Of a stretch of 64,000 nt of DNA, positions 1 to 64,000 are shown one piece after another. Made by a program: the position numbers and the translations under genes. The DNA comes from Pseudomonadota bacterium (lineage in GTDB: Bacteria > Pseudomonadota > Gammaproteobacteria > Steroidobacterales > Woeseiaceae). The stretch covers positions 186,001 through 250,000 of the forward strand of contig JADFNS010000001.1 in assembly GCA_022563255.1 (NCBI GenBank), written 5' to 3'. Below the pieces are notes generated by a model. The model was not told the origin of the DNA, ran no database searches, and was given only the letters and a program-made list of their open reading frames with translations. The number at the start of each line of letters is the position of its first letter. The stretch's first letter is position 1.

Positions 1-135
1 GTGCTGAATTACAATCTGGGTCAGGACATTGTCAGAGCCTACATAGAAAAACCCGGTGACGATCAGGCGTCCCGCTGGGCGGCGTTCGAACGCTTGCTTA
101 CCGAGTTGTCGTCGGCGTCGGATATGACGCACTAG
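1..135 (+). CDS. C-terminal end of an unidentified protein (5' part outside window)
   Basis: Frame 1 is open from the first base and ends at a TAG, giving 44 residues that end in SASDMTH. The piece (NYNLGQDIVRAYIEK, then a Trp/Phe-containing amphipathic stretch) looks like a natural helical C-terminus rather than chance coding. I do not recognise the family. It is convergent with the M48 protease gene, with only about 27 bases between the stops, so the two may share termination. No function is proposed. Confidence 0.6.
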   Translation: MLNYNLGQDIVRAYIEKPGDDQASRWAAFERLLTELSSASDMTH

Positions 136-162
136 GCGGATTCGGCCTGCTGACCTGCGGCA

Positions 163-978
163 TCAATCCCAGGTCTTTTTGCAACCCGGGCTCTTACCGT
201 CTGCCAGCGCCTGGTTGTAAAGCGGCAACGTCTTCTGCCAGCGCGAAATCAGATTCTCGATTCTCGTGGCGCTCGCCGGGTGAGTCGACAGCATTTCCGG
301 CGGACTCTTGTCTGACAACGCCGTCATGTTCTGCCAAAGATCAACCGATGCGCGTGGATCGAAGCCGGCCTTGGCCATGTATTCCAGTCCGACAATGTCG
401 GCCTCTGTCTCCTGACCTCTGCTCATCGGCAGGGCAAAGCCAAAGGCTGCGCCCGCCCCTAACGCCTGCTGCGCGGTGTAGGTGCCACCCGTAAAGCCGC
501 CGCCCAGTATGATCGCTAGTGCGTCGATCCCGATTCCTGTCAGCGACGCCCGCGATGCCCGTTCGTTCGAATGGCGAGCCGTCACGTGCGCGATTTCGTG
601 GCCGATAACGGCGGCTAACTGGTGCTCATTTTCAGTGATATCCAGAATGCCGGTATTTACGCCGATTTTTCCGCCCGGCATCGCCCAGGCATTAACCTCC
701 TTGTTTTCGAAAATCGCCAGCTCCCACTCGATGTCACTGTACGGCGGGTCCAGCTCCGACACTACCGCCTGCGCCACGCAGGCAACGAAATCGATTTTCG
801 CGCGATTGGTTGTCAGCGGCATCGAGGACTTCATGGCATTAAAAGCCCGCGCCGCCTGTGCCTCCATTTCGGCGTCTGATTTCCAGATTATCTGCGTACG
901 CCCGGTCGGCGAAGTCGAGCATGCCGCGACGACAATAGTCGTGAAAACCAGAGATATCAGTAATTTGGAACGAATCAT
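163..978 (-). CDS. M48-family metalloprotease, lipoprotein
   Basis: This is a 271-residue periplasmic zinc endopeptidase of the M48 group (LoiP/YcaL/BepA-like). The N-terminus is a signal peptide ending in a lipobox, VAAC with Cys20, so the protein should be lipid-anchored. The zinc site is HEIAH at about residues 127-131, and the third ligand is expected in the downstream QETEAD segment (about residue 193). The length fits stand-alone M48 lipoproteins without TPR repeats. Known relatives degrade misassembled outer-membrane proteins; that role is inferred here. The start is an ATG with GAGGAG about 10 bases upstream, and a TATAAT box lies about 30 bases upstream. Confidence 0.9.
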   Translation of the reverse strand: MIRSKLLISLVFTTIVVAACSTSPTGRTQIIWKSDAEMEAQAARAFNAMKSSMPLTTNRAKIDFVACVAQAVVSELDPPYSDIEWELAIFENKEVNAWAMPGGKIGVNTGILDITENEHQLAAVIGHEIAHVTARHSNERASRASLTGIGIDALAIILGGGFTGGTYTAQQALGAGAAFGFALPMSRGQETEADIVGLEYMAKAGFDPRASVDLWQNMTALSDKSPPEMLSTHPASATRIENLISRWQKTLPLYNQALADGKSPGCKKTWD

Positions 979-1007
979 GATCGTAATGCTCCTCGAGTAG
1001 TCGACAG

Positions 1008-1013
1008 ATTATA
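1008..1013 (-). promoter_or_regulatory. Candidate -10 box for the M48 protease gene
   Basis: A perfect TATAAT on the minus strand lies about 30 bases before the M48 start codon, between it and the sohB stop. No good -35 is seen at 16-18 bases: a TTGACG lies 22 bases upstream, which is too far. An independent promoter for the protease is plausible but not certain. Confidence 0.35.
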
Positions 1014-1077
1014 GCGCCCTGCGCCTGGACAGGCCCGTCAATGCTTCGACCGCCGCCGCGACCATCAGTTCCAGCGC

Positions 1078-2097
1078 CTAACGCGGCAGTCGCGACTCGA
1101 AATTGCGCCGCCAGCCCAGCGCATCGACCTTTTCCAGTGCGCTGTCAATATTCGCCAAAAGACGTTTTTGCAGCGGCTGCTTTATTTTAAAGCACACTGA
1201 ATACAGATCGCGCTCTGCGGCGCGATCACTGAGCAATTCGTCACTCGTACAAAGCTCGTCGGCAAGCCCCAGTTCGAGTGCACGGGTACCGTACCAGTGT
1301 TCGCCGGTTGCGATCTTCTCCAGATTGAGATCGGGCCGATATTTTGCAACGGCCTCCTTGAACAACGTATGCACATCCTCGAGCTCTTCCTTCAGCTTTG
1401 CCCGGTCTTCGTCCGTATTTTCGCCAAACATCGTAACGGTACGTTTGTATTTGCCCGCCGTTATTTGTTCGAACTCGATGCCGTGACTGTCGAGCATGCG
1501 ACGGAAATTCGGAATTTGCGCCAGGACTCCGATCGACCCCAGAATAGCAAACGGAGCCGCATATATTTTCGTCGCAACACAGGCCATCAGATAACCGCCG
1601 CTTGCAGCCACCTTGTCGATACACACAAGCAACCGAATGTTGTGATCACGAATACGCACCAGTTGCGATGCAGCCAGACCGTGCTCGTGAACAACGCCGC
1701 CGTGATTTTCGAGACGGAGGATGACCTCGTCATCCTCGGTCGCCACATCCAGGATAGCGCTGACTTCCTCGCGCAGTGACCCGACGGCGCTGGCTTTTAA
1801 ATCGCCCTTGAAATCGATGACGAAACTACGCGGGCGCCTGACATGCTCTTTCGCCGCAGCTTTGTCCTTTTTCTTCTTTTTCCGGGCCGCTTTCTTGCGC
1901 TCATCCTTACTCGAAACCGCGCTGCGCAGGGATTCCGCAAGCGACTCTTGCTTCTCGTTGAGGTTCTCGACCTGCAGTCCTTCGTGTGCGCCCCTGCGTC
2001 CGGCAGAAGCGACGACCACGATGACGATGACAATCCCGACGACGACCGTGATCACCTTGAGGAGAAACAGGCCGTACTCGGCCAGGAATTCAATCAT
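1078..2097 (-). CDS. sohB: Inner-membrane protease SohB (S49 family)
   Basis: This 339-residue protein has one N-terminal membrane segment (about residues 10-31), a Lys/Glu-rich linker (about 60-88) and an S49 ClpP-fold domain. The catalytic Ser sits in [10 protein letters not shown] (Ser166) and the Lys in AGKYKRTVT (Lys218), matching the Ser/Lys dyad of SppA/SohB enzymes. The N-terminal domain preceding the peptidase fold is typical of SohB. Its active site should face the periplasm. The ATG overlaps the lipA stop by four bases (ATGA), so translation is probably coupled to lipA. The substrate cannot be read from sequence. Confidence 0.93.
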
Positions 2098-3098
2098 ATC
2101 GCGATGCCGACATTGTTCTTCTGCAAGACTTGCTCGGCGCGATAGCTGGAGCGCACCATCGGACCTGCGACGACTTCGATGAAGCCCTTGTCGAGTCCCT
2201 CCTGACGGTACGCCTTGAACTCTTCCGGCGGCACATAGCGTTCCACCGGCAAGTGGTTCTGTGTGGGCCGCAAGTATTGGCCCAATGTTAAAATATCGAC
2301 GTCGGCGGCACGCAAATCGTCCATCGTCTGCATGATTTCGTTGTCACGCTCGCCCAAGCCCAACATCAGGCTGGTTTTGGTCAACACCTGTGGCCGATAC
2401 GCCTTGGCATGCCGCAGCACCTTGATCGTCTGCTCATAACCGGCTCGGGGATCGCGTACCGGATGCGTCAGCCGCTTGACCGTTTCAATGTTTTGCGCAA
2501 ATACGTCAATACCCGAATCGAGGACCAACTCCACATGTTCGAGTACGCCATTGAAATCGGGCGTCAGCGCTTCCACCGCCGTGCCAGCATTCAGTTTCTT
2601 TATTTCGCGAACGCATGCCGCGTAATGCGCCGCGCCGCCGTCGTCCAGGTCGTCGCGGTCGACCGAAGTGATGACCACATAAGTGAGCCCCATCAATTTG
2701 ACCGCCCTGGCAGAATTCAGCGGTTCTTCCGCATCCAGCCAACCCCTGGGATTGCCGGTATCGACGGCGCAGAAGCGGCAGGCACGCGTACACACGGAAC
2801 CCAGAACCATGATCGTCGCCGTGCCGGCATTCCAGCACTCGCCGATATTCGGGCACATCGATTCTTCACAGACAGTACTCAGTCGATTCGCATGAACGAT
2901 GTTTCTGGTATTCGAATACCCGGCACCTGACGGCATTTTGGCGCGCAGCCACTTGGGTTTGTCACCGCGAATCATCGGTTCGCTGTCACGGCGTTGCTTT
3001 ATGCCGTTCTTGACGGCCGGGAATCCAGCATCGGTTTGGTATTTCTGGCCGCTGGGAACGACGGAAATTCCACGAATCGTGTTGTCTTCTTTGCTCAT
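2094..3098 (-). CDS. lipA: Lipoyl synthase LipA
   Basis: This radical-SAM enzyme inserts two sulfur atoms into octanoyl groups on lipoyl domains of 2-oxoacid dehydrogenases and the glycine cleavage H protein. The auxiliary cluster is bound by Cys77, Cys82 and Cys88 ([12 protein letters not shown]) and the SAM cluster by Cys103, Cys107 and Cys110 (CTRACRFC). The C-terminal RSSYRAEQ motif supplies the conserved Ser ligand. At 334 residues the length is normal. lipB is not adjacent; upstream is only a small unknown gene with its own terminator. Downstream it overlaps sohB by 4 bp. Confidence 0.97.
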
Positions 3099-3154
3099 GC
3101 GCTAGCCAGATGGCCGTATCTCAGGGGGCACGCATTGTCGCACAAATGACGCAC

Positions 3155-3178
3155 AAAAAAATCCCGGCCGAAGCCGGG
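3155..3178 (-). terminator. Rho-independent terminator of the 65-aa gene
   Basis: Read on the minus strand this is CCCGGC, the very stable TTCG tetraloop, then GCCGGG, followed by A and a run of seven T. It lies 37 bases after the stop of the small minus-strand gene and before lipA, so it separates that gene from the lipA-sohB unit. Confidence 0.88.
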
Positions 3179-3215
3179 AAAATCAGGGGGAAAAAGGTTT
3201 AAGACGCCAGTAAAA

Positions 3216-3413
3216 TCAGTGCAGTCTCGACCAGCTGAGCAATTTCACGGTGTTCTTCTGCAGATCAAAATTGCGGGCCAAAATTGCTTCGATGTCGCGC
3301 GAATCGGAGTGCTGCTCCATTGGATCGGCGAGCTCTACGACGCCGCAGAACTCGTTGCCGTCGCGATAGTACGTATCGGTCAAGATGAACTGCGTGTAGT
3401 ACTTAGCGGACAT
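3216..3413 (-). CDS. Small conserved-looking protein, function unknown
   Basis: This gene encodes 65 residues with no signal peptide, membrane segment or Cys pair of note (MSAKYYTQFILTDTYYRD...). It is followed by a strong terminator in the right orientation, which supports it as a real transcription unit. It is polar, with mixed charge. I do not recognise the family. It lies upstream of lipA on the same strand but is insulated from it. The reading frame on the opposite strand has no comparable support. Confidence 0.65.
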   Translation of the reverse strand: MSAKYYTQFILTDTYYRDGNEFCGVVELADPMEQHSDSRDIEAILARNFDLQKNTVKLLSWSRLH

Positions 3414-3627
3414 GTGACCAATCTACGCCTCCGGGCTCACACGAACTGTGAGCTAGAGCACAGATTGCCTTTCGCTCCATCTCAATCGCCGGATACTTGA
3501 CATAAGTCACACTAATGCGGGTTTTGGCGTAAAATTCGCGGTTATCGGGGACACGGTGCACAGAATTCGATCGACAGCATATGTAACATCGGGTCCACAC
3601 TGGCCAGAAACCAAGGGAAATGAACAC

Positions 3628-5094
3628 ATGATCGCCAAGACCGGTCTGATAAAATTCGTCATATTGGCCGTTGCGGTGCTTGCTGCCGGCACCGGATATG
3701 CACAGGACGAACTCCGCAAGACGTTTTTTAAAGAAGCCGACGCGGCCCTCGCAACGGCCGATGCAGAGAAAGCGAAACTGTACGCACCCAGGAGCTACAC
3801 AAGGGGCATGCGGGAATATCGCGACGCTGAAGAAGCGCTGCGACGCGGCAGAAACATCCAGTCCGTCCGCTCCAATGCCGCCGATGCAACAAAATACTTC
3901 AGAAAAGCCGCCCAGGCTGCCAGCCTTACGAAAACCGCTCTGGCACAGGCCATCAAGAGTCGGCAAGACGCGGCAAACGCGTTGTCACCCAGCCTGGCCC
4001 CGGAAATCTGGATCCAGGCACAACGCAAATTCAATTCTGCGATTACGCTGCTGGAAAGAGGCGATTTAAGGAACGCGAAACGCCGTGAATTTGAAGCATC
4101 CGGCTTGTATCGGGACGCCGAACTGACCGCAATCAAATCCCAGTATCTTAGCAATACGCGCCGCCTGCTCGCAGACGCCGACCGCGCCCGTGTGGGTCGC
4201 TATGCCCCGATTACGCTCGGCAAGGCGAAACAATTGCTGGCCGACGCAGAGCGCGAGCTCAACACCAATCGATACGACACGGATTTACCGCGCAGTCTCG
4301 CGAAACAGGCGAATTACGAAGCCAAGCACGCCATCAATTTGTCCGAGGTCGCGCGCAAAGTCCGTGAAAAGAAAATCACACCCGAACAACTCATATTGCG
4401 ATGGGAGAAACCTTTGCAGGCCATCGCCGGCGCGGCAGACGCAGTTCCGGATATGGAAGATGGCCCGGACCGGCTCGCGGAAGAGTTAGTCGCTTTCCTC
4501 GAAGACCAGACCAATCAGTTGCAGGCGCTGCGGCAGGAAAAATCGGAGAACGAAATTCGTGTCGCTGACATGGAAGAAGAGCTGCGCGCACTGGATGAAC
4601 GCCTGGGCGGCGCAACCGAAGAACGCGCGGCACTTATTTTGCGTCTGGAAGCGCAAGCGCGAGTTAAGCAGATGTTTGCGCAGGTTGAGAAGATATTCAC
4701 ACGCAGCGAGGCGCGCGTATTCCGCGAGGGTGACAAAATTATTCTGCGCCTCGTCGGACTCACTTTTGACAGTGGCGCATCGCAGATCCGGCCGGAAAAT
4801 TTCGAATTGCTTGCCAAGGTTGAAAAAGCGATCGATGTATTTCCGCGCAGCGAGCTGACGATCGAGGGACATACTGATTCTTATGGCGGTGACAATTCCA
4901 ACCACATACTTTCGCAGGAACGAGCCGAATCCGTGCAGCAATATATGATCAACGCCATGCGGATTCCGGCGCATCGACTCATCGCCACCGGCTACGGCGA
5001 GACCCGCCCGGTCTCCAGCAACGAAACCAGTTTCGGCCGCGCCAGAAATCGTCGCATCGATATCGTCATCAAGCCCAACATAGAGACGAACTAG
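3628..5094 (+). CDS. OmpA-domain outer-membrane/peptidoglycan-binding protein with DUF4398-like N-terminus
   Basis: From ATG 3628 (AAGGGA upstream) the product has 488 residues. It has a signal peptide (MIAKTGLIKFVILAVAVLAA...) and an N-terminal alanine-rich helical region resembling DUF4398 lipoproteins. A long coiled coil follows (about 300-350, LEDQTNQLQALRQEKSENEI). The C-terminal OmpA domain (about 375-480) carries the peptidoglycan-binding pattern LTIEGHTDSYGG ... RARNRRIDIVI. It probably ties the envelope to the cell wall. The ORF track extends 24 codons further upstream, but that start would put a polar extension ahead of the signal peptide, so I reject it. Confidence 0.88.
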   Translation: MIAKTGLIKFVILAVAVLAAGTGYAQDELRKTFFKEADAALATADAEKAKLYAPRSYTRGMREYRDAEEALRRGRNIQSVRSNAADATKYFRKAAQAASLTKTALAQAIKSRQDAANALSPSLAPEIWIQAQRKFNSAITLLERGDLRNAKRREFEASGLYRDAELTAIKSQYLSNTRRLLADADRARVGRYAPITLGKAKQLLADAERELNTNRYDTDLPRSLAKQANYEAKHAINLSEVARKVREKKITPEQLILRWEKPLQAIAGAADAVPDMEDGPDRLAEELVAFLEDQTNQLQALRQEKSENEIRVADMEEELRALDERLGGATEERAALILRLEAQARVKQMFAQVEKIFTRSEARVFREGDKIILRLVGLTFDSGASQIRPENFELLAKVEKAIDVFPRSELTIEGHTDSYGGDNSNHILSQERAESVQQYMINAMRIPAHRLIATGYGETRPVSSNETSFGRARNRRIDIVIKPNIETN

Positions 5095-5097
5095 TTT

Positions 5098-6015
5098 CTA
5101 GGGAACAAGACCGGAATCGTGACCGCGCCACCAGTCGGCAACGATGAGCGCGGTTTTTTCGTTGACCAGATATCCGTACTCAGAGTGCACATTCAGTTCG
5201 CCGTTGAGGCGAAAATAATTCAGCAGCTCCTCGTCTTCGATCTCATCGACCAGATCCAGAGTAATCATTTCCGAAAAGTCGTCTGCTAACCACGGGTCGA
5301 TGGCTGTCAGATCGCCAACAGCGGCAAGATTTTTCCAGCGCCGGACGTTCGTTGGGTATCGGCCTACGCCCTCCAGCTCGTGGCCCTTGATCTCGTCCTG
5401 AATCATGCGCTGCCCAAGCGGGCTTCCCATCGTCAGCAAAACGTCGACTGCCACGGAGCCGTCGTGACTGTGGCTGAGTTCCCATAGCGAATCGTAAGCA
5501 ATAATCGATCCCATGCTGTGGCCCATCAGCAAAATGGGATGCCGTCCGTCGGTTGCAGCCAATAACTTTAATTTGAGCAGCTGCCGTGTGCGGCCAGCGA
5601 TGCCCTTGTCGTCGCGCATATAGCGCCGCAGGTCGCGCAGATGAACTTCCGTTTTTTCGCTGGTGAGATGCGGAATCAGGAAGGGCAGCAAATCGCCGAG
5701 GTGATATATCCAGCGCGTCAATCGCCGCGACCAGGACGACGCCTCGGCGATATCGCGATCACTGACCCTCGGCTGCTCAATAACGGCTTCAATTGCTGCC
5801 CGATCGATATTGATATCGCGATGTGAACCGTAGAAGTCGTAAGTCCAGGAAACGATGCCGAAACTGCCCGTCGTCGCCTCGATTCTGTCGGCCACATCCG
5901 CGTCCACGCGGCGTATGCCGGCCAGCAGACAGCGCAGCAAAGCCTCCCGATGCGAATCGTGTGCGGGTTTGGGTAACAAACCGGGCACGTAGATGATGAC
6001 CGGATGTCCCTTCAT
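5098..6015 (-). CDS. Alpha/beta-hydrolase (lipase/esterase-like) with intact nucleophile elbow
   Basis: 305 residues with an alpha/beta-hydrolase start (VIIYVPGLLP, oxyanion region) and a nucleophile elbow GHSMGSIIAYD with Ser167. A conserved late block (LLTMGSPLGQ, LADDFSEM, NVHSEYGY) probably carries the acid and His. No signal peptide is seen, so it should be cytoplasmic. It overlaps the HAD phosphatase gene by 4 bp (ATGA) and is convergent with the OmpA-domain gene. A divergent paralogue at 57644-58636 shares the late block but has lost the nucleophile. The substrate is unknown. Confidence 0.8.
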   Translation of the reverse strand: MKGHPVIIYVPGLLPKPAHDSHREALLRCLLAGIRRVDADVADRIEATTGSFGIVSWTYDFYGSHRDINIDRAAIEAVIEQPRVSDRDIAEASSWSRRLTRWIYHLGDLLPFLIPHLTSEKTEVHLRDLRRYMRDDKGIAGRTRQLLKLKLLAATDGRHPILLMGHSMGSIIAYDSLWELSHSHDGSVAVDVLLTMGSPLGQRMIQDEIKGHELEGVGRYPTNVRRWKNLAAVGDLTAIDPWLADDFSEMITLDLVDEIEDEELLNYFRLNGELNVHSEYGYLVNEKTALIVADWWRGHDSGLVP

Positions 6016-6707
6016 TGGCCATCGCCACCAAGCAAACGCGCCAACTCTCCGATATGGACGATCTCGATATCGGGTGACGGTGCATTATCGGGCCACCGCG
6101 CACCATCTCGATTAACCCACGCCGTACGCAGCCCGGCCTCCCGTGCACCGTTGACGTCATACTCAGGATGGTCGCCGACGTGCAGTGTCTGAGCGGCCGT
6201 CGCGCCACCCGCTCGCACCGCCACATCAAAAATCTGTTTGGCGGGCTTGGCGGCACCGGCCGACGCCGCTGTTACAAAGTCGTGGAAAAGATGCTCGATT
6301 CCGATCCTCGCAAGGCTCGCGTTGCCGTTCGTCACCGCAATCAGCACATATCGCTCGCCCAATGCCTCCAGGGCCGGAACCACTTCAGGAAAAATATCGA
6401 CGTCGTTGCGAATCGTATCGAATACTTCGAACGCATCGTCGATGAAGTCTGCGTTGTAACCCGCGGCGGCCCCAACGCGACCGAGAACCGTGCGTCGCAG
6501 AAAGCTCAGGTCATGCGCTTGATCAGCGAACTCCACGACCACCTGCGAGCGAACTTCACGCATGTCTTGCGGGTCGTACATTTCGGTGATGCGCGGGTAA
6601 TTCTCAGCTAACCAGGCATACAGGTGCTGTTCGGCACGCTTGATCACAGGGTGAATTTCCCAAAGCGTGTCGTCGAGGTCCACCGTTATGGTGCGAATAT
6701 CGTTCAC
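6012..6707 (-). CDS. HAD-superfamily phosphatase, YigB/YjjG-like
   Basis: 231 residues. The HAD motif I is VDLDDTLWE with nucleophile Asp10 and acid Asp12. Motif II is VTNGNAS, motif III Lys lies in AAKPAKQIF, and motif IV is [12 protein letters not shown]. The N-terminus resembles YigB, which dephosphorylates the riboflavin precursor 5-amino-6-ribitylamino-uracil phosphate and FMN. That specificity is inference; YjjG-type nucleotidase activity is an alternative. It is first in a two-gene unit with the alpha/beta-hydrolase (4-bp overlap) and divergent from gloA. Confidence 0.82.
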
Positions 6708-6781
6708 AAGTTGCCGTTGCCGCCCGTATCAACGACCATTGTGAGTTCAAACCCGATGCGAGTCCATCACGGAGCGAGACA

Positions 6782-7201
6782 ATGAAATTCCTGCATACCA
6801 TGGTGCGCGTCACCGATATCGAGGCTTCGCTCAATTTTTATTGCAAGCAGCTCGGTCTGCAGGAGCTGAACCGCTACGACAGTGAGCAGGGGCGATTTAC
6901 GCTGATTTTTCTCGCAGCACCCGGCGATGAGGATGCTCAGGTAGAGCTTACTCACAACTGGGATCCTGAACCCTATGACGAGGGCCGCAATTTCGGCCAC
7001 CTCGCCTATCAAGTCGACGACATTTACGCGCTTTGCCAGAAACTCATGGATGCGGGTGTAACGATCAACCGGCCACCACGCGACGGGCATATGGCCTTCG
7101 TGCGTTCACCCGACAATATCTCGATAGAGCTGCTACAAAAAGGGGAAGCGTTGCCGCCACAGGAACCCTGGACATCGATGGAAAATACGGGTCGCTGGTA
7201 G
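6782..7201 (+). CDS. gloA: Lactoylglutathione lyase (glyoxalase I)
   Basis: GloA isomerises the methylglyoxal-glutathione hemithioacetal to S-lactoylglutathione in the cytosol. The 139-residue protein keeps all four metal ligands of the Ni-type bacterial enzyme: His5, Glu55 (VELTHNW), His73 (GHLAYQV) and Glu116 (ISIELLQ). The ATG follows an AGCGAGAC purine-rich stretch. It is a single-gene unit, divergent from the HAD gene and abutting the batD stop. Confidence 0.93.
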
Positions 7202-8884
7202 TCAGGTACCCGGTGGCATCAGAGGTGGCAGCGGCTGTTGCTCTGTCGCCTTTTCGTCTGCGACCAGAACACTGATGGAACGCAGCGCTTTGCCAAGTGC
7301 TTTGCCGTTCCATTCCCCGGCCGCATTACTGTAACTCACTGCCGACAGAGCTTGCAGCTCGTCAGCCAGCGGTGAGGTCACCCGGGACGCGAAATCACCG
7401 ATATTCCGCGGCGCGTTACCAGGCCATTGCAGGCGACCCCAAGCGATGATCGCGTCGCGTACGCCTGTCTTGTCTCCGGCCGCAGCCGCTTTACGCGCCG
7501 CTTTGACAAATTTCGCCTGTTGCTTGTAGATCGGCGGTGGCAGTGGCTCTTTGGTTTCCCGTTTTCGGTCCCGCGACGACCACCACCACGAAAGCACGGT
7601 CAACAACCAGGCGGCCGCCAGCAGCTGGCTGACGCGTATCCAGAAACCGTCTGCTGCAGACAAGGACTGTGGGTCATCTGCCTCGTCTGCGGAGGCGGCC
7701 GGTGGAACGCCCGGCGGCACGACTGCCGCTTCCGCGGGTGCGTCAATGCGAAGCGTTCGCGCCGGCAAGCGCGCCACGCGCCATTCCCCTGCCTCGATAT
7801 TCCACCACGGAACTTCGAGTTCGGGAATTTCAACGGTCCCGCCGCGCACGCCGATTAACGCGTACTGATCCTTGCGAATGCCGCGTATTCCCTCGGCCTC
7901 TATGCGGCGAGTCAGCTCGGGCTTGTCCGCATAGACATTCATGCCGTCGATGACAGGCGGCTCTATTGCCGGTATTTGCGTTTCGATCTGGCCCAGCACG
8001 CTGATCGTCACATGCCGGGTGATCGGCTCGCCCGCCTCCAGTTCGCTGGGCTCCCGTGACCATTCTTCGCTGAGTTGCACGTCTCGCGCCGGCAACCACG
8101 CAGCATTCGGAAAGTCGGCGGGCGGCGCCGGAATCGGCAATACGTTGATCGTATGCGATCCCGATTCGAAAACCTTGCGCCCGGTTATACGGCCGTTACG
8201 AAGAATGCGGGCTTCGAATTTTGCCGGCGAGATGGCGATCTCCCCACTCTCCTGCGGGAAGATCGCAAGCACGCGTTCAACCACGCTGTATGCCTTGCCT
8301 TTGAGCACCGTCTCGTAGGTACGCTCATCACCCGCCAATTCCACGAGCGCTTCCACACCGGTGATCGTCGGCTCTCGCAACGCCGGCTGACGCGTCGCCA
8401 CCGCACGATAGACTTTGATTCGATACAGTATTTGCGCCTGCACATACGCGTCCGTCTGGTCAATTTCGCTGGTCACGAAGACGTCAGCTTCACCCGGCGG
8501 TGCATTTGTCGGTTCGTTGACGACGATCGGGATCGGCTCACTCGTCTCGTTGCCTATGCTTATCGCCGGAATTTCCTGCGTGCCCGTCGATTTCGCCATC
8601 AAAGCGATAGACCACGTACGGCTGCGCCGAATTTGGCCGTTGATGATCGAGGTGTTGCTGAGTTGACTGACCTGACCGCGATAGAAATTCTCGTCCAGCA
8701 CCGTGAAATCGGGCTCCATGTCGATGTTCGAGTCCACGACGATTTTGAGCAAGAACGATTCGTTCAGATCGACGGATGGTCGGTCAAGACTCACGGCAAC
8801 GCCGGCAACTGCCACCGACACGTGCAACAAAGCCGCGCAGAAAATCAGGCAGGCATCACGAAAACAATTACGCTGCGTCGTCAC
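7202..8884 (-). CDS. batD: BatD-like oxygen-tolerance protein
   Basis: I place the start at GTG 8884, which overlaps the batB/C stop as GTGA and gives 560 residues. The ORF-track start 42 codons upstream would run through the preceding gene. There is a signal peptide (CLIFCAALLHVSVAVAG), then beta-rich BatD domains (SLDRPSVDLNESFLLKI...). One membrane segment lies near residue 425 (LLAAAWLLTVLSWWW), followed by a cytoplasmic tail. BatD proteins form envelope complexes with the VWA proteins BatA and BatB next to MoxR AAA+ ATPases; the exact job is unsettled (stress tolerance). It is the last gene of the six-gene operon. Confidence 0.88.
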   Translation of the reverse strand: MTTQRNCFRDACLIFCAALLHVSVAVAGVAVSLDRPSVDLNESFLLKIVVDSNIDMEPDFTVLDENFYRGQVSQLSNTSIINGQIRRSRTWSIALMAKSTGTQEIPAISIGNETSEPIPIVVNEPTNAPPGEADVFVTSEIDQTDAYVQAQILYRIKVYRAVATRQPALREPTITGVEALVELAGDERTYETVLKGKAYSVVERVLAIFPQESGEIAISPAKFEARILRNGRITGRKVFESGSHTINVLPIPAPPADFPNAAWLPARDVQLSEEWSREPSELEAGEPITRHVTISVLGQIETQIPAIEPPVIDGMNVYADKPELTRRIEAEGIRGIRKDQYALIGVRGGTVEIPELEVPWWNIEAGEWRVARLPARTLRIDAPAEAAVVPPGVPPAASADEADDPQSLSAADGFWIRVSQLLAAAWLLTVLSWWWSSRDRKRETKEPLPPPIYKQQAKFVKAARKAAAAGDKTGVRDAIIAWGRLQWPGNAPRNIGDFASRVTSPLADELQALSAVSYSNAAGEWNGKALGKALRSISVLVADEKATEQQPLPPLMPPGT

Positions 8885-10665
8885 CACGGCTGCGCCTCGT
8901 TGTCTGGCCAGATGCTGTTGCCATCCTGATCTTTTCCAGAGCGCTGATATTGATAGCGAAATTTGCGGCGCAACAAACCGCCGGGGTCGTCCGGAACCCG
9001 CCGCAGCCATTGCTCCATCGCCTGTTGCTTCTCCTGCTGCCGCCGTCGCTCGGCAAGCTCCGCTGCCGACAATTGCCGGGGCTGCTCGCCCGCTTGGGCC
9101 TCCTCGGCGGCACGCTGCAGCTCATCTCGCAATGCCTGCATATCCTCTTGATTCACTTCTTCGGCGTCGCGGGCAACAGAGTCGCTTTGCTGCGAGTCGC
9201 TCCGCGACTGTCTTTCCGGGCCTTGTTGGTCCGGCTGACTTGCGGAATCCGAGCGTTCGCCCGCGCCACCCGAATTCTCGTCAGATTGTTGACCGTCACC
9301 CTGTTGCTGTTGCTGCTCCCTGATCCCCTTAACGAGTTCGAGGTTGTATTGTGCGTCGTCATTGTCGGGCTCGATTTCCAGCACCTGCTCGTAAACGTCG
9401 ATCGCCGAGTCGAACTCGCCCTGCAAGGCCATCGCATTTCCCAGGTTGTAGAGATTCCGCGTATCGGCCCCTGCAGCAAATTGCGCGGCGCTGCCGGCAT
9501 AGTCTCCGGCCCGATATCGCGCCACGGCCTGCCAGTCGGAATTTTCGAACAGCTCTGCGGCGATAGCGGCTTCGCCGTTGGCCAACTGTGCCTGTGCCTG
9601 CTGATCTTTGTTCAACCAAAGATCGTTCCACGACGCTGCAACCGCAGGCTGGGGTAGCGGTACGATAAAAATCACTGCGACCAGCACCCAGCCTCGGCGG
9701 AACGCCAGAGCCGCCAGCGGCAAGAGCAGCAGCAACAACCATGGGCCTTCTTCACGCCAACGATCAGTAACAAGCGTACTTGCGACCGCACCGATGCCGG
9801 CCGCTTTACCGGCAAGCAGAAAATCCAGGTCGCGAGTGTCCGCGGACAATTGCGAATATCGGCCACCACCCGCCTGGGCAAGCGCCCGCAGGCCTGAAAT
9901 CTCCAATCGCGGCACTGCGATTCTGCCGCGGTTGTCGGTAACGAATCCGCCACTGGCGCGCGGGATTGGCGCACCGTCGATCGTACCGACGCCAAGCACG
10001 GACAAGGTATAACCCGCCGCCTTCAGATCGCGCGCGGCCTCCGTTGCTGCCGGCGACGAACCGCCGTCGGTTATCAGCAGCACCTCACCGTATCCGACAC
10101 TCGCCTGATCCAGCAGCTGCCGGCCTTTGCGAATCGCAACTTCTGGATAACTGCCGCGGCTGGGCATGATGTCGGTGCTCAAACTGTTCACCAGCAGCGC
10201 AATTGTGTCGGTGTCGTCGGTCAGGGGAGTTACCGTGAACGCGTTTGCCGAGTAGACCAGCAACGCCGTCTGCCCACTCTTGCGACGCTCCAGTATGTCG
10301 AGGATTTTCAGTTTCGCGCGCGCGATGCGGCTCGGTGCAACGTCCTGTGCATCCATGGACCTCGATAAATCGAGCGCCAGGACCAGTGCCTGTTCTGCCC
10401 GGAATACGGGTTGTTCGATGCGCTGCCACACGGGTCCGGCCAGTGCGACGGCAGCGATTGTGCCGCACAGACCGAGCAGCCACCATCGGTAGTCCCTGCC
10501 CCGGCCGGGAATGCGCGACAACACGAACGGCAAGAGTTCGGGATCTACGACCGACTTCCAGCTGCCCGGCCCCAGCTTGCCGCGCGCCAGCAACACGGCC
10601 AGTAACACGATGGCCGGCACCGCCAGCAGCCATTCGGGACGCAACCATTGAAATTCAGCCGGCAT
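8881..10665 (-). CDS. batB: Fused BatB/BatC: VWA-domain membrane protein with TPR tail
   Basis: From ATG 10665 the product has 594 residues. It has two N-terminal membrane segments, then a VWA domain with MIDAS motif DLSRSM and a third membrane segment (about 310-350). A TPR block follows (NLYNLGNAMALQGEFDSA...), then a Gln/Ser-rich low-complexity linker and a basic C-terminus. BatB and BatC, separate in some bacteria, are joined here, as in many proteobacteria. The start lies 11 bases inside batA. The ORF-track GTG (10689) would lengthen the overlap and has no better ribosome site. Confidence 0.88.
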   Translation of the reverse strand: MPAEFQWLRPEWLLAVPAIVLLAVLLARGKLGPGSWKSVVDPELLPFVLSRIPGRGRDYRWWLLGLCGTIAAVALAGPVWQRIEQPVFRAEQALVLALDLSRSMDAQDVAPSRIARAKLKILDILERRKSGQTALLVYSANAFTVTPLTDDTDTIALLVNSLSTDIMPSRGSYPEVAIRKGRQLLDQASVGYGEVLLITDGGSSPAATEAARDLKAAGYTLSVLGVGTIDGAPIPRASGGFVTDNRGRIAVPRLEISGLRALAQAGGGRYSQLSADTRDLDFLLAGKAAGIGAVASTLVTDRWREEGPWLLLLLLPLAALAFRRGWVLVAVIFIVPLPQPAVAASWNDLWLNKDQQAQAQLANGEAAIAAELFENSDWQAVARYRAGDYAGSAAQFAAGADTRNLYNLGNAMALQGEFDSAIDVYEQVLEIEPDNDDAQYNLELVKGIREQQQQQGDGQQSDENSGGAGERSDSASQPDQQGPERQSRSDSQQSDSVARDAEEVNQEDMQALRDELQRAAEEAQAGEQPRQLSAAELAERRRQQEKQQAMEQWLRRVPDDPGGLLRRKFRYQYQRSGKDQDGNSIWPDNEAQPW

Positions 10666-11689
10666 CGGATCGCACCAGCGTTGATCCACGCAGCGTCACG
10701 CGCTGCAAAAGACTCACCACGCACAACAGCGACGCCAGCCCGAAAGCCAGTCCCAGTGGCAGGAAGTAGTAGGACTTGACCGGTTGAAACCCTGATTCGG
10801 GCTCCTCAACGGGCTCGAGCGCATCCACCAGTTTATAAATGTCCTGCAGACTTGCGGTATCGGTCGCGCGGAAATATCGACCTCCCGTCATTCGCGCGAT
10901 CCGCTTGAGCGTGTCCTCATCGAGGTCGGAGGACGGATTAATGCTGCGACGACCACCGAACAGTGACGATACCTCGAGCTGTTCGGCGCCAATTCCGATC
11001 GTGTAGATTCGCAGGCCGACCTGCCGGGCAAGTTCTGCGGCCTTTGACGGCTCGACCTCGCCAGCCGTATTCGCGCCGTCTGTGAGCAAGACCAAGACCT
11101 GCTCGCCCTGGTCTTTTTCCTGCTCATAAATTCGCCGCACCGCGAGAGTAATGGCATCACCGATCGCTGTTTTTTCGCCGGCGAGACCGATGAACGATTC
11201 CATCAACAGGATATTGACGGTGTCGAGGTCGAACGTCAGCGGCACTTGCAGATAGGCGCGCTCCCCAAACAGAATAAGACCGATGCGATCGCCTTTGCGG
11301 CGAGCGATGAAATCGCTCGCGACGGCCTTGGTCGCGGTCAGGCGATCAACGCGCAACCCACCAAGCTCGAAGTCTTTTTGATTCATGCTGCCGGACAAAT
11401 CGACAGCCAGCATCAGATTGCGGCCGGCAACCGGCACATCAAGTTCGTCGCCGATGCGTTCGGGTCGCGCCGCCGCAACCACGAGCAGCAGCCACGCGAG
11501 CGCTGTCACCCAGAATCGCCAGTTCAAAAGCTGTTCTGCGCCGGCACGATCGCGCAGCGTGGAAAAACTGTCGATGCTCGGTACTCGCAGCCCAGCCTCG
11601 GAAAGCCCCTTCGCCTCCGGCAGCATGCGGCGAATTATCAACGGCAGCGGCAACGCCAGCAAAACCCAGGGCCAGGCAAGAGACCACAT
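10655..11689 (-). CDS. batA: BatA: VWA-domain membrane protein
   Basis: 344 residues with membrane segments at about 5-25 and 57-75, a VWA domain with MIDAS DLSGSM (about residue 97-102) and TDGAN, and a C-terminal membrane segment (YYFLPLGLAFGLASLL). It is expected to partner BatB, with the VWA domain in the periplasm. Its ATG overlaps the DUF4381 stop (TGATG), and batB begins inside its last codons, so the genes are translationally coupled. Confidence 0.9.
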   Translation of the reverse strand: MWSLAWPWVLLALPLPLIIRRMLPEAKGLSEAGLRVPSIDSFSTLRDRAGAEQLLNWRFWVTALAWLLLVVAAARPERIGDELDVPVAGRNLMLAVDLSGSMNQKDFELGGLRVDRLTATKAVASDFIARRKGDRIGLILFGERAYLQVPLTFDLDTVNILLMESFIGLAGEKTAIGDAITLAVRRIYEQEKDQGEQVLVLLTDGANTAGEVEPSKAAELARQVGLRIYTIGIGAEQLEVSSLFGGRRSINPSSDLDEDTLKRIARMTGGRYFRATDTASLQDIYKLVDALEPVEEPESGFQPVKSYYFLPLGLAFGLASLLCVVSLLQRVTLRGSTLVRSDAG

Positions 11690-12180
11690 CAGCGCGTTCC
11701 CCGAACAGGCGTCTCTAGACGCATTTTCACGGCTGCCAGCAAAGCGTTGATATCGATATTGCTCAGGTCGCTTTCGGGGTCGCGATACGGCAGGTGCAAG
11801 AGACTCTTGCCACCTTCAGTATGGAAATACGGCACCGTCAGACCGCGGTCCAGCCACGCCAGCCACGACTCACCGGTCAAGCCGGCAATTTCATTGCGCG
11901 GGGCATAAGCGAGCATGCTGCGACGCAATAGTTCCGAGACCTGCCGACCCAGGACGACGACATCACGATGCGATAAATAGCTCGCCTCGAATGCGGCCAG
12001 TTCACGAATCGCAAAACGGCGCGGCGCAGAGTACTGGCGCGCTCGCCATGCTCGCAACAACAACCAGCCCACTCCCGCAACGCCGAGGACGATGAGCAGC
12101 CACCACACCGGAGCCAGGGGCAGCCAGCCGATCGGCTCGGGCAAGTGCAAATCACGCAGGGGAAGTTCGTTGGGATTCAT
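11689..12180 (-). CDS. DUF4381 membrane protein of the bat operon
   Basis: I start at ATG 12180 (MNPNELPLRDLHLPEPIGW), three bases after the DUF58 stop and with AGGAC upstream. This gives 163 residues; the ORF-track start reads through the end of the preceding gene. One membrane segment (about residues 20-40) is followed by an Arg-rich stretch and a cytoplasmic helical domain. DUF4381 proteins are regularly found between DUF58 and BatA genes. Biochemical function is unknown. Confidence 0.85.
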   Translation of the reverse strand: MNPNELPLRDLHLPEPIGWLPLAPVWWLLIVLGVAGVGWLLLRAWRARQYSAPRRFAIRELAAFEASYLSHRDVVVLGRQVSELLRRSMLAYAPRNEIAGLTGESWLAWLDRGLTVPYFHTEGGKSLLHLPYRDPESDLSNIDINALLAAVKMRLETPVRGTR

Positions 12181-12182
12181 CG

Positions 12183-13133
12183 CTAGTGCGTCCTGCGTCC
12201 CAGGGCGGTTTGTAAAGCGGAAACCGGATCTTCGTCCGTTGACATGGGCATCAGGTGCACGCCGTAGCGCTGACAAAACGCTTCCAGCGCCTGGGCTCTG
12301 CGAACGAACTCACCCTCGTAATCGCGCCTTGCGGCGGTCGAGAACGTCTCTATCGCCAATTCATCGTCCGGCGAGACGATCCGATACCGCCCCGGTGGCG
12401 GCAACTGTCGTTCCAGCGGATCGCTCATAAACACGGCGAGCACTTCATTGTGCCGCGCCACATTGGACAAGGTTGACTGGGCGGATCGCGAAAAACCGAT
12501 GAAATCGCTGATGACGACAACCAGGCTGCCCGGTCGTACAACGCGCCGCAACGCAGTCATGGCCAGCGTCAACGGCTCCGCACCCTCTGCGACGCCACGG
12601 TTGTGCCAGTCCGGATGCTCCGCGAGTTCGTGCATGAAACGCAGTGCTGCCCCGCGGCCAAGACGCGGCCTGAGTTCACGATGGGTCGTGTCCCCGAATA
12701 TCAAACCGCCGAGGCGATCGCCGCGATGATGGGCCGCCCACGACAGCAATGCTGCAGCGCGGCTGGCGTTCACCGACTTGAAGCATCCACGCGTCGCAAA
12801 GTGCATATTCGCTCGCAGATCCACGACGACGAGCACGGGCCGCTCGCGCTCTTCCCGGAACAACTTGGTATAGGCCGTGGTGCTGCGAGCCGTAACGCGC
12901 CAGTCGATGCTGCGCGGATCGTCGCCCGGCTGGTAGGGACGCGATTCGTCGAACTCCATGCCGCGCCCGCGAAAATGCGACACATGGGCTCCGGTTTGCA
13001 GCGATTTTACCCGCAGCACGTCCAGCGCAATGGAGCGCGCGGGAGCATTGAGACGAATCAGCCCGGCCTGACTTACACTGACCGGCGATTCGTTATCGGG
13101 GACGTGATCCAGCCTGTGAACTTGCCGCACCAC
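12183..13133 (-). CDS. DUF58 protein (MoxR-associated, VWA-like)
   Basis: 316 residues with the family hallmark RPYQPGDDPRSIDWRVTARS near residues 67-85, followed by a degenerate VWA-like fold (VLVVVDLRANM, VVVISDFIGF). It starts at a GTG overlapping the moxR stop (TAGTG). DUF58 proteins accompany MoxR ATPases, probably as their partner or substrate in assembling the membrane VWA proteins. It has no membrane segment, so it is cytoplasmic. Confidence 0.9.
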   Translation of the reverse strand: MVRQVHRLDHVPDNESPVSVSQAGLIRLNAPARSIALDVLRVKSLQTGAHVSHFRGRGMEFDESRPYQPGDDPRSIDWRVTARSTTAYTKLFREERERPVLVVVDLRANMHFATRGCFKSVNASRAAALLSWAAHHRGDRLGGLIFGDTTHRELRPRLGRGAALRFMHELAEHPDWHNRGVAEGAEPLTLAMTALRRVVRPGSLVVVISDFIGFSRSAQSTLSNVARHNEVLAVFMSDPLERQLPPPGRYRIVSPDDELAIETFSTAARRDYEGEFVRRAQALEAFCQRYGVHLMPMSTDEDPVSALQTALGRRTH

Positions 13134-14101
13134 TAGGGCACACCAACGCCATCCAGAACTCCCTTGATGATCGAGTTCGCGTCGACACCATCGGCCTCAG
13201 CCTCGAAACTCAGCACCAGCCTGTGACGCAGTACGTCGGGCGCTACAGCCTGAATATCCTCCGGCCCGACGAAATCGCGACCCGCCAGCCAGGCATGTGC
13301 GCGCGACGCGCGGTCGATTCCCATGCTCGCGCGCGGACTGGCGCCGTACAGGACCTGCCCGTCAAGCGCGGGGTTCACGGCGCCGGGATTGCGCGTCGCA
13401 ACGACGACATTGACGATGTACTCCTCGAGTTCGCTTGCGAGATGCAGGTTCAGAACCTCCTGTCGCGCCGCCATGATCGATTCAAGCGACAACAACTGGG
13501 GCGGCTGAAAAGGATCGCGCTCACCCTTTAGCGCCTCGTTGCGATTGAGAACGAGAATGCGCCGCTCATCCTCGATCGTCGGGTAAGTCACCTCGACGTG
13601 CAGCAAGAACCGATCGAGCTGCGCTTCGGGCAGCGGATACGTGCCCTCCTGCTCGATGGGATTTTGCGTTGCCATCACCATGAACAGGTCTTCAAGCGGA
13701 TAGCTTGTCTGACCGACCGTGATTTGCCGCTCTTCCATCGCCTCCAGCAACGCCGACTGAACCTTCGCCGGCGCACGGTTGATTTCATCGGCCAGAATCA
13801 GATTGTGAAACAGCGGACCCTTGCGAAACTCGAAGGTCCCTTCCTGCGGACGGTAGATGTCCGTACCCGTCAGGTCGGCCGGCAACAGATCGGGCGTGAA
13901 CTGCAGGCGGTGAAAATCACCCTCGATGCTCTCGGCCAGCACCTTGATGGCGCGCGTCTTCGCGAGACCCGGCACACCCTCGACGAGCAAGTGTCCGTCA
14001 CACAACAACGCGATCAGCATGCGATTGATCAGATGGGCCTGACCGATGATCAGCCTGCTCGCGTGAGCTTCAAGTTTTTGGAATTGTTCTGCGACGCTCA
14101 T
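13133..14101 (-). CDS. moxR: MoxR-family AAA+ ATPase
   Basis: 322 residues. Walker A is GVPGLAKT (about 43-50), Walker B is LILADEINRA, sensor 1 lies in VMATQNPIEQEG, and the Arg finger lies in QLDRFL. MoxR ATPases act as chaperones for VWA-protein complexes, here the Bat proteins encoded downstream. It is first in the moxR-DUF58-DUF4381-batA-batB/C-batD unit. GGAGTGATTA precedes the ATG, a good ribosome site. Confidence 0.94.
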   Translation of the reverse strand: MSVAEQFQKLEAHASRLIIGQAHLINRMLIALLCDGHLLVEGVPGLAKTRAIKVLAESIEGDFHRLQFTPDLLPADLTGTDIYRPQEGTFEFRKGPLFHNLILADEINRAPAKVQSALLEAMEERQITVGQTSYPLEDLFMVMATQNPIEQEGTYPLPEAQLDRFLLHVEVTYPTIEDERRILVLNRNEALKGERDPFQPPQLLSLESIMAARQEVLNLHLASELEEYIVNVVVATRNPGAVNPALDGQVLYGASPRASMGIDRASRAHAWLAGRDFVGPEDIQAVAPDVLRHRLVLSFEAEADGVDANSIIKGVLDGVGVP

Positions 14102-14242
14102 TAATCACTCCGAAGTATGGGGCGGCATGCCATTCTAAAGATGATGCGTTGACAGGCCAACCGGTCGCAGCGATTTTTGCTCAATTTCCGGCTCAGTTCA
14201 GTAGTATTAGCCCAGATTTTGACCACACCGGTACCCCAAGCG

Positions 14243-14800
14243 TTGCAAGCACATGACAGATTAAAATCCGCCGGGCTGAAATTCGCCCTGCTAGGCCTGT
14301 GTCTTTGCCCCATTGCCGGCGTCTGCGAACCGGCTCCGCAAGCACCGGCGTCCGGTTGCGGCGACGATGGCGGCATGAGGACCTCGTTATTTGGCAGCAT
14401 CGAGGCCGACGTGAACTGGTCCCGCACGGATATGGAGTGCGAAAGCATGCTGCGACCGAACGACAATGGCATCAGGCTGCGATTCAGCGGCGACGTTGCC
14501 GGGGAGCGCCTTGCCATCATTATCGCGATGCCGGACCTCGCGCCCGGCAAGGCCGCAAGCGCGACGCCCAGCAACGTGACGGCGACGGTAGAAGGCAGCG
14601 GACGATTTTTTAGCACGCCAGGCCTCGACTCGTGCTGGACCGACATTGACGCTCAAATTCCCTTTCCCGAAGACCCCGATCGCTACGTCATCAGCGGCAC
14701 ACTGTATTGTGTTTCGCCCCTGGGCGAGCTCAATGGCAACGCGGCTGTTTCCATTCCCGAATTGTGGTTTTCCAGCGTTGTTGACTGGAGTCGAAAATGA
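14243..14800 (+). CDS. Exported protein of unknown function (non-ATG start)
   Basis: This open frame has no usable ATG. From TTG 14243 it gives 185 residues with a clean signal peptide (LKSAGLKFALLGLCLCPIAGVC). The ORF-track start is TTG 14177, and CTG 14276 is also possible. The mature part has several Cys (GCGDDGG, MECESM, DSCWTD, LYCVS), suggesting disulfides in the periplasm. Its stop overlaps the next gene by 4 bp (ATGA), so the two are probably co-translated. I do not recognise the family. Confidence 0.6.
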   Translation: MQAHDRLKSAGLKFALLGLCLCPIAGVCEPAPQAPASGCGDDGGMRTSLFGSIEADVNWSRTDMECESMLRPNDNGIRLRFSGDVAGERLAIIIAMPDLAPGKAASATPSNVTATVEGSGRFFSTPGLDSCWTDIDAQIPFPEDPDRYVISGTLYCVSPLGELNGNAAVSIPELWFSSVVDWSRK

Positions 14801-15303
14801 CACGCTTTCTGCCCACCGCCATCATTACCTGCACCGCGTTTTTCAGTTTTCCAGCCTGCAGCGCGCCGACCGAGACAAACACGGCCGCCATAGCCGGACT
14901 GGACGACAAGTTCGAACGCGATACCCTGATAATCGAATCAGACGACGGCACCCGGCACAGACTCGATATTTACCTCGCGGTTGACTTTGAGCAACATCGT
15001 CGCGGACTCATGTTCGTTCGCAGTATGCCGGCAAACACTGGCATGTTGTTCGTCTACGCAGAGCCCGACGTGCATTCCATGTGGATGAAAAATACCTATA
15101 TGTCACTCGACCTGGTGTTCGCCCGCAGCGATGGCACGATTTCATCTGTCATTCACGACACCCAGCCGATGTCACTCACGCCCCGGGGTTCCGAGGAACC
15201 CGTCAGCTTTGTGCTGGAACTCAATGCCGGGACAGCGCGGCGCCTGAATATCGGCCGCCGCAGCCGTATTATCTGGGAACGAAATGATAGCAGTGACCAG
15301 TAA
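14797..15303 (+). CDS. DUF192-family exported protein
   Basis: 168 residues. The N-terminus is a signal sequence ending FSFPACSAP, which could be a weak lipobox with Cys20. The rest is a DUF192 domain: RGLMFVRSMPANTGMLFVY ... HSMWMKNTYMSLDLVF ... FVLELNAG. DUF192 proteins are small all-beta proteins, usually exported; their function is not settled. It is coupled to the preceding exported protein by ATGA. The downstream aminotransferase is convergent, with no clear terminator between them. Confidence 0.85.
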   Translation: MTRFLPTAIITCTAFFSFPACSAPTETNTAAIAGLDDKFERDTLIIESDDGTRHRLDIYLAVDFEQHRRGLMFVRSMPANTGMLFVYAEPDVHSMWMKNTYMSLDLVFARSDGTISSVIHDTQPMSLTPRGSEEPVSFVLELNAGTARRLNIGRRSRIIWERNDSSDQ

Positions 15304-15333
15304 CAAGAAAATCGTCGCGGTACTAGCGTAACC

Positions 15334-16524
15334 TTATCCAGCTTGCAGCGTGGCGGCAATTGAATCGGCCAGGTAGCTGACATTTGCCGGTGTTACGCCC
15401 GCGATATTGATGCGGCTCGAGTCAACCATATACACGCCAAAGTCTTTCTTCAGTCGCACAACCTGGTCCGGAGATATTCCCAGAAAACAAAACATGCCGG
15501 TGGCCCGCAGCAGGTGCGAGAAATCGTGGTCCGGGGCTTTCTGCGCAAGCGCCTCGGTAAGCAAAACTCGCATGCTGCGCAACCGCTCGCGCATCGCGGT
15601 GAGTTCGACCACCCAGGCGCTGCGTAGCTCGTCGTCGTTGAGAATGATGCTGACCACCGCTGCACCGTGATCCGGCGGCACCGAATAGATCGTGCGCACG
15701 ACATTATTGACCTGACTATTGACGACCGCCGCCGTCTTGCCGTCCGCCGCCAGCAACGACAGCGTTCCGACCCGATCACGGTACAAACCAAAATTCTTCG
15801 AGCAAGAACTCGAGACCATCATCTCCGGCACACGCTCAGCCATGTGCCGCAGCGCATAGGCGTCCGCGTCCAGATCCGTGGCGAAACCCTGGTAGGCCAT
15901 ATCGATGAACGGAATCAATTCCCGTTCCTCGATGACATCAGTGATCGCCTGCCATTGTTCTACCGATGGATCCAGTCCGGACGGATTGTGACAACAGGCG
16001 TGCAACAAAACGACATCGCCCATTGGCGCACTCCGCAGCGCGTCCAGCATCTCATCGATCCTGATGACTTTATTTTTTGCGTCGTAGTAAGGATATGGCT
16101 GCAGATCCAGGCCCGCGCCTGCGAGCAACGGCGGGTGATTGGCCCAGGTTGGCTCACTGACCCAGACGCTCGCGCCTGGACGCGCACGCAGCAACAGACT
16201 CGCGGCCACCCGCAAAGAACCGGAGCCGCCGGGCGTCTGAATCGTCGTTAGTCTGTCGGTATCGCCCGCAGCACCAAAATTCAGGGCTTGCATGGCCGCG
16301 TTGAAATCTGCCGCGCCCGCCGTACCGATGTACGACTTGCTGTCCTGCGAATCCAGCAACATCTGCTCCGCACGCTTTACGACATCGAGTACTGGCGTTA
16401 CACCCTGTTCGTTACGGTAGACGCCCACGCCAAGATCGATCTTCTCCGGACGAGGATCGTTCTTGTGTTCGGCGATCAATCCGAGGATGGCGTCCGCGGT
16501 CGCGGACTGTAGTGATTCAAACAA
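15334..16524 (-). CDS. Aspartate/aromatic amino acid aminotransferase
   Basis: A PLP aminotransferase of the AspC/TyrB type, which moves amino groups between aspartate or aromatic amino acids and 2-oxoglutarate. I choose TTG 16524 as start: GGAGA lies just upstream, and the protein then begins MLFESLQSATADAILGL, as AspC does, with 396 residues, the same as E. coli AspC. The upstream ATG adds an unlike stretch MPGCQRRKS. The PLP lysine is in SSSCSKNFGLYRDRVG. Also seen are the dicarboxylate-binding entry (KIDLGVGVYRNEQG) and the conserved HACCHNPSG. AspC and TyrB cannot be told apart here. Confidence 0.92.
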   Translation of the reverse strand: MFESLQSATADAILGLIAEHKNDPRPEKIDLGVGVYRNEQGVTPVLDVVKRAEQMLLDSQDSKSYIGTAGAADFNAAMQALNFGAAGDTDRLTTIQTPGGSGSLRVAASLLLRARPGASVWVSEPTWANHPPLLAGAGLDLQPYPYYDAKNKVIRIDEMLDALRSAPMGDVVLLHACCHNPSGLDPSVEQWQAITDVIEERELIPFIDMAYQGFATDLDADAYALRHMAERVPEMMVSSSCSKNFGLYRDRVGTLSLLAADGKTAAVVNSQVNNVVRTIYSVPPDHGAAVVSIILNDDELRSAWVVELTAMRERLRSMRVLLTEALAQKAPDHDFSHLLRATGMFCFLGISPDQVVRLKKDFGVYMVDSSRINIAGVTPANVSYLADSIAATLQAG

Positions 16525-16560
16525 GCTTTTTCTCCGCTGGCAGCCCGGCATTGTACACGC

Positions 16561-16588
16561 AAAAACGCCGACTCAATGGTCGGCGTTT
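16561..16588 (-). terminator. Rho-independent terminator of the HiPIP gene
   Basis: A perfect 10-bp stem (AAACGCCGAC / GTCGGCGTTT) with a 6-base loop; on the minus strand it is followed by TTTTTGCG. It lies 24 bases after the HiPIP stop and just before the aminotransferase start. Confidence 0.85.
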
Positions 16589-16612
16589 CGACATACAGCC
16601 TGCACCCTTCGC

Positions 16613-16936
16613 TCAGGCTTTCGGCTGCCAGACTGAACACCAGCCCCCTGCGGCAACCGCCTTGCCCGGGAAAATCTGGCAGGGTCGCCATGCATCTCCC
16701 TCGATACCCTGGATCAGGTCACAGTTGGCGCAGTCTTGGTCTGTGGCCGGGTTGTTCCGGGTTGCAGGATCAACTGTGGACGCATCGTGCGTGTATTTCA
16801 TCGCCTGCGCCATCAGATCATCCAAGGTCAGGTGCGGCAATTCGCTGGCCAGCGCTTCCCGGCTCGGCTGCATGAAATAACCGGCAGCTGCTGCGGCCGA
16901 CAGCTGCATAAACTTACGGCGTGCAATCTTGTTCAA
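16613..16936 (-). CDS. High-potential iron-sulfur protein (HiPIP)
   Basis: 107 residues with a Tat signal (RRKFMQLSAAAAAG) and a mature domain carrying the HiPIP [4Fe-4S] ligands: CANC, then PCQIFPG, then GGWCSVW. It is a small periplasmic electron carrier, often between the bc1 complex and terminal oxidases or reductases. It has its own terminator and appears monocistronic. A donor or acceptor cannot be fixed from the window, but the PuuD cytochrome domain and the GMC dehydrogenase are both periplasmic or membrane redox enzymes in the same region. Confidence 0.93.
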   Translation of the reverse strand: MNKIARRKFMQLSAAAAAGYFMQPSREALASELPHLTLDDLMAQAMKYTHDASTVDPATRNNPATDQDCANCDLIQGIEGDAWRPCQIFPGKAVAAGGWCSVWQPKA

Positions 16937-16997
16937 CGGAATCTCCTAATGCATATGTGTGAACTGGTGAGCATTCTAACTGAGTTTCCTGAACGTT

Positions 16998-17015
16998 GGC
17001 ATAACGGATTATGCC
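16998..17015. promoter_or_regulatory. 18-bp palindrome upstream of the fdhD-fds remnant
   Basis: GGCATAA-CGGA-TTATGCC is a perfect 7-bp inverted repeat with a 4-base spacer, 52 bases before the fdhD start and 61 bases upstream of the HiPIP start on the other strand. A TATACT resembling a -10 box follows about 16 bases downstream on the plus strand. It has the form of an operator for a dimeric regulator. I cannot name the regulator. Confidence 0.4.
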
Positions 17016-17067
17016 TACCGCACCGCTGCGATATACTGCGTGACCCTACTTTGAGTTCGATGTCGAA

Positions 17068-17373
17068 ATGGTCGCCAGCAGCCTTGCGTTCAACATCAGA
17101 AGAATCAGTGGCGACTCCGCACAGTCTCCTGACGACAGAGTCGCAGTTGAGGAACCACTTGAAATTCAGCTGGGATATTCGACGCCGGCAGGTCGTACCG
17201 CGACCAGCATATCCATTACGATGCGCACGCCGGGCGATAACGCCGAACTCGCGACCGGATTTCTGTATTCAGAATCCATCATCAGACAGGCGCAGGAATT
17301 TAACGTCTCGTTGATCGGTTTTCTGCGCGGCGATACTTTCAATATTTACGCTGGTGAGGATCGCATCACCTGA
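17068..17373 (+). pseudogene. fdhD: fdhD with internal in-frame deletion
   Basis: The first about 72 residues match the N-terminus of FdhD, the sulfurtransferase that activates molybdenum formate dehydrogenases (VAVEEPLEIQLGY, SISITMRTPGDNAELATGFL). The last about 27 residues match the FdhD C-terminus (SLIGFLRGDTFNIYAGEDRI). Everything between is missing, including the region of the conserved Cys pair that carries sulfur. FdhD is normally about 260-280 residues; here it is 101. The frame is preserved across the join, so a short protein could be made, but it should be inactive. Its stop overlaps fdsG (TGATG). Confidence 0.82.
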
Positions 17374-17840
17374 TGGCCAAAATCGATAACAAGACAACGA
17401 GCAAAATAGTCGTGCAGTATGGCGCGAAGCCCGAACTGCTGGTGCAAATTCTGCAGACCATCGTGATGCGCTTTGGCTGGATTCCAGAGGATACGATCCG
17501 CCAGCTGGCGGACGAGCTCAATTTGTCCCGTGCCGACGTACACGGTGTGGTGCAGTACTACCAGGATTTCAGAACCGAGGAACCGGGAAAACACATCGTC
17601 AAGATCTGCCAGGCAGAGGCCTGCCAGGCGATGGGCAGTCGCGCACTGACCGACCATGCGGAGAAAACACTGGCGATGAACCTGCACGACACCAAAGACG
17701 ACATCACGCTCGAACCAGTCTATTGCCTGGGCAACTGCGCCTGCTCTCCGGCGGTCATGGTCAACGGCAGGACCTATGGTCGAGTCGATGCGGCGCGCTT
17801 CGACGAGCTTCTGGCCGGTATGCGAAGTGCAACCCCATGA
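17373..17840 (+). CDS. fdsG: NAD-dependent formate dehydrogenase gamma subunit (NuoE-like)
   Basis: 155 residues, a thioredoxin-fold [2Fe-2S] subunit homologous to NuoE. The cluster ligands are present: CQAEAC and CLGNC, in the expected C-x4-C ... C-x3-C arrangement, with the conserved VHGVVQYYQDFR upstream. In the FdsGBA complex this subunit passes electrons between the formate-oxidising subunit and FMN. It looks intact, but its partners fdsB and fdsA next door are broken, so the complete enzyme cannot be made from this locus. It overlaps fdsB by 4 bp (ATGA). Confidence 0.9.
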   Translation: MAKIDNKTTSKIVVQYGAKPELLVQILQTIVMRFGWIPEDTIRQLADELNLSRADVHGVVQYYQDFRTEEPGKHIVKICQAEACQAMGSRALTDHAEKTLAMNLHDTKDDITLEPVYCLGNCACSPAVMVNGRTYGRVDAARFDELLAGMRSATP

Positions 17841-19165
17841 CGCGCACGAAGATGTATGTGCCGCGAGAAACCGCTGCGGTCTCAGTCGGCGCCGATGATG
17901 TCGCGCTGGCAATCGCGCGCCTCGCAAAGAAAACCGGCGTCGACATCGAACTCATTCGCAATGGCTCCTGGGGTGCGTCCTGGCTGGAACCACTGGTCGA
18001 AGTGGAAGTGGACGGCGTGCGTATCACGTACGGCAACGTGTCGGCAACCGATATTCAAAGCATGTTCGAAGCCGGTTTTGTAACCGGCGGCAAGCACGAA
18101 CGGCGTTTGGGCCCGATCAACGAGATTCCTTATCTCATCAATCAGGATCGCTGGACGTTCTGGCGCTGCGGGCTGATCAACCCGTTATCGATCGAAGACT
18201 TCGAACTGCATCAGGGATTTAAGGCATTGACCAAGGTGATCGCGGACGGCGCAGAAGCCGTACTCGATGCAGTAACCGATTCCGGGCTACGTGGCCGGGG
18301 CGGCGCCGGATTACCGACTGGCATCAAGTGGCGTACCGTGGCAGATACCGAAGCCGATCAAAAGTACATCGCCTGCAATGCAGACGAAGGCGACAGCGGC
18401 ACCTTTTCGGATCGCATTCTGATGGAAGGGGATCCGTTCGGACTGCTCGAGAGCATGGCTATCGCGGGTTTCGCCGTCGGCGCCAGTAAAGGTTATATCT
18501 ACCTGCGCTCGGAATACCCGCTCGCCCACTCGATTCTTTCCCGGGCCATTGAAGCGGCGCGCAATGCCGGTTGGCTCGGCAATAATATTCAGGGCAGCGG
18601 CTTCGCATTCGACATTGAATTGCATCTGGGCGCCGGTTCCTACGTTTGTGGCGAGGAGACGGCGATGCTGGAAAGTCTCGAAGGCAAAAAGGGCATCGAT
18701 CGCTACAAGCTGCCGTTGCCAGCACACGCCGGCCTGTTCGGCAAACCCACCGTCGTCAATAACGTCGTTACGCTGGCGTCCGTACCCAACATCATCAATC
18801 TCGGTGGCGAGCGCTACGCAGGCATGGGCGTCAATCGCTCCAAGGGTACGCTCGCGTTTCAGCTTGCGGGCAATATCAAGCGCGGCGGTCTGGTCGAAAA
18901 ATCCTTCGGCATCACATTGCGCGAGCTCATTGAGGATTTTGGCGGCGGGACCGCCAGCGGTCGTCCGGTAAAAGCCGTACAGGTTGGCGGACCGCTGAGC
19001 GCCTATCTGCCGGCCGATCAACTCGATACGCCCATGGACTACGAGGCTTTCGTCGAGATCGACGCGATGATTGGCCACGGCGGCATCGTGGTATTCGATG
19101 ACACCGCCAACATGGCGCAATTAGTGCGTCGATCTCGACGAAAGCTCCGCACAAATCATGGATGA
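17837..19165 (+). pseudogene. fdsB: fdsB (NuoF-like NADH/FMN subunit), C-terminally truncated
   Basis: The N-terminal thioredoxin-like part and the FMN/NAD domain are well kept: GLRGRGGAGLPTGIKW, YIACNADEGDSGTFSDR, GAGSYVCGEETAM. At about residue 428 (IVVFDDTANMAQL) the homology stops, exactly before the conserved four-Cys [4Fe-4S] domain. The frame then runs through a piece of fdsA out of frame (VRRSRRKLRTNHG) to a stop. Intact FdsB is roughly 500-520 residues; here it is 442. Without the N3-type cluster it should not relay electrons. Confidence 0.85.
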
Positions 19166-19495
19166 GATCGCGGAACTGACACCGACTTTTAGCAACGTCA
19201 GCTTCAAGTTTCTCGATGAAGTGGGCAGCGTGCAATGGCCGTGTAACGAGAGCGCCCCGATGGGTACGCCGATTATGCATATCGATCACTTCGTGCGCGG
19301 CAAAGGCCTGTTTATTGAAACCGACTACGAACCGACCGAAGAGAAAACCAATCGCAAGTTCCCGATGCTGCTGACGACGGGCCGGAGTACAAAGTGACTG
19401 CCGTGCAGATCGCGCCGGCATCGCATCGCTCAAGCTGGCAGGACGGCTTCGCGAAGCGTGCCGAGCGGCAGGGAAAAATAGCCGAGCCAGCCTAG
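19125..19495 (+). pseudogene. fdsA: fdsA remnants (formate dehydrogenase alpha subunit), two fused fragments
   Basis: From 19125 a frame reads CVDLDESSAQIMDEIAELTP and on through SVQWPCNESAPMGTPIMHID to FPMLLTTGR, an internal part of the molybdopterin-binding FdsA. At about 19383 the homology jumps, out of frame, to a typical FdsA C-terminus (EYKVTAVQIAPASHRSSWQD) ending at TAG 19495. The Fe-S N-terminus, the formate active site and most of the molybdopterin domains are gone. The ORF track shows only the first piece (19158-19397). These are deletion scars, not a working gene. Confidence 0.82.
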
Positions 19496-19794
19496 CCTTT
19501 CTCTTCGTCGAACAGCCAGTCATCGATGGGTTTTTTCAGGTATTTTGGAAACGCCATGAACCCGGCGCACAGGGCGATCAGACCCCAGGGCGGCATCAGT
19601 TGCACGAAATATACCGGCCAGATCAACGCATTCAGCGTGTTCTTGAACGAATCGATTATAAAATTCAATACGAATTCAAAGACCTGACCGTCGAGCACCA
19701 GGCTAAATTGTTTCGCATCTTCGACGACGGAGCCGAGCTCAAGCACGATGAACGTTATTGCGAAGCCCAGGGCATACAGCCCGCCACCGCGCAT
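19492..19794 (-). CDS. Small membrane protein of unknown function
   Basis: 100 residues with one hydrophobic N-terminal segment (LYALGFAITFIVLELG) and a second, longer one (about 55-83, IWPVYFVQLMPPWGLIALCAGFMAF), ending in an acidic tail. I do not recognise the family. Its stop codon overlaps the end of the fdsA remnant on the other strand by 4 bases. The YSC84-domain gene lies 83 bp upstream on the same strand; between them a 7-bp stem (AGGAAGC/GCTTCCT) without a T run is visible. Confidence 0.6.
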   Translation of the reverse strand: MRGGGLYALGFAITFIVLELGSVVEDAKQFSLVLDGQVFEFVLNFIIDSFKNTLNALIWPVYFVQLMPPWGLIALCAGFMAFPKYLKKPIDDWLFDEEKG

Positions 19795-19877
19795 GTCCCA
19801 TATTTTTCGAAACCAGCGCCGGAACCGATGGTGCGACTTGGCAGGAAGCCTGCGCGCTTCCTCGCCAATGCGCCTGC

Positions 19878-20447
19878 CTACTGAGCGTTTGATTGGGTTT
19901 TATCGAGCTTGGTGAATTTGGATCCTTCCAGCGTCAGGTTGTACATCAGGCCTTTCGAGCCGAAGATAAAGCCGACGACGGGATCCCTGAGATTGTCGGA
20001 ATCGATGGTCTTGCCGACTCCCAGATCAATCAATGCAATCGATCCATCGACGCCGACCTTCCAGCCGTTGGAATTACGAAATTTATCCAGCGAGTCTTGG
20101 GTCATGAACGCGATGACGATCGATTTTGCCTGCGCACCGAGCTGAAAACCGATCGAACCTGCCGACGTTCGGTAGTAGGCAACGGTTTTTCCACCAACGC
20201 GCAGCACACCCTCGCCAGTCTCGGCGCCAATGAACATCCCGACCTTGATGACACGCGGGAAAACCAGGTATCCGGCCGCCTGGGTCAGAAACACCTCGGC
20301 GCCATTGACCTCTTCGCGGAACGTCTGCAGCGCTTTATCCGACTCACGGTCGATTTTTTCTGCGGACGCCGCCAGTACGGAGCTGGTCAGCAAAATCGCT
20401 GCGATCATGCTGGCTGAACGAACAAGCCTGCTGTATTTGTTCATCAT
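19878..20447 (-). CDS. YSC84/SYLF-domain exported lipid-binding protein
   Basis: From ATG 20447, preceded by AGGAA at good spacing, the product has 189 residues with a signal peptide (RSASMIAAILLTSSVLAASA). A SYLF/YSC84 domain follows: FPRVIKVGMFIGAETGEGVL, AYYRTSAGSIGFQLGAQAKS, FIFGSKGLMYNLTLEGSKFTKL. SYLF domains bind phosphoinositides or other lipids in eukaryotes; bacterial members are exported with unclear roles. The ORF track starts 31 codons too early, overlapping the hutG stop. Confidence 0.85.
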   Translation of the reverse strand: MMNKYSRLVRSASMIAAILLTSSVLAASAEKIDRESDKALQTFREEVNGAEVFLTQAAGYLVFPRVIKVGMFIGAETGEGVLRVGGKTVAYYRTSAGSIGFQLGAQAKSIVIAFMTQDSLDKFRNSNGWKVGVDGSIALIDLGVGKTIDSDNLRDPVVGFIFGSKGLMYNLTLEGSKFTKLDKTQSNAQ

Positions 20448-20523
20448 AGGGTTCCTGTTATTCATACATAAGCAATCATAGCCCAAATCGTCCCGGGCAG
20501 AATAACCGTGCGTGCCTGAATGG

Positions 20524-21309
20524 CTACTGAACCGCCGCATCCAGAAAAGCGTGCAACATCGTCTTTAGTACATTGCGGAGATTTTGTGCCTTTTCCTCGT
20601 CAAACGATACGGCCTCTTCGTCCATGTAAGCGCGCTGCGCTATTTCGAGCTGCAGCGCCTGAAACCGGTTTTCCGGGTCCCCGTAGTGACGCGTGATGAA
20701 GCCACCCGTGAAACGGCCGTTGCACACGGCACTGCAGGAGCTCGCCGCAGCAATTCTCCAGACGGCATTTTCAATATTGTGGCCACAACTGGCGCCATTA
20801 TTGCTGCCGAGGTTCAGCAGCGGCAGTTCTCCGTCGAACAAGCGGGGTACGACGCTTGGAATCGAGTGCGCATCCCATAATAGTGCGAAACCGTGTTCGA
20901 CACGCATGGCGTCCAGTGTCGCACGTATTCGATCGTGATACGGTCGCCAGTACTTCGCAACGCGCGCCGCCGTTTCGTCTTCACCTACATTGCCTTGTCG
21001 ATATATTCCGTCGCCGGCAAACGTCTCTTGCGGACACAAGCCGGTGACAAGCTGGCCTGGATACAAGACGCTGCCATCGGCCGCGCGGTTGAGGTCGACT
21101 ACATAGCGTGAGAAATTAGCGACCAGCACGGTCGCACCCATGGCGGCCGCGAACTCGTATAACTTTGCCACGTCCCAGTCTGTATCCGGTGTGGCGCGGC
21201 CCGCCGTGGTCATGCGCGCGGCAATGTCCTGCGGCAATTCACGGCCGTCGTGCGGCACGCTGATCAACAACGGCAAATCGCCCTCGACGTATTCGTACAC
21301 GTCGTTCAT
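20524..21309 (-). CDS. hutG: N-formylglutamate deformylase
   Basis: The last step of the five-step histidine pathway: N-formyl-L-glutamate to glutamate and formate. The 261-residue protein has the family features LLISVPHDGRELP, NFSRYVVDLNR, WDAHSIPS and GGFITRHYGDP (zinc and substrate residues). It is last in the hutF-C-U-H-G run and starts with a 4-bp ATGA overlap on hutH. The formate it releases links it to the broken formate dehydrogenase cluster about 1 kb downstream. Confidence 0.93.
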   Translation of the reverse strand: MNDVYEYVEGDLPLLISVPHDGRELPQDIAARMTTAGRATPDTDWDVAKLYEFAAAMGATVLVANFSRYVVDLNRAADGSVLYPGQLVTGLCPQETFAGDGIYRQGNVGEDETAARVAKYWRPYHDRIRATLDAMRVEHGFALLWDAHSIPSVVPRLFDGELPLLNLGSNNGASCGHNIENAVWRIAAASSCSAVCNGRFTGGFITRHYGDPENRFQALQLEIAQRAYMDEEAVSFDEEKAQNLRNVLKTMLHAFLDAAVQ

Positions 21310-22835
21310 GCGGTCAGGCTAGGCAGAACCGATGCGGCATATTCGCAATAAACACCGCGATCAATGTTGTCGGCCACGCGACAAATGTCCGTCGACAGCG
21401 AACGATCTCCATCATAGGGCGGGGATATTTTTCGCAGCGACGTGATGACGGCCTCAATGACGCGTGAACTCTTTTGTGGGTGATGAAACTCAATACCTTG
21501 TGCCGCCGCCAGCATTTCGATCGCGATGATGTTCGCCACATTGTCGAGCATCGTGTGCAATCGTCGCCCCGCAAACGTTGCCATGCTGACGTGATCTTCC
21601 TGGTTTGCCGAGGTCGGCAGGCTGTCCACGCTCGCGGGATGCGCATGCGACTTGTTTTCGGAGGCCAAAGCCGCCGCCGTGACCTGCGCCATCATGAACC
21701 CGCTGTTCAGTCCGCCGTCTTTTACGAGAAAGGCCGGCAAGCCGCTCAGGTGGGAATCGATCAGCAACGCAATACGGCGCTCCGACAGCGCACCTATTTC
21801 GGCGATTGCGAGCGCCAAGTAGTCGGCCGCAAACGCCACGGGTTCGGCGTGGAAATTACCGCCCGACAACACTGACTTCGAATCGGTGAATACAAGCGGG
21901 TTGTCCGTTACTGCGTTCGCTTCCGTTTCGAGCACGGAGCAAACGTGCCGGACAACATCGAGGCAAGCCCCCATCACTTGCGGCTGGCACCGTATCGAAT
22001 ACGGATCCTGAACGCGATCGCACTCGAGATGCGACGCACGAATGTCGCTGCCGCACATCAGGTCACGCAAAACTCCGGCAACCGCGATTTGTCCGCCGTG
22101 GCCGCGTACATTCTGAATACGTTTATCGAACGGCGTGTCGCTACCCTTGATCGCATCCGACGACATCGCGCCGGCCATCAATGCGGCAGCGAGCAGGTTC
22201 TCGGTTCGAAATACCGCCGCCAGCGTAAGTGCGGTCGAGACCTGGGTGCCGTTGAGCAACGCCAGGCCCTCTTTGGGCGCCAGCTTCACAAGCTTGATAC
22301 CGGCCGCCTTCAGCGCTACCGGCGCGGGCAGCAAATCGCCATTCACGCGCACCTCGCCTTCACCGATAAGAGCGCCAGCCATGTGCGCAAGCGGTGCCAG
22401 ATCGCCGGAGGCGCCGACCGAACCGCGCGACGGAATACACGGGTAGATGTTGTGATTGAGCATTTCACACAAGGTCTCGACAAGTTCGACCCGCACGCCG
22501 GAAAACCCCTCAGCCAGCGATATAATTTTCATGAGCATGATCAGACGTACGATCTCGTCGTTCAGGTCTTCACCAACGCCGACCGCGTGGGACTTGACCA
22601 GGTTCTCCTGCAGTTGCGCGAGTTCATCTCCGCTTATGCGTACCTGCGCCATCTGGCCAAATCCGGTATTCACGCCATAAACTCTCTGGCCGCCCGCAAC
22701 GAGGTCCTCAATCAATTCGTTCGCTTCGGCGATGCGCCTTTTTGCTTCGTTGCCCAAGGACACGGTAAGGGGGTCCTGCCAGGCGTTCCGGAGCACATCA
22801 AGCGTGATGAGCTGATTGTCTACAATCAGATTCAC
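21306..22835 (-). CDS. hutH: Histidine ammonia-lyase
   Basis: Converts histidine to urocanate and ammonia. The MIO-forming Ala-Ser-Gly is in [17 protein letters not shown] start at GTG 22835, which overlaps the hutU stop as GTGA, giving 509 residues, a normal HutH length; the ORF-track start lies 18 codons earlier inside hutU. Other family signatures are [10 protein letters not shown] and the late block [15 protein letters not shown]. Confidence 0.96.
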
Positions 22836-24496
22836 TTCGCACACCCGCGATCGATCATCGGCAGATCGAGTCCGTGCTCCCGCGCGCATTCAATCGCGTC
22901 GGGATAGCCGGCGTCGGCATGGCGCATCACGCCGCTTGCCGGATCGTTCCACAAGACTCTCTCTATACGGCGATCAGCCGCTTTCGTGCCATCGCAGACG
23001 ATGACCAGTCCAGCGTGCTGGGAGTAGCCCATACCAACGCCTCCACCGTGATGCAAAGATACCCAGGTCGCACCGCTGGCCGTGTTCAGCAGAGCATTAA
23101 GTAACGGCCAGTCGGATATCGCGTCGCTGCCATCCATCATGTCTTCGGTTTCGCGATTCGGGCTTGCGACCGAACCCGCATCGAGATGGTCTCTGCCGAT
23201 CACCACGGGCGCTTTCAATTCACCGGTGCGCACCATCTCGTTGAACGCGAGGCCAAGTCGGTGTCGATGCCCCAGGCCTACCCAGCAAATGCGCGCCGGC
23301 ATGCCCTGGAACTTTATACGTTCACGCGCGGCGTCGAGCCAGGTGTGCAGATTCAGATCGTCCGGGATCAACTCCTTCACTTTCGCGTCTGTCTTGTAAA
23401 TATCTTCGGGATCGCCGGATAACGCTGCCCACCGAAACGGGCCGATGCCGCGACAAAACAGCGGCCGGATATAGGCCGGGACAAAACCGGGAACATCAAA
23501 AGCATTCTTGACCCCCTCGTCGAGGGCTTCCTGACGAATATTATTGCCGTAATCGAACGTCGGGATACCTAGTTTTTGAAATTCAAGCATCGCCCTGACA
23601 TGAATCGCCATCGATTTTACCGATGCGACGGCCACGGCGTCAGGATCGCTCGCCCGGATCGAAATCCATTGCTCAACCGACCAGCCTATTGGCAGATAGC
23701 CGTTTGCCGGATCGTGCGCCGAAGTTTGATCGGTGACGGCATCCGGCCTAATGCCACGTTTTACCATCTCCGGCAAAATCTCCGCAGCGTTGCCCAGCAG
23801 GCCAACCGATACCGCATCCTTGTCGCGCACGGACTGATCGATTATTTTCATCGCCTCGTCCAGAGTTTCGGCGCGCTTGTCCAGGTAACCGGTCTCCAGA
23901 CGCATATCGATACGATCGGTCTGACACTCTATGGCCAGCAAAGAGGCGCCCGCTATCGTTGCGGCCAGTGGTTGCGCGCCGCCCATGCCGCCCAGACCGG
24001 CCGTCAATATCCAGCGGCCGGCAAGGTCGCCAGCGTAGTGCTGCCGTCCCATTTCCACGAATGTCTCGTAAGTTCCCTGAACGATTCCCTGACTCCCGAT
24101 GTAAATCCAGGAGCCGGCCGTCATCTGGCCGAACATTATGAGTCCCTTCCTGTCGAGTTCACGAAAATGCTTCCAGTTCGCCCACGCCGGAACGAGATTC
24201 GAATTCGCGATGAGCACGCGTGGCGCATCCACATGAGTCCGAAATACGCCAACGGGTTTGCCGGACTGCACCAGCAAAGTCTCCTCTTCCCCGAGATTCC
24301 TGAGTGACTCAATGATCGCGTCGTAACATTCCCAGTTCCGCGCCGCTTTCCCGTTACCGCCATAGACCACGAGCTCCTGCGGATTTTCGGCGACTTCCGG
24401 ATCGAGATTGTTCATTAGCATTCGCAGTGGCGCTTCGGTGAGCCAGCTCTTTGCCTGCAGTGTCGTGCCTTTTGGCGCTTTAATGATTCTTTTCAT
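22832..24496 (-). CDS. hutU: Urocanate hydratase
   Basis: Adds water to urocanate to give imidazolonepropionate, using tightly bound NAD as electrophile. 554 residues, full length. The conserved NAD-binding and active-site blocks are visible: [43 protein letters not shown] and [16 protein letters not shown]. It overlaps hutC (upstream) and hutH (downstream) by 4 bp each. Confidence 0.97.
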
Positions 24497-25257
24497 TGCC
24501 GCAGATTCTCCAGTTGAACGACATCGGTCGACATCGTTCGCGATGTTCCAGGCGGAGCGTAATGCCCCGTGAGTTCGTAGCGGCTGCCCGGATGGTGCAG
24601 ACGCGCAAATGTGACGGGAATACCGTCCGACCAGGTGCGCCGAATAACGATCAGGCTTGCCTCGTCATCGCTCATCTGAAGATGCCGGCGAACGGCCCGG
24701 TTCGGAATGCTCGCGCGCACCGCCTGTTCAGCTTCCTGCAAGGGCGCGACGCCGGTCAAATAGGCGCTCGGCGTGACCTGCTCGAAGTCCTGCTGCAGAC
24801 ATTCGGGCGCGAAACTCGCCAGTATGTGCCGGTCCTCGACTTGTATGGGCTTACCGTTCTCGTAATGGACGAGCAGTAAATGAAAAATATCGGTGCCCTG
24901 CTTGACGTGCAGCGCTTTGGCAATCTCTCCGCGCGCCTGTTGCCGCGACTGGCGCACAACGCGAGTGGAATGCTGATGTCCACGCAGCTCAATCTCATCT
25001 GCAATATTGTGCACCTCGAGCAGATGCGAACGCGAGCGATAGTCCGACACAAAGGTGCCACGCCCGGCGACGCGCTCAACGTAGCCTTCGCTGGTCAGTT
25101 CTCGCAACGCCCGATTGGCGGTCATGCGGGAAACGCTCATGGAAACGACCAGCTGGTTCTCGGATGGTACCCGGTCAGACGGTCGCAGCGCACCTGTCGA
25201 AATCTGTTCGACTATGAAGTCCTTGACCTGCTGGTAGCGAGGCTTGGAAGGAATCAT
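24493..25257 (-). CDS. hutC: GntR-family histidine utilisation repressor
   Basis: From ATG 25257 (ATGA overlap with the hutF stop) the product has 254 residues: an N-terminal winged helix ([22 protein letters not shown]..., [20 protein letters not shown]) and a UTRA ligand domain. HutC repressors bind TGTA-N2-TACA sites and are released by urocanate. A perfect match, TGTATATACA, lies in the hutF/hutI divergent promoter, so it most likely represses its own operon. The ORF track starts 29 codons too early. Confidence 0.94.
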
Positions 25258-26612
25258 CGGGTCTCGCCCAGCTTCGCGATCGCCTCGGAATAGGCCAAAC
25301 GCGATGCGTCCCGGCGCACGTGCAGGGCATCGATCACGCACCACTCACCGTTGACCATGACGCGCTCGACCGGCGACGGGTATCCCGAGAACACGAGCGC
25401 ATCGAGTCGCGATTCGTCGTCATGACCTGCAAGCATCGGATCATCGTCGCTCAGCACGACGAAATCCGCAGAAGCACCGGCCACAATGCCTGCCGTCGCC
25501 TGACCACTCGCCGCGGCGCCGCCTTCCAGGGCGCGCAGAAACAACTCACGCCCGACATGACTGTCTCGCAGCGACACGACGTTGCGTTTCTGGGTCGCCA
25601 GTCGCTGTCCGTACTCCAGCCAACGAAGTTCCTCAAACGGATTTATGGACACATTGCTATCCGAACCGACTGCGATGCGACCGCCGTGGCTGAGAAAATG
25701 ATGCAGCGGAAACAGGCCGTCACCAAGATTCGCCTCGGTACTCGGACAAAGTCCGGCAACCGCTCCAGACTCAGCCAGCGCTTCCACTTCGGCTGGATCC
25801 ATGTGGGTCGCATGCACAAGACACCAGTTGCTGGACACCGGAAAGTTTTCCAGCAACCATTGCACGGGCCGGCGACCATAGGCCTTTATGCATTCGTCCA
25901 CTTCACGTTGTTGTTCGGCGATGTGCAAATGCATGGGCAAAAACTCGTCCGCCGAGACTTTCGCAATCTCCTGCAGTGACTCCCGACTGACCGCACGCAG
26001 ACTGTGCGCCCCAATCCCGACATTGGCGGCGGAACCACTCGCCGCAGTCACGCGCTTGTGATGCGCCAGGTACTCGTCCAGCGACATCGCGAAACCTTGC
26101 TGGTGCGGCGCGAGTTCCGCGTCGTCAAATCCGGCCCGCTCGTAATGCACCGGGATGTAGGTCAGCCGGATACCGCTGTCCGCCGCCGCCGTCGAAATAG
26201 CGGCGAACATGGTGTCGACGTCCTCCGGGTTGGCAGGATCGCGATGCAAATAATGAAACTCCGCAACTGCTGTGTAGCCGCTGGCAAGCATTTCACAATA
26301 GGCTTGCCGTGCGATTGACGTCAGGATGGAGGCGTCGACGCGACCGGCCAACTCGTACATTCGGTCCCGCCAGCTCCAGAAATTATCCTGCCCTGCGGGC
26401 GAACGCTGCTCCGTATGACCGGCCAGTGCGCGCTGGAATGCGTGGCTGTGCACATTGCAAAGTCCCGGAATGACATAGCCACAAGGCACGTCGCCGGCAG
26501 CCTCGCGTGCGTCTGTCTGCAAAGACGCTATCTTCCCGTTGGCGATCTCCAACCGGACGTTTTCAGACCAGCCATCGAGTAGCAGCGCCTTCTTTGCAAA
26601 TACCGTTGTCAT
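25254..26612 (-). CDS. hutF: Formimidoylglutamate deiminase
   Basis: Hydrolyses formimino-glutamate to N-formylglutamate and ammonia; its presence with HutG defines the five-step pathway. An amidohydrolase of 452 residues from ATG 26612 (MTTVFAKKALLL). Metal ligands lie in LCNVHSHAFQRA, MHLHIAEQ, LVHATHM and VGSDSNVS. It is first in the minus-strand hut operon. The ORF-track start (18 codons earlier) would lie across the operator, so I reject it. Confidence 0.95.
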   Translation of the reverse strand: MTTVFAKKALLLDGWSENVRLEIANGKIASLQTDAREAAGDVPCGYVIPGLCNVHSHAFQRALAGHTEQRSPAGQDNFWSWRDRMYELAGRVDASILTSIARQAYCEMLASGYTAVAEFHYLHRDPANPEDVDTMFAAISTAAADSGIRLTYIPVHYERAGFDDAELAPHQQGFAMSLDEYLAHHKRVTAASGSAANVGIGAHSLRAVSRESLQEIAKVSADEFLPMHLHIAEQQREVDECIKAYGRRPVQWLLENFPVSSNWCLVHATHMDPAEVEALAESGAVAGLCPSTEANLGDGLFPLHHFLSHGGRIAVGSDSNVSINPFEELRWLEYGQRLATQKRNVVSLRDSHVGRELFLRALEGGAAASGQATAGIVAGASADFVVLSDDDPMLAGHDDESRLDALVFSGYPSPVERVMVNGEWCVIDALHVRRDASRLAYSEAIAKLGETR

Positions 26613-26628
26613 GCCATTCCAGTGAAGT

Positions 26629-26638
26629 TGTATATACA
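26629..26638. promoter_or_regulatory. HutC operator, TGTATATACA
   Basis: A perfect 10-bp palindrome matching the TGTA-N2-TACA site described for Pseudomonas HutC. It sits between the divergent hutF (26612) and hutI (26685) starts, so one site could control both directions. The match is seen; HutC binding is inferred from hutC being in the operon. Confidence 0.75.
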
Positions 26639-26684
26639 GGCTAGACCATGCTAATTTCGGTTGCAACTGCTCCGGAGGATTTCA

Positions 26685-27908
26685 ATGCTGGCCTGGGACC
26701 TGCTGCTGACTGATGCACGAGTTGCAACAATGCGGAATGCGGCCCCGGACTACGGTGTCGTGGACGGGACAGGAACGATCGCCGTCAAGGACGGGAAAAT
26801 TGCCTGGATCGGCGCCGCATCCGAACTGCCTGCCGGCAAGGCCCTTGAGCAACGTTCCCTGGACGGTCGCTGGATTACGCCAGCCTTGATCGACTGCCAC
26901 ACGCACCTGGTTTTCGCCGGCGACCGGGCCGAGGAATTCGAACGGCGATTGCTCGGTGCAAGCTACGAGGACATCGCCAAATCCGGCGGCGGGATCATGT
27001 CGACGGTGCGGGCAACGCGAACTGCATCCGCTGCAGAACTGCTGGCGGCGGCTTTACCGCGCATCAATGCGCTGGCGAGTGAAGGCGTCGCTACGGTAGA
27101 AATCAAATCCGGCTACGGGCTGGATGTCGCCACCGAGATCAAGATGCTCGAGGTCGCGCGCCAACTCGGCAAGGAGTCGAACGTCAATATCCGCACAACG
27201 CTCCTGGCCGCGCACACGGTACCACCCGAATTCGAAAATGATGCGGACGCATACATCGGGCTGATTTGCGATGACCTGTTGCCGCAGGTCGTTGCGGGAC
27301 AACTGGCCGACGCCGTCGACGCGTATTGCGAATCAATTGCGTTCGACGCTTCCCAGGTAGCAAGGCTGTTTCAAAAAGCGACGGAATTGGGCTTGCCCGT
27401 CAAACTGCATGCAGACCAACTCAGCGACGGCGGGGGTGCAGAACTCGCAGCGAGATTCAATGCGCTGTCCGCAGACCATCTCGAGTATTCGTCGCTTGCG
27501 GGTATCGAAGCCATGGCTGGCTCTGGCGCCGTTGCGGTACTTCTCCCGGGTGCATTTTTGACTTTGGGCGAAACCCGGCTGCCGCCGGTTGCCAAGCTTC
27601 GCGCCGCAGGCGTACCCATCGCGATAGCATCAGACTGCAATCCCGGCACGTCTCCGATATGCTCATTGCGTACCGCGATGATGCTGGCCTGCCGGCTGTT
27701 CCGTCTGACGCCCGAAGAATGTCTTGCCGGGGCAACCCGGGAAGCTGCTCGCGCCCTCGGTCTGGCCGACGATCGCGGCACCCTCGAGATCGGCAAGCGC
27801 GCCGACCTGGCAATTTGGGAAATCGGTCATCCACGCGAACTCGCGTACTGGACCGGCACGCCACAACTGGCGGAATTAATTGCGGACGGGCACACTGGCC
27901 GTTCTTGA
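26685..27908 (+). CDS. hutI: Imidazolonepropionase
   Basis: Third step of histidine breakdown, imidazolonepropionate to formimino-glutamate. The amidohydrolase has 407 residues from ATG 26685, which follows GGAGGATTTCA. Metal and substrate motifs are LIDCHTHLVFAGDRAEEFE, GGGIMSTV, HADQLSDGGG and ASDCNPGTSP. It is transcribed divergently from hutF-C-U-H-G and shares the HutC operator. The downstream MFS gene starts inside its stop (TTGA), which suggests the transporter is co-expressed with histidine utilisation. Confidence 0.95.
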   Translation: MLAWDLLLTDARVATMRNAAPDYGVVDGTGTIAVKDGKIAWIGAASELPAGKALEQRSLDGRWITPALIDCHTHLVFAGDRAEEFERRLLGASYEDIAKSGGGIMSTVRATRTASAAELLAAALPRINALASEGVATVEIKSGYGLDVATEIKMLEVARQLGKESNVNIRTTLLAAHTVPPEFENDADAYIGLICDDLLPQVVAGQLADAVDAYCESIAFDASQVARLFQKATELGLPVKLHADQLSDGGGAELAARFNALSADHLEYSSLAGIEAMAGSGAVAVLLPGAFLTLGETRLPPVAKLRAAGVPIAIASDCNPGTSPICSLRTAMMLACRLFRLTPEECLAGATREAARALGLADDRGTLEIGKRADLAIWEIGHPRELAYWTGTPQLAELIADGHTGRS

Positions 27909-29131
27909 ACACGCAGCACACCAAATCCCGAAGCTTCATCGTTACGCTCGGTCTGTTGACGGCGGTTGCGGCATTAACTGTGGACCTCAGCTTGCCGGCG
28001 ATACCAGCGATGGTCGACGCGCTCGGAACCAACCTTTCCCGCGGTCAGCAGATCGTCGGAATTTTCATGTTCGGCATGGCATTGGGACAGATTCCGTCGG
28101 GACTCGCGGCAGATAGATTCGGTCGCCTCCCGGCGCTGTATGTCGGCATCAGCGTGTTCGCGATCGCAGCGACGGTAGCCGCGATTACCAATGACATGGA
28201 CACACTGCTCGCAGCACGTTTTGTACAGGGGTTCGGCGCGGCCTCTGCAATCGTTATCTCGCGAGCCGTGGTGAGAGATATTGCGTCAGGCAAAGAGGCC
28301 GCTCGCCTGATGTCGTTGATGACGATGATTTTCACGTCGGCGCCGGTCATCGCCCCCAGCATCGGAGCGCTGCTGGTGGCGCGATGGAACTGGCACGTAC
28401 CCTTTGTTGCTATCGCAATTTGCGGCTATCTTTTGCTGTTCGGCATTCGCGCCAACCTTGTCGAAACACATACACCGAACGCGTCCGAACATCCGGTGCG
28501 ACAATTGCTGACGAGCTTCCGGGAGTTTTTCTCCCATCGTCAAAGCGTGTTCGGCTTGCTGCTGCTGATCCTGCCACCCGCCGGCTACATGTCCATTATT
28601 GCGATCTCCGCGGCTCTGGCCGTCGATATCTATGGATTCACGATCACGCAGTACGGATTCATTTTCGCGTGCGCGGGACTGTCCATACTCCTGGGCTCCG
28701 CGACGAATCGCTGGCTGGTCATGCGCTTCGACATCATGCAACTCATTAAGCTCGGAGTGCTCCTGATCTTTGCATCGAGCATTCAGCTGACCGTTATCGC
28801 GTGGCTCGATTCCGCGCCGTTCTGGTGGATCTGGTCTTGCGTCTGCCTGTTCATGTTTACGATTGCGATCCTGATGTCGAACACAACCGTTCTGGCCCTG
28901 GACCCGATGCCGAAAATCGCGGGTGTCGCCTCATCAATCATCGGCACCGCGCAAAATGTTGCCGGCGCGTCAGGCGCGCTGCTCAGCGCATGGCTTTATG
29001 ACGGTTCCGTGCGCAATGCAGTCATCATCATGGCTATCACCGGCATTGCCGTACCCGGTATTTTTCTGCTGCGGCCTCTGCTGGCGCCCGGTCCACTGGT
29101 GCATCATCCGCAGGAACTGGCGCGCGACTGA
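27905..29131 (+). CDS. MFS transporter, Bcr/CflA drug-export type
   Basis: From TTG 27905 (TTGA overlap with the hutI stop) the product has 408 residues and about 12 membrane segments. The motif-A loop GQIPSGLAADRFGRLPAL and the Bcr/CflA-type block RAVVRDIASGKEAARLMSLM place it in that family (proton-driven export of bicyclomycin, chloramphenicol or small peptides and amino acids). Being coupled to hutI it may act on a histidine-related compound, but that is only context. The ORF track extends it by 193 codons through hutI in another frame, which is wrong. Confidence 0.85.
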   Translation: MNTQHTKSRSFIVTLGLLTAVAALTVDLSLPAIPAMVDALGTNLSRGQQIVGIFMFGMALGQIPSGLAADRFGRLPALYVGISVFAIAATVAAITNDMDTLLAARFVQGFGAASAIVISRAVVRDIASGKEAARLMSLMTMIFTSAPVIAPSIGALLVARWNWHVPFVAIAICGYLLLFGIRANLVETHTPNASEHPVRQLLTSFREFFSHRQSVFGLLLLILPPAGYMSIIAISAALAVDIYGFTITQYGFIFACAGLSILLGSATNRWLVMRFDIMQLIKLGVLLIFASSIQLTVIAWLDSAPFWWIWSCVCLFMFTIAILMSNTTVLALDPMPKIAGVASSIIGTAQNVAGASGALLSAWLYDGSVRNAVIIMAITGIAVPGIFLLRPLLAPGPLVHHPQELARD

Positions 29132-29695
29132 TCAGGGCAGGTTCGCCAGCACGTCTTCAAGTTCTTTGCGCGATTGCGCCGGCGTAATTTTCGGATAGCC
29201 GTACCAGATCAGGCCGACGACGAACGCCTGCGTTGGATCGATGCCCACGATGTCGAGAAACCGGGAATCCTTCGTGATGTCGCCGCTGGACCATTTGCTG
29301 CCAACGTCCGCTTTCCAGAGGTACAACATCATGGTCTGTATGGCTGCGCTGCACGCGGCGTAATTCTCGCGTTGCAGCAGCTCGTCGTCCGACCGCTGGC
29401 AGGTGACGACCAGCCAGCCCGGCTTCTCGGACCAGTTTCTTCGTTTGAAGTCGGCGGCCTGCGGTCCTTTCTTCTGCAAAACGATTTCGCGGCAGAGGTC
29501 CAGGCAGCGCTCTTTGGACTCGTCGCCCAGCAAGTAAAAACGCCACGGTTCCGTAACATGGTGATTTGGCGCCCAGGTGGCGACCTCGATCGCCTCGCGT
29601 ATCAGCTTTTCAGGAACCGGCGTCTGCAGAAACACGTTGATCGTGCGCCGGCCACGCAGCACTTCAGCAAACTCTCTGAGCGAGCGTTCATCCAT
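29132..29695 (-). CDS. Nitroreductase-family flavoprotein (YdjA-like)
   Basis: 187 residues from ATG 29695, which overlaps the thiolase stop (TGATG). The FMN-binding RGRRTINVF near the N-terminus, ATWAPNHHVTEPWRF and the late VVGLIWYGYPK are typical of small single-domain nitroreductases. It reduces nitro compounds or quinones with NAD(P)H in vitro; the natural substrate is not evident. Last in a minus-strand series with thiolase, cytochrome b561 and the RAM protein. Confidence 0.85.
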   Translation of the reverse strand: MDERSLREFAEVLRGRRTINVFLQTPVPEKLIREAIEVATWAPNHHVTEPWRFYLLGDESKERCLDLCREIVLQKKGPQAADFKRRNWSEKPGWLVVTCQRSDDELLQRENYAACSAAIQTMMLYLWKADVGSKWSSGDITKDSRFLDIVGIDPTQAFVVGLIWYGYPKITPAQSRKELEDVLANLP

Positions 29696-30900
29696 CAGAC
29701 GCGCTCGATAATCATGGCAATGCCCTGCCCTACGCCAATGCACATCGCGCACAGCGCATAACGACCGTTGCTGCGACGCAGTTGATAGGCCGCGGTCATC
29801 ACCAACCTCGCGCCTGACATACCGAGCGGGTGACCCAGTGCGATAGCGCCACCGTTAGCGTTTACGTGTTCCGCATCGTCGGCAACGCCCAGTTGACGCA
29901 GGGTTGCCAATCCCTGTGCCGCAAAGGCTTCGTTGAGTTCAATGAGGTCCATTTGCGCTATCGTCAGCCCGCACTGTTGCAATACCTTCTGCGCCGCAGG
30001 CGCCGGTCCGATACCCATGATGCGCGGTTCGACGCCAGCGACGCTCCAGGCAACGACTCGCGCGAGCGGCGTCAAACCCTGCGATTTCGCCGCAGCTTCA
30101 CTCGCTACGAGAACGGCGCACGCACCGTCATTGATTCCCGACGCATTGCCCGCCGTGATCGTGCCACCTTCACGAACGATCGGCTTTAGTTTTGTCAGTC
30201 CCGCCAGCGACGATGCGGCACGCGGATGTTCGTCAGTATCGACCACCACAGCGTCGCCACGTCGCTGCGCTACGGTGACGGGGACAATTTCCTCTTTGAA
30301 TTTTCCTGCTTTGATCGCCGCTTCCGCGCGGTGCTGGCTGCGCAGCGCGAACGCGTCCTGATCTTCGCGGGAAATGCCGAAATCTTCCGCAACATTTTCG
30401 GCGGTTTCCGCCATCGAATCGATGCCGTACTGCGCTTCGAGTTTCTTGTTGACGAAACGCCAGCCCAGTGTCGTGTCGTAGAGTTCTGAATTTCTGCCGA
30501 ACGCGACCGATTGCTTGGCCATGACGAACGGTGCTCGCGACATTGATTCCACGCCGCCCGCGATAGCCAGGCTGATACCGCCCACACGTATGCCATCGGC
30601 TACATTTCCTATCGCGTTCATACCCGAACCACAGAGACGGTTGATTGTCACCGCGGGAACGCCGACAGGCAGCCCCGCGAGCAGTCCTGCCATCCGCGCC
30701 ACGTTGCGATTGTCCTCGCCCGCCTGATTTGCGCAGCCGTACGCCAGGTCGTCTATCGCCTCCGCATCGAGGCTCGTATTTCGTGCCAGTAGCGCGGCGA
30801 TAGGAATCGCGCCAAGATCGTCCGTGCGAATAGACGAGAGCGAGCCGCCGTAACGCCCTATTGCCGTACGCACTGCGTCGCAGACGAATGCGTCGGCCAT
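29695..30900 (-). CDS. Thiolase (acetyl-CoA acetyltransferase; resembles 3-oxoadipyl-CoA thiolase)
   Basis: 401 residues with all thiolase residues: nucleophile Cys in NRLCGSGMNAIG, catalytic His in GGAIALGHPLGMSGAR and second Cys in CAMCIGVGQG. The stretch GCANQAGEDNRNVARMA and GWRFVNKKLEAQYG are especially like PcaF (3-oxoadipyl-CoA thiolase, aromatic catabolism). No other pca gene is nearby, so a general biosynthetic or degradative thiolase is equally possible. It starts two bases after the cytochrome b561 stop. Confidence 0.9.
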   Translation of the reverse strand: MADAFVCDAVRTAIGRYGGSLSSIRTDDLGAIPIAALLARNTSLDAEAIDDLAYGCANQAGEDNRNVARMAGLLAGLPVGVPAVTINRLCGSGMNAIGNVADGIRVGGISLAIAGGVESMSRAPFVMAKQSVAFGRNSELYDTTLGWRFVNKKLEAQYGIDSMAETAENVAEDFGISREDQDAFALRSQHRAEAAIKAGKFKEEIVPVTVAQRRGDAVVVDTDEHPRAASSLAGLTKLKPIVREGGTITAGNASGINDGACAVLVASEAAAKSQGLTPLARVVAWSVAGVEPRIMGIGPAPAAQKVLQQCGLTIAQMDLIELNEAFAAQGLATLRQLGVADDAEHVNANGGAIALGHPLGMSGARLVMTAAYQLRRSNGRYALCAMCIGVGQGIAMIIERV

Positions 30901-30902
30901 CG

Positions 30903-31451
30903 TTATTTAACGCCGACCGTCATGCGTCGAAACACATCGTTCTTCGCGATAAAGTGGTTGTAGAGTGCACCGAGAATATGCACGGTGATCAGCGCGGCAA
31001 CAGGCATCCACACAAACTCATGGACCTCTTCCCACCACTCGTGATTGTCGTGATTCTCGACGACCGGCAGGGGCACCGAGAACAGTCCGAAGAACGGCAA
31101 GCCCTTGCCGGCTGTTGCCACGATCATCGCGCCCGCCGTCAATTGCGTAAAGACCGTAACGTACAATCCCCAATGCACAACCGTAGCAATCCGTCGCTGC
31201 CACGGCGCCATGCCGTCGGGATGCACGGGCACTTCGTTCATCCAGCGCCAGAAAATACGGATGGTCATCAGGAACAAAACGACCAGTGCGATTGACCCGT
31301 GGATGAAGCGAATCTCGTCTTTTTCCGGTCCGCGTTCCATCCCGGACTGCTCGATACCCAGGTAAATCAAAACGAATATGCCGATCGTGACCAGCCAGTG
31401 CAGCGTCTTGGCCAGCGTGCCAAATTCTGTCGCCGTATTTCTTAGCCCCAC
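30903..31451 (-). CDS. Cytochrome b561 family di-haem membrane protein
   Basis: 182 residues with four membrane helices. Candidate haem ligands are His18 (TLHWL), His51 (FIHGS), His144 (EEVHEF) and His158 (TVHIL), the pattern of bacterial CybB-type cytochromes that oxidise ubiquinol, some passing electrons to superoxide. It sits between the RAM-domain gene and the thiolase in a closely spaced minus-strand series, with a peroxiredoxin further upstream. A role in redox defence is an inference. Confidence 0.9.
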   Translation of the reverse strand: MGLRNTATEFGTLAKTLHWLVTIGIFVLIYLGIEQSGMERGPEKDEIRFIHGSIALVVLFLMTIRIFWRWMNEVPVHPDGMAPWQRRIATVVHWGLYVTVFTQLTAGAMIVATAGKGLPFFGLFSVPLPVVENHDNHEWWEEVHEFVWMPVAALITVHILGALYNHFIAKNDVFRRMTVGVK

Positions 31452-31473
31452 CGTGTTTTCCTTGTGATTCGGG

Positions 31474-31752
31474 TTAGTCCAAACCGAGTTCGAAGCCGGC
31501 TTCGAGTTGTTGTTTTGAGTACGCTCTGAACGCGATCATGGTTTCGGTTTCGACGATGCCCCGCAGATGGCGCATTTTGTCGCTGATGATGTCAGCAAGA
31601 TCTTCATTCCCGGGGACGCGTACGATGGCGACCAGATCATGGCGACCGGCCACAGAAAATACTTCGGATACGCCAGCCATGTCGGCAATTTGATCGGCAA
31701 GATCCGGTATTCGGTTCGTCTCGGCTTTGATAAGGACGATTGCTGTAACCAT
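31474..31752 (-). CDS. Stand-alone Lrp/AsnC ligand-binding (RAM) domain protein
   Basis: The real gene is the last 92 residues of a longer ORF-track line: ATG 31752 has GGAGA upstream and gives MVTAIVLIKAETNRIPDLAD. The sequence is a complete AsnC_trans_reg (RAM) domain (GVSEVFSVAGRHDLVAIVRV) without the DNA-binding helix-turn-helix. Such proteins form ligand-binding oligomers and may modulate full-length Lrp proteins or act as small-molecule sensors. The ligand is unknown. It is 22 bp upstream of cytochrome b561. Confidence 0.88.
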   Translation of the reverse strand: MVTAIVLIKAETNRIPDLADQIADMAGVSEVFSVAGRHDLVAIVRVPGNEDLADIISDKMRHLRGIVETETMIAFRAYSKQQLEAGFELGLD

Positions 31753-31802
31753 CAAGGTCTCCGCACACTGAGTGAGTGCACGAAGACTATCACTCCCGAG
31801 CT

Positions 31803-32501
31803 TTATTCTGCAGCAATCTCGCGCGCGACGGCCAGCAGTTCGTCGGCCGGCAACCGGACCCTGAAGTCGGGATTGGTATAAGCAAACTGGATGATGCCTT
31901 GCTTGTCGATGGCGAATACCGACGGTACCGGCAGCACGCCGTGTTTCACCATTGCGGAATCGGCAATGTCGTCGCCGTTTGCCGCACACCGCGCGAGGGT
32001 CCTGTCCGACGCCTTGAACGCAATGCCCAGTGCGATCGCGGCCTGTGCGTTGGCGTCCGACAGAATCGTGTAATTCAGCCCCTCGATATCCTGCCTTGTC
32101 TCGTTCTTCAAGCTTGCAAACAACAGCTCGGCCCGATCGCCGCTGAGGAAAAGAACGTCCACACCCAGGCTGTGAATCTCGGGAATCACGTCGCGCATTT
32201 CCGCAAGATACATATTGCAAAACGGGCACCAGCCGCCCCGGAATGCCAGCAGGATGACGGGGCGCTCAAGATTTTGTGGGTCAAACTCGAAGGACTCGTG
32301 CGTAACGGTTGCAACCACGAAACGTGGCGCGCGGGCGCCCACGCCCAGCGGCTGGATCGCGTCGGCCGTATCGGCAATTGGCACATCTGCATGGCCGTAT
32401 CGCATGGAAAGGCTGCTTATGAGGCTCATGCACATCAATACTGCAAATGCGCCATGCACAAGCGAACGCACATCGAGATATCGTCCAATATTCTGCATCA
32501 T
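31803..32501 (-). CDS. Peroxiredoxin-like AhpC/TSA protein with N-terminal membrane anchor
   Basis: From ATG 32501 the product has 232 residues. A hydrophobic segment (about 15-35, LVHGAFAVLMCMSLISSL) comes first, serving as signal or anchor, followed by a thioredoxin-fold AhpC/TSA domain. The redox motif is FRGGWCPFCNMYLAEM, and SVFAIDKQGIIQF completes the fold. It is expected to act in the periplasm or on the outer face of the inner membrane, reducing peroxides with an unknown partner. A second in-frame ATG follows immediately, so the start may shift by one codon. Confidence 0.85.
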   Translation of the reverse strand: MMQNIGRYLDVRSLVHGAFAVLMCMSLISSLSMRYGHADVPIADTADAIQPLGVGARAPRFVVATVTHESFEFDPQNLERPVILLAFRGGWCPFCNMYLAEMRDVIPEIHSLGVDVLFLSGDRAELLFASLKNETRQDIEGLNYTILSDANAQAAIALGIAFKASDRTLARCAANGDDIADSAMVKHGVLPVPSVFAIDKQGIIQFAYTNPDFRVRLPADELLAVAREIAAE

Positions 32502-32559
32502 TAATTCAAACTCCGGTCGTCTGGTCAACTTGACCCGATGACTCCGGTTTTTATTTCAG

Positions 32560-32604
32560 TTATTCGTGTCGTAACGCTTCTATCGGATCGAGTTGCGCCA
32601 GTTT
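32560..32604 (-). pseudogene. 3' scar of an ABC-transporter permease (MacB/FtsX type)
   Basis: Directly after the diguanylate cyclase stop, a frame reads KLAQLDPIEALRHE and a TAA stop. This is the near-invariant C-terminal end of MacB/LolC-type ABC permeases (KAAKLDPIEALRYE in typical members). No other part of the permease or its ATPase is present. It seems to be what remains after a deletion that fused the cyclase gene to the last codons of a permease gene. Too short for the ORF track. Confidence 0.6.
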
Positions 32605-34556
32605 TACATCGCCTTTTCCAGGAGGTCGTCTCCGCCTGTGTAAGCGTCGCCCCGACTTCGCGCCTTGGCGCGATACATGGCCTGATCGGCTTCCCGCAGC
32701 AGGCCGGTCAGTGTGCTGGCATTCCCGGGGTAGAGTGCCAGCCCAATACTCGCAGCACAGTGCAGTTTCCTGCGACCGATCTGGTAAGGCTCCTCGAGCC
32801 CGACGGTCAAGCGCCTGGCCAGATCGTCCGCGGTTCGTGCATCCACGTCCGGCACCAGCGCAACGAACTCATCACCACCTGGACGACCGATAATATCGCA
32901 AGACCTTAGACTCTCGCGCAGCCGATCTGCCGCGATAACCAACAACTGGTCGCCGATTTGATGCCCGTATTTGTCGTTAATTTTCTTGAAGTCATTCAGG
33001 TCAATGTACAACAACGCGCCGGTCGCATCGTCTGCACTGTCCGTAAGCCGTTGTGTGGCGTCCCGCTCGAACCCGCGACGGTTCAATACTCCGGTGAGCG
33101 GATCCGACGTTGCCATCGACTCCATCTGTCGCTCCTTCGCCTTCGTGTCCGTAATGTCGACAAACGTTGCCACGATATCGTCACCGACGGGCTCACAAAT
33201 CATGCGCAGCCAGCGAGCCGCGCCGCGTTTGCGGTAACGCACCTCTATATCCAGACTTTTGCCCTTGCAGGCCGTTCTCTCAAACTCTTCATGAATGCGA
33301 CCGGCGGCCTCGTCTTCCATGCCACTGGTCGCATGGTTGATGATCTGGTGCGCCGAACAGCCAACAAGATCGTCAACATCCGAGCCAAGGAAGCGACTGG
33401 CCGCGGCATTCGCGAAAATGCTGCGTAGAACTTTGCCGCCATTTTCCTGACGTACCCAGCAAAACCGGATAATCCCGTTTACCGAGTGGTTGATCAGTGT
33501 GCGCAACAATTTTTCGCTCTTGCGTACTTCCGACTGAGCTTTTTCAACGTCACTCACGTCACGAAACATCAGCACTCTGCCGCCACGCGCAGACCTGCGG
33601 CCGGATTCGATATTCGAAACTTGTATATGCAGAAACCGTCCCGTCGTGGTCATCATCTTTTGCGGCTTGCCGGACTCCAGAACCTCGAAGACTTCGGGTG
33701 CGTCATCGCCGAACAATTTCTCCAGCGGTTCGCGCAGCGCGTCTGTTTCGGAGATTGACAGCATGCTCTCGGCCGTGTGATTCAAGCCGATGACCCGGCA
33801 CTGTTCGTCGATGACCACTACCGGATCCTGCATGTTCTGAAACACCGTTTCGTAAGCCAGTGGCGTAAATTCGATAATCTTTTCGCTTAGGATTAGCCAG
33901 GCATAGACCGGTAGCATGGCCACGAATGCGAGCGAGACATACGAAATAGTATTCGGACCGAAACCCAGGTCGTAGGCAGCCGTCGCTGTCAGCGGCACCA
34001 TACAAGCGGCAACAAGCACGAACAAACTTCGTCTGTAGACAGGGGCAACGGCTGAACTGTACTTCACCAATACGATGATTGCGGCGCCGATGATAGCGTA
34101 GCTGTAGGGCAAGTGAACGAACAGAAACCACGGACCCCACTGAACGGGACGCGTGAGGAATTCGCCAGCGTCATTGGCTATCGGCAAGAACCACATGAAT
34201 TCGTGATTGATATTGGTTGCCGCGAGCGTGATCGACAAGAACGGGATGACGAGCAGAAGCGGGAGAGTCCGAAGACGCGTCTCTGCGCCGGTGTACTCAC
34301 GAAAACAAATATACGTCACGACCGGCACCAGCGCCGTGCCGAAAAAATGCGCCGTGCGACCGATCGAAAAAACCGCGAATGTACTCGACAAGAGCTCGAT
34401 CGCACAGCCAATCACCCAAATACTGATAATCACGGACAATGCACCGATCGGCATGCTGACGATCTCGCGTTTGGACACAATCAGCCAAACGCCCATCATC
34501 AGGTAGCATGCGGCGCTGAAAATCAGCAGTACGGACAATGCAATGTCCAGGTTCAT
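32604..34556 (-). CDS. Membrane-bound diguanylate cyclase with two PAS domains
   Basis: From ATG 34556 the product has 650 residues. It has an N-terminal seven-helix sensor of the histidine-kinase N-terminal 7TM type (about 1-225) and a PAS domain (NMQDPVVVIDEQCRVIGLN). A second PAS-like domain follows (NHSVNGIIRF ... ITDTKAKERQMESM), then a C-terminal GGDEF domain. The active-site GGDEF is intact, and RSCD lies five residues before it, the inhibitory I-site, so it should make cyclic di-GMP with product feedback. No EAL domain is present. The signal is unknown. The ORF track starts 32 codons too early. Confidence 0.9.
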   Translation of the reverse strand: MNLDIALSVLLIFSAACYLMMGVWLIVSKREIVSMPIGALSVIISIWVIGCAIELLSSTFAVFSIGRTAHFFGTALVPVVTYICFREYTGAETRLRTLPLLLVIPFLSITLAATNINHEFMWFLPIANDAGEFLTRPVQWGPWFLFVHLPYSYAIIGAAIIVLVKYSSAVAPVYRRSLFVLVAACMVPLTATAAYDLGFGPNTISYVSLAFVAMLPVYAWLILSEKIIEFTPLAYETVFQNMQDPVVVIDEQCRVIGLNHTAESMLSISETDALREPLEKLFGDDAPEVFEVLESGKPQKMMTTTGRFLHIQVSNIESGRRSARGGRVLMFRDVSDVEKAQSEVRKSEKLLRTLINHSVNGIIRFCWVRQENGGKVLRSIFANAAASRFLGSDVDDLVGCSAHQIINHATSGMEDEAAGRIHEEFERTACKGKSLDIEVRYRKRGAARWLRMICEPVGDDIVATFVDITDTKAKERQMESMATSDPLTGVLNRRGFERDATQRLTDSADDATGALLYIDLNDFKKINDKYGHQIGDQLLVIAADRLRESLRSCDIIGRPGGDEFVALVPDVDARTADDLARRLTVGLEEPYQIGRRKLHCAASIGLALYPGNASTLTGLLREADQAMYRAKARSRGDAYTGGDDLLEKAM

Positions 34557-34764
34557 CTGTTCCGGGCTCAATGTAACGAAATACCAAGAATCTGATATTA
34601 CCGGCGGCGCACCATTGATTCGCGGACCTGTTTCGCAGCTTTGAGGCAGCAAACCGTGCGCCGTTGCTCATTTTTACGAAAGCGAACGAATATGTGCCTC
34701 AGTTCCCGGAAATGTCGATTAGTTCCCATCGTGTTGAACATAATCGGTCAAAATTAGCCAGTTC

Positions 34765-35934
34765 ATGAACCGATTAAAGAAAATAGCCAATTCTGCGACC
34801 CCGGGACCCGGCATCCAGTTTCGCAAACACGAATATGGAGCAAGCGCCATCCGCAGCTTCCTCCGTGACGTGCTGGCGATGGCGAATGCACCGGTCGACG
34901 GCCCAAGGTATATCGTTGTGGGGTCCGAAATCGACAGTCGGGGCCAGAAGTCCATGCACGGCGTGGACGCCGACGATTTTTCGGGCAAACCATCGTACCA
35001 GTCACTGGCGAACGAATATATCGAGCCGCCGCTGCGTATTAGCTACAAGCCGGTCTCGATCGAAGGTGCGCGCGTCGGTGTGTTTGAAATTGCCGACTGC
35101 CAGGACCGTCCGTACATGATGCGAATCGACTACTCTGAAACGCTGCGTCGCGGCGACGCTTATATTCGCGTGAAGAACGGGTCAATGAAAATGGGCCGCC
35201 GCCAGCTCGCCGAGCACTTCGAGCGAAAATTTCGGGACTCGGTATCCGCCGAGGATATCGAAATAGGATTTCCGGGCGAGATTATCCACAAGGATCTGAC
35301 GCTGGACCACTGCATCCTGTCGCAGCTACCCTCAGCAGTCGCCGGCAAGAAGCTGGAGCAACTGATGCAGGTTCGCCGCACTTCACGGAACACCGGCTCG
35401 ACAACCATGATGGCCAGGCTGACACACGCTCGTTTGTTTGGGACCGATGATCCCTATGTCGATCGCTCGCCCGAGGAACTCATACAGGAAATGAAGCAAC
35501 TGCGGCGAAAATATCGTGATCAGGACAACCACTTTCTGTTTGAAGCAAATTGCGAGCTGTTGCAAATGGTCGTCTATAATCAAGGCGAGGAACCAATCAT
35601 TGATGCGTCACTGACGATCGTGATGCCCAATCACAACTCATTTTACGTCGCGGACCGTCTCCCGAAAATGCTGTGCAAGGACAGTTTCGTCGATCGTTCG
35701 CCGGACGATATCGCGGCGTATCCGTCGGTGAATCTCAACGACGACTCGGTGAAGGTCACCAGCAAGATCGGTGACATCCCGGTGGGCGAACCCATAGAGG
35801 TTTTCGCATCACCATTGAGACTCTGTATTGGCGAGGATCTGGGCGGCAAGCGATTCAGAATCAACTACTCGTTGCATGGCCAAAATTTGCGCAGACCGGC
35901 GAAGGGAAATTTGCGCCTTCTGTTCCGGAAGTAA
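34765..35934 (+). CDS. AlbA_2 (Schlafen-like) domain protein
   Basis: 389 residues. The N-terminal about 160 residues show the AlbA_2/Schlafen-like fold: AIRSFLRDVLAMANAP, YIVVGSEID, YIEPPLRISY, RRGDAYIRVKNGSMKMGRRQL. The C-terminal half (from about 200) has an acidic linker followed by a beta-rich part I do not recognise. AlbA_2 domains occur in transcription regulators, nucleic-acid enzymes and some defence proteins. It is a single-gene unit, divergent from the diguanylate cyclase and convergent with the LOG gene. No defence partners are adjacent. Confidence 0.78.
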   Translation: MNRLKKIANSATPGPGIQFRKHEYGASAIRSFLRDVLAMANAPVDGPRYIVVGSEIDSRGQKSMHGVDADDFSGKPSYQSLANEYIEPPLRISYKPVSIEGARVGVFEIADCQDRPYMMRIDYSETLRRGDAYIRVKNGSMKMGRRQLAEHFERKFRDSVSAEDIEIGFPGEIIHKDLTLDHCILSQLPSAVAGKKLEQLMQVRRTSRNTGSTTMMARLTHARLFGTDDPYVDRSPEELIQEMKQLRRKYRDQDNHFLFEANCELLQMVVYNQGEEPIIDASLTIVMPNHNSFYVADRLPKMLCKDSFVDRSPDDIAAYPSVNLNDDSVKVTSKIGDIPVGEPIEVFASPLRLCIGEDLGGKRFRINYSLHGQNLRRPAKGNLRLLFRK

Positions 35935-35938
35935 TTGT

Positions 35939-36535
35939 CTAATCGATCCACTTCTCCACGTCTGGCGCCGAATACCGCTCAAATTGCTGCACCAAGCCGG
36001 CCGCGCTCTCGTCGCACAGCAACATCCGTCGATTCTCCGGCCGCAGAAAACCCTGCTCAGTTGCGTGGTCGAGGTAGGCGATCAGATGATCAAAATAGCC
36101 GTCGATATTGAGCAAGCCGCAGGGTTTATTGTGAAACCGCAGCTGCCCCCAGGTAATAATTTCAATGATTTCTTCCAACGTCCCGTATCCGCCGGGCATC
36201 GCAATAAAGCCGTCTGACAATTCAGCCATTACGGCTTTTCGTTCGTGCATGTTTGCGACAACATGCAATTGCGTCAGATTCTGATGCGCGGCTTCTTTAT
36301 CGCACAAGTTTTGCGGAATAACGCCGTGCACTTTACCGCCTTGTTTGAGCACGGCGTTGGCGATCACGCCCATGATGCCCTTGTCGGCGCCGCCATAAAC
36401 GACTTCCAGATTGTGTCGGACCAGCACGTCTGCAAGCTCTCTGGCAGCGTCGGCGTACACCGGTCGATTGCCGGAATTCGAGCCGCAGTAAACGCAGATT
36501 CGTCGCAACTCGATAGCCCTGTGACCGTTACGCAA
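35939..36535 (-). CDS. LOG-family nucleotide 5'-monophosphate phosphoribohydrolase (TIGR00730)
   Basis: 198 residues with a Rossmann-like fold and the family motifs MHERKAVMAE and PGGYGTLEEIIEI, which form the active site of enzymes releasing a base from (cytokinin) riboside 5'-monophosphates. Bacterial members (PpnN relatives) cleave purine nucleotides. It overlaps the end of the adjacent phosphoribosyltransferase gene by 8 bp, so the pair could counterbalance nucleotide breakdown and salvage; that is inference. Confidence 0.9.
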   Translation of the reverse strand: MRNGHRAIELRRICVYCGSNSGNRPVYADAARELADVLVRHNLEVVYGGADKGIMGVIANAVLKQGGKVHGVIPQNLCDKEAAHQNLTQLHVVANMHERKAVMAELSDGFIAMPGGYGTLEEIIEIITWGQLRFHNKPCGLLNIDGYFDHLIAYLDHATEQGFLRPENRRMLLCDESAAGLVQQFERYSAPDVEKWID

Positions 36536-37100
36536 ACTTTACGCGCGCTTTGGCGCCTTGCACGATCTGCGCGATTTCCGGACGACATTCACGCAGTTCT
36601 GCAGGCGTGAGGGCGTCGAGTTCGTGTGGGAAGACGAGCCATTCGGCGGTCTCGTGCAGGTAGTAATCCGGTGTGATCTCGGTTTCGTTGCGGCTGGGTT
36701 TGAACCATGGCACCGCGACCCGGATGTCCTCCGGTGTGTTGCCCCGCGCACGCTCAGTCAGTTTTTTAATGACGGCGACAATCGTGTTGCCCGTATCGAA
36801 CACGTCATCGACGATCAATAGCCGATCATCGTGACAGATCTTTTTGATGATGTAGTTCAGACCGTGTACCGAGACTTGCCCGCGATCGTCAACGCCAACG
36901 TAGGACGATGTGCGGATCGCGATGTGGTCCGATTCGATGCCACAATAGGCAAGCACTTCTTGCAAGGCCATACCCACCGGCGTACCACCGCGCCAGATCG
37001 CGATAATCATTGTGGGCTTGAAACCGCTTTCCAGAACCTTGAGGCCGAGTTCGACGGAGTCTTCAAGCAGCTCCTGTGCGGAAAGTACTATTTTGTCCAT
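36528..37100 (-). CDS. Purine-type phosphoribosyltransferase, paralogue A
   Basis: From ATG 37100 the product has 190 residues; the ORF track adds 49 codons that would run over the shared promoter. The PRPP-binding motif is RLLIVDDVFDTGNTI, the PRPP loop is IIAIWRGGTPVG, and a hydrophobic hood follows. It belongs to the Gpt/Hpt-like type I group, probably salvaging hypoxanthine, guanine or xanthine; the base is not determined. It is divergent from a clear paralogue (37186-37788) and is followed by the LOG gene. Confidence 0.87.
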   Translation of the reverse strand: MDKIVLSAQELLEDSVELGLKVLESGFKPTMIIAIWRGGTPVGMALQEVLAYCGIESDHIAIRTSSYVGVDDRGQVSVHGLNYIIKKICHDDRLLIVDDVFDTGNTIVAVIKKLTERARGNTPEDIRVAVPWFKPSRNETEITPDYYLHETAEWLVFPHELDALTPAELRECRPEIAQIVQGAKARVKFA

Positions 37101-37110
37101 TATTATTCTC

Positions 37111-37158
37111 TTGCGTGCGGACTTCCGACAATCGGTATAATGCCTGATACCGATTCTA
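37111..37158. promoter_or_regulatory. Divergent promoter with 9-bp inverted repeat between the two phosphoribosyltransferases
   Basis: AATCGGTAT (37130-37138) and ATACCGATT (37147-37155) form a perfect inverted repeat with an 8-base spacer. On the plus strand TATAAT (37136-37141) overlaps the left arm, with TTGCGT 19 bases upstream. On the minus strand TAGAAT overlaps the right arm. A dimeric repressor bound here could shut both genes. The regulator is unknown. Confidence 0.55.
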
Positions 37159-37185
37159 GCGCAGCATAACCCGGGAATAACAGCA

Positions 37186-37788
37186 ATGAATGAGCGATTT
37201 ATCACCGCAAACGCTTTGCTCCGTGATTCGTTCCAGCTGGCGGCCAATATCTACGAGGCTGGCTTTGAGCCGGATTTTCTGGTCGGCCTCTGGCGCGGCG
37301 GCAGCGCTGTCGGGATCGCGGTTCAGGAAGGCCTCGAGTACTTCGGCACCAAAACCGACCACATCGCAATCCGGACGTCGTACACGGGCGCACCGCATTA
37401 TTCACAAATGGTAGACAAAGCGGGCGCGATTCGGGTCCATGGATTGCAATACCTGCTGGAAAACCTGTGCGCTCATCATTCCCTGCTCATAGTCGACGAC
37501 GTATACAGCACTGGCTCAAGCGTCAATGCCGTGGTCGATCAGCTGGCTCTCAAAACGCGCCGCAACCTGCCGAACGATATTCGCATTGCAACGGTTTGGT
37601 ACCGGCCAACGAAAAAGACGTTGCGAATACCTGAATATTTCGTGCACGAAACGAGCGACTGGCTGGTGCTGCCCTACGAAATGTCCGGACTCACCCTTGA
37701 CGAGCTGCGCGAGAATCGTCCTGAGATGTCCGGTCTTATCGACCGCCTCGCGCCGCATGTGAAACCGGCAAGCGACACCCGGAGCTGA
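37186..37788 (+). CDS. Purine-type phosphoribosyltransferase, paralogue B
   Basis: 200 residues with PRPP motif SLLIVDDVYSTGSSV and loop LVGLWRGGSAVG. It shares many blocks with paralogue A across the divergent promoter (DHIAIRTS, VHGLQYLLENLC, EWLV/DWLV..P.E...LT..ELRE.RPE), so the pair arose by duplication. Different residues after the PRPP loop (TGAPHYSQMVDKAG versus VGVDDRGQ) suggest different base preference. Its stop overlaps the glycerate kinase start (TGATG). Confidence 0.87.
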   Translation: MNERFITANALLRDSFQLAANIYEAGFEPDFLVGLWRGGSAVGIAVQEGLEYFGTKTDHIAIRTSYTGAPHYSQMVDKAGAIRVHGLQYLLENLCAHHSLLIVDDVYSTGSSVNAVVDQLALKTRRNLPNDIRIATVWYRPTKKTLRIPEYFVHETSDWLVLPYEMSGLTLDELRENRPEMSGLIDRLAPHVKPASDTRS

Positions 37789-39029
37789 TGACCTGCGACA
37801 GGTCATTTCTGCGCTCGTTATTTGACAAAGCGGTCGCATCCGCCACCCCCGAAAACTGCATGGGCGCCTGGTTGCCGTCGCGGCCACCGGGCCGCATCGT
37901 TGTCGTTGGCGCAGGCAAAGCGGCGGCGAGCATGGCCCAAGAGCTGGAAAAACGCTGGTCAGGCCCGCTTGAAGGCCAGGTCGTCGTGCCTCACGACCAC
38001 GGCGTGGCGTGCCAGTGGATCGAAGTTGTCGAGGCTTCCCATCCGGTTCCCGACGATGCCGGTGTTGCGGCCGCAGCCGGGATTCTGTGGCGTGTCTCCG
38101 ATCTTGCCAGAGACGACACCGTCGTTTGCCTGTTGTCGGGCGGTGGATCTGCGCTGCTGTGCCTGCCGATCGACGGCGTCACTCTCGCCGAAAAACAAAG
38201 CGTCACCAGGCAGCTCCTGCGATCTGGCGCCGCGATTCACGAATTGAACTGCGTCCGCAAGAAACTCTCGGCGATAAAGGGCGGCAAGCTCGCTGCGGCA
38301 TGCGCGCCCGCAGCCGTCATTACGTTGCTGATCTCGGACGTGCCGGGGAACGATGCGTCTATGGTTGCGTCGGGACCGACTATTGCCGATACGAGTTCCG
38401 CGTCGGAAGCGCTCGAGATACTCGGGCGTTACAACGTCAGCATATCCACCGACGCGAGGCGCGCGATAGAAAATGGTTTGCCTGTGCAGCTCGATGACGC
38501 GGACGTACGCATTCTTGCAAGCAGCGACGACGCGTTGCTTGCCACCGCTGCACTGGCCCTTGAGAATCAGGTAACCCCTTACTCGCTCGGAGATCTTGCC
38601 GGCGACGCACGACAACTCGCGCATGAGCACGCAGATCTTGCGTTGCAGATCGCGGCTGGCGATGGCCCGGTCGATCCGCCATGCGTCATTCTCTCGGGGG
38701 GTGAAACAACCGTTGACGTACGCGGCAACGGTCGAGGCGGACGCAACGGCGAGTACGCTTTATCCTTGGCGATCGCCTTAAACGGGCATGCCGCTATTTC
38801 TGCCCTTGCCTGCGACACCGACGGCATCGATGGCACCGGCGACAATGCCGGCTGTTTCGTGACGCCGGATACGCTGAGCAGGGCCGCGCACAACGGCGTC
38901 GATCCGCGAGCAGCCCTGCAAAACAACGACAGCTATCGTTTCTTCGCGTCGCTCGGCGACCTGATAAGCACCGGCCCGACGCTGACCAATGTGAACGATT
39001 TTCGCGCCATCCTGATCGCAGCACAGTAG
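37788..39029 (+). CDS. Glycerate 2-kinase (MOFRL family)
   Basis: 413 residues with the GckA/TtuD arrangement. The N-terminal Rossmann-like domain has GRIVVVGAGKAAASMA, VCLLSGGGSALL and VRKKLSAIKGGKLA. The C-terminal MOFRL part has VILSGGETTVDVRGNGRGGRNGEYAL and DTDGIDGTGDNAG. It phosphorylates D-glycerate to 2-phosphoglycerate. Glycerate is the usual exit product of glyoxylate, the end product of the purine operon downstream, but the linking genes (carboligase, semialdehyde reductase) are not in the window. Confidence 0.92.
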   Translation: MTCDRSFLRSLFDKAVASATPENCMGAWLPSRPPGRIVVVGAGKAAASMAQELEKRWSGPLEGQVVVPHDHGVACQWIEVVEASHPVPDDAGVAAAAGILWRVSDLARDDTVVCLLSGGGSALLCLPIDGVTLAEKQSVTRQLLRSGAAIHELNCVRKKLSAIKGGKLAAACAPAAVITLLISDVPGNDASMVASGPTIADTSSASEALEILGRYNVSISTDARRAIENGLPVQLDDADVRILASSDDALLATAALALENQVTPYSLGDLAGDARQLAHEHADLALQIAAGDGPVDPPCVILSGGETTVDVRGNGRGGRNGEYALSLAIALNGHAAISALACDTDGIDGTGDNAGCFVTPDTLSRAAHNGVDPRAALQNNDSYRFFASLGDLISTGPTLTNVNDFRAILIAAQ

Positions 39030-42670
<3,641 letters not shown>

Positions 42671-42675
42671 GACCG

Positions 42676-43173
42676 TCAGTCCGCCTCCAGGTAAATCACT
42701 TCGTCCAGAGTGTGCTCTTCGCAGTTGGCTGCGCTCCCACCACGATCAATGATCAGGTATTCCTGTCCGGCCTGGAATGAGATAAGCGGCATATGCCAGG
42801 CGCCGCGCTTGTAGTTGAATCCCTGCCGGCCATTGCTAACGAATGCACGCAGATCACCAACGTCAAAAGATTCACCCGGCGGCGCAACCACGATGATCAT
42901 TTTGCAGGGACTCAAGGGTATGAAAGCCTGACTGCCGAGTGGATGACGCTCGAGCACGTCCAGTCGCAGGGGCAACGATGTGGGTGTTCGGCAACGGGCA
43001 ATGCTCACCGAGACGCGCCCATTGTCGGCCATATCAACGTCGCACAAATCGTCGAAGCGCTCGAACCTCGCCGAATTCATCGTCCGGGCGCCATCTCGCA
43101 GGGCTTCGATGACTTCACCGTATGGCGCAAAACTCTCTGCCGTCAATGGCGCGGCTTTCAATGTAATGGTCAT
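42676..43173 (-). CDS. allA: Ureidoglycolate lyase
   Basis: 165 residues, AllA cupin fold. It splits ureidoglycolate, made by allantoicase, into glyoxylate and urea. Family blocks are ESFAPYGEVIE, LERHPLGSQAFIPL and FNYKRGAWHMPLI. Three bases after the alc stop. The urea it produces would need a urease or urea carboxylase, not seen here. Confidence 0.93.
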   Translation of the reverse strand: MTITLKAAPLTAESFAPYGEVIEALRDGARTMNSARFERFDDLCDVDMADNGRVSVSIARCRTPTSLPLRLDVLERHPLGSQAFIPLSPCKMIIVVAPPGESFDVGDLRAFVSNGRQGFNYKRGAWHMPLISFQAGQEYLIIDRGGSAANCEEHTLDEVIYLEAD

Positions 43174-43176
43174 GAC

Positions 43177-44151
43177 TCAGCCTTCACTGACGCGGCCGAA
43201 CAAGCGCAAGCGACTCACGCCGCCGTCAGGATAAATCGACATGCGCACATGCGATACTTTGCCGATTGCCTCCAGCGCCTCGAAATAATGTTGCTGATCC
43301 ATCTTCAGGGCCGTTTCGGGCAACAGCGTTTGCCATTTTTTCGAATCGGGCGCGGCGGCCGCATCGTTTTCAAAAACGGCGGCCTCCAGGGACACCTGGC
43401 CAGGGTAATTCCCTTTGAAATGTGCCGTATCAATTTCTGCGCGTTCGATCACGCCAGGTTGCGCCAGCGCGATGATCACCCAATCGTTGCCTGCTCCGCG
43501 TCGGCGTGCGGTTTCCCAGCCATCACCCATGTTCACGCCGCGCCCGGGCACATTGAGATTGTGCATGCTGCCGTAGTGCTCGTCGCTGCAACGAATGGCG
43601 CGACCACCGTTCTCGATTGCTGCAAGATCGACGAAGCCCTCGACACCCGTGAAATCGGCCGGTATCTCGCCGTAGATCCGCAAGCGGGCAATGCCCCCAT
43701 CCGGGTATATGTGCAACCGTACATGCGTCCAGACGCTGTCGTTATCGATGGGCAGAAAATGGTGCGCATCGCCCGCCAGCTCTGTTTTACCCAGCATCTC
43801 CACCCATCCGTCTTCGGGCGTATCGATTTCGCTGACACAGACTTCGATCGAGGCTTGTGGCGGGAAGTTGCCCGTGAAGTAACTGGTATCAATGTCGAAG
43901 CCGCGAATCGTTCCTGGCACGCCCAGCCGAATTACGCAGTAATCATGACCTGGCGTGCGTTTGCGCCGACTTTCCCAGCCATCCATCCACTTGCCGTGGT
44001 CATCGTATTTGTCATCGATGAAAATCGGCGCAGCTGGCTCTATGCAACGCTCCTTGGCCGCGAAGAAATCGTCCGTCGCATACGTAACGCGGGTACCGAG
44101 CCGTGGTTGCTCCAGTTGTATCCATTGATGAAAAGGATGTTTTTCGCTCAC
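43177..44151 (-). CDS. alc: Allantoicase
   Basis: 324 residues made of two repeated jelly-roll halves. Each contains GWE(S/T).RR, a G.DY/G.DW block, an ID.(S/A).(Y/H)F.GN(F/Y)P segment and an (H)V.(L/M).IYPDGG.(A/S)RLR.(Y/F)G ending. It hydrolyses allantoate to ureidoglycolate and urea. It overlaps uraD by 4 bp (ATGA). Confidence 0.95.
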   Translation of the reverse strand: MSEKHPFHQWIQLEQPRLGTRVTYATDDFFAAKERCIEPAAPIFIDDKYDDHGKWMDGWESRRKRTPGHDYCVIRLGVPGTIRGFDIDTSYFTGNFPPQASIEVCVSEIDTPEDGWVEMLGKTELAGDAHHFLPIDNDSVWTHVRLHIYPDGGIARLRIYGEIPADFTGVEGFVDLAAIENGGRAIRCSDEHYGSMHNLNVPGRGVNMGDGWETARRRGAGNDWVIIALAQPGVIERAEIDTAHFKGNYPGQVSLEAAVFENDAAAAPDSKKWQTLLPETALKMDQQHYFEALEAIGKVSHVRMSIYPDGGVSRLRLFGRVSEG

Positions 44152-44651
44152 GGCGATTTCTCCATGGCCTTCAGCCGCAGCCAGGCAATCTTATGAATCT
44201 CCTGCAGCGCGGTTTCAAATTCAACTTCGTAGGAATTGTCGAGTCTGCTCGCGAACGCGGCGATAATTTCGACGCGATCACTTTCGCGCACTGCCATCAC
44301 AAATGGAAATCCGAACTTGTCCTTGTATTTCGTATTCAAGGTCTGCAGGGTCTCGTACTCCTGCGCCGAGCACTGATCGAGCCCGGCGCTGGATTGTTCT
44401 GTCGTCGATTCTGCGGTCAATCGTCCTGTAAGCTGCGCTTTGCCCGCGAGATCGGGGTGCGCCCGAATCAGCTCGAGTTGCCGCTCCACTGCGGCGTTGT
44501 CGACGCTGTCCGCCATCAAACTCGCCATGCGTTCGATGTCCTTTTCTACGGTCGCAACTGCGTCGCCGAGCAACTCACTCACACGCTCGGCAACCCAGGG
44601 CGAGTGCTCGTAGATGCCACCATAGCGATTGACGAAATCGGACGCGGTCAC
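44148..44651 (-). CDS. uraD: OHCU decarboxylase
   Basis: 167 residues, all-helical UraD family. It decarboxylates 2-oxo-4-hydroxy-4-carboxy-5-ureidoimidazoline to S-allantoin. The conserved YEHSPWVAE (catalytic His region), IRAHPDLAGKA and KFGFPFVMAVR are present. It is coupled by 4-bp overlaps to puuE upstream and alc downstream, placing it in pathway order. Confidence 0.94.
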   Translation of the reverse strand: MTASDFVNRYGGIYEHSPWVAERVSELLGDAVATVEKDIERMASLMADSVDNAAVERQLELIRAHPDLAGKAQLTGRLTAESTTEQSSAGLDQCSAQEYETLQTLNTKYKDKFGFPFVMAVRESDRVEIIAAFASRLDNSYEVEFETALQEIHKIAWLRLKAMEKSP

Positions 44652-45556
44652 TGTCCGTCCCTTTTGGGCGGATGCCGTTCGCGCCAGTGCCTGGCAATAT
44701 CAAGACGGGTCGCGACCCAGACGTCGTCGTGCGATGCCACGTAGTCCAGGAACTTCGCAACCGCAGCAGCGCGGCCCGGACGTCCGGCGAGACGACAATG
44801 CAGGCCGATTGACATCATGCGACCACCTTCCGCGCGCAACACGTCGAAACTGTCTCGCAGATAGTCGAAAAACTGCTGGCCTGAATTGAAACCCTGTGCC
44901 GTCGCAAATCGCATGTCATTATTGTCCAGCGTGTACGGCACCATGAGCTGCGGCTCTGCGAATCTGTAGTCCCAGTAGGGTAGGTCGTCGGCGTAGGTAT
45001 CCGAGTTGTAGGAAAATCCGCCCACCTCGGCCGCAATACGGTGACTGTTGGGACCGCAACGACCCAGATACCATCCCTGGGGCCGTTGCCCGGTGACCTG
45101 CTTGTGGATATCGAGCGCTTGCCGCAAATGCTTGCGTTCGGTGTCCTCGTCGACGAACTGATAATCCACCCAACGATAGCCGTGGCTGGCGATTTCCCAG
45201 GCCGCATCTTGCATCGCCTTGACGACGTCGGGATTCCTCTGCAGCGCCATAGCGACGCCAAATACCGTCACCGGCAGATTGCGCGTCGTGAACAATCGGT
45301 GCAAGCGCCAGAAGCCGGCGCGGGAGCCATACTCGTACAGCGACTCCATATTCATATGGCGCTGACCTTCTATTGGCGCCGCACCGATGATGTCCGAAAG
45401 AAAAGCCTCGGACGCGGAGTCGCCGTGCAATATGCAGCTCTCTGCACCTTCCTCGTAGTTCAGCACGAACTGCACCGCTAGCCGCGCGCCAGCGGGCCAA
45501 TCGGCGTCCGGGGGCTGCTGTCCGTAGCCGCGCATGTCTCTTGGGTAGTCCGTCAC
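44648..45556 (-). CDS. puuE: Allantoinase, PuuE type (polysaccharide-deacetylase fold)
   Basis: From GTG 45556, overlapping the puuD stop as GTGA, the product has 302 residues (VTDYPRDMRGYGQQPPDADWP). This is the metal-variable allantoinase unrelated to the amidohydrolase AllB. Family blocks are VQFVLNYEEGAE, EYGSRAGFWRLHRLF, ASHGYRWVDYQ and GWYLGRCGPNS. It hydrolyses allantoin to allantoate. The ORF track starts 9 codons early. Confidence 0.94.
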   Translation of the reverse strand: MTDYPRDMRGYGQQPPDADWPAGARLAVQFVLNYEEGAESCILHGDSASEAFLSDIIGAAPIEGQRHMNMESLYEYGSRAGFWRLHRLFTTRNLPVTVFGVAMALQRNPDVVKAMQDAAWEIASHGYRWVDYQFVDEDTERKHLRQALDIHKQVTGQRPQGWYLGRCGPNSHRIAAEVGGFSYNSDTYADDLPYWDYRFAEPQLMVPYTLDNNDMRFATAQGFNSGQQFFDYLRDSFDVLRAEGGRMMSIGLHCRLAGRPGRAAAVAKFLDYVASHDDVWVATRLDIARHWRERHPPKRDGQ

Positions 45557-46743
45557 CGAATTTCCGGCAGCGTTTGAAACCATTGATTGATAATATGCCG
45601 CTCCTCGTCTGTCATGGCGGTCAGATTGCCGATGGGCATCGCGCGCGTCACGACGGTTTGCTGGTAGATGCGCTCGGCCGCGGTCAGAATCTGTTCATCC
45701 GAATCGAACGTCACTCCGAGCGGCGCGGCCGAAAACGCCGGATGCGTTGGCGCAGACGAGTGACAACTCGTACAACGCGCTGCGATGACGTCTCTAACCT
45801 GCGCGAAATTCACGGTCATGCGATCACCGTGCCCGGAGCGCGGCACCATAAAAGCCGCCAGCACGGCCAGTAGCGCGACGGCGAGAATGACCGGCAACTT
45901 CGTCGCCGTTCCTTTGTGCCTCGCAACGAAGTAAGTCCGCAGCAAGGCGCCGGCCACGGAGATCGCAATCAGTATTACCCAGTTGTATTCGCTGCTGTAG
46001 GTCATCGCGTAGTGATTGCTGGTCATGACGAACAACACCGGCAATGTGAAGTACGTGTTGTGAACGGATCTCAACTTGGCGCTTATGCCCGGTGCAGGAT
46101 CGGGTGTATCACCTCGTTCAGCCGCCGCGACCATCTGCTTCTGCCCCGGAATAATGACGAAGAACACATTCGCAACCATGATCGTGCCCAACGTTACGCC
46201 GAATAAAATATAGGCCGCCCTGCCACTGAACAGATGACACAGGCCCCATGCCAATACACTGCACAGCAACAGCAAGACGGCTGCAAACAACTTCGTGTTG
46301 CTCGACAGCGGCGACTTGCACATGAGATCGTAGACAATCCAGCCACCGGCAATTGTTGCGATGGCGACGCCGATCGCCATTGGCGCCGAAATATCGGCAA
46401 CCGATCGATCGATCAGATACACCCCGGCACCCAGGAAATAAATCAGCCCAAGCAGAAACATTCCCGACAGCCAGGTTGAATACGCCTCCCACTTGAACCA
46501 ATGCAGCATGTCTGGGAGTACCTGCGGCGCGACTTTGTATTTTTGTACATGATAAAAGCCGCCACCGTGTACCGACCAGACTTCGCCGCCGACGCCTTTC
46601 TCGGTATCGCCGCTCGCACGTGGCGTCTGGAGGTGATTGTCCAGCCAGATGAAATACAGCGAAGACCCGATCCAGGCGATGCCTGTAATAAAGTGCAACC
46701 ACCGCACGAGTAGATTCAACCAGTCCAGAAGAAACGCCGTCAT
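45553..46743 (-). CDS. puuD: Membrane-bound urate hydroxylase PuuD with cytochrome c domain
   Basis: 396 residues with about eight membrane helices and a C-terminal periplasmic domain carrying one haem c motif, CTSCH. The N-terminal domain (LHFITGIAWIGSSLYFIWLDN, WFKWEAYSTWLSG) matches the PuuD urate-oxidising family. These enzymes oxidise urate to 5-hydroxyisourate and pass electrons to the respiratory chain instead of making hydrogen peroxide. It starts one base after the xdhC stop. Confidence 0.93.
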   Translation of the reverse strand: MTAFLLDWLNLLVRWLHFITGIAWIGSSLYFIWLDNHLQTPRASGDTEKGVGGEVWSVHGGGFYHVQKYKVAPQVLPDMLHWFKWEAYSTWLSGMFLLGLIYFLGAGVYLIDRSVADISAPMAIGVAIATIAGGWIVYDLMCKSPLSSNTKLFAAVLLLLCSVLAWGLCHLFSGRAAYILFGVTLGTIMVANVFFVIIPGQKQMVAAAERGDTPDPAPGISAKLRSVHNTYFTLPVLFVMTSNHYAMTYSSEYNWVILIAISVAGALLRTYFVARHKGTATKLPVILAVALLAVLAAFMVPRSGHGDRMTVNFAQVRDVIAARCTSCHSSAPTHPAFSAAPLGVTFDSDEQILTAAERIYQQTVVTRAMPIGNLTAMTDEERHIINQWFQTLPEIR

Positions 46744-46744
46744 G

Positions 46745-47788
46745 CTAGTTCCTTAACGAACGTACACGTACGTTGTCAGGAAGATCGACCATGGATGCCC
46801 GTTCCCGAATCCTGAGTACTTCCGCGGCGACTGCGACGGCGATTTCCGCCGGTTTCTTGCCGCTGATTCCATGCACGCCGATCGGACAGATCAACTCGTC
46901 GACGACTGACTGCGCCATGCCCTGTTGCCGAAATCTTTTTTCGAAACGCCGCCGCTTGGAGACGGACCCTATCAGGCCGCAGTAACGAGCGTCTCCGCGC
47001 GCAAGGATGCGATTACAGATATCGAAATCCATCGCGTGGCTGTGCGTCATGATCAGATAAAAACTCATCGTTGGCATAGCAGCGACTTCGAGCGCCGGTT
47101 CCACGGTCTCTATCGTGCGAACGTTCGGGGGGGCTTTGCGAAAAATATCTCGCCGGCTGTCTATCCAGCGAATATTGCAATCGAGCACTGACAACGCTTT
47201 TACGACGGCGCTGCCCACATGGCCCGCGCCGAATACCGCGATATTGAGGTCGGATACGACCACGGGTTCATAGAATTCCTGCCCATCGCGTGCCGCCGTC
47301 GAACTCTTCGCCAGAATCGCCCGTGCTTTGGAAACCAGCGCCGAATGAACGTCGCCTGCGTCTGCGCCGTAGGTCTCACCAGCCGTGACAATCAGTTTGG
47401 CTGGCGCTGTCCCCGATATCCGCGTTGCAACGATTGCGGGCTCACGTTGTCCGTACAGCGCCCTGAGGTCGCGTAGCCAGGCCGGCATTCCATCCGCGAT
47501 GGGCTCGAACAAAATTTCGACCACGCCGCCGCAGCACTGCCCCATTGACGCACCCAACGGAAAACTTCGCAGCGACGCGTCGGCGGCGCCGAGCATGCCG
47601 ACCGCGATACGGGTACTCTGATATTCGAGTTGACCACCCCCGATTGTGCCAATCGTGTCCGTCGCGGTGACGATCATTTTCGCGCCAATTTCGCGCGGCG
47701 CCGAACCGCGAATTCCCGCCACCGTCACGAGAACGGCGGACTCGCCCGCTGCCGCCAGATCGGACAGCTCTTCAATCCATTCATTCAC
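46745..47788 (-). CDS. xdhC: XdhC, xanthine dehydrogenase maturation factor
   Basis: 347 residues. The N-terminal XdhC/CoxI domain (VTVAGIRGSAPREIGAKMIV, GASMGQCCGGVVEILFEP) binds molybdenum cofactor, and the C-terminal Rossmann domain has VFGAGHVGSAVV and LIGSVSKRRRFEKRF. It takes part in sulfuration and insertion of the cofactor into XdhB and is not part of the mature enzyme. It overlaps the xdhB 3' end by 8 bp. Confidence 0.94.
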   Translation of the reverse strand: MNEWIEELSDLAAAGESAVLVTVAGIRGSAPREIGAKMIVTATDTIGTIGGGQLEYQSTRIAVGMLGAADASLRSFPLGASMGQCCGGVVEILFEPIADGMPAWLRDLRALYGQREPAIVATRISGTAPAKLIVTAGETYGADAGDVHSALVSKARAILAKSSTAARDGQEFYEPVVVSDLNIAVFGAGHVGSAVVKALSVLDCNIRWIDSRRDIFRKAPPNVRTIETVEPALEVAAMPTMSFYLIMTHSHAMDFDICNRILARGDARYCGLIGSVSKRRRFEKRFRQQGMAQSVVDELICPIGVHGISGKKPAEIAVAVAAEVLRIRERASMVDLPDNVRVRSLRN

Positions 47789-50096
47789 CGGACGCCGCCC
47801 CTATGGTCTTGAGGATGGACTCAGGTGTAGCCGGCGCATGCAAATCGGGCAGTGGACAGGCGTCGTCCGCGATGGCATCGCGAATGGCATGAAATGCGGA
47901 CAATGCGAGCATCAACGGCGGCTCGCCGACAGCTTTGGAACGATAGATGGTGTCGGCAGCATTGGGCACACTCTGCATCAACTCCACGCGGAAATCCGGC
48001 GCCAGATCCGAACAGGTCGGAATCTTGTAGGTCGAAGGAGCGTGAGTACCCAGCTCCCCGCGCTCGTTCCACCACAGCTCTTCGGTCATCAACCAACCGA
48101 CTCCTTGCACATACCCGCCTTCAATCTGGCCAAGATCCATTGCCGGATTCAGTGAATCGCCGCAGTCGTGCAGAATATCGACGCGCAAGCATCGGTTTTC
48201 CCCGGTCAGCGTATCCACGACGACTTCGGTCACGGCCGCGCCATAGGCAAAGTAAAAAAACGGCCGGCCACTGAACGTGTCGCGATCGTAATTGATCTTC
48301 GGTGTCTTGTAGAAACCCGTTGCCGATAAGGAAACGCGGTCAGCCCACGCCAGCTGCACGAGTTCCTGGAATGTCAGATATTGATTGTCTATCTGCACGC
48401 CGTTGTCGCGAAACTCGATTTGCGCTTCGGTCACTGAAAAATGCCGCGCGGCAAACTCCGTCAGCCGGGAACGAATTTTCGCGGCGGCAATTTTCGCCGC
48501 CATGCCATTCATGTCAGAGCCGCTGGACGCCGCCGTCGCCGATGCATTTGGCACCTTGCTGGTGTCCGCCGCCATGATGCGAATACGGTCAACGTCGATT
48601 TGAAATTCGTCGGCGACCACCTGCGCAACCTTAATGTACAGGCCCTGCCCCATTTCTGTGCCGCCGTGATTGAGCTGTACCGTACCGTCCTTGTAAACGT
48701 GCACCAAGGCTCCGGCCTGATTGAGCAGCGTCGAGGTGAACGAAATGCCAAACTTGACGGGCGTCATCGAAATGCCGCGCTTCAAAATCGTGCTGTTCGA
48801 ATTGAACTCAAGAATCTCGTCGCGGCGCTTTTCGTAATCGCTGCTCACCGCCAGCCGATCGAAGATTTCAGCGATGATATTGTCATCCACGGTCTGATGG
48901 TATGGGGTGACGTTGCGATCGTCAGTGCCATAAAAATTGCGGCGGCGCACCTGCAACGGATCCATGCCAAGCTTGCGGGCAATATCTTCTATCGCGTACT
49001 CGATCGCGTACATGCCCTGCGGCCCGCCAAAACCACGAAACGCCGTGTTGGATACCGTGTGCGTCTTGCAACGATGCGACACGATGCGCACGTTTTCGAG
49101 ATAATACGCGTTGTCGCAGCTGAACATCGTCCTGTCGTTGACGGGTCCGGATAAATCCGCTGACATGCCGCAACGCGACGCAAACATGAAATCGATGCCC
49201 AGAATCATCCCGGTATCGTCGAAGCCAACGTCGTAGTCGATGACAAAATCGTGGCGCTTGCCGGTCATGATCATGTCGTCATCGCGATCGAGTCGTAACT
49301 TGCACGACCTGCCGGTCTTGTCTGTGGTCACTGCGGCAATGCAGGCGATCAGCGCCGCTTGGCTTTCCTTGCCACCGAAGGCGCCGCCCATGCGGCGACA
49401 AATCACGGTGACGTCGCTCGAAGAACGATGCGTCGCCTTTGCGACCAGCGTCTGCACCTCGTCCGGGTGCTGCGTTGAACTGTAAACCAGCAAGCAGCCA
49501 TCATCCTGCAACAAGACCATCGCGATGTGGCCTTCAAGATAAAACTGATCCTGCCCGCCCAGGAATAAACGGCGTTTCGCTCGATGGGGCGCCGCGCTCA
49601 GCGCAGCGTCCGGATCGCCACGAACGAGTGTTTCGCTCGGCAATACGAAGGACTTTTTTTCAACAGCCGTCAACGGATCCAGAATGGCTTCCAGTTCGTG
49701 ATAGTCGATGCGAGCCCGCCGCGCCGCCTTGCGAGCGGCATCAACCGAGGCCGCCGCAACGGCAAAAATCGGCTGGCCGACGTATTGCACCAGGTCGTTC
49801 GCAAAAATCGGGTCGTCCGCGACGATCGGGCCACAGTTATTCATTCCGCGTATATCGTCCGCAGTGCAGACTTCGACCACACCGGCCACTGCGCGTACCG
49901 CCGCAAGATCAATGTTACGTATTTTCGCGTGCGCCACAGTGCTCATGCCCACGGCGAGGTGCAGCAGATCGCGCGGTTCGGGCAGGTCATCGGTGTAAGA
50001 CGCTTGCCCTGTCACATGCAGCCGTGCACTGTCGTGCGGCAGCGGCGCGCCGACCGCTGGCTCTCGTTTTCTGACTGGTTTAGCGCTGCCGGCCAT
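47781..50096 (-). CDS. xdhB: Xanthine dehydrogenase, molybdopterin subunit
   Basis: 771 residues. Molybdopterin cytosine/MPT and substrate residues are recognisable: GGQDQFYLEGH, RRMGGAFGGKESQAA, TAFRGFGGPQGM, LNHGGTEMGQGLY and the catalytic Glu in KAVGEPPLMLALS. With XdhA it oxidises hypoxanthine and xanthine to urate in the cytosol using NAD. It overlaps xdhA by 17 bp and xdhC by 8 bp. Confidence 0.96.
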   Translation of the reverse strand: MAGSAKPVRKREPAVGAPLPHDSARLHVTGQASYTDDLPEPRDLLHLAVGMSTVAHAKIRNIDLAAVRAVAGVVEVCTADDIRGMNNCGPIVADDPIFANDLVQYVGQPIFAVAAASVDAARKAARRARIDYHELEAILDPLTAVEKKSFVLPSETLVRGDPDAALSAAPHRAKRRLFLGGQDQFYLEGHIAMVLLQDDGCLLVYSSTQHPDEVQTLVAKATHRSSSDVTVICRRMGGAFGGKESQAALIACIAAVTTDKTGRSCKLRLDRDDDMIMTGKRHDFVIDYDVGFDDTGMILGIDFMFASRCGMSADLSGPVNDRTMFSCDNAYYLENVRIVSHRCKTHTVSNTAFRGFGGPQGMYAIEYAIEDIARKLGMDPLQVRRRNFYGTDDRNVTPYHQTVDDNIIAEIFDRLAVSSDYEKRRDEILEFNSNSTILKRGISMTPVKFGISFTSTLLNQAGALVHVYKDGTVQLNHGGTEMGQGLYIKVAQVVADEFQIDVDRIRIMAADTSKVPNASATAASSGSDMNGMAAKIAAAKIRSRLTEFAARHFSVTEAQIEFRDNGVQIDNQYLTFQELVQLAWADRVSLSATGFYKTPKINYDRDTFSGRPFFYFAYGAAVTEVVVDTLTGENRCLRVDILHDCGDSLNPAMDLGQIEGGYVQGVGWLMTEELWWNERGELGTHAPSTYKIPTCSDLAPDFRVELMQSVPNAADTIYRSKAVGEPPLMLALSAFHAIRDAIADDACPLPDLHAPATPESILKTIGAASGE

Positions 50097-51531
50097 ACAT
50101 GTACACCGTTTCCAGTTCTTCGTCCTGCGTTTCCGCGAAAAAACGCCGCAGCATATTTTGACTGGCCTGCAAGCGGATATTGGCCGAGGCCCGCATGTCG
50201 GAAATCGGCGCGAAATCGGCGGCTATTGCCTGGCAAGCGTTCTCTATCGTGGCCTCGGTCCATGGCTGCCCGACCACCGCCGCCTCGGTATTTCGGGCGC
50301 GGCTAACGGTCGCTGCGAGTCCTCCACAGGCCATGCGAAACGACGACACCGTGCCGTCGTCGACGACCAGTCGGTACGCCGTACAGACCGCGGAGATATC
50401 CTGGTCGAATCGCTTGGACCATTTCTGGCTACTGACAACCGCGTTTTCCGTCGGCAGCGGAATCTTGATCCGCACGACGAATTCGCCGGGCTGCAAATCG
50501 TTCGTCATGTAGTCGTGATAAAAACCGTCGAGCATGACGTCTCTTTCGGCGTCACCGCAACGCAACACCAAAGACGTTCCGACAACCATGAACGCAGTCA
50601 TCGAATCGCCAATAGGCGAGCCGTTCGCGATGTTGCCACCAAGAGTTCCGGCATTGCGGATGGGTGGCGATGCAAAGCGTCGAAATAATTCGTCGAAGCC
50701 CGGGTAATGCTCGACAACTATCGGCACCGCTTCGCTCAAAGTAACGGCGCCGCCTATATCGATATGCGTAGCCGTGACTTGCAACTCGCAAAGCTCCGCC
50801 ACCTTGCCCGTATAGATCACAACATCGAGCTCACGATGCTGCTTGGTCACCCACAAGCCAACGTCTGTCCCGCCCGCCAGCATCGTTGCGCCGGGGTATT
50901 GCTGCAACAGACTGGCGAGTTCGGCGCAGTTTTCGGGTGCAAAAAACCGGCGACCCTGATACTCGATCTGCAACGACTCCTTGCGTTGAATTTTTTTCAG
51001 CGCCATGGTGCGATCCGGCCAAGTCTGCCTCGGCAAGAAACCCATTTCCAGAGCTGCAGTAATGATCGGTCGATAACCTGTACACCGGCAAAGATTGCCT
51101 GCCAGTGCATCGTCAATATCCAGCCGGTCAGGATTCGGGTTGGTTTCGTACAGGGCGAACAACGACATGATAAATCCCGGCGTGCAAAAACCGCATTGCG
51201 ATGCGTGATAATCGACCATCGCCTTTTGCACCGGGTGTAATTCTTCACCGTTGACCAGACTCTCGACAGTAATCAGTTCTTTACCATCGAGTGTCGGCAA
51301 AAATTGTATGCAGGAATTGACGGCCTTCAGTTCTACTCCTTTGCCATCGCGGCGAAGTTCGGCCAGCACAACGGTGCAAGCGCCACAATCACCCTCCGCG
51401 CATCCCTCTTTAGTCCCCATGCGCCGCAGGTCTTCACGCAAATACTGCAACACGGTCCGCGTCGGGTCGACGTTATCAACCTCGATCAGCTCACCGTCGA
51501 GAATGAACCGAATTACGGCGGCGTCCGACAT
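50080..51531 (-). CDS. xdhA: Xanthine dehydrogenase, Fe-S/FAD subunit
   Basis: From ATG 51531 the product has 483 residues. Two [2Fe-2S] centres come first (CAEGDCGACTVVL; CGFCTPGFIM ... LCRCTGYRPI), then the FAD domain (ATMLAGGTDVGLW, TLGGNIANGSPIGDSM). It moves electrons from the molybdenum site to NAD. It begins five bases after the hiuH stop; the ORF track start 12 codons earlier would lie inside hiuH. Confidence 0.95.
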   Translation of the reverse strand: MSDAAVIRFILDGELIEVDNVDPTRTVLQYLREDLRRMGTKEGCAEGDCGACTVVLAELRRDGKGVELKAVNSCIQFLPTLDGKELITVESLVNGEELHPVQKAMVDYHASQCGFCTPGFIMSLFALYETNPNPDRLDIDDALAGNLCRCTGYRPIITAALEMGFLPRQTWPDRTMALKKIQRKESLQIEYQGRRFFAPENCAELASLLQQYPGATMLAGGTDVGLWVTKQHRELDVVIYTGKVAELCELQVTATHIDIGGAVTLSEAVPIVVEHYPGFDELFRRFASPPIRNAGTLGGNIANGSPIGDSMTAFMVVGTSLVLRCGDAERDVMLDGFYHDYMTNDLQPGEFVVRIKIPLPTENAVVSSQKWSKRFDQDISAVCTAYRLVVDDGTVSSFRMACGGLAATVSRARNTEAAVVGQPWTEATIENACQAIAADFAPISDMRASANIRLQASQNMLRRFFAETQDEELETVYMYGRQR

Positions 51532-51536
51532 GCGCC

Positions 51537-51884
51537 TCAGCTGCCCCTGTAAGTCGAGTAAGACCACGGCGTGGTCAGCAAGGGCACATGGTAATTCTCG
51601 TTGCCGTTCACCGAAAAGCGAATCACGACGGTATCCAGAAACGCACGATCGTCGATGTCGGCGCCCGAGTTTCTGAAATAGTCGCCAACATCGAATTCCA
51701 GTTCGTAAGTGCCGGAAACCATCACTGTACCTTCCAGCAACGGTTCTTCAGTGCGCCCGTCGGAATTCGTGGTTGCCGCAGCGACCAGCTCTCTCTCGTC
51801 GCGCAAAGAAAACAGTCGTATGGATACGCCAGCCGCCGGGATTCCCCGCGTGTTGTCCAGGATATGCGTTGTTAGCCGTCCCAT
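51537..51884 (-). CDS. hiuH: 5-hydroxyisourate hydrolase (transthyretin-like)
   Basis: Hydrolyses 5-hydroxyisourate, the PuuD product, to OHCU. From ATG 51884 (MGRLTTHILDNTRGIPAAGV) the product has 115 residues, ending in the family tail TPWSYSTYRGS; RLTTH and NYHVPLL carry active-site His residues. An upstream in-frame ATG at 51923 would add 13 residues, but it sits only seven bases after a TATAAT, and the inner ATG has GGGG at good spacing, so I prefer the inner start. It is first in the purine operon. Confidence 0.9.
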   Translation of the reverse strand: MGRLTTHILDNTRGIPAAGVSIRLFSLRDERELVAAATTNSDGRTEEPLLEGTVMVSGTYELEFDVGDYFRNSGADIDDRAFLDTVVIRFSVNGNENYHVPLLTTPWSYSTYRGS

Positions 51885-51930
51885 TCGGACCCCGTTCGTC
51901 TCGCCGCTCGCAGAATCGAGCATTGTGGTG

Positions 51931-51936
51931 ATTATA
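51931..51936 (-). promoter_or_regulatory. -10 box for the purine catabolic operon
   Basis: A perfect TATAAT on the minus strand, 47 bases before the chosen hiuH start. A TTGTGA lies about 20 bases upstream, a long but possible spacing. This is the only promoter-like site found ahead of the ten-gene run. Confidence 0.5.
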
Positions 51937-51975
51937 CTGTGTTAGCGTGTCCGTATTCACAACACGGTGACCGCC

Positions 51976-52554
51976 ATGCATACGAATAAAAACGTTTCCA
52001 GGCGCCGTTTTCTCAAATCATCGGGCGCACTTGCCGGCGTGTCCCTCCTCCGGGTCAGCGCCCCGTCGCTGCTGGCCATTACGCAGGCAGCCTGCTCGGC
52101 AAAACAGTCCTCCGCAGCCTTTAGCGTCCTGGGCGAGCTCGAAGCCGCAGATTTCGCAGCGATTGCCGCAAGGATCATACCGACGACCGATACTCCTGGC
52201 GCCACGGAGGCTGGCGTTATTTACTTTTTCGACAACGCGTTCGCCGCCGAGATGAGCTGGGCGCTCAAGCCTGCGCGTGCGGGGCTCGAAGTGCTCAATT
52301 CGGGTACGGCCCGTTTTTCATTATTGACCGAGGAGCAGCAGGACGAACTGCTGTCCGCGCACGCAAGCACAGACTTCTTCGAGCTTTTGCGGATCACGAC
52401 CATTTTCGGTTTTTTCGCCATGAGCAAATACGGCGGCAACAAGGACAGCGTGGCTTGGGATTTGATCGGCTTCGAAGGCCACCACGGCGCCTGGGAAAAT
52501 CCGTTCGGTCACTACGACGCCGAGTATGCGCGGGAGCAAAGTCGTGGCCAATAA
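51976..52554 (+). CDS. Tat-exported small subunit of a GMC dehydrogenase (gluconate 2-dehydrogenase subunit 3 family)
   Basis: From ATG 51976 the product has 192 residues; the ORF track's GTG is three codons earlier. A twin-arginine signal, SRRRFLKSSGALAGVSLL, is followed by the small-subunit domain (LEAADFAAIAARIIPTTDTPGATEAG). In this enzyme class the large flavin subunit has no signal and is carried through Tat by the small subunit. The two genes overlap by 11 bp. It is divergent from the purine operon. Confidence 0.88.
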   Translation: MHTNKNVSRRRFLKSSGALAGVSLLRVSAPSLLAITQAACSAKQSSAAFSVLGELEAADFAAIAARIIPTTDTPGATEAGVIYFFDNAFAAEMSWALKPARAGLEVLNSGTARFSLLTEEQQDELLSAHASTDFFELLRITTIFGFFAMSKYGGNKDSVAWDLIGFEGHHGAWENPFGHYDAEYAREQSRGQ

Positions 52555-54205
52555 AGTGACCTTCGAGCAGCGTAAAGCCGTGGATTTTGCCATCATCGGC
52601 TCTGGATCTGCGGGCGGAATCCTGGCTAAAGAGCTGTCGGTAGCCGGCTTTGACGTCGTTGTTTTCGAACAGGGCCCGTACCGAAGAGCTCAAGACTTCA
52701 CGCACGACGAATATTCAGTGCTTTTCAACTCCGAGTTGTTGGGCGGCGGACCGGAGGTCAGCGGTCAGACCTTTCGCCACGACGGCAGCGAGGTCGCGCA
52801 AAGCCCACAACAACCAGTCATCCGTTACGCCCAGACCGTGGGCGGCAGCAGCGTGCATTTCACGGCCAACTTCTGGCGTTTCCGGCCCGTCGACTTCAAG
52901 GAACGCAGCCTGCTCGGGCCTATTTCCGGCACCAATTTCGCCGACTGGCCGATTACCTACGAGGAACTCGAACCCTATTACACCAAAGTAGACTGGGAAA
53001 TCGGCGTATCCGGCACCCCCGGGCCTTTCGACGCGCCGCGCTCCAGGCCTTTCCCGATGCCGCCGCTGCCGATCAAGTCTTCGGGTGTATTGCTCGAAAA
53101 AGCTGCGAAGGAGCTGGGGCTGCATGCGCAAGTCGAGCCACTCGCCATACTTTCCCAGCCGCATAACGGTCGAGCTCCCTGTATCAAGTGTGGCTACTGC
53201 ATGTTTTTTGGCTGCGAGGTTGGCGCCAAATCGTCAACGCTGGCCACCATGATTCCGCTCGCCGAGGCCAGCGGACATTGCGAAATTCGCGCCGAGTCCG
53301 CCGTGTTCCGAATTGAGACGGACGGCAATGGCCGCGCCAGCGAGGTGCTGTACTACGATGCTGCGGGCAACGAGCGAGCACAAAAAGTGAAAGCGGTCAT
53401 CATCTCTGCGAACGGGGCTGAAACAGCGCGTTTGCTGCTGTCGTCAGCCAGCGAACGACATCCCGATGGCCTTGCGAACTCCAGTGGCTTTGTCGGCCGC
53501 AACCTGATGTTCAATGCACATTCGGCCGTCGACGGTATTTTCGAACATCCGCTGAACGACTACAAAGGCGCCCAGGTTTCGCGAATTATCCATGATTTCT
53601 ATGAAACGGACGAGCAGCGCGGATTTTACGGCGGCGGCAGTATCGACGCGCGACCGCTTTGGGCGGCGACGCCAATCTTTCACGCCTTGCTGGGCATGCC
53701 ACCGGACGTGCCAAACTGGGGCAGGAAATTCAAGGAGGAAATGGCACATAATTTTACGCGGCAAATGTCGATTGTCGGCGCCACCACCTCTCTCGCCGTG
53801 GATCGCAATAACATCACGCTCGACCCCAAAAATACCGACAAATGGGGTCGCCCGGCGATTCGAACCACTTATCGCGACCACGACGACGACCTGGCAATGG
53901 CGAAGTTCTTGCAGGACCGCGCATCGGAGTTGTTCGATGCGGCCGGCGCCACGAAGTCATGGCGGCACCCGATTCACCCGACGAACGGCGGCGAGCATCT
54001 GCTCGGCACCTGCCGCATGGGCGACGATCCGGCTACGTCGGTCGTTGACAAGCACCATCGCAGCCACGACATACCGAATCTGTTTATATGCGACGGCAGC
54101 AGTTTCGTGACCTCAGGGCGCGGCCAGCCAACCATGACCATAATGGCGCTCGCGTTTCGTGCCGCAGACCACATTAAAGCTGCCGCGAACGCCGGTGACT
54201 TTTGA
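52544..54205 (+). CDS. GMC-type FAD dehydrogenase (gluconate/sugar dehydrogenase large subunit-like)
   Basis: I choose GTG 52544 (GGAG seven bases upstream), giving 553 residues. FAD binding is at the N-terminus (DFAIIGSGSAGGILAKEL), and the GMC C-terminal block is HLLGTCRMGDDP ... DGSSFVTSGRGQPTMTI. It oxidises an alcohol or sugar acid in the periplasm. A Cys cluster, CIKCGYCMFFGC (C-x2-C-x2-C-x4-C), may bind an Fe-S cluster, as reported for some FAD glucose dehydrogenases. The usual cytochrome c third subunit is not adjacent. Substrate unknown. Confidence 0.87.
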   Translation: MANKVTFEQRKAVDFAIIGSGSAGGILAKELSVAGFDVVVFEQGPYRRAQDFTHDEYSVLFNSELLGGGPEVSGQTFRHDGSEVAQSPQQPVIRYAQTVGGSSVHFTANFWRFRPVDFKERSLLGPISGTNFADWPITYEELEPYYTKVDWEIGVSGTPGPFDAPRSRPFPMPPLPIKSSGVLLEKAAKELGLHAQVEPLAILSQPHNGRAPCIKCGYCMFFGCEVGAKSSTLATMIPLAEASGHCEIRAESAVFRIETDGNGRASEVLYYDAAGNERAQKVKAVIISANGAETARLLLSSASERHPDGLANSSGFVGRNLMFNAHSAVDGIFEHPLNDYKGAQVSRIIHDFYETDEQRGFYGGGSIDARPLWAATPIFHALLGMPPDVPNWGRKFKEEMAHNFTRQMSIVGATTSLAVDRNNITLDPKNTDKWGRPAIRTTYRDHDDDLAMAKFLQDRASELFDAAGATKSWRHPIHPTNGGEHLLGTCRMGDDPATSVVDKHHRSHDIPNLFICDGSSFVTSGRGQPTMTIMALAFRAADHIKAAANAGDF

Positions 54206-54221
54206 CTCGGGAAGAAATGAT

Positions 54222-54671
54222 ATGCAGCGATTGTTTTTGATTATACCGACGCTTCTGCTGCTCGGTTGCGAAGTTCATGTCGAGAACCGGCCTGAAGTCA
54301 GCTACTTGCTGATGCCGGGCATGGAAGACCTTGGCCTGCCGTTTTCTTCGGCCGTCCTTGCCGGTAATACGATGTACCTGTCCGGCAACCTCGGCATTAT
54401 CCCCGGCACTGTCAATTTGGCCGCAGGCGGTATACAGGCGGAAACTCAACAAACGATGGAGAATATTTCCCGTGTGCTGGGGCAGTTTGGCTCGTCCATG
54501 GACGACGTCGTGAAATGCACGGTATTTCTTGCGGACATGGCCGAGTGGGGCGCGATGAATGAAGTCTACCGGACCTTCTTCAAGAATCCGCCAGCACGCA
54601 GCGCTGTCGGCGCCAGTGGACTCGCATTGGGTGCGCGCGTCGAAATCGAGTGCATCGCGATCGTCGACTAG
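54222..54671 (+). CDS. RidA-family protein with lipoprotein signal
   Basis: From ATG 54222 (GGGAAGAAAT upstream) the product has 149 residues. A signal peptide with lipobox LLGC (MQRLFLIIPTLLLLGCEV) precedes a full RidA/YjgF domain: VLAGNTMYLSGNLGI, QTMENISRVLGQFGSSMDDV and the Arg in NPPARSAVGASGL, with ending ALGARVEIECIAIV. RidA enzymes normally deaminate reactive enamines in the cytosol; an exported, lipid-anchored form is less usual. It is 16 bp after the GMC gene and probably co-transcribed. Confidence 0.88.
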   Translation: MQRLFLIIPTLLLLGCEVHVENRPEVSYLLMPGMEDLGLPFSSAVLAGNTMYLSGNLGIIPGTVNLAAGGIQAETQQTMENISRVLGQFGSSMDDVVKCTVFLADMAEWGAMNEVYRTFFKNPPARSAVGASGLALGARVEIECIAIVD

Positions 54672-54688
54672 GGTTGCGTCAGTTTTAT

Positions 54689-54716
54689 TTGCTGGCTACT
54701 CCGATGTAGCCAGCAA
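54689..54716. other. Strong stem-loop across convergent gene ends
   Basis: TTGCTGGCTA and TAGCCAGCAA form a perfect 10-bp stem with an 8-base loop between the ridA stop and the last codons of the convergent phosphatase gene. There is no T run after it on either strand, so it is not a standard terminator, but it may protect 3' ends. Confidence 0.5.
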
Positions 54717-56495
54717 CTCATCGCGGCGCGCCAGCAGCGCACGCAACCGTCGCTTGTCCAGTACATCGCCGAATTGCTCCGCCAGCAATGCATCAGTCAA
54801 CCCCTCAAGCGCGCGTCTCCAACCTGGACTGAATGACAGCACTGCAGACTTGAGATGGCGGGGCCGACCTTTTTTACCGGTGAAAGCACGATCATGCCCG
54901 CTGAGTATTAACCGCCATGACTGGTCGTACGACATCCGCCGTTGCGTGCGCCGCTCATTGTAAATCAGCACGTCGAAGATGGACATCGCCGCCCACTGAT
55001 CCGCGATCGGGCACGCTGCGCCACTGCCCGATCCGGATGCCGAGCGCTCGACTTCATTCGTCGGGTTGCCCGGCATGAATTGCACGGAACCATCGCTGCC
55101 ATCAATTTCCCGAATGACCGTGACTGGCACCATATCCAGTTGGAGTAGCCGGTCCATTCGATACGCTGCGACTTCCGGATAAACTCCTTTGCCCCGGCGC
55201 TTGCTGAAAACAGCGCGCACCGTGTGCTCGCCGTCGCTTATTTTGAGCCAAGCGGTCGAGTCGCTGTGCTCGATTTCTGCGACATCGCCGTACTGCAGCA
55301 AAATCTGCAGTTGCGACGGCGAGAGATTTCCGGGCCGCCGTCCAACGTGCCGCGGATGATCTTTCGGAACCGTCACCGCAAGTCCCGACTGATTGATTAC
55401 CGATACGACGTCAGCCTCGAGCACCAACGCGTTGCCACTGCCCTTGTAGTAGGCGCTTAGCATTCCCGTATCGATCTCGATCAGGCGACCGTCAAAGCGC
55501 TGCAAAACCTGCCGGGTCGGAGTCGGAGTGTGCCCAACAACCACCCGGTCCAGGCCGAGCGTGATGAGCGCGGCTTCGAGCCGGAACCGTTCGACGATGC
55601 CAGGGCAAGTGGCGTTGCCCCGGTACCAGAGCGGTCCGTCCGAATCCAGAAGAGCAGAGCCGCCCAGACGCTTACCCGCGGCGAGCGCCTGCAAGACTTC
55701 GCGGTCTTCATTCAGGGCCGGCAAATAGTTGTTGAGAATCGAGACGTAATCGTAGTGGCTGTCCGTCGGCAGGAGAATCTCTGCATCCGTGAGTACGCCA
55801 AGTGCTTTGACGTACTCGACCAGCTCTTTTTGCAGGTCTCGATTGACGCCCGCAATTCCGGTGCGCGCCGTGCGCGGGGACAAACCACCGTGCACGAATG
55901 CCGTGCCGTTGATTACGACGATGACGTTCTTTTGTAACAACCACTGCCCGTAATAGCCTGCGGCACGAAACGCCCGGCGCATGGCGAAGTATCCCCGTGG
56001 ATAGTCCGCATCGAATCTGCTGCGTTGCTCGGCACCACCACCGTGTTTGGCGTAGAGCGCGAACCACTGCGCCCGCTCATCGTCGTCTTCGTCCGCGGCA
56101 AACGCCGCGTACTCGGCGTCGCTGACATAGCGCATATCTCCGGTGAGTAACATGGATTCGTGATTGCCGATCAACACATGCACATGTCCACCCGCGGCAT
56201 CGGCCTCTGCTTCCAAACGCATGAGCAAATCCATCACCGCGCGCGAATCGGGCCCGCGATCAAGAAAGTCCCCAAGCACTACGAGGTGCGCCTGCCCGCC
56301 TGCCCAGGTCAGATCGTCGCCGAGGATGCCAGCCTGCCGAAGCGTAGCGACCATGCCGACACGGTTGCCGTGCACGTCGGTAATCGCGACGATTCTCCCG
56401 ATATCGTCAAACTGCCAGTCTTTCGAAAATGCGGCTTGCGTACCCGAAACCGCCAACAAAGTGCTCAGCAGTAAGATTTTAAAACGTCGAGTCAA
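54696..56495 (-). CDS. Exported PPP-family phosphatase fused to a degenerate kinase-like domain
   Basis: 599 residues with a signal peptide (KILLLSTLLAVSGTQA). Residues about 30-350 are a PPP (Shewanella-like phosphatase) domain with every metal motif: ITDVHGN (38-44), GDFLDRG (75-81), GNHE (110-113), VHGG (201-204) and VVGHTPT (319-325). Residues about 410-595 look like the FAM20/HipA/CotH kinase fold: an N-lobe-like block (YPEVAAYRMDRLLQLDMVPV, about 439-458) and a catalytic-loop-like block (IFDVLIYNERRTQRRMSY) followed by LILSGHDRAF. Where I would expect NxDRxxxN and DH in an active member, Asp and Asn are replaced by Arg and the metal Asp by Gly, so the domain is probably a pseudokinase. 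It should be periplasmic. Confidence 0.78.
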   Translation of the reverse strand: MTRRFKILLLSTLLAVSGTQAAFSKDWQFDDIGRIVAITDVHGNRVGMVATLRQAGILGDDLTWAGGQAHLVVLGDFLDRGPDSRAVMDLLMRLEAEADAAGGHVHVLIGNHESMLLTGDMRYVSDAEYAAFAADEDDDERAQWFALYAKHGGGAEQRSRFDADYPRGYFAMRRAFRAAGYYGQWLLQKNVIVVINGTAFVHGGLSPRTARTGIAGVNRDLQKELVEYVKALGVLTDAEILLPTDSHYDYVSILNNYLPALNEDREVLQALAAGKRLGGSALLDSDGPLWYRGNATCPGIVERFRLEAALITLGLDRVVVGHTPTPTRQVLQRFDGRLIEIDTGMLSAYYKGSGNALVLEADVVSVINQSGLAVTVPKDHPRHVGRRPGNLSPSQLQILLQYGDVAEIEHSDSTAWLKISDGEHTVRAVFSKRRGKGVYPEVAAYRMDRLLQLDMVPVTVIREIDGSDGSVQFMPGNPTNEVERSASGSGSGAACPIADQWAAMSIFDVLIYNERRTQRRMSYDQSWRLILSGHDRAFTGKKGRPRHLKSAVLSFSPGWRRALEGLTDALLAEQFGDVLDKRRLRALLARRDELLATSE

Positions 56496-56610
56496 CAGCG
56501 AAATTCCTCTTTTGTTGGGTCAGCCGCAGTGTAGTAGCTACGTCATCGAAACAGTAGCCGTATGCTAGACTCTGGCCGATCCTGACACTGTTTGACGGAG
56601 CAAGTTAACA

Positions 56611-57660
56611 ATGTCGCTAACTCGTTGGACACTGACAGCGGCCACGTTGTTCCTGCTGAGTTCCGACGCATCCTCGCAGGAATTGCAGCGCCCGGACCCA
56701 TTGTTTCAGAGTCACGACGTGCTTGACGTTCGCATTGTTGCGCCGTTGTCGACCATCCTCTCGGAGCGTCCTTTCGACGAGGAGTTACCTGCGAGCTTTC
56801 GGTACACGAATTCTGCCGGCGCGGCGATTGAGCTTGATATCGAAATGCGAACACGAGGCCGGTTTCGTCGGCAGAAAGATATCTGTGACTTCCCGCCCAT
56901 GCGGCTGAATTTCAAGGCTTCGCAAACGAACGGAACGCTGTTTCACAAACAAGACAAGGTCAAACTTGTAACGCATTGTCGGGCGGCCGAACGCTACACG
57001 CAGGCGCTGCTGCGCGAGTATATGGCGTATCGAATTCTCAACACGCTCACGGATATCAGCTACAGAGTTCGGCTCTTGCGCATCACATACATTGACACGG
57101 AAAAAAATCGACGGAAGATTACTCAGTACGGGTTCATCATCGAGCATCGCGAGCGACTGGCCCGGCGCATAAAATTACCGGCTCTCGAAATTTCGCGAAC
57201 CAGCGTCGGTGCCCTCGACCCCGAATACACCAACCTGATCTCGCTGTACCATTACCTGATCGGCAACACCGATTTCTCCCCTATTTTGGGCGTGAAAGGT
57301 GAAACTTGTTGCCACAATCATGTCCTGTTCGGCGTGCAGGGCGAGCCGCTCAAGTCAGTTCCGTACGATTTCGACCAGTCCGGACTTGTCTACGCGCCGT
57401 ACAGCGTTCCGAACGCGAGATTCAGACTACGCGATGTGCGGCAAAGACTTTATCGCGGGCGGTGCGTCAACAATAGCCTCATTGTCACGACGATCGCCAG
57501 GTATCAGGACGCCAGAGACGCGGTCATGCGGGTTGTCACAGAACTTGACATGGTCTCGGCAAGGTCAAAAAAAATGACGGCCAGCTACCTCAACAAATTC
57601 TACAAAACCCTGGACTCGGAACGGCGCATCAAAAACGCTTTTGTCAGAAAGTGCTTTTAG
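56611..57660 (+). CDS. Exported CotH-like (kinase-fold) protein
   Basis: 349 residues with a signal peptide (TLTAATLFLLSSDASS). The body resembles CotH-type atypical kinases: MRTRGRFRRQKDICDFPPMR (about 79-98), DKVKLVTHCRAAERYTQALL, then LIGNTDFS (217-223), CHNHVLF (234-240) and PYDFDQSGLVYAPYSVP (251-267). These supply Asp221, Asn236 and Asp253 as plausible catalytic/metal residues. CotH proteins phosphorylate other proteins; the target here is unknown. GGAG precedes the ATG. It is divergent from the phosphatase fusion (115 bp apart) and overlaps the next convergent gene by 17 bp. Confidence 0.72.
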   Translation: MSLTRWTLTAATLFLLSSDASSQELQRPDPLFQSHDVLDVRIVAPLSTILSERPFDEELPASFRYTNSAGAAIELDIEMRTRGRFRRQKDICDFPPMRLNFKASQTNGTLFHKQDKVKLVTHCRAAERYTQALLREYMAYRILNTLTDISYRVRLLRITYIDTEKNRRKITQYGFIIEHRERLARRIKLPALEISRTSVGALDPEYTNLISLYHYLIGNTDFSPILGVKGETCCHNHVLFGVQGEPLKSVPYDFDQSGLVYAPYSVPNARFRLRDVRQRLYRGRCVNNSLIVTTIARYQDARDAVMRVVTELDMVSARSKKMTASYLNKFYKTLDSERRIKNAFVRKCF

Positions 57661-58636
57661 GCGCCGCATCCGTATCGCCGGACTGCAGCCAGTCAGACAG
57701 TATCTTCGATACGCGCGGGTGAATGAAATAGCCGATTGAACTGTGTGGATTCGACTTTCCGTAGCGCACCGCAAGATTGAAAATCTTGTAATCATGCACC
57801 GCGCTAATCATGCGTTGTTGCAACATCGCCTTGAAATCGTCAGCGAGCGTGTTGTCATGGCACGTGAAATCATCCTCGGCGGCGACGTTGTGCCAGAAAA
57901 GGACGTTTTCGGGAAATTTCGCATGCCGTTTTTCTTTAGCGCCTAACAGCCGTCTCTGAATGCTTGAATCTCCCAGCGGCGAACCAAGCGTCACCCATAC
58001 CTCTATTTTCATGTCGTGGTATTTCTCTTTCAGGTCCGGATCGTGCGACAACTGCCACAGTACGTCGTAGGCAATAACGCTGCCGGTACCGTGTGAAATC
58101 AACACGATTCGATCACCGCGATCCATTAATTCGCAAAGCCGATCCCTGAGACGCTGCCGAACCTTTACCGCGTAATCGGACTTAGGATCGAAATATCGCG
58201 CAAAATCTTTGCACAGCAGACGCAACAGCGGCACGCACAATCCAAGAGCCCCGAACAACGGCGCCACAATGTCCGCGATGGCCTCCGGAATTGCCGACTT
58301 GCCGGGCAATAGGTCGTATTGGCGAATACCAAACCGCTTGCGCGCTTTTATCCCCCGCAGGCTGGTCAGGACGTTGCGACGATCACCGATATCGAGCTTC
58401 TCATCGTAGCTTTTGCCGTGCGCCTCGAGAATCTCGGCGTTGAGGTCTCCGTACCAGGCAAGGTGTTTTCGAACCGCATCGAATGCGTCGAGTTGATCCG
58501 GAAAATCGCGCTCTATACCGGCGCGCAATGCCGCCATAGTCAGGTCCATGTAAGCATCTTCGTGCGGCTTGAAATCCCTGCCATGAATCAGCAGCAGACT
58601 GCGATTACTCGGGCCACTCAATTCGTCGAGAGTCAT
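57644..58636 (-). CDS. Alpha/beta-hydrolase-like protein lacking the nucleophile Ser
   Basis: 330 residues, paralogous to the hydrolase at 5098-6015: both have VIAYDVLWQLSH/IIAYDSLWELSH, a V.LTMGSPLG/VTLGSPLG block, LADDF and NPHSSIGY/NVHSEYGY. The nucleophile elbow is SHGTGS (181-186) here against GHSMGS there, so the position of catalytic Ser167 is Gly183. It may be catalytically dead or use the next Ser. No signal peptide. It follows the DUF4956 gene by 18 bp on the same strand. Confidence 0.75.
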   Translation of the reverse strand: MTLDELSGPSNRSLLLIHGRDFKPHEDAYMDLTMAALRAGIERDFPDQLDAFDAVRKHLAWYGDLNAEILEAHGKSYDEKLDIGDRRNVLTSLRGIKARKRFGIRQYDLLPGKSAIPEAIADIVAPLFGALGLCVPLLRLLCKDFARYFDPKSDYAVKVRQRLRDRLCELMDRGDRIVLISHGTGSVIAYDVLWQLSHDPDLKEKYHDMKIEVWVTLGSPLGDSSIQRRLLGAKEKRHAKFPENVLFWHNVAAEDDFTCHDNTLADDFKAMLQQRMISAVHDYKIFNLAVRYGKSNPHSSIGYFIHPRVSKILSDWLQSGDTDAAPKSTF

Positions 58637-58654
58637 ATCGTGTCAGGCCACAAG

Positions 58655-59302
58655 TCAGTAATCATCTTCACCCGCATCACGCCGCGTCAGCATCGTCAAA
58701 AACGGACCGGACAGCGTCTTGCCATATTCGAGTTTCCAGATAACGAGCGTCACCATCACAAACGTAAACGAAATAACGCCTGCAATTCCCAGCGCGCCGA
58801 TGCCGGACCCCAGGCCAATGCCAATCGCCACGAATATGTACATGGCGTCCGACGGCTGGCTGAGCGAAAAACGGAAACGTACTGCGGCGACGACGCCAGC
58901 AAGACTGAACGCCAGGGCGAGGCTGTTTACGACGATCATCGCGATACCGGTAACAACGGTCGGCAAGATCACGATCGTCTGTAAGAATGACTGGTCGATG
59001 CGCCGCGCCCGGCTGGTAATGAAATACACCCAGGAGATAGGAATCGTGAGAACAAGTGCGCCGATACTGGCAAGCAACAGGCGCACCGGACCCACGGTCG
59101 AGAACAGGGTTCTTTCGACGCTGGTATAAACCGGCTCGAACAAATCGATATTCGATGCCGCAAGATCGCCAATGCCTCCCAGCGGCAAGTATTCGGCGAT
59201 CGCCGGATAACGAGTAACCAGAAACATCGTTACGCCCACCCAAAATCCGTAGTACATCAGGATCAGTGTCAGCGGGATCAGCAAACTTGCGGATCGTCTC
59301 AT
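58655..59302 (-). CDS. DUF4956 membrane protein
   Basis: From ATG 59302 (GGAG upstream) the product has 215 residues and about five membrane helices. It carries the DUF4956 core LAGVVAAVRFRFSLSQPSDAMYIFVAIGIGLGSG. DUF4956 proteins are often encoded beside CotH-like kinases and VTC-type polyphosphate polymerases; a CotH-like gene is indeed 1 kb away. Function is unknown. It is first in a two-gene unit with the hydrolase-like gene. The ORF track starts 12 codons too early. Confidence 0.82.
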   Translation of the reverse strand: MRRSASLLIPLTLILMYYGFWVGVTMFLVTRYPAIAEYLPLGGIGDLAASNIDLFEPVYTSVERTLFSTVGPVRLLLASIGALVLTIPISWVYFITSRARRIDQSFLQTIVILPTVVTGIAMIVVNSLALAFSLAGVVAAVRFRFSLSQPSDAMYIFVAIGIGLGSGIGALGIAGVISFTFVMVTLVIWKLEYGKTLSGPFLTMLTRRDAGEDDY

Positions 59303-59391
59303 CTGTATCGCTCCGTCTCGAACGCCACATTGGAGCACAAGCGGCTTGCCAGTGGTAGGCTATGCGCCGTTTCCGGTCAGCAGAAAACCTT

Positions 59392-60369
59392 ATGACTCAC
59401 TCCGTACAGCTGTTGGGCATCAGCAATGCGATCGTCGACGTCCTCGCCCATGTGGATACTGCCTTCCTCGACAGGATCGGCGCTCCGCCAGGGTCGATGA
59501 CCCTGATCGACGAAGAGCAGGCACGCAGTATTTATTCGCAAATGGGCCCGGCGACCGAAATGTCCGGCGGCTCCGTCGCGAACACGGTCGCCGGCTTTGC
59601 AAATCTGGGTGGCAGTGCGGCGTATATCGGCAAGGTACGAAACGACCAGCTTGGCGACATCTTTAATCACGACATGCAGTCGCTGGGCGTCGACATTCGC
59701 CTGCCACCGGCGACCGACGGTGCGCCGACGGCGCGCAGCCACATCCTGATCACGCCGGACGGTCAACGCACGATGCAGACCTATCTGGGCGCCTGCACCG
59801 AACTCGCTCTGGCCGATATCACAGATTCGACCGTGGGCAACCCGAAAGCGATCCTTCTCGAAGGATACGTCTGGGATATCGCCGACGGCCCGGCGCTGGC
59901 GAAAAAGGCCGCCGGGATCGCGCGCAGCAATGGCACGGCCGTGGCATTGTCGCTGTCCGATTCCTTCTGTGTCGAACGACATCGGGATGCATTCAACGAC
60001 TTCGTCAGTAACGATGCCGACATCATCCTCGCCGACGAAGACGAAATAAATGCGCTGCTGCGAACAAGCGATTTCGATGCGGCGCTCGATGCTCTCGACA
60101 ACTACGATCAGCTGTTCGCGATCACCCGATCGGAGAAAGGCTCGGCGATCGTTCACGGCGGCGAAAGAATAATGCACGCCGCAACGCCTGTTGAAAAAAT
60201 CCTGGATTCGACCGGCGCGGGCGACGCGTATGCAGCGGGCTTCCTGTATGGCTGGGTAAACGACCGGTCATTGTCTGCATGCGCTCAATACGGAACGTAT
60301 TGTGCGACTATGGTTATCCAGCAACTGGGCGCCCGTATTGAAAAAGGCTTGCTCGACAGCTTCGCCTAG
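59392..60369 (+). CDS. PfkB-family sugar kinase, adenosine kinase-like
   Basis: From ATG 59392 (MTHSVQLLGISNAIVDVLAH) the product has 325 residues. PfkB signatures are GGSVANTVAGFANLGG..AAYIGKV near the N-terminus and DSTGAGDAYAAGFLYG with the catalytic Asp near the C-terminus. The overall pattern (GISNAIVDVLA, TYLGAC) is like bacterial adenosine/ribonucleoside kinases, which would salvage adenosine to AMP. Convergent with the nucleoside catabolic operon, so context supports purine nucleosides, but the substrate is not proven. Confidence 0.85.
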   Translation: MTHSVQLLGISNAIVDVLAHVDTAFLDRIGAPPGSMTLIDEEQARSIYSQMGPATEMSGGSVANTVAGFANLGGSAAYIGKVRNDQLGDIFNHDMQSLGVDIRLPPATDGAPTARSHILITPDGQRTMQTYLGACTELALADITDSTVGNPKAILLEGYVWDIADGPALAKKAAGIARSNGTAVALSLSDSFCVERHRDAFNDFVSNDADIILADEDEINALLRTSDFDAALDALDNYDQLFAITRSEKGSAIVHGGERIMHAATPVEKILDSTGAGDAYAAGFLYGWVNDRSLSACAQYGTYCATMVIQQLGARIEKGLLDSFA

Positions 60370-60375
60370 CCCGGT

Positions 60376-61254
60376 TCAGGAACCGATTGGATGCCAGGTC
60401 GTTTTCACTTCCTGTGTATCGCTGATCAGGTAGGGATTCGCAGCATCGCTGCCGGCCCAGTCTAAGCGGGTCCGCGCGACCACGCGCTTGATATTGTCGG
60501 CCGCCAGTTCCTGCACCGTTCTCGCAACTGCTTTGCCGCCATCGCAATAGATCACTGCGTTCACGTCCATATGCGACGCAAAAAATTCGGTCAGCTCCGC
60601 ACGGAATCCAGTCAGGATATTGACGACGCCGCCAGGCACGTCCGCCGAGTGCAAAACCTCGGCAAAACTGACCGCACACAATGGCATGCTTTCCGAGGCG
60701 AGTACGATGCAGGTATTCCCTCCGACTATTGCCGGTGCAATGTTTGATATCAGACCGAGCAGACTGCTGTCGTCCGGCGCCAGAATCGAAATAACACCGG
60801 TCGGTTCAAGCACAGAAAAATTAAAGTGCGAAGAACTTACCGGATTTACCGCACTGAATACCTGCTGATACTTGTCGGCCCACCCGGCGAAATAAATCAG
60901 CCGGTCGATTGAGCGGTTGATCTCCCGCTCCGCGGCCCGCGGCGTCGAACCCTGCAAAATCAGTTCAGCGATGAATTGCTCGCGCCGCCCCTCGAGCATC
61001 TCGGCAATGCGATAGAGAATCTGGCCACGAAAATAGGCGCTGGCCTTCGCCCATCCAGATTGCGCTTTGCGGGCGACCACAACCGAATTTCGAAAGTCCT
61101 TGCGACTGCCGCGACACATGTTGGCAATCACAACGCCTCGCTTGTCTTCGAGCGCGAAGTAGCGACCCGATTCCGTGCGCGGAAATTTGCCGCCGATATA
61201 AAGCTTGTAGGTCTTGGCAACGGCGATACGCTGGTTCTTGAGTGCTGACGCCAT
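60376..61254 (-). CDS. Half aldehyde dehydrogenase (second domain of a split ALDH16-like enzyme), no catalytic Cys
   Basis: 292 residues matching the NAD-binding half of ALDHs (LYIGGKFPRTESGRYFAL, GWAKASAYFRGQILYRIAEML, FAGWADKYQQVF, GGVVNILTG). It ends where the catalytic domain would begin; the Cys and general-base Glu regions are absent (DNIKRVVARTRLDWAG replaces ELGGK). It starts two bases after the intact ALDH stop. Together the two make about 782 residues, close to the two-domain ALDH16 proteins, so this is probably a structural partner, not a broken gene. Confidence 0.85.
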   Translation of the reverse strand: MASALKNQRIAVAKTYKLYIGGKFPRTESGRYFALEDKRGVVIANMCRGSRKDFRNSVVVARKAQSGWAKASAYFRGQILYRIAEMLEGRREQFIAELILQGSTPRAAEREINRSIDRLIYFAGWADKYQQVFSAVNPVSSSHFNFSVLEPTGVISILAPDDSSLLGLISNIAPAIVGGNTCIVLASESMPLCAVSFAEVLHSADVPGGVVNILTGFRAELTEFFASHMDVNAVIYCDGGKAVARTVQELAADNIKRVVARTRLDWAGSDAANPYLISDTQEVKTTWHPIGS

Positions 61255-61256
61255 GA

Positions 61257-62729
61257 TTACGCTCCCAACTTCACGTAGGCGCCCAGTCCGTGCAAACCGC
61301 CTTCGCGCCCGACGCCACTTTCCTTGTAGCCGCCGAAAGGCGATGTCGGATCGAACTTGTTAAAGGTATTGGCCCAGATAACGCCAGCGCGAATCGCCTG
61401 CGTCACCTTGAAAATTTTCGCGCCCTTGTCCGTCCAGACGCCGCCAGACAATCCGTACGGCGTATTGTTGGCTTTCATTACCGCTTCGTCGTAACGACGG
61501 AATGTCTGGATAGCGAGAACCGGACCAAAGATCTCATCCTGAACGATACGATTGGACTGCGATACTCCCGTGAATATAGTCGGTCGGCACCAATAGCCCT
61601 TTTTCGGCAATCGACATGAGCTCTGGTGCATCTCGCCGCCCTCTTCGCGCCCGATTTTCAGGTACGACTCTATTTTTTCGAGCTGCATCGGGGAATTGAT
61701 CGCGCCGATGTCCGTGTTCTTGTCGAGCGGATCGCCGACGATCAATGTTTCCATTCTGTCTTTGAGTTTGGCGATCACTTCGTCAGCAACCGATTCCTGC
61801 ACCAGCAAGCGCGACCCCGCGCAACAGACGTGGCCCTGATTGAAGAAGATTCCGTTAACGATGCCCTCAACGGCCTCATCGATAGCGGCATCCGCGAAGA
61901 TGATGTTCGCGGCCTTGCCGCCCAGCTCCAGCGTGTACTTCTTGTTCGTTCCGGCCAGCGTTTTTTGGATCATGCGGCCAACGTTGGTCGAGCCCGTAAA
62001 CGCTATCTTGTCGACGCCGGGATGCTCTACGAGAGCGGCACCCGCAACGCCCGAGCCGGTAATAATATTGACGACGCCCGGGGGCAGTCCGGCGTCCGCG
62101 ACGACCTCGGCCAGCTTTAGCGCGGTCAGCGGCGTCGTCTCGGCAGGCTTCAACACCACCGTATTGCCGCAAGCCAGCGCCGGCGCGATCTTCCAGGAAG
62201 CCATGAGGAGCGGAAAATTCCACGGGATTATCTGGCCCGCGACCCCCAGCGATCGCGCAGTGCGCCCGGGAAACGCGTACTCGAGTTTGTCCGCCCAGCC
62301 CGCGTAGTAGAAAAAGTGCGCTGCGGCAAGCGGTACATCGATATCGCGAGATTCGCGGATAGGCTTGCCGCCATCCAGCGATTCGATGACGGAAAATTCA
62401 CGCGCCCGTTCCTGAATGATGCGGGCAATGCGGTAGATGTATTTGCCGCGTTCGGCCGGTTTCATACGACCCCACGCGCCGTTATACGCCGCCCGTGCTG
62501 CTTTAACCGCCTTGTCCACATCGTCCGAACTGGCATCAGCCACGCGGCTGATTTTTTCTTCGGTTGCCGGATTGATCGTATCGAAGTACCGGCCCCTTGC
62601 CGGGGGCACGAAGTCGCCGTTGATGAACAAGCCGTAGCGCTTGTTGAGCGTTATGTGATCTGTGCTCTGGGGCGCCGGATCGTATTCCCAGCCGCCACTG
62701 AACGCGAGTTTGTTTTCGGGAGTTGCCAT
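61257..62729 (-). CDS. Aldehyde dehydrogenase (catalytic half of a split ALDH16-like pair)
   Basis: 490 residues from ATG 62729. All catalytic features are present: PWNFPLLMASWKIAPALACGNT, FTGSTNVGR, the Glu in LELGGKAANIIFAD and the nucleophile Cys in NQGHVCCAGSR. Lying after deoD and deoC, it would oxidise acetaldehyde from deoxyribose-5-phosphate cleavage to acetate. deoC ends 36 bp upstream, and the half-ALDH follows after two bases. Confidence 0.92.
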   Translation of the reverse strand: MATPENKLAFSGGWEYDPAPQSTDHITLNKRYGLFINGDFVPPARGRYFDTINPATEEKISRVADASSDDVDKAVKAARAAYNGAWGRMKPAERGKYIYRIARIIQERAREFSVIESLDGGKPIRESRDIDVPLAAAHFFYYAGWADKLEYAFPGRTARSLGVAGQIIPWNFPLLMASWKIAPALACGNTVVLKPAETTPLTALKLAEVVADAGLPPGVVNIITGSGVAGAALVEHPGVDKIAFTGSTNVGRMIQKTLAGTNKKYTLELGGKAANIIFADAAIDEAVEGIVNGIFFNQGHVCCAGSRLLVQESVADEVIAKLKDRMETLIVGDPLDKNTDIGAINSPMQLEKIESYLKIGREEGGEMHQSSCRLPKKGYWCRPTIFTGVSQSNRIVQDEIFGPVLAIQTFRRYDEAVMKANNTPYGLSGGVWTDKGAKIFKVTQAIRAGVIWANTFNKFDPTSPFGGYKESGVGREGGLHGLGAYVKLGA

Positions 62730-62765
62730 TGTTCTCAACCTGTAAGAGCGCGCCCTGGCGCGCGA

Positions 62766-63692
62766 TTAATCTTTCGAGAAGTAATCGGCGGACTGATAAA
62801 CGCCCGTGGACTGCTTCATCAATTGCATCAGTACGTCATTGGCCAGCGAGCTCGCGCCAAAACGAAACCACTCCGGCGTCATCCAGGCGTTACCCAGCGT
62901 TTCTCTCAACATGACAAGGTAATGCACCGCGAGCTTCGCCGTCGAGATTCCGCCTGCCGGCTTCATGCCAATCATCTTGCCCGTCTCGTAGTAGAAATCT
63001 CGTATCGCCTGGAGCATCACAAGCGTTACCTGCATGGTCGCCGCAGGCACGATCTTGCCGGTCGACGTTTTGATGAAATCGGCGCCGGCATGTATTGCGA
63101 GCATGCTCGCCTTGCGAATCCGGTCGAGAGTGCCCAGTTCACCGGTTTCGAGAATGACTTTAAGGCGGGCGTCCCCGCACGCATCTTTCACGGCTGCGAT
63201 CTCGTCGAACACGTAGCGGTAATCACCGGCAAGAAACGCGCCCCGCGAGATCACCATGTCGATTTCCGTTGCGCCCGCATCGACGGCCATGCGCGTGTCA
63301 TCGAGTTTGACGCTCAACGTCGACATGCCACTCGGAAACGCCGTGGCCACCGACGCAATGTTGATGTCGTGTCCGGCGAGCGCCTCTTTTGCGACGCTGA
63401 CCATCGTTGGGTACACGCAAATGGCGGCAACGTGCGGCAATCCCGGCATAGCGGCGTGCAAATGGATCGCCTTTTGGCACAGCTGCCGCACCTTGCCGGG
63501 CGTGTCCTGCCCTTCAAGGGTCGTCAGGTCGATCATGCTGAGAATCAGCTTGAGCGCCTCAACTTTGGAAGATTTCTTAATGCTGCGGCTTTGAAATCTG
63601 GCCACACGTTCATTGACGCCAACCTCGTCAACCGCGGGCACATTGCTGAGGTCCGGCAGTCGAGTTGGCATATTGACTACTGTCTGCGCCAC
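62766..63692 (-). CDS. deoC: Deoxyribose-phosphate aldolase
   Basis: From GTG 63692 (GGAGG nine bases upstream) the product has 308 residues. It cleaves 2-deoxyribose-5-phosphate to acetaldehyde and glyceraldehyde-3-phosphate. The Schiff-base Lys is in GADFIKTSTGKI; the second Lys is in MIGMKPAGGIST. It begins five bases after the deoD stop. The ORF track's TTG start lies inside deoD. An ATG seven codons in is an alternative start. Confidence 0.94.
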   Translation of the reverse strand: MAQTVVNMPTRLPDLSNVPAVDEVGVNERVARFQSRSIKKSSKVEALKLILSMIDLTTLEGQDTPGKVRQLCQKAIHLHAAMPGLPHVAAICVYPTMVSVAKEALAGHDINIASVATAFPSGMSTLSVKLDDTRMAVDAGATEIDMVISRGAFLAGDYRYVFDEIAAVKDACGDARLKVILETGELGTLDRIRKASMLAIHAGADFIKTSTGKIVPAATMQVTLVMLQAIRDFYYETGKMIGMKPAGGISTAKLAVHYLVMLRETLGNAWMTPEWFRFGASSLANDVLMQLMKQSTGVYQSADYFSKD

Positions 63693-63696
63693 CGGA

Positions 63697-64000
63697 TCAA
63701 TCCTCCGCAACCGCGGTCGCGAGCGCCACGAGTATCATCTCGTCGAACGTCGTCGCGCGCTCGTCGGTACTCAGGGCGTCACCCGTCCGCAGATCATCGC
63801 TTACGGTACAAATGGCCAGCGCCTCGACGCCGTTCTCGGCCGCTATCGGAAATATGCCTGCCGCTTCCATTTCAACGCCATAAATATTGTAGGTCGCCAT
63901 AATTTCAAACATGTCCGGGTCCGGCGTATAAAAAAGATCTGCAGAGAAGATATTTCCAACGTGATAGCTGACATTCTGCTTTTTCGCAGCTGCAACTGCC
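63697..64000 (-). CDS. deoD: Purine-nucleoside phosphorylase DeoD, C-terminal part (continues beyond window)
   Basis: The frame is open to the window edge. It reads [54 protein letters not shown] and [20 protein letters not shown], closely matching the C-terminal third of E. coli DeoD (hexameric purine nucleoside phosphorylase). The ORF track shows only the part after an internal Met. It phosphorolyses purine (deoxy)nucleosides to free base and (deoxy)ribose-1-phosphate, feeding both deoC and guaD/xdh. Confidence 0.93.

Follow-up and report, generated by a model that had tools for sequence, protein, structure and literature searches.

We identified, in the 64,000-nucleotide stretch of DNA analysed here (the window), a gene that joins a Shewanella-like PPP phosphatase domain to a FAM20/HipA-type pseudokinase domain in one polypeptide (Table 1). 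The fusion is conserved, has relatives in which the kinase residues are intact, and is a variant of known Shelph phosphatases and FAM20-type kinases and pseudokinases. We assign a probability of about 45% to the reading that this is an exported phosphatase whose pseudokinase domain is regulatory and which opposes or controls a neighbouring CotH-like kinase. This reading rests on computed observations set out below: the domains and their residue losses, the intact relatives, the pair of cysteines, the signs of selection and a gene cluster that is conserved.

Table 1. Coordinates of the fusion gene, its domains and key residues, and the adjoining genes (window positions).
Feature	Position	Strand	Basis
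Exported (predicted) PPP phosphatase-pseudokinase fusion, 599 aa, TTG start	54696..56495	-	ORF, Pfam/PDB matches, homologues
Predicted Sec signal peptide LTRRFKILLLSTLLAVSGTQAA, residues ~1-23	56427..56495	-	Sequence inspection
Shewanella-like PPP metallophosphatase domain, residues ~30-370	55386..56408	-	Pfam, PDB matches, homologue alignment
Cys297, phosphatase domain	55605..55607	-	Present in all 70 of 70 fusions and in none of 6 stand-alone relatives
FAM20/HipA-superfamily pseudokinase domain, residues ~376-595	54711..55370	-	Profile matches to FAM20 and TIGR03843
Former beta3 Lys position, S431	55203..55205	-	Homologue alignment
Helix-C Glu position, E441 (kept; D/G/N/A/S in sister species)	55173..55175	-	Homologue alignment
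Cys495, pseudokinase domain	55011..55013	-	Invariant in 70/70 fusions
Former catalytic Asp position, R515 (G in 26/27 main-group genus rows)	54951..54953	-	Alignment
Former catalytic-loop Asn position, R520 (R in 26/27 main-group genus rows)	54936..54938	-	Alignment
Former metal Asp position, G533 (E in 23/27, G in 4/27 main-group genus rows)	54897..54899	-	Alignment
Predicted secreted CotH-like kinase, 349 aa, divergent, motifs NTD / CCHN / PYDFD intact	56611..57660	+	Motifs, profiles
Alpha/beta-hydrolase-like protein, 330 aa, same cluster, no Pfam assignment	57644..58636	-	Sequence inspection
DUF4956 membrane protein, same cluster	58655..59302	-	Neighbourhood comparison

The fusion gene is present in one copy in the 2.4 Mb genome assembly. 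By inspection its N-terminus (LTRRFKILLLSTLLAVSGTQA) is a typical Sec signal peptide, and no transmembrane segment was found elsewhere in the protein, where no 19-residue window reaches a Kyte-Doolittle value of 1.6; from this predicted signal peptide, export is likely. The sequence-only reading had described a secreted phosphatase and kinase-like domain in one polypeptide, of which the architecture is upheld and the secretion is likely; the intact relatives, the cysteine pair and the adjoining CotH-like and DUF4956 genes had escaped that reading. Of 149 related genomes, 97 carry the C-terminal domain, almost always within an ORF of full fusion length (~600-670 aa), which marks the fusion as old; it is conserved at genus and family level and in several families of the order, and judged by the 97 genomes the observed two-domain architecture lies far beyond chance. 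Outside the order it is rare, with one further family in the class (genome G477), and among 399 genomes drawn from the phylum we found no fusion relatives besides the window's own genome, nor any in viral contigs. A description of this fusion was not found in the open-access literature searched. Misassembly or a frameshift artefact was considered as a source of the fusion and ruled out, as the same reading frame is kept in dozens of genomes.

Pfam Metallophos matches residues 34-204 of the phosphatase half (E = 5e-11), and the nearest solved structures are those of the Shewanella PPP phosphatase (2z72, 1v73 and 2zbm, E ~1e-27), the best of these reaching 1.6e-27 against 0.004 for the next best match, with other PPPs far behind. 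As the sequence-only reading had stated, the metal motifs are intact: all nine PPP metal and catalytic residues (D40, H42, D76, D79, R80, N111, H112, H202 and H322) are present and are nearly invariant among homologues, escaping the decay that our homologue survey revealed at the kinase positions. The metal and catalytic residues are kept throughout the motifs GDxHG, GDxxDRG, GNHE, HGG and GH, the window protein reading TDVHG at the first of these with both the D and H ligands retained. The insert between GNHE and HGG is long (~90 residues between H112 and H202) and the (I/L/V)D(S/T)G motif is present as IDTG in 'IEIDTGML', both of which are marks of the Shewanella-like PPP group; in metal motifs, insert and IDTG motif the protein resembles the Shelphs (2z72, 1v73; PMC535813). 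The N-terminal half has the appearance of a working Shewanella-like PPP phosphatase, and we predict that it is active. Six stand-alone Shelph-type proteins that we compared, unlike the fusion, have neither the C-terminal domain nor Cys297.

Profile comparisons placed the C-terminal domain, at the level of sequence, in the FAM20/HipA-type kinase superfamily. When compared with the PDB, a profile of 36 homologous C-terminal domains matches FAM20A (E = 1.9e-10, in both lobes), FAM20B (5xom, E = 7e-7), FAM20C (E = 3e-5) and the C. elegans Fam20 structure. A second profile, from the eight homologues with intact residues, also matches solved FAM20 structures (E = 4.7e-9) and aligns the helix 'EVAAYRLDR' and the DR...D region with FAM20A. 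TIGR03843 (the SCO1664 family) is matched by 35 of the 36 members (best E = 3.6e-13), with only a trace for the window sequence alone, and HipA_2 (PF20613) is matched with a best E of 2.6e-5, the scores for both families falling below curated cut-offs; most intact members weakly match HipA_2, Fam20C and PI3_PI4_kinase. To our knowledge, neither TIGR03843 nor HipA_2 contains phosphatase fusions. Profile-profile similarity of the domain to CotH, or to the family of the neighbouring CotH-like gene, was not found, which means that domain and neighbour are no close paralogues. AlphaFold models of the C-terminal domain (alignment of 4 sequences) and of the CotH-like neighbour (2 sequences) reached pLDDT values of 40 and 36, too low to be informative, most likely owing to the shallow alignments.

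At the hallmark positions K, E, D, R, N and D the window protein reads S-E-R-R-R-G, and its genus mostly x-x-G-R-R-E. Among the kinase Lys, Glu, catalytic Asp, Asn and metal Asp, the Glu is the sole residue kept in the window, and the GxGVTKP loop is missing. The replacement of the catalytic-loop Asp, the second Asn and the metal Asp, suspected at the outset, is borne out by the alignment (D515 to R, N520 to R, D533 to G). By contrast, 13 fused homologues in four other families of the order (f4, f7, f9 and f11) keep K-E-D-R-N-D or K-D-D-R-N-D, and the eight intact homologues aligned carry a loop near GxGVTKP before the Lys. The sequence-only reading had named a lack of conservation at these positions in homologues as grounds for its refutation, and the survey decides that point in its favour. 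Because these residues are common to FAM20 and HipA-type kinases, we take the intact state as ancestral and that of the window as a loss. As the same fused domain keeps K-E/D-D-R-N-D elsewhere, a putative bifunctional kinase-phosphatase exists, and the window form would be a derived pseudokinase. Partial states among homologues (e.g. YENRND, SEDRNG and RExRSD) indicate that the kinase positions were lost piecemeal. The kinase state changes twice on the full-length protein tree and three to five times on a phosphatase-only tree, both unrooted, as rooting with stand-alone Shelphs was spoiled by long branches.

The window pseudokinase domain is nevertheless under purifying selection, with dN/dS near 0.1 in both halves across five close pairs (~0.1 in most, range 0.07 to 0.18). 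That the degenerate domain is a decaying relic without function, as the loss of every hallmark kinase residue except one might suggest, is hardly credible: it is constrained as strongly as the phosphatase half, full-length forms persist in dozens of species, and these conservation data refute decay. The replacement residues G515, R520, M521 and H534 are 96% conserved in the genus, to which the window protein is an exception at 515 (R) and at 533 (G) belongs to a minority. Kinase-fold proteins with other chemistry are known (SelO AMPylates and SidJ glutamylates), and the domain might likewise have gained another catalytic activity through the genus constellation G-R...R-M...E-H, whose residues are 85-96% conserved. 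We consider this very unlikely: the domain has lost its catalytic Asp, its Lys and its glycine loop, and carries G or E in place of the metal Asp; the departure of the window protein from the genus pattern (R515, G533) likewise disfavours a fixed new active site.

Cysteine occurs at only two positions of the window protein: C297 in the phosphatase, close to its PLWYRG loop, and C495 in the pseudokinase, directly ahead of the helix that runs into what was the catalytic loop. Of 70 fusions, 66 have no further cysteine in their mature part. The simplest reading is an interdomain disulfide, predicted to keep the two domains pressed together whether the kinase is intact or dead; alternatively, the cysteines would bond separate molecules.

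The divergent CotH-like gene lies 115 bases from the fusion gene, and the N-terminus of its product resembles a signal peptide. Residues K, E, NxD, CCHN and PYDxD are invariant in the family of this protein, whose own motifs GNTDFS / CCHN / PYDFD can be aligned by eye with those of true CotH (QNWDS...PHN...WIPWDN). The window copy has no Pfam CotH match; paralogue L101 scores 28.9 against the cut-off of 23.8, the only member to pass among those scanned singly, and in profile-profile comparison the family matches true CotH proteins at E = 1.3e-4. We regard the neighbour as a CotH-like, intact-looking kinase with putative catalytic activity. The fusion, the CotH-like gene and DUF4956, often with the hydrolase-like gene, form a cluster in several families, in which gene orders and orientations vary. 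Six families of the order and one outside it have the fusion and CotH-like genes next to each other, some divergent and some on the same strand. On the tree, CotH-like copies adjoining the fusion and four sampled copies elsewhere occupy separate branches. The CotH-like family is multi-copy, with up to 8 copies per genome in genus genomes such as G043, G012 and G048, and other copies (G064:C32, G030:C2) also adjoin DUF4956, which makes the pair of CotH-like gene and DUF4956 look like a separate module.

Where the surroundings are known, the CotH-like gene adjoins 44 of 51 degenerate rows versus 0 of 12 intact rows, and DUF4956 was found in 9 of 10 pseudokinase genomes searched but in none of the 5 with an intact kinase. 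Within the genus, 59 genomes have both the fusion and the CotH-like gene and 8 have neither, with single occurrences in 4 and 2, although genome incompleteness may lie behind part of this co-occurrence. An intact kinase and a CotH-like neighbour each change state only about twice on the protein tree, so the association is not statistically independent evidence, and a phylogeny-aware test, with 2 independent pairs only, had no power. The tie between the pseudokinase state and the CotH-like neighbour is therefore suggestive and reflects few evolutionary events. The seven degenerate exceptions without a CotH-like gene comprise a second paralogue and one protein of an otherwise intact clade. The second pseudokinase-phosphatase paralogue (L131:5049-6923, L127:5122-7215) carries the motif RExRSD and forms a separate branch, and in these two inspected cases a TonB-dependent receptor gene, not a CotH-like gene, adjoins it.

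These exceptions bear on a simpler explanation, in which the pseudokinase is only a structural or substrate-docking domain with no working tie to the CotH-like kinase, and the neighbourhood is an envelope-related operon. In its favour, the second paralogue group retains its degenerate domain without a CotH-like neighbour, and the cysteine pair is invariant also in the intact clade, which has no CotH-like gene nearby. We nonetheless find this explanation somewhat unlikely, since the fusion/CotH-like adjacency recurs across those seven families in both arrangements and the two genes have mostly been gained and lost together.

Taken with the gene neighbours, the invariant cysteine pair and purifying selection suggest that the pseudokinase may guide or regulate the phosphatase. 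In the regulatory reading that we prefer, an exported Shewanella-like PPP phosphatase carries a FAM20/HipA-superfamily kinase domain, probably clamped by the Cys297-Cys495 disulfide; the ancestor and several living families would be bifunctional kinase-phosphatases, and in the window lineage the kinase half would have turned pseudokinase and been kept under selection. The phosphatase would strip phosphate from a substrate that is secreted or lies in the envelope, the pseudokinase domain would bind that substrate or the adjacent secreted CotH-like kinase, and this kinase would drive the forward reaction in trans, DUF4956 being its membrane partner; export, the disulfide, catalysis by both enzymes and the regulatory contact are what we infer here. 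A broken kinase beside an intact-looking secreted kinase gene suggests a switch setting phosphorylation outside the cytoplasm. More tentatively, we propose a disulfide-clamped exported kinase-phosphatase that is intact and bifunctional in some families and elsewhere has passed its kinase reaction to the CotH-like neighbour, as a counterpart of FAM20A-FAM20C whose regulator carries the opposing phosphatase.

The kinase and phosphatase might alternatively target a glycan or small molecule, the cluster then modifying exopolysaccharide. FAM20B is a xylosylkinase that acts on xylose, and its structure is among those matched by the C-terminal domain profile. Genes for cotH and DUF4956 also adjoin Pel polysaccharide operons, as well as polyphosphate polymerase, in Gram-positive bacteria (PMC7112168). 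This possibility appears improbable, as no polysaccharide synthase was recognised adjoining the window genes, VTC-type polyphosphate polymerase was found in 0 of 10 genomes tested (with positive controls), and the nearest phosphatase of known structure is a protein phosphatase specific for tyrosine (PMC535813). The neighbour itself resembles the cotH-polyphosphate polymerase-DUF4956 cluster (PMC7112168, PMC7821199) in its N-x-D, HN and D-x-D motifs and in adjoining DUF4956, but differs in that the polymerase is missing from those 10 genomes.

The regulatory reading has its nearest known parallel in animals, where FAM20A, itself a pseudokinase, binds the secreted kinase FAM20C and activates it (PMC4421793, PMC7948968). 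As in that pair, the window system is FAM20-related and predicted to be exported, with a pseudokinase and an intact-looking kinase side by side; like FAM20A, the pseudokinase has inactive catalytic residues and would share its predicted compartment with a partner, here encoded by the adjacent kinase gene with the signal-peptide-like N-terminus. Unlike the animal pair, the system is bacterial, its pseudokinase is fused to a PPP phosphatase, and its putative partner is CotH-like with no close paralogy. The window domain has also lost far more residues than FAM20A, which has lost one acidic residue. Opposing activities in one polypeptide are found in the bifunctional kinase-phosphatases AceK, bacterial Pnkp and HPr kinase/phosphorylase, and such activities are likewise predicted for the intact fusion relatives. 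These three enzymes are, however, cytoplasmic, and their kinase part is unrelated to that of the fusion; Pnkp shares only the PPP-type half with it, as a weak match. Reversible extracytoplasmic phosphorylation in bacteria is little understood, and here one gene family, with intact and dead versions both living, ties an exported FAM20-related kinase domain covalently to a putatively opposing phosphatase. Its natural intact/dead pairs make the origin and post-catalytic role of a pseudokinase directly testable, and a search for substrates is suggested beside the CotH and DUF4956 genes.

Several further genes accompany the fusion. Intact forms in f4, f7 and f11 often adjoin a gene resembling a TLC ATP/ADP transporter, and as a lead only, such a TLC-like nucleotide transporter could supply ATP to the putative periplasmic kinase. 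Members of this family lie beside intact or recently degenerate fusions at L121:5779-7113, L121:9274-10947, L119:5239-6858, L126:4577-6337 and L124:4419-6230, and two of the three TLC-like proteins scanned carry a C-terminal putative Ig domain. In G477, the genome from outside the order, a PycTM-matching membrane protein (L132:7615-8292; PycTM is the Pycsar effector TM family) stands between the fusion and the CotH-like gene, in the slot held by DUF4956 in G141. In f16, f8 and one genus of f1, the cluster also includes an SdiA-regulated/phytase-like beta-propeller protein (L114:4976-5827, L129:2952-3728). On the minus strand of the window, an aldehyde dehydrogenase-like gene appears as two ORFs (60379-61254 and 61260-61973), split by a stop or frameshift, and its relative in L114 is a single 508-aa ORF.
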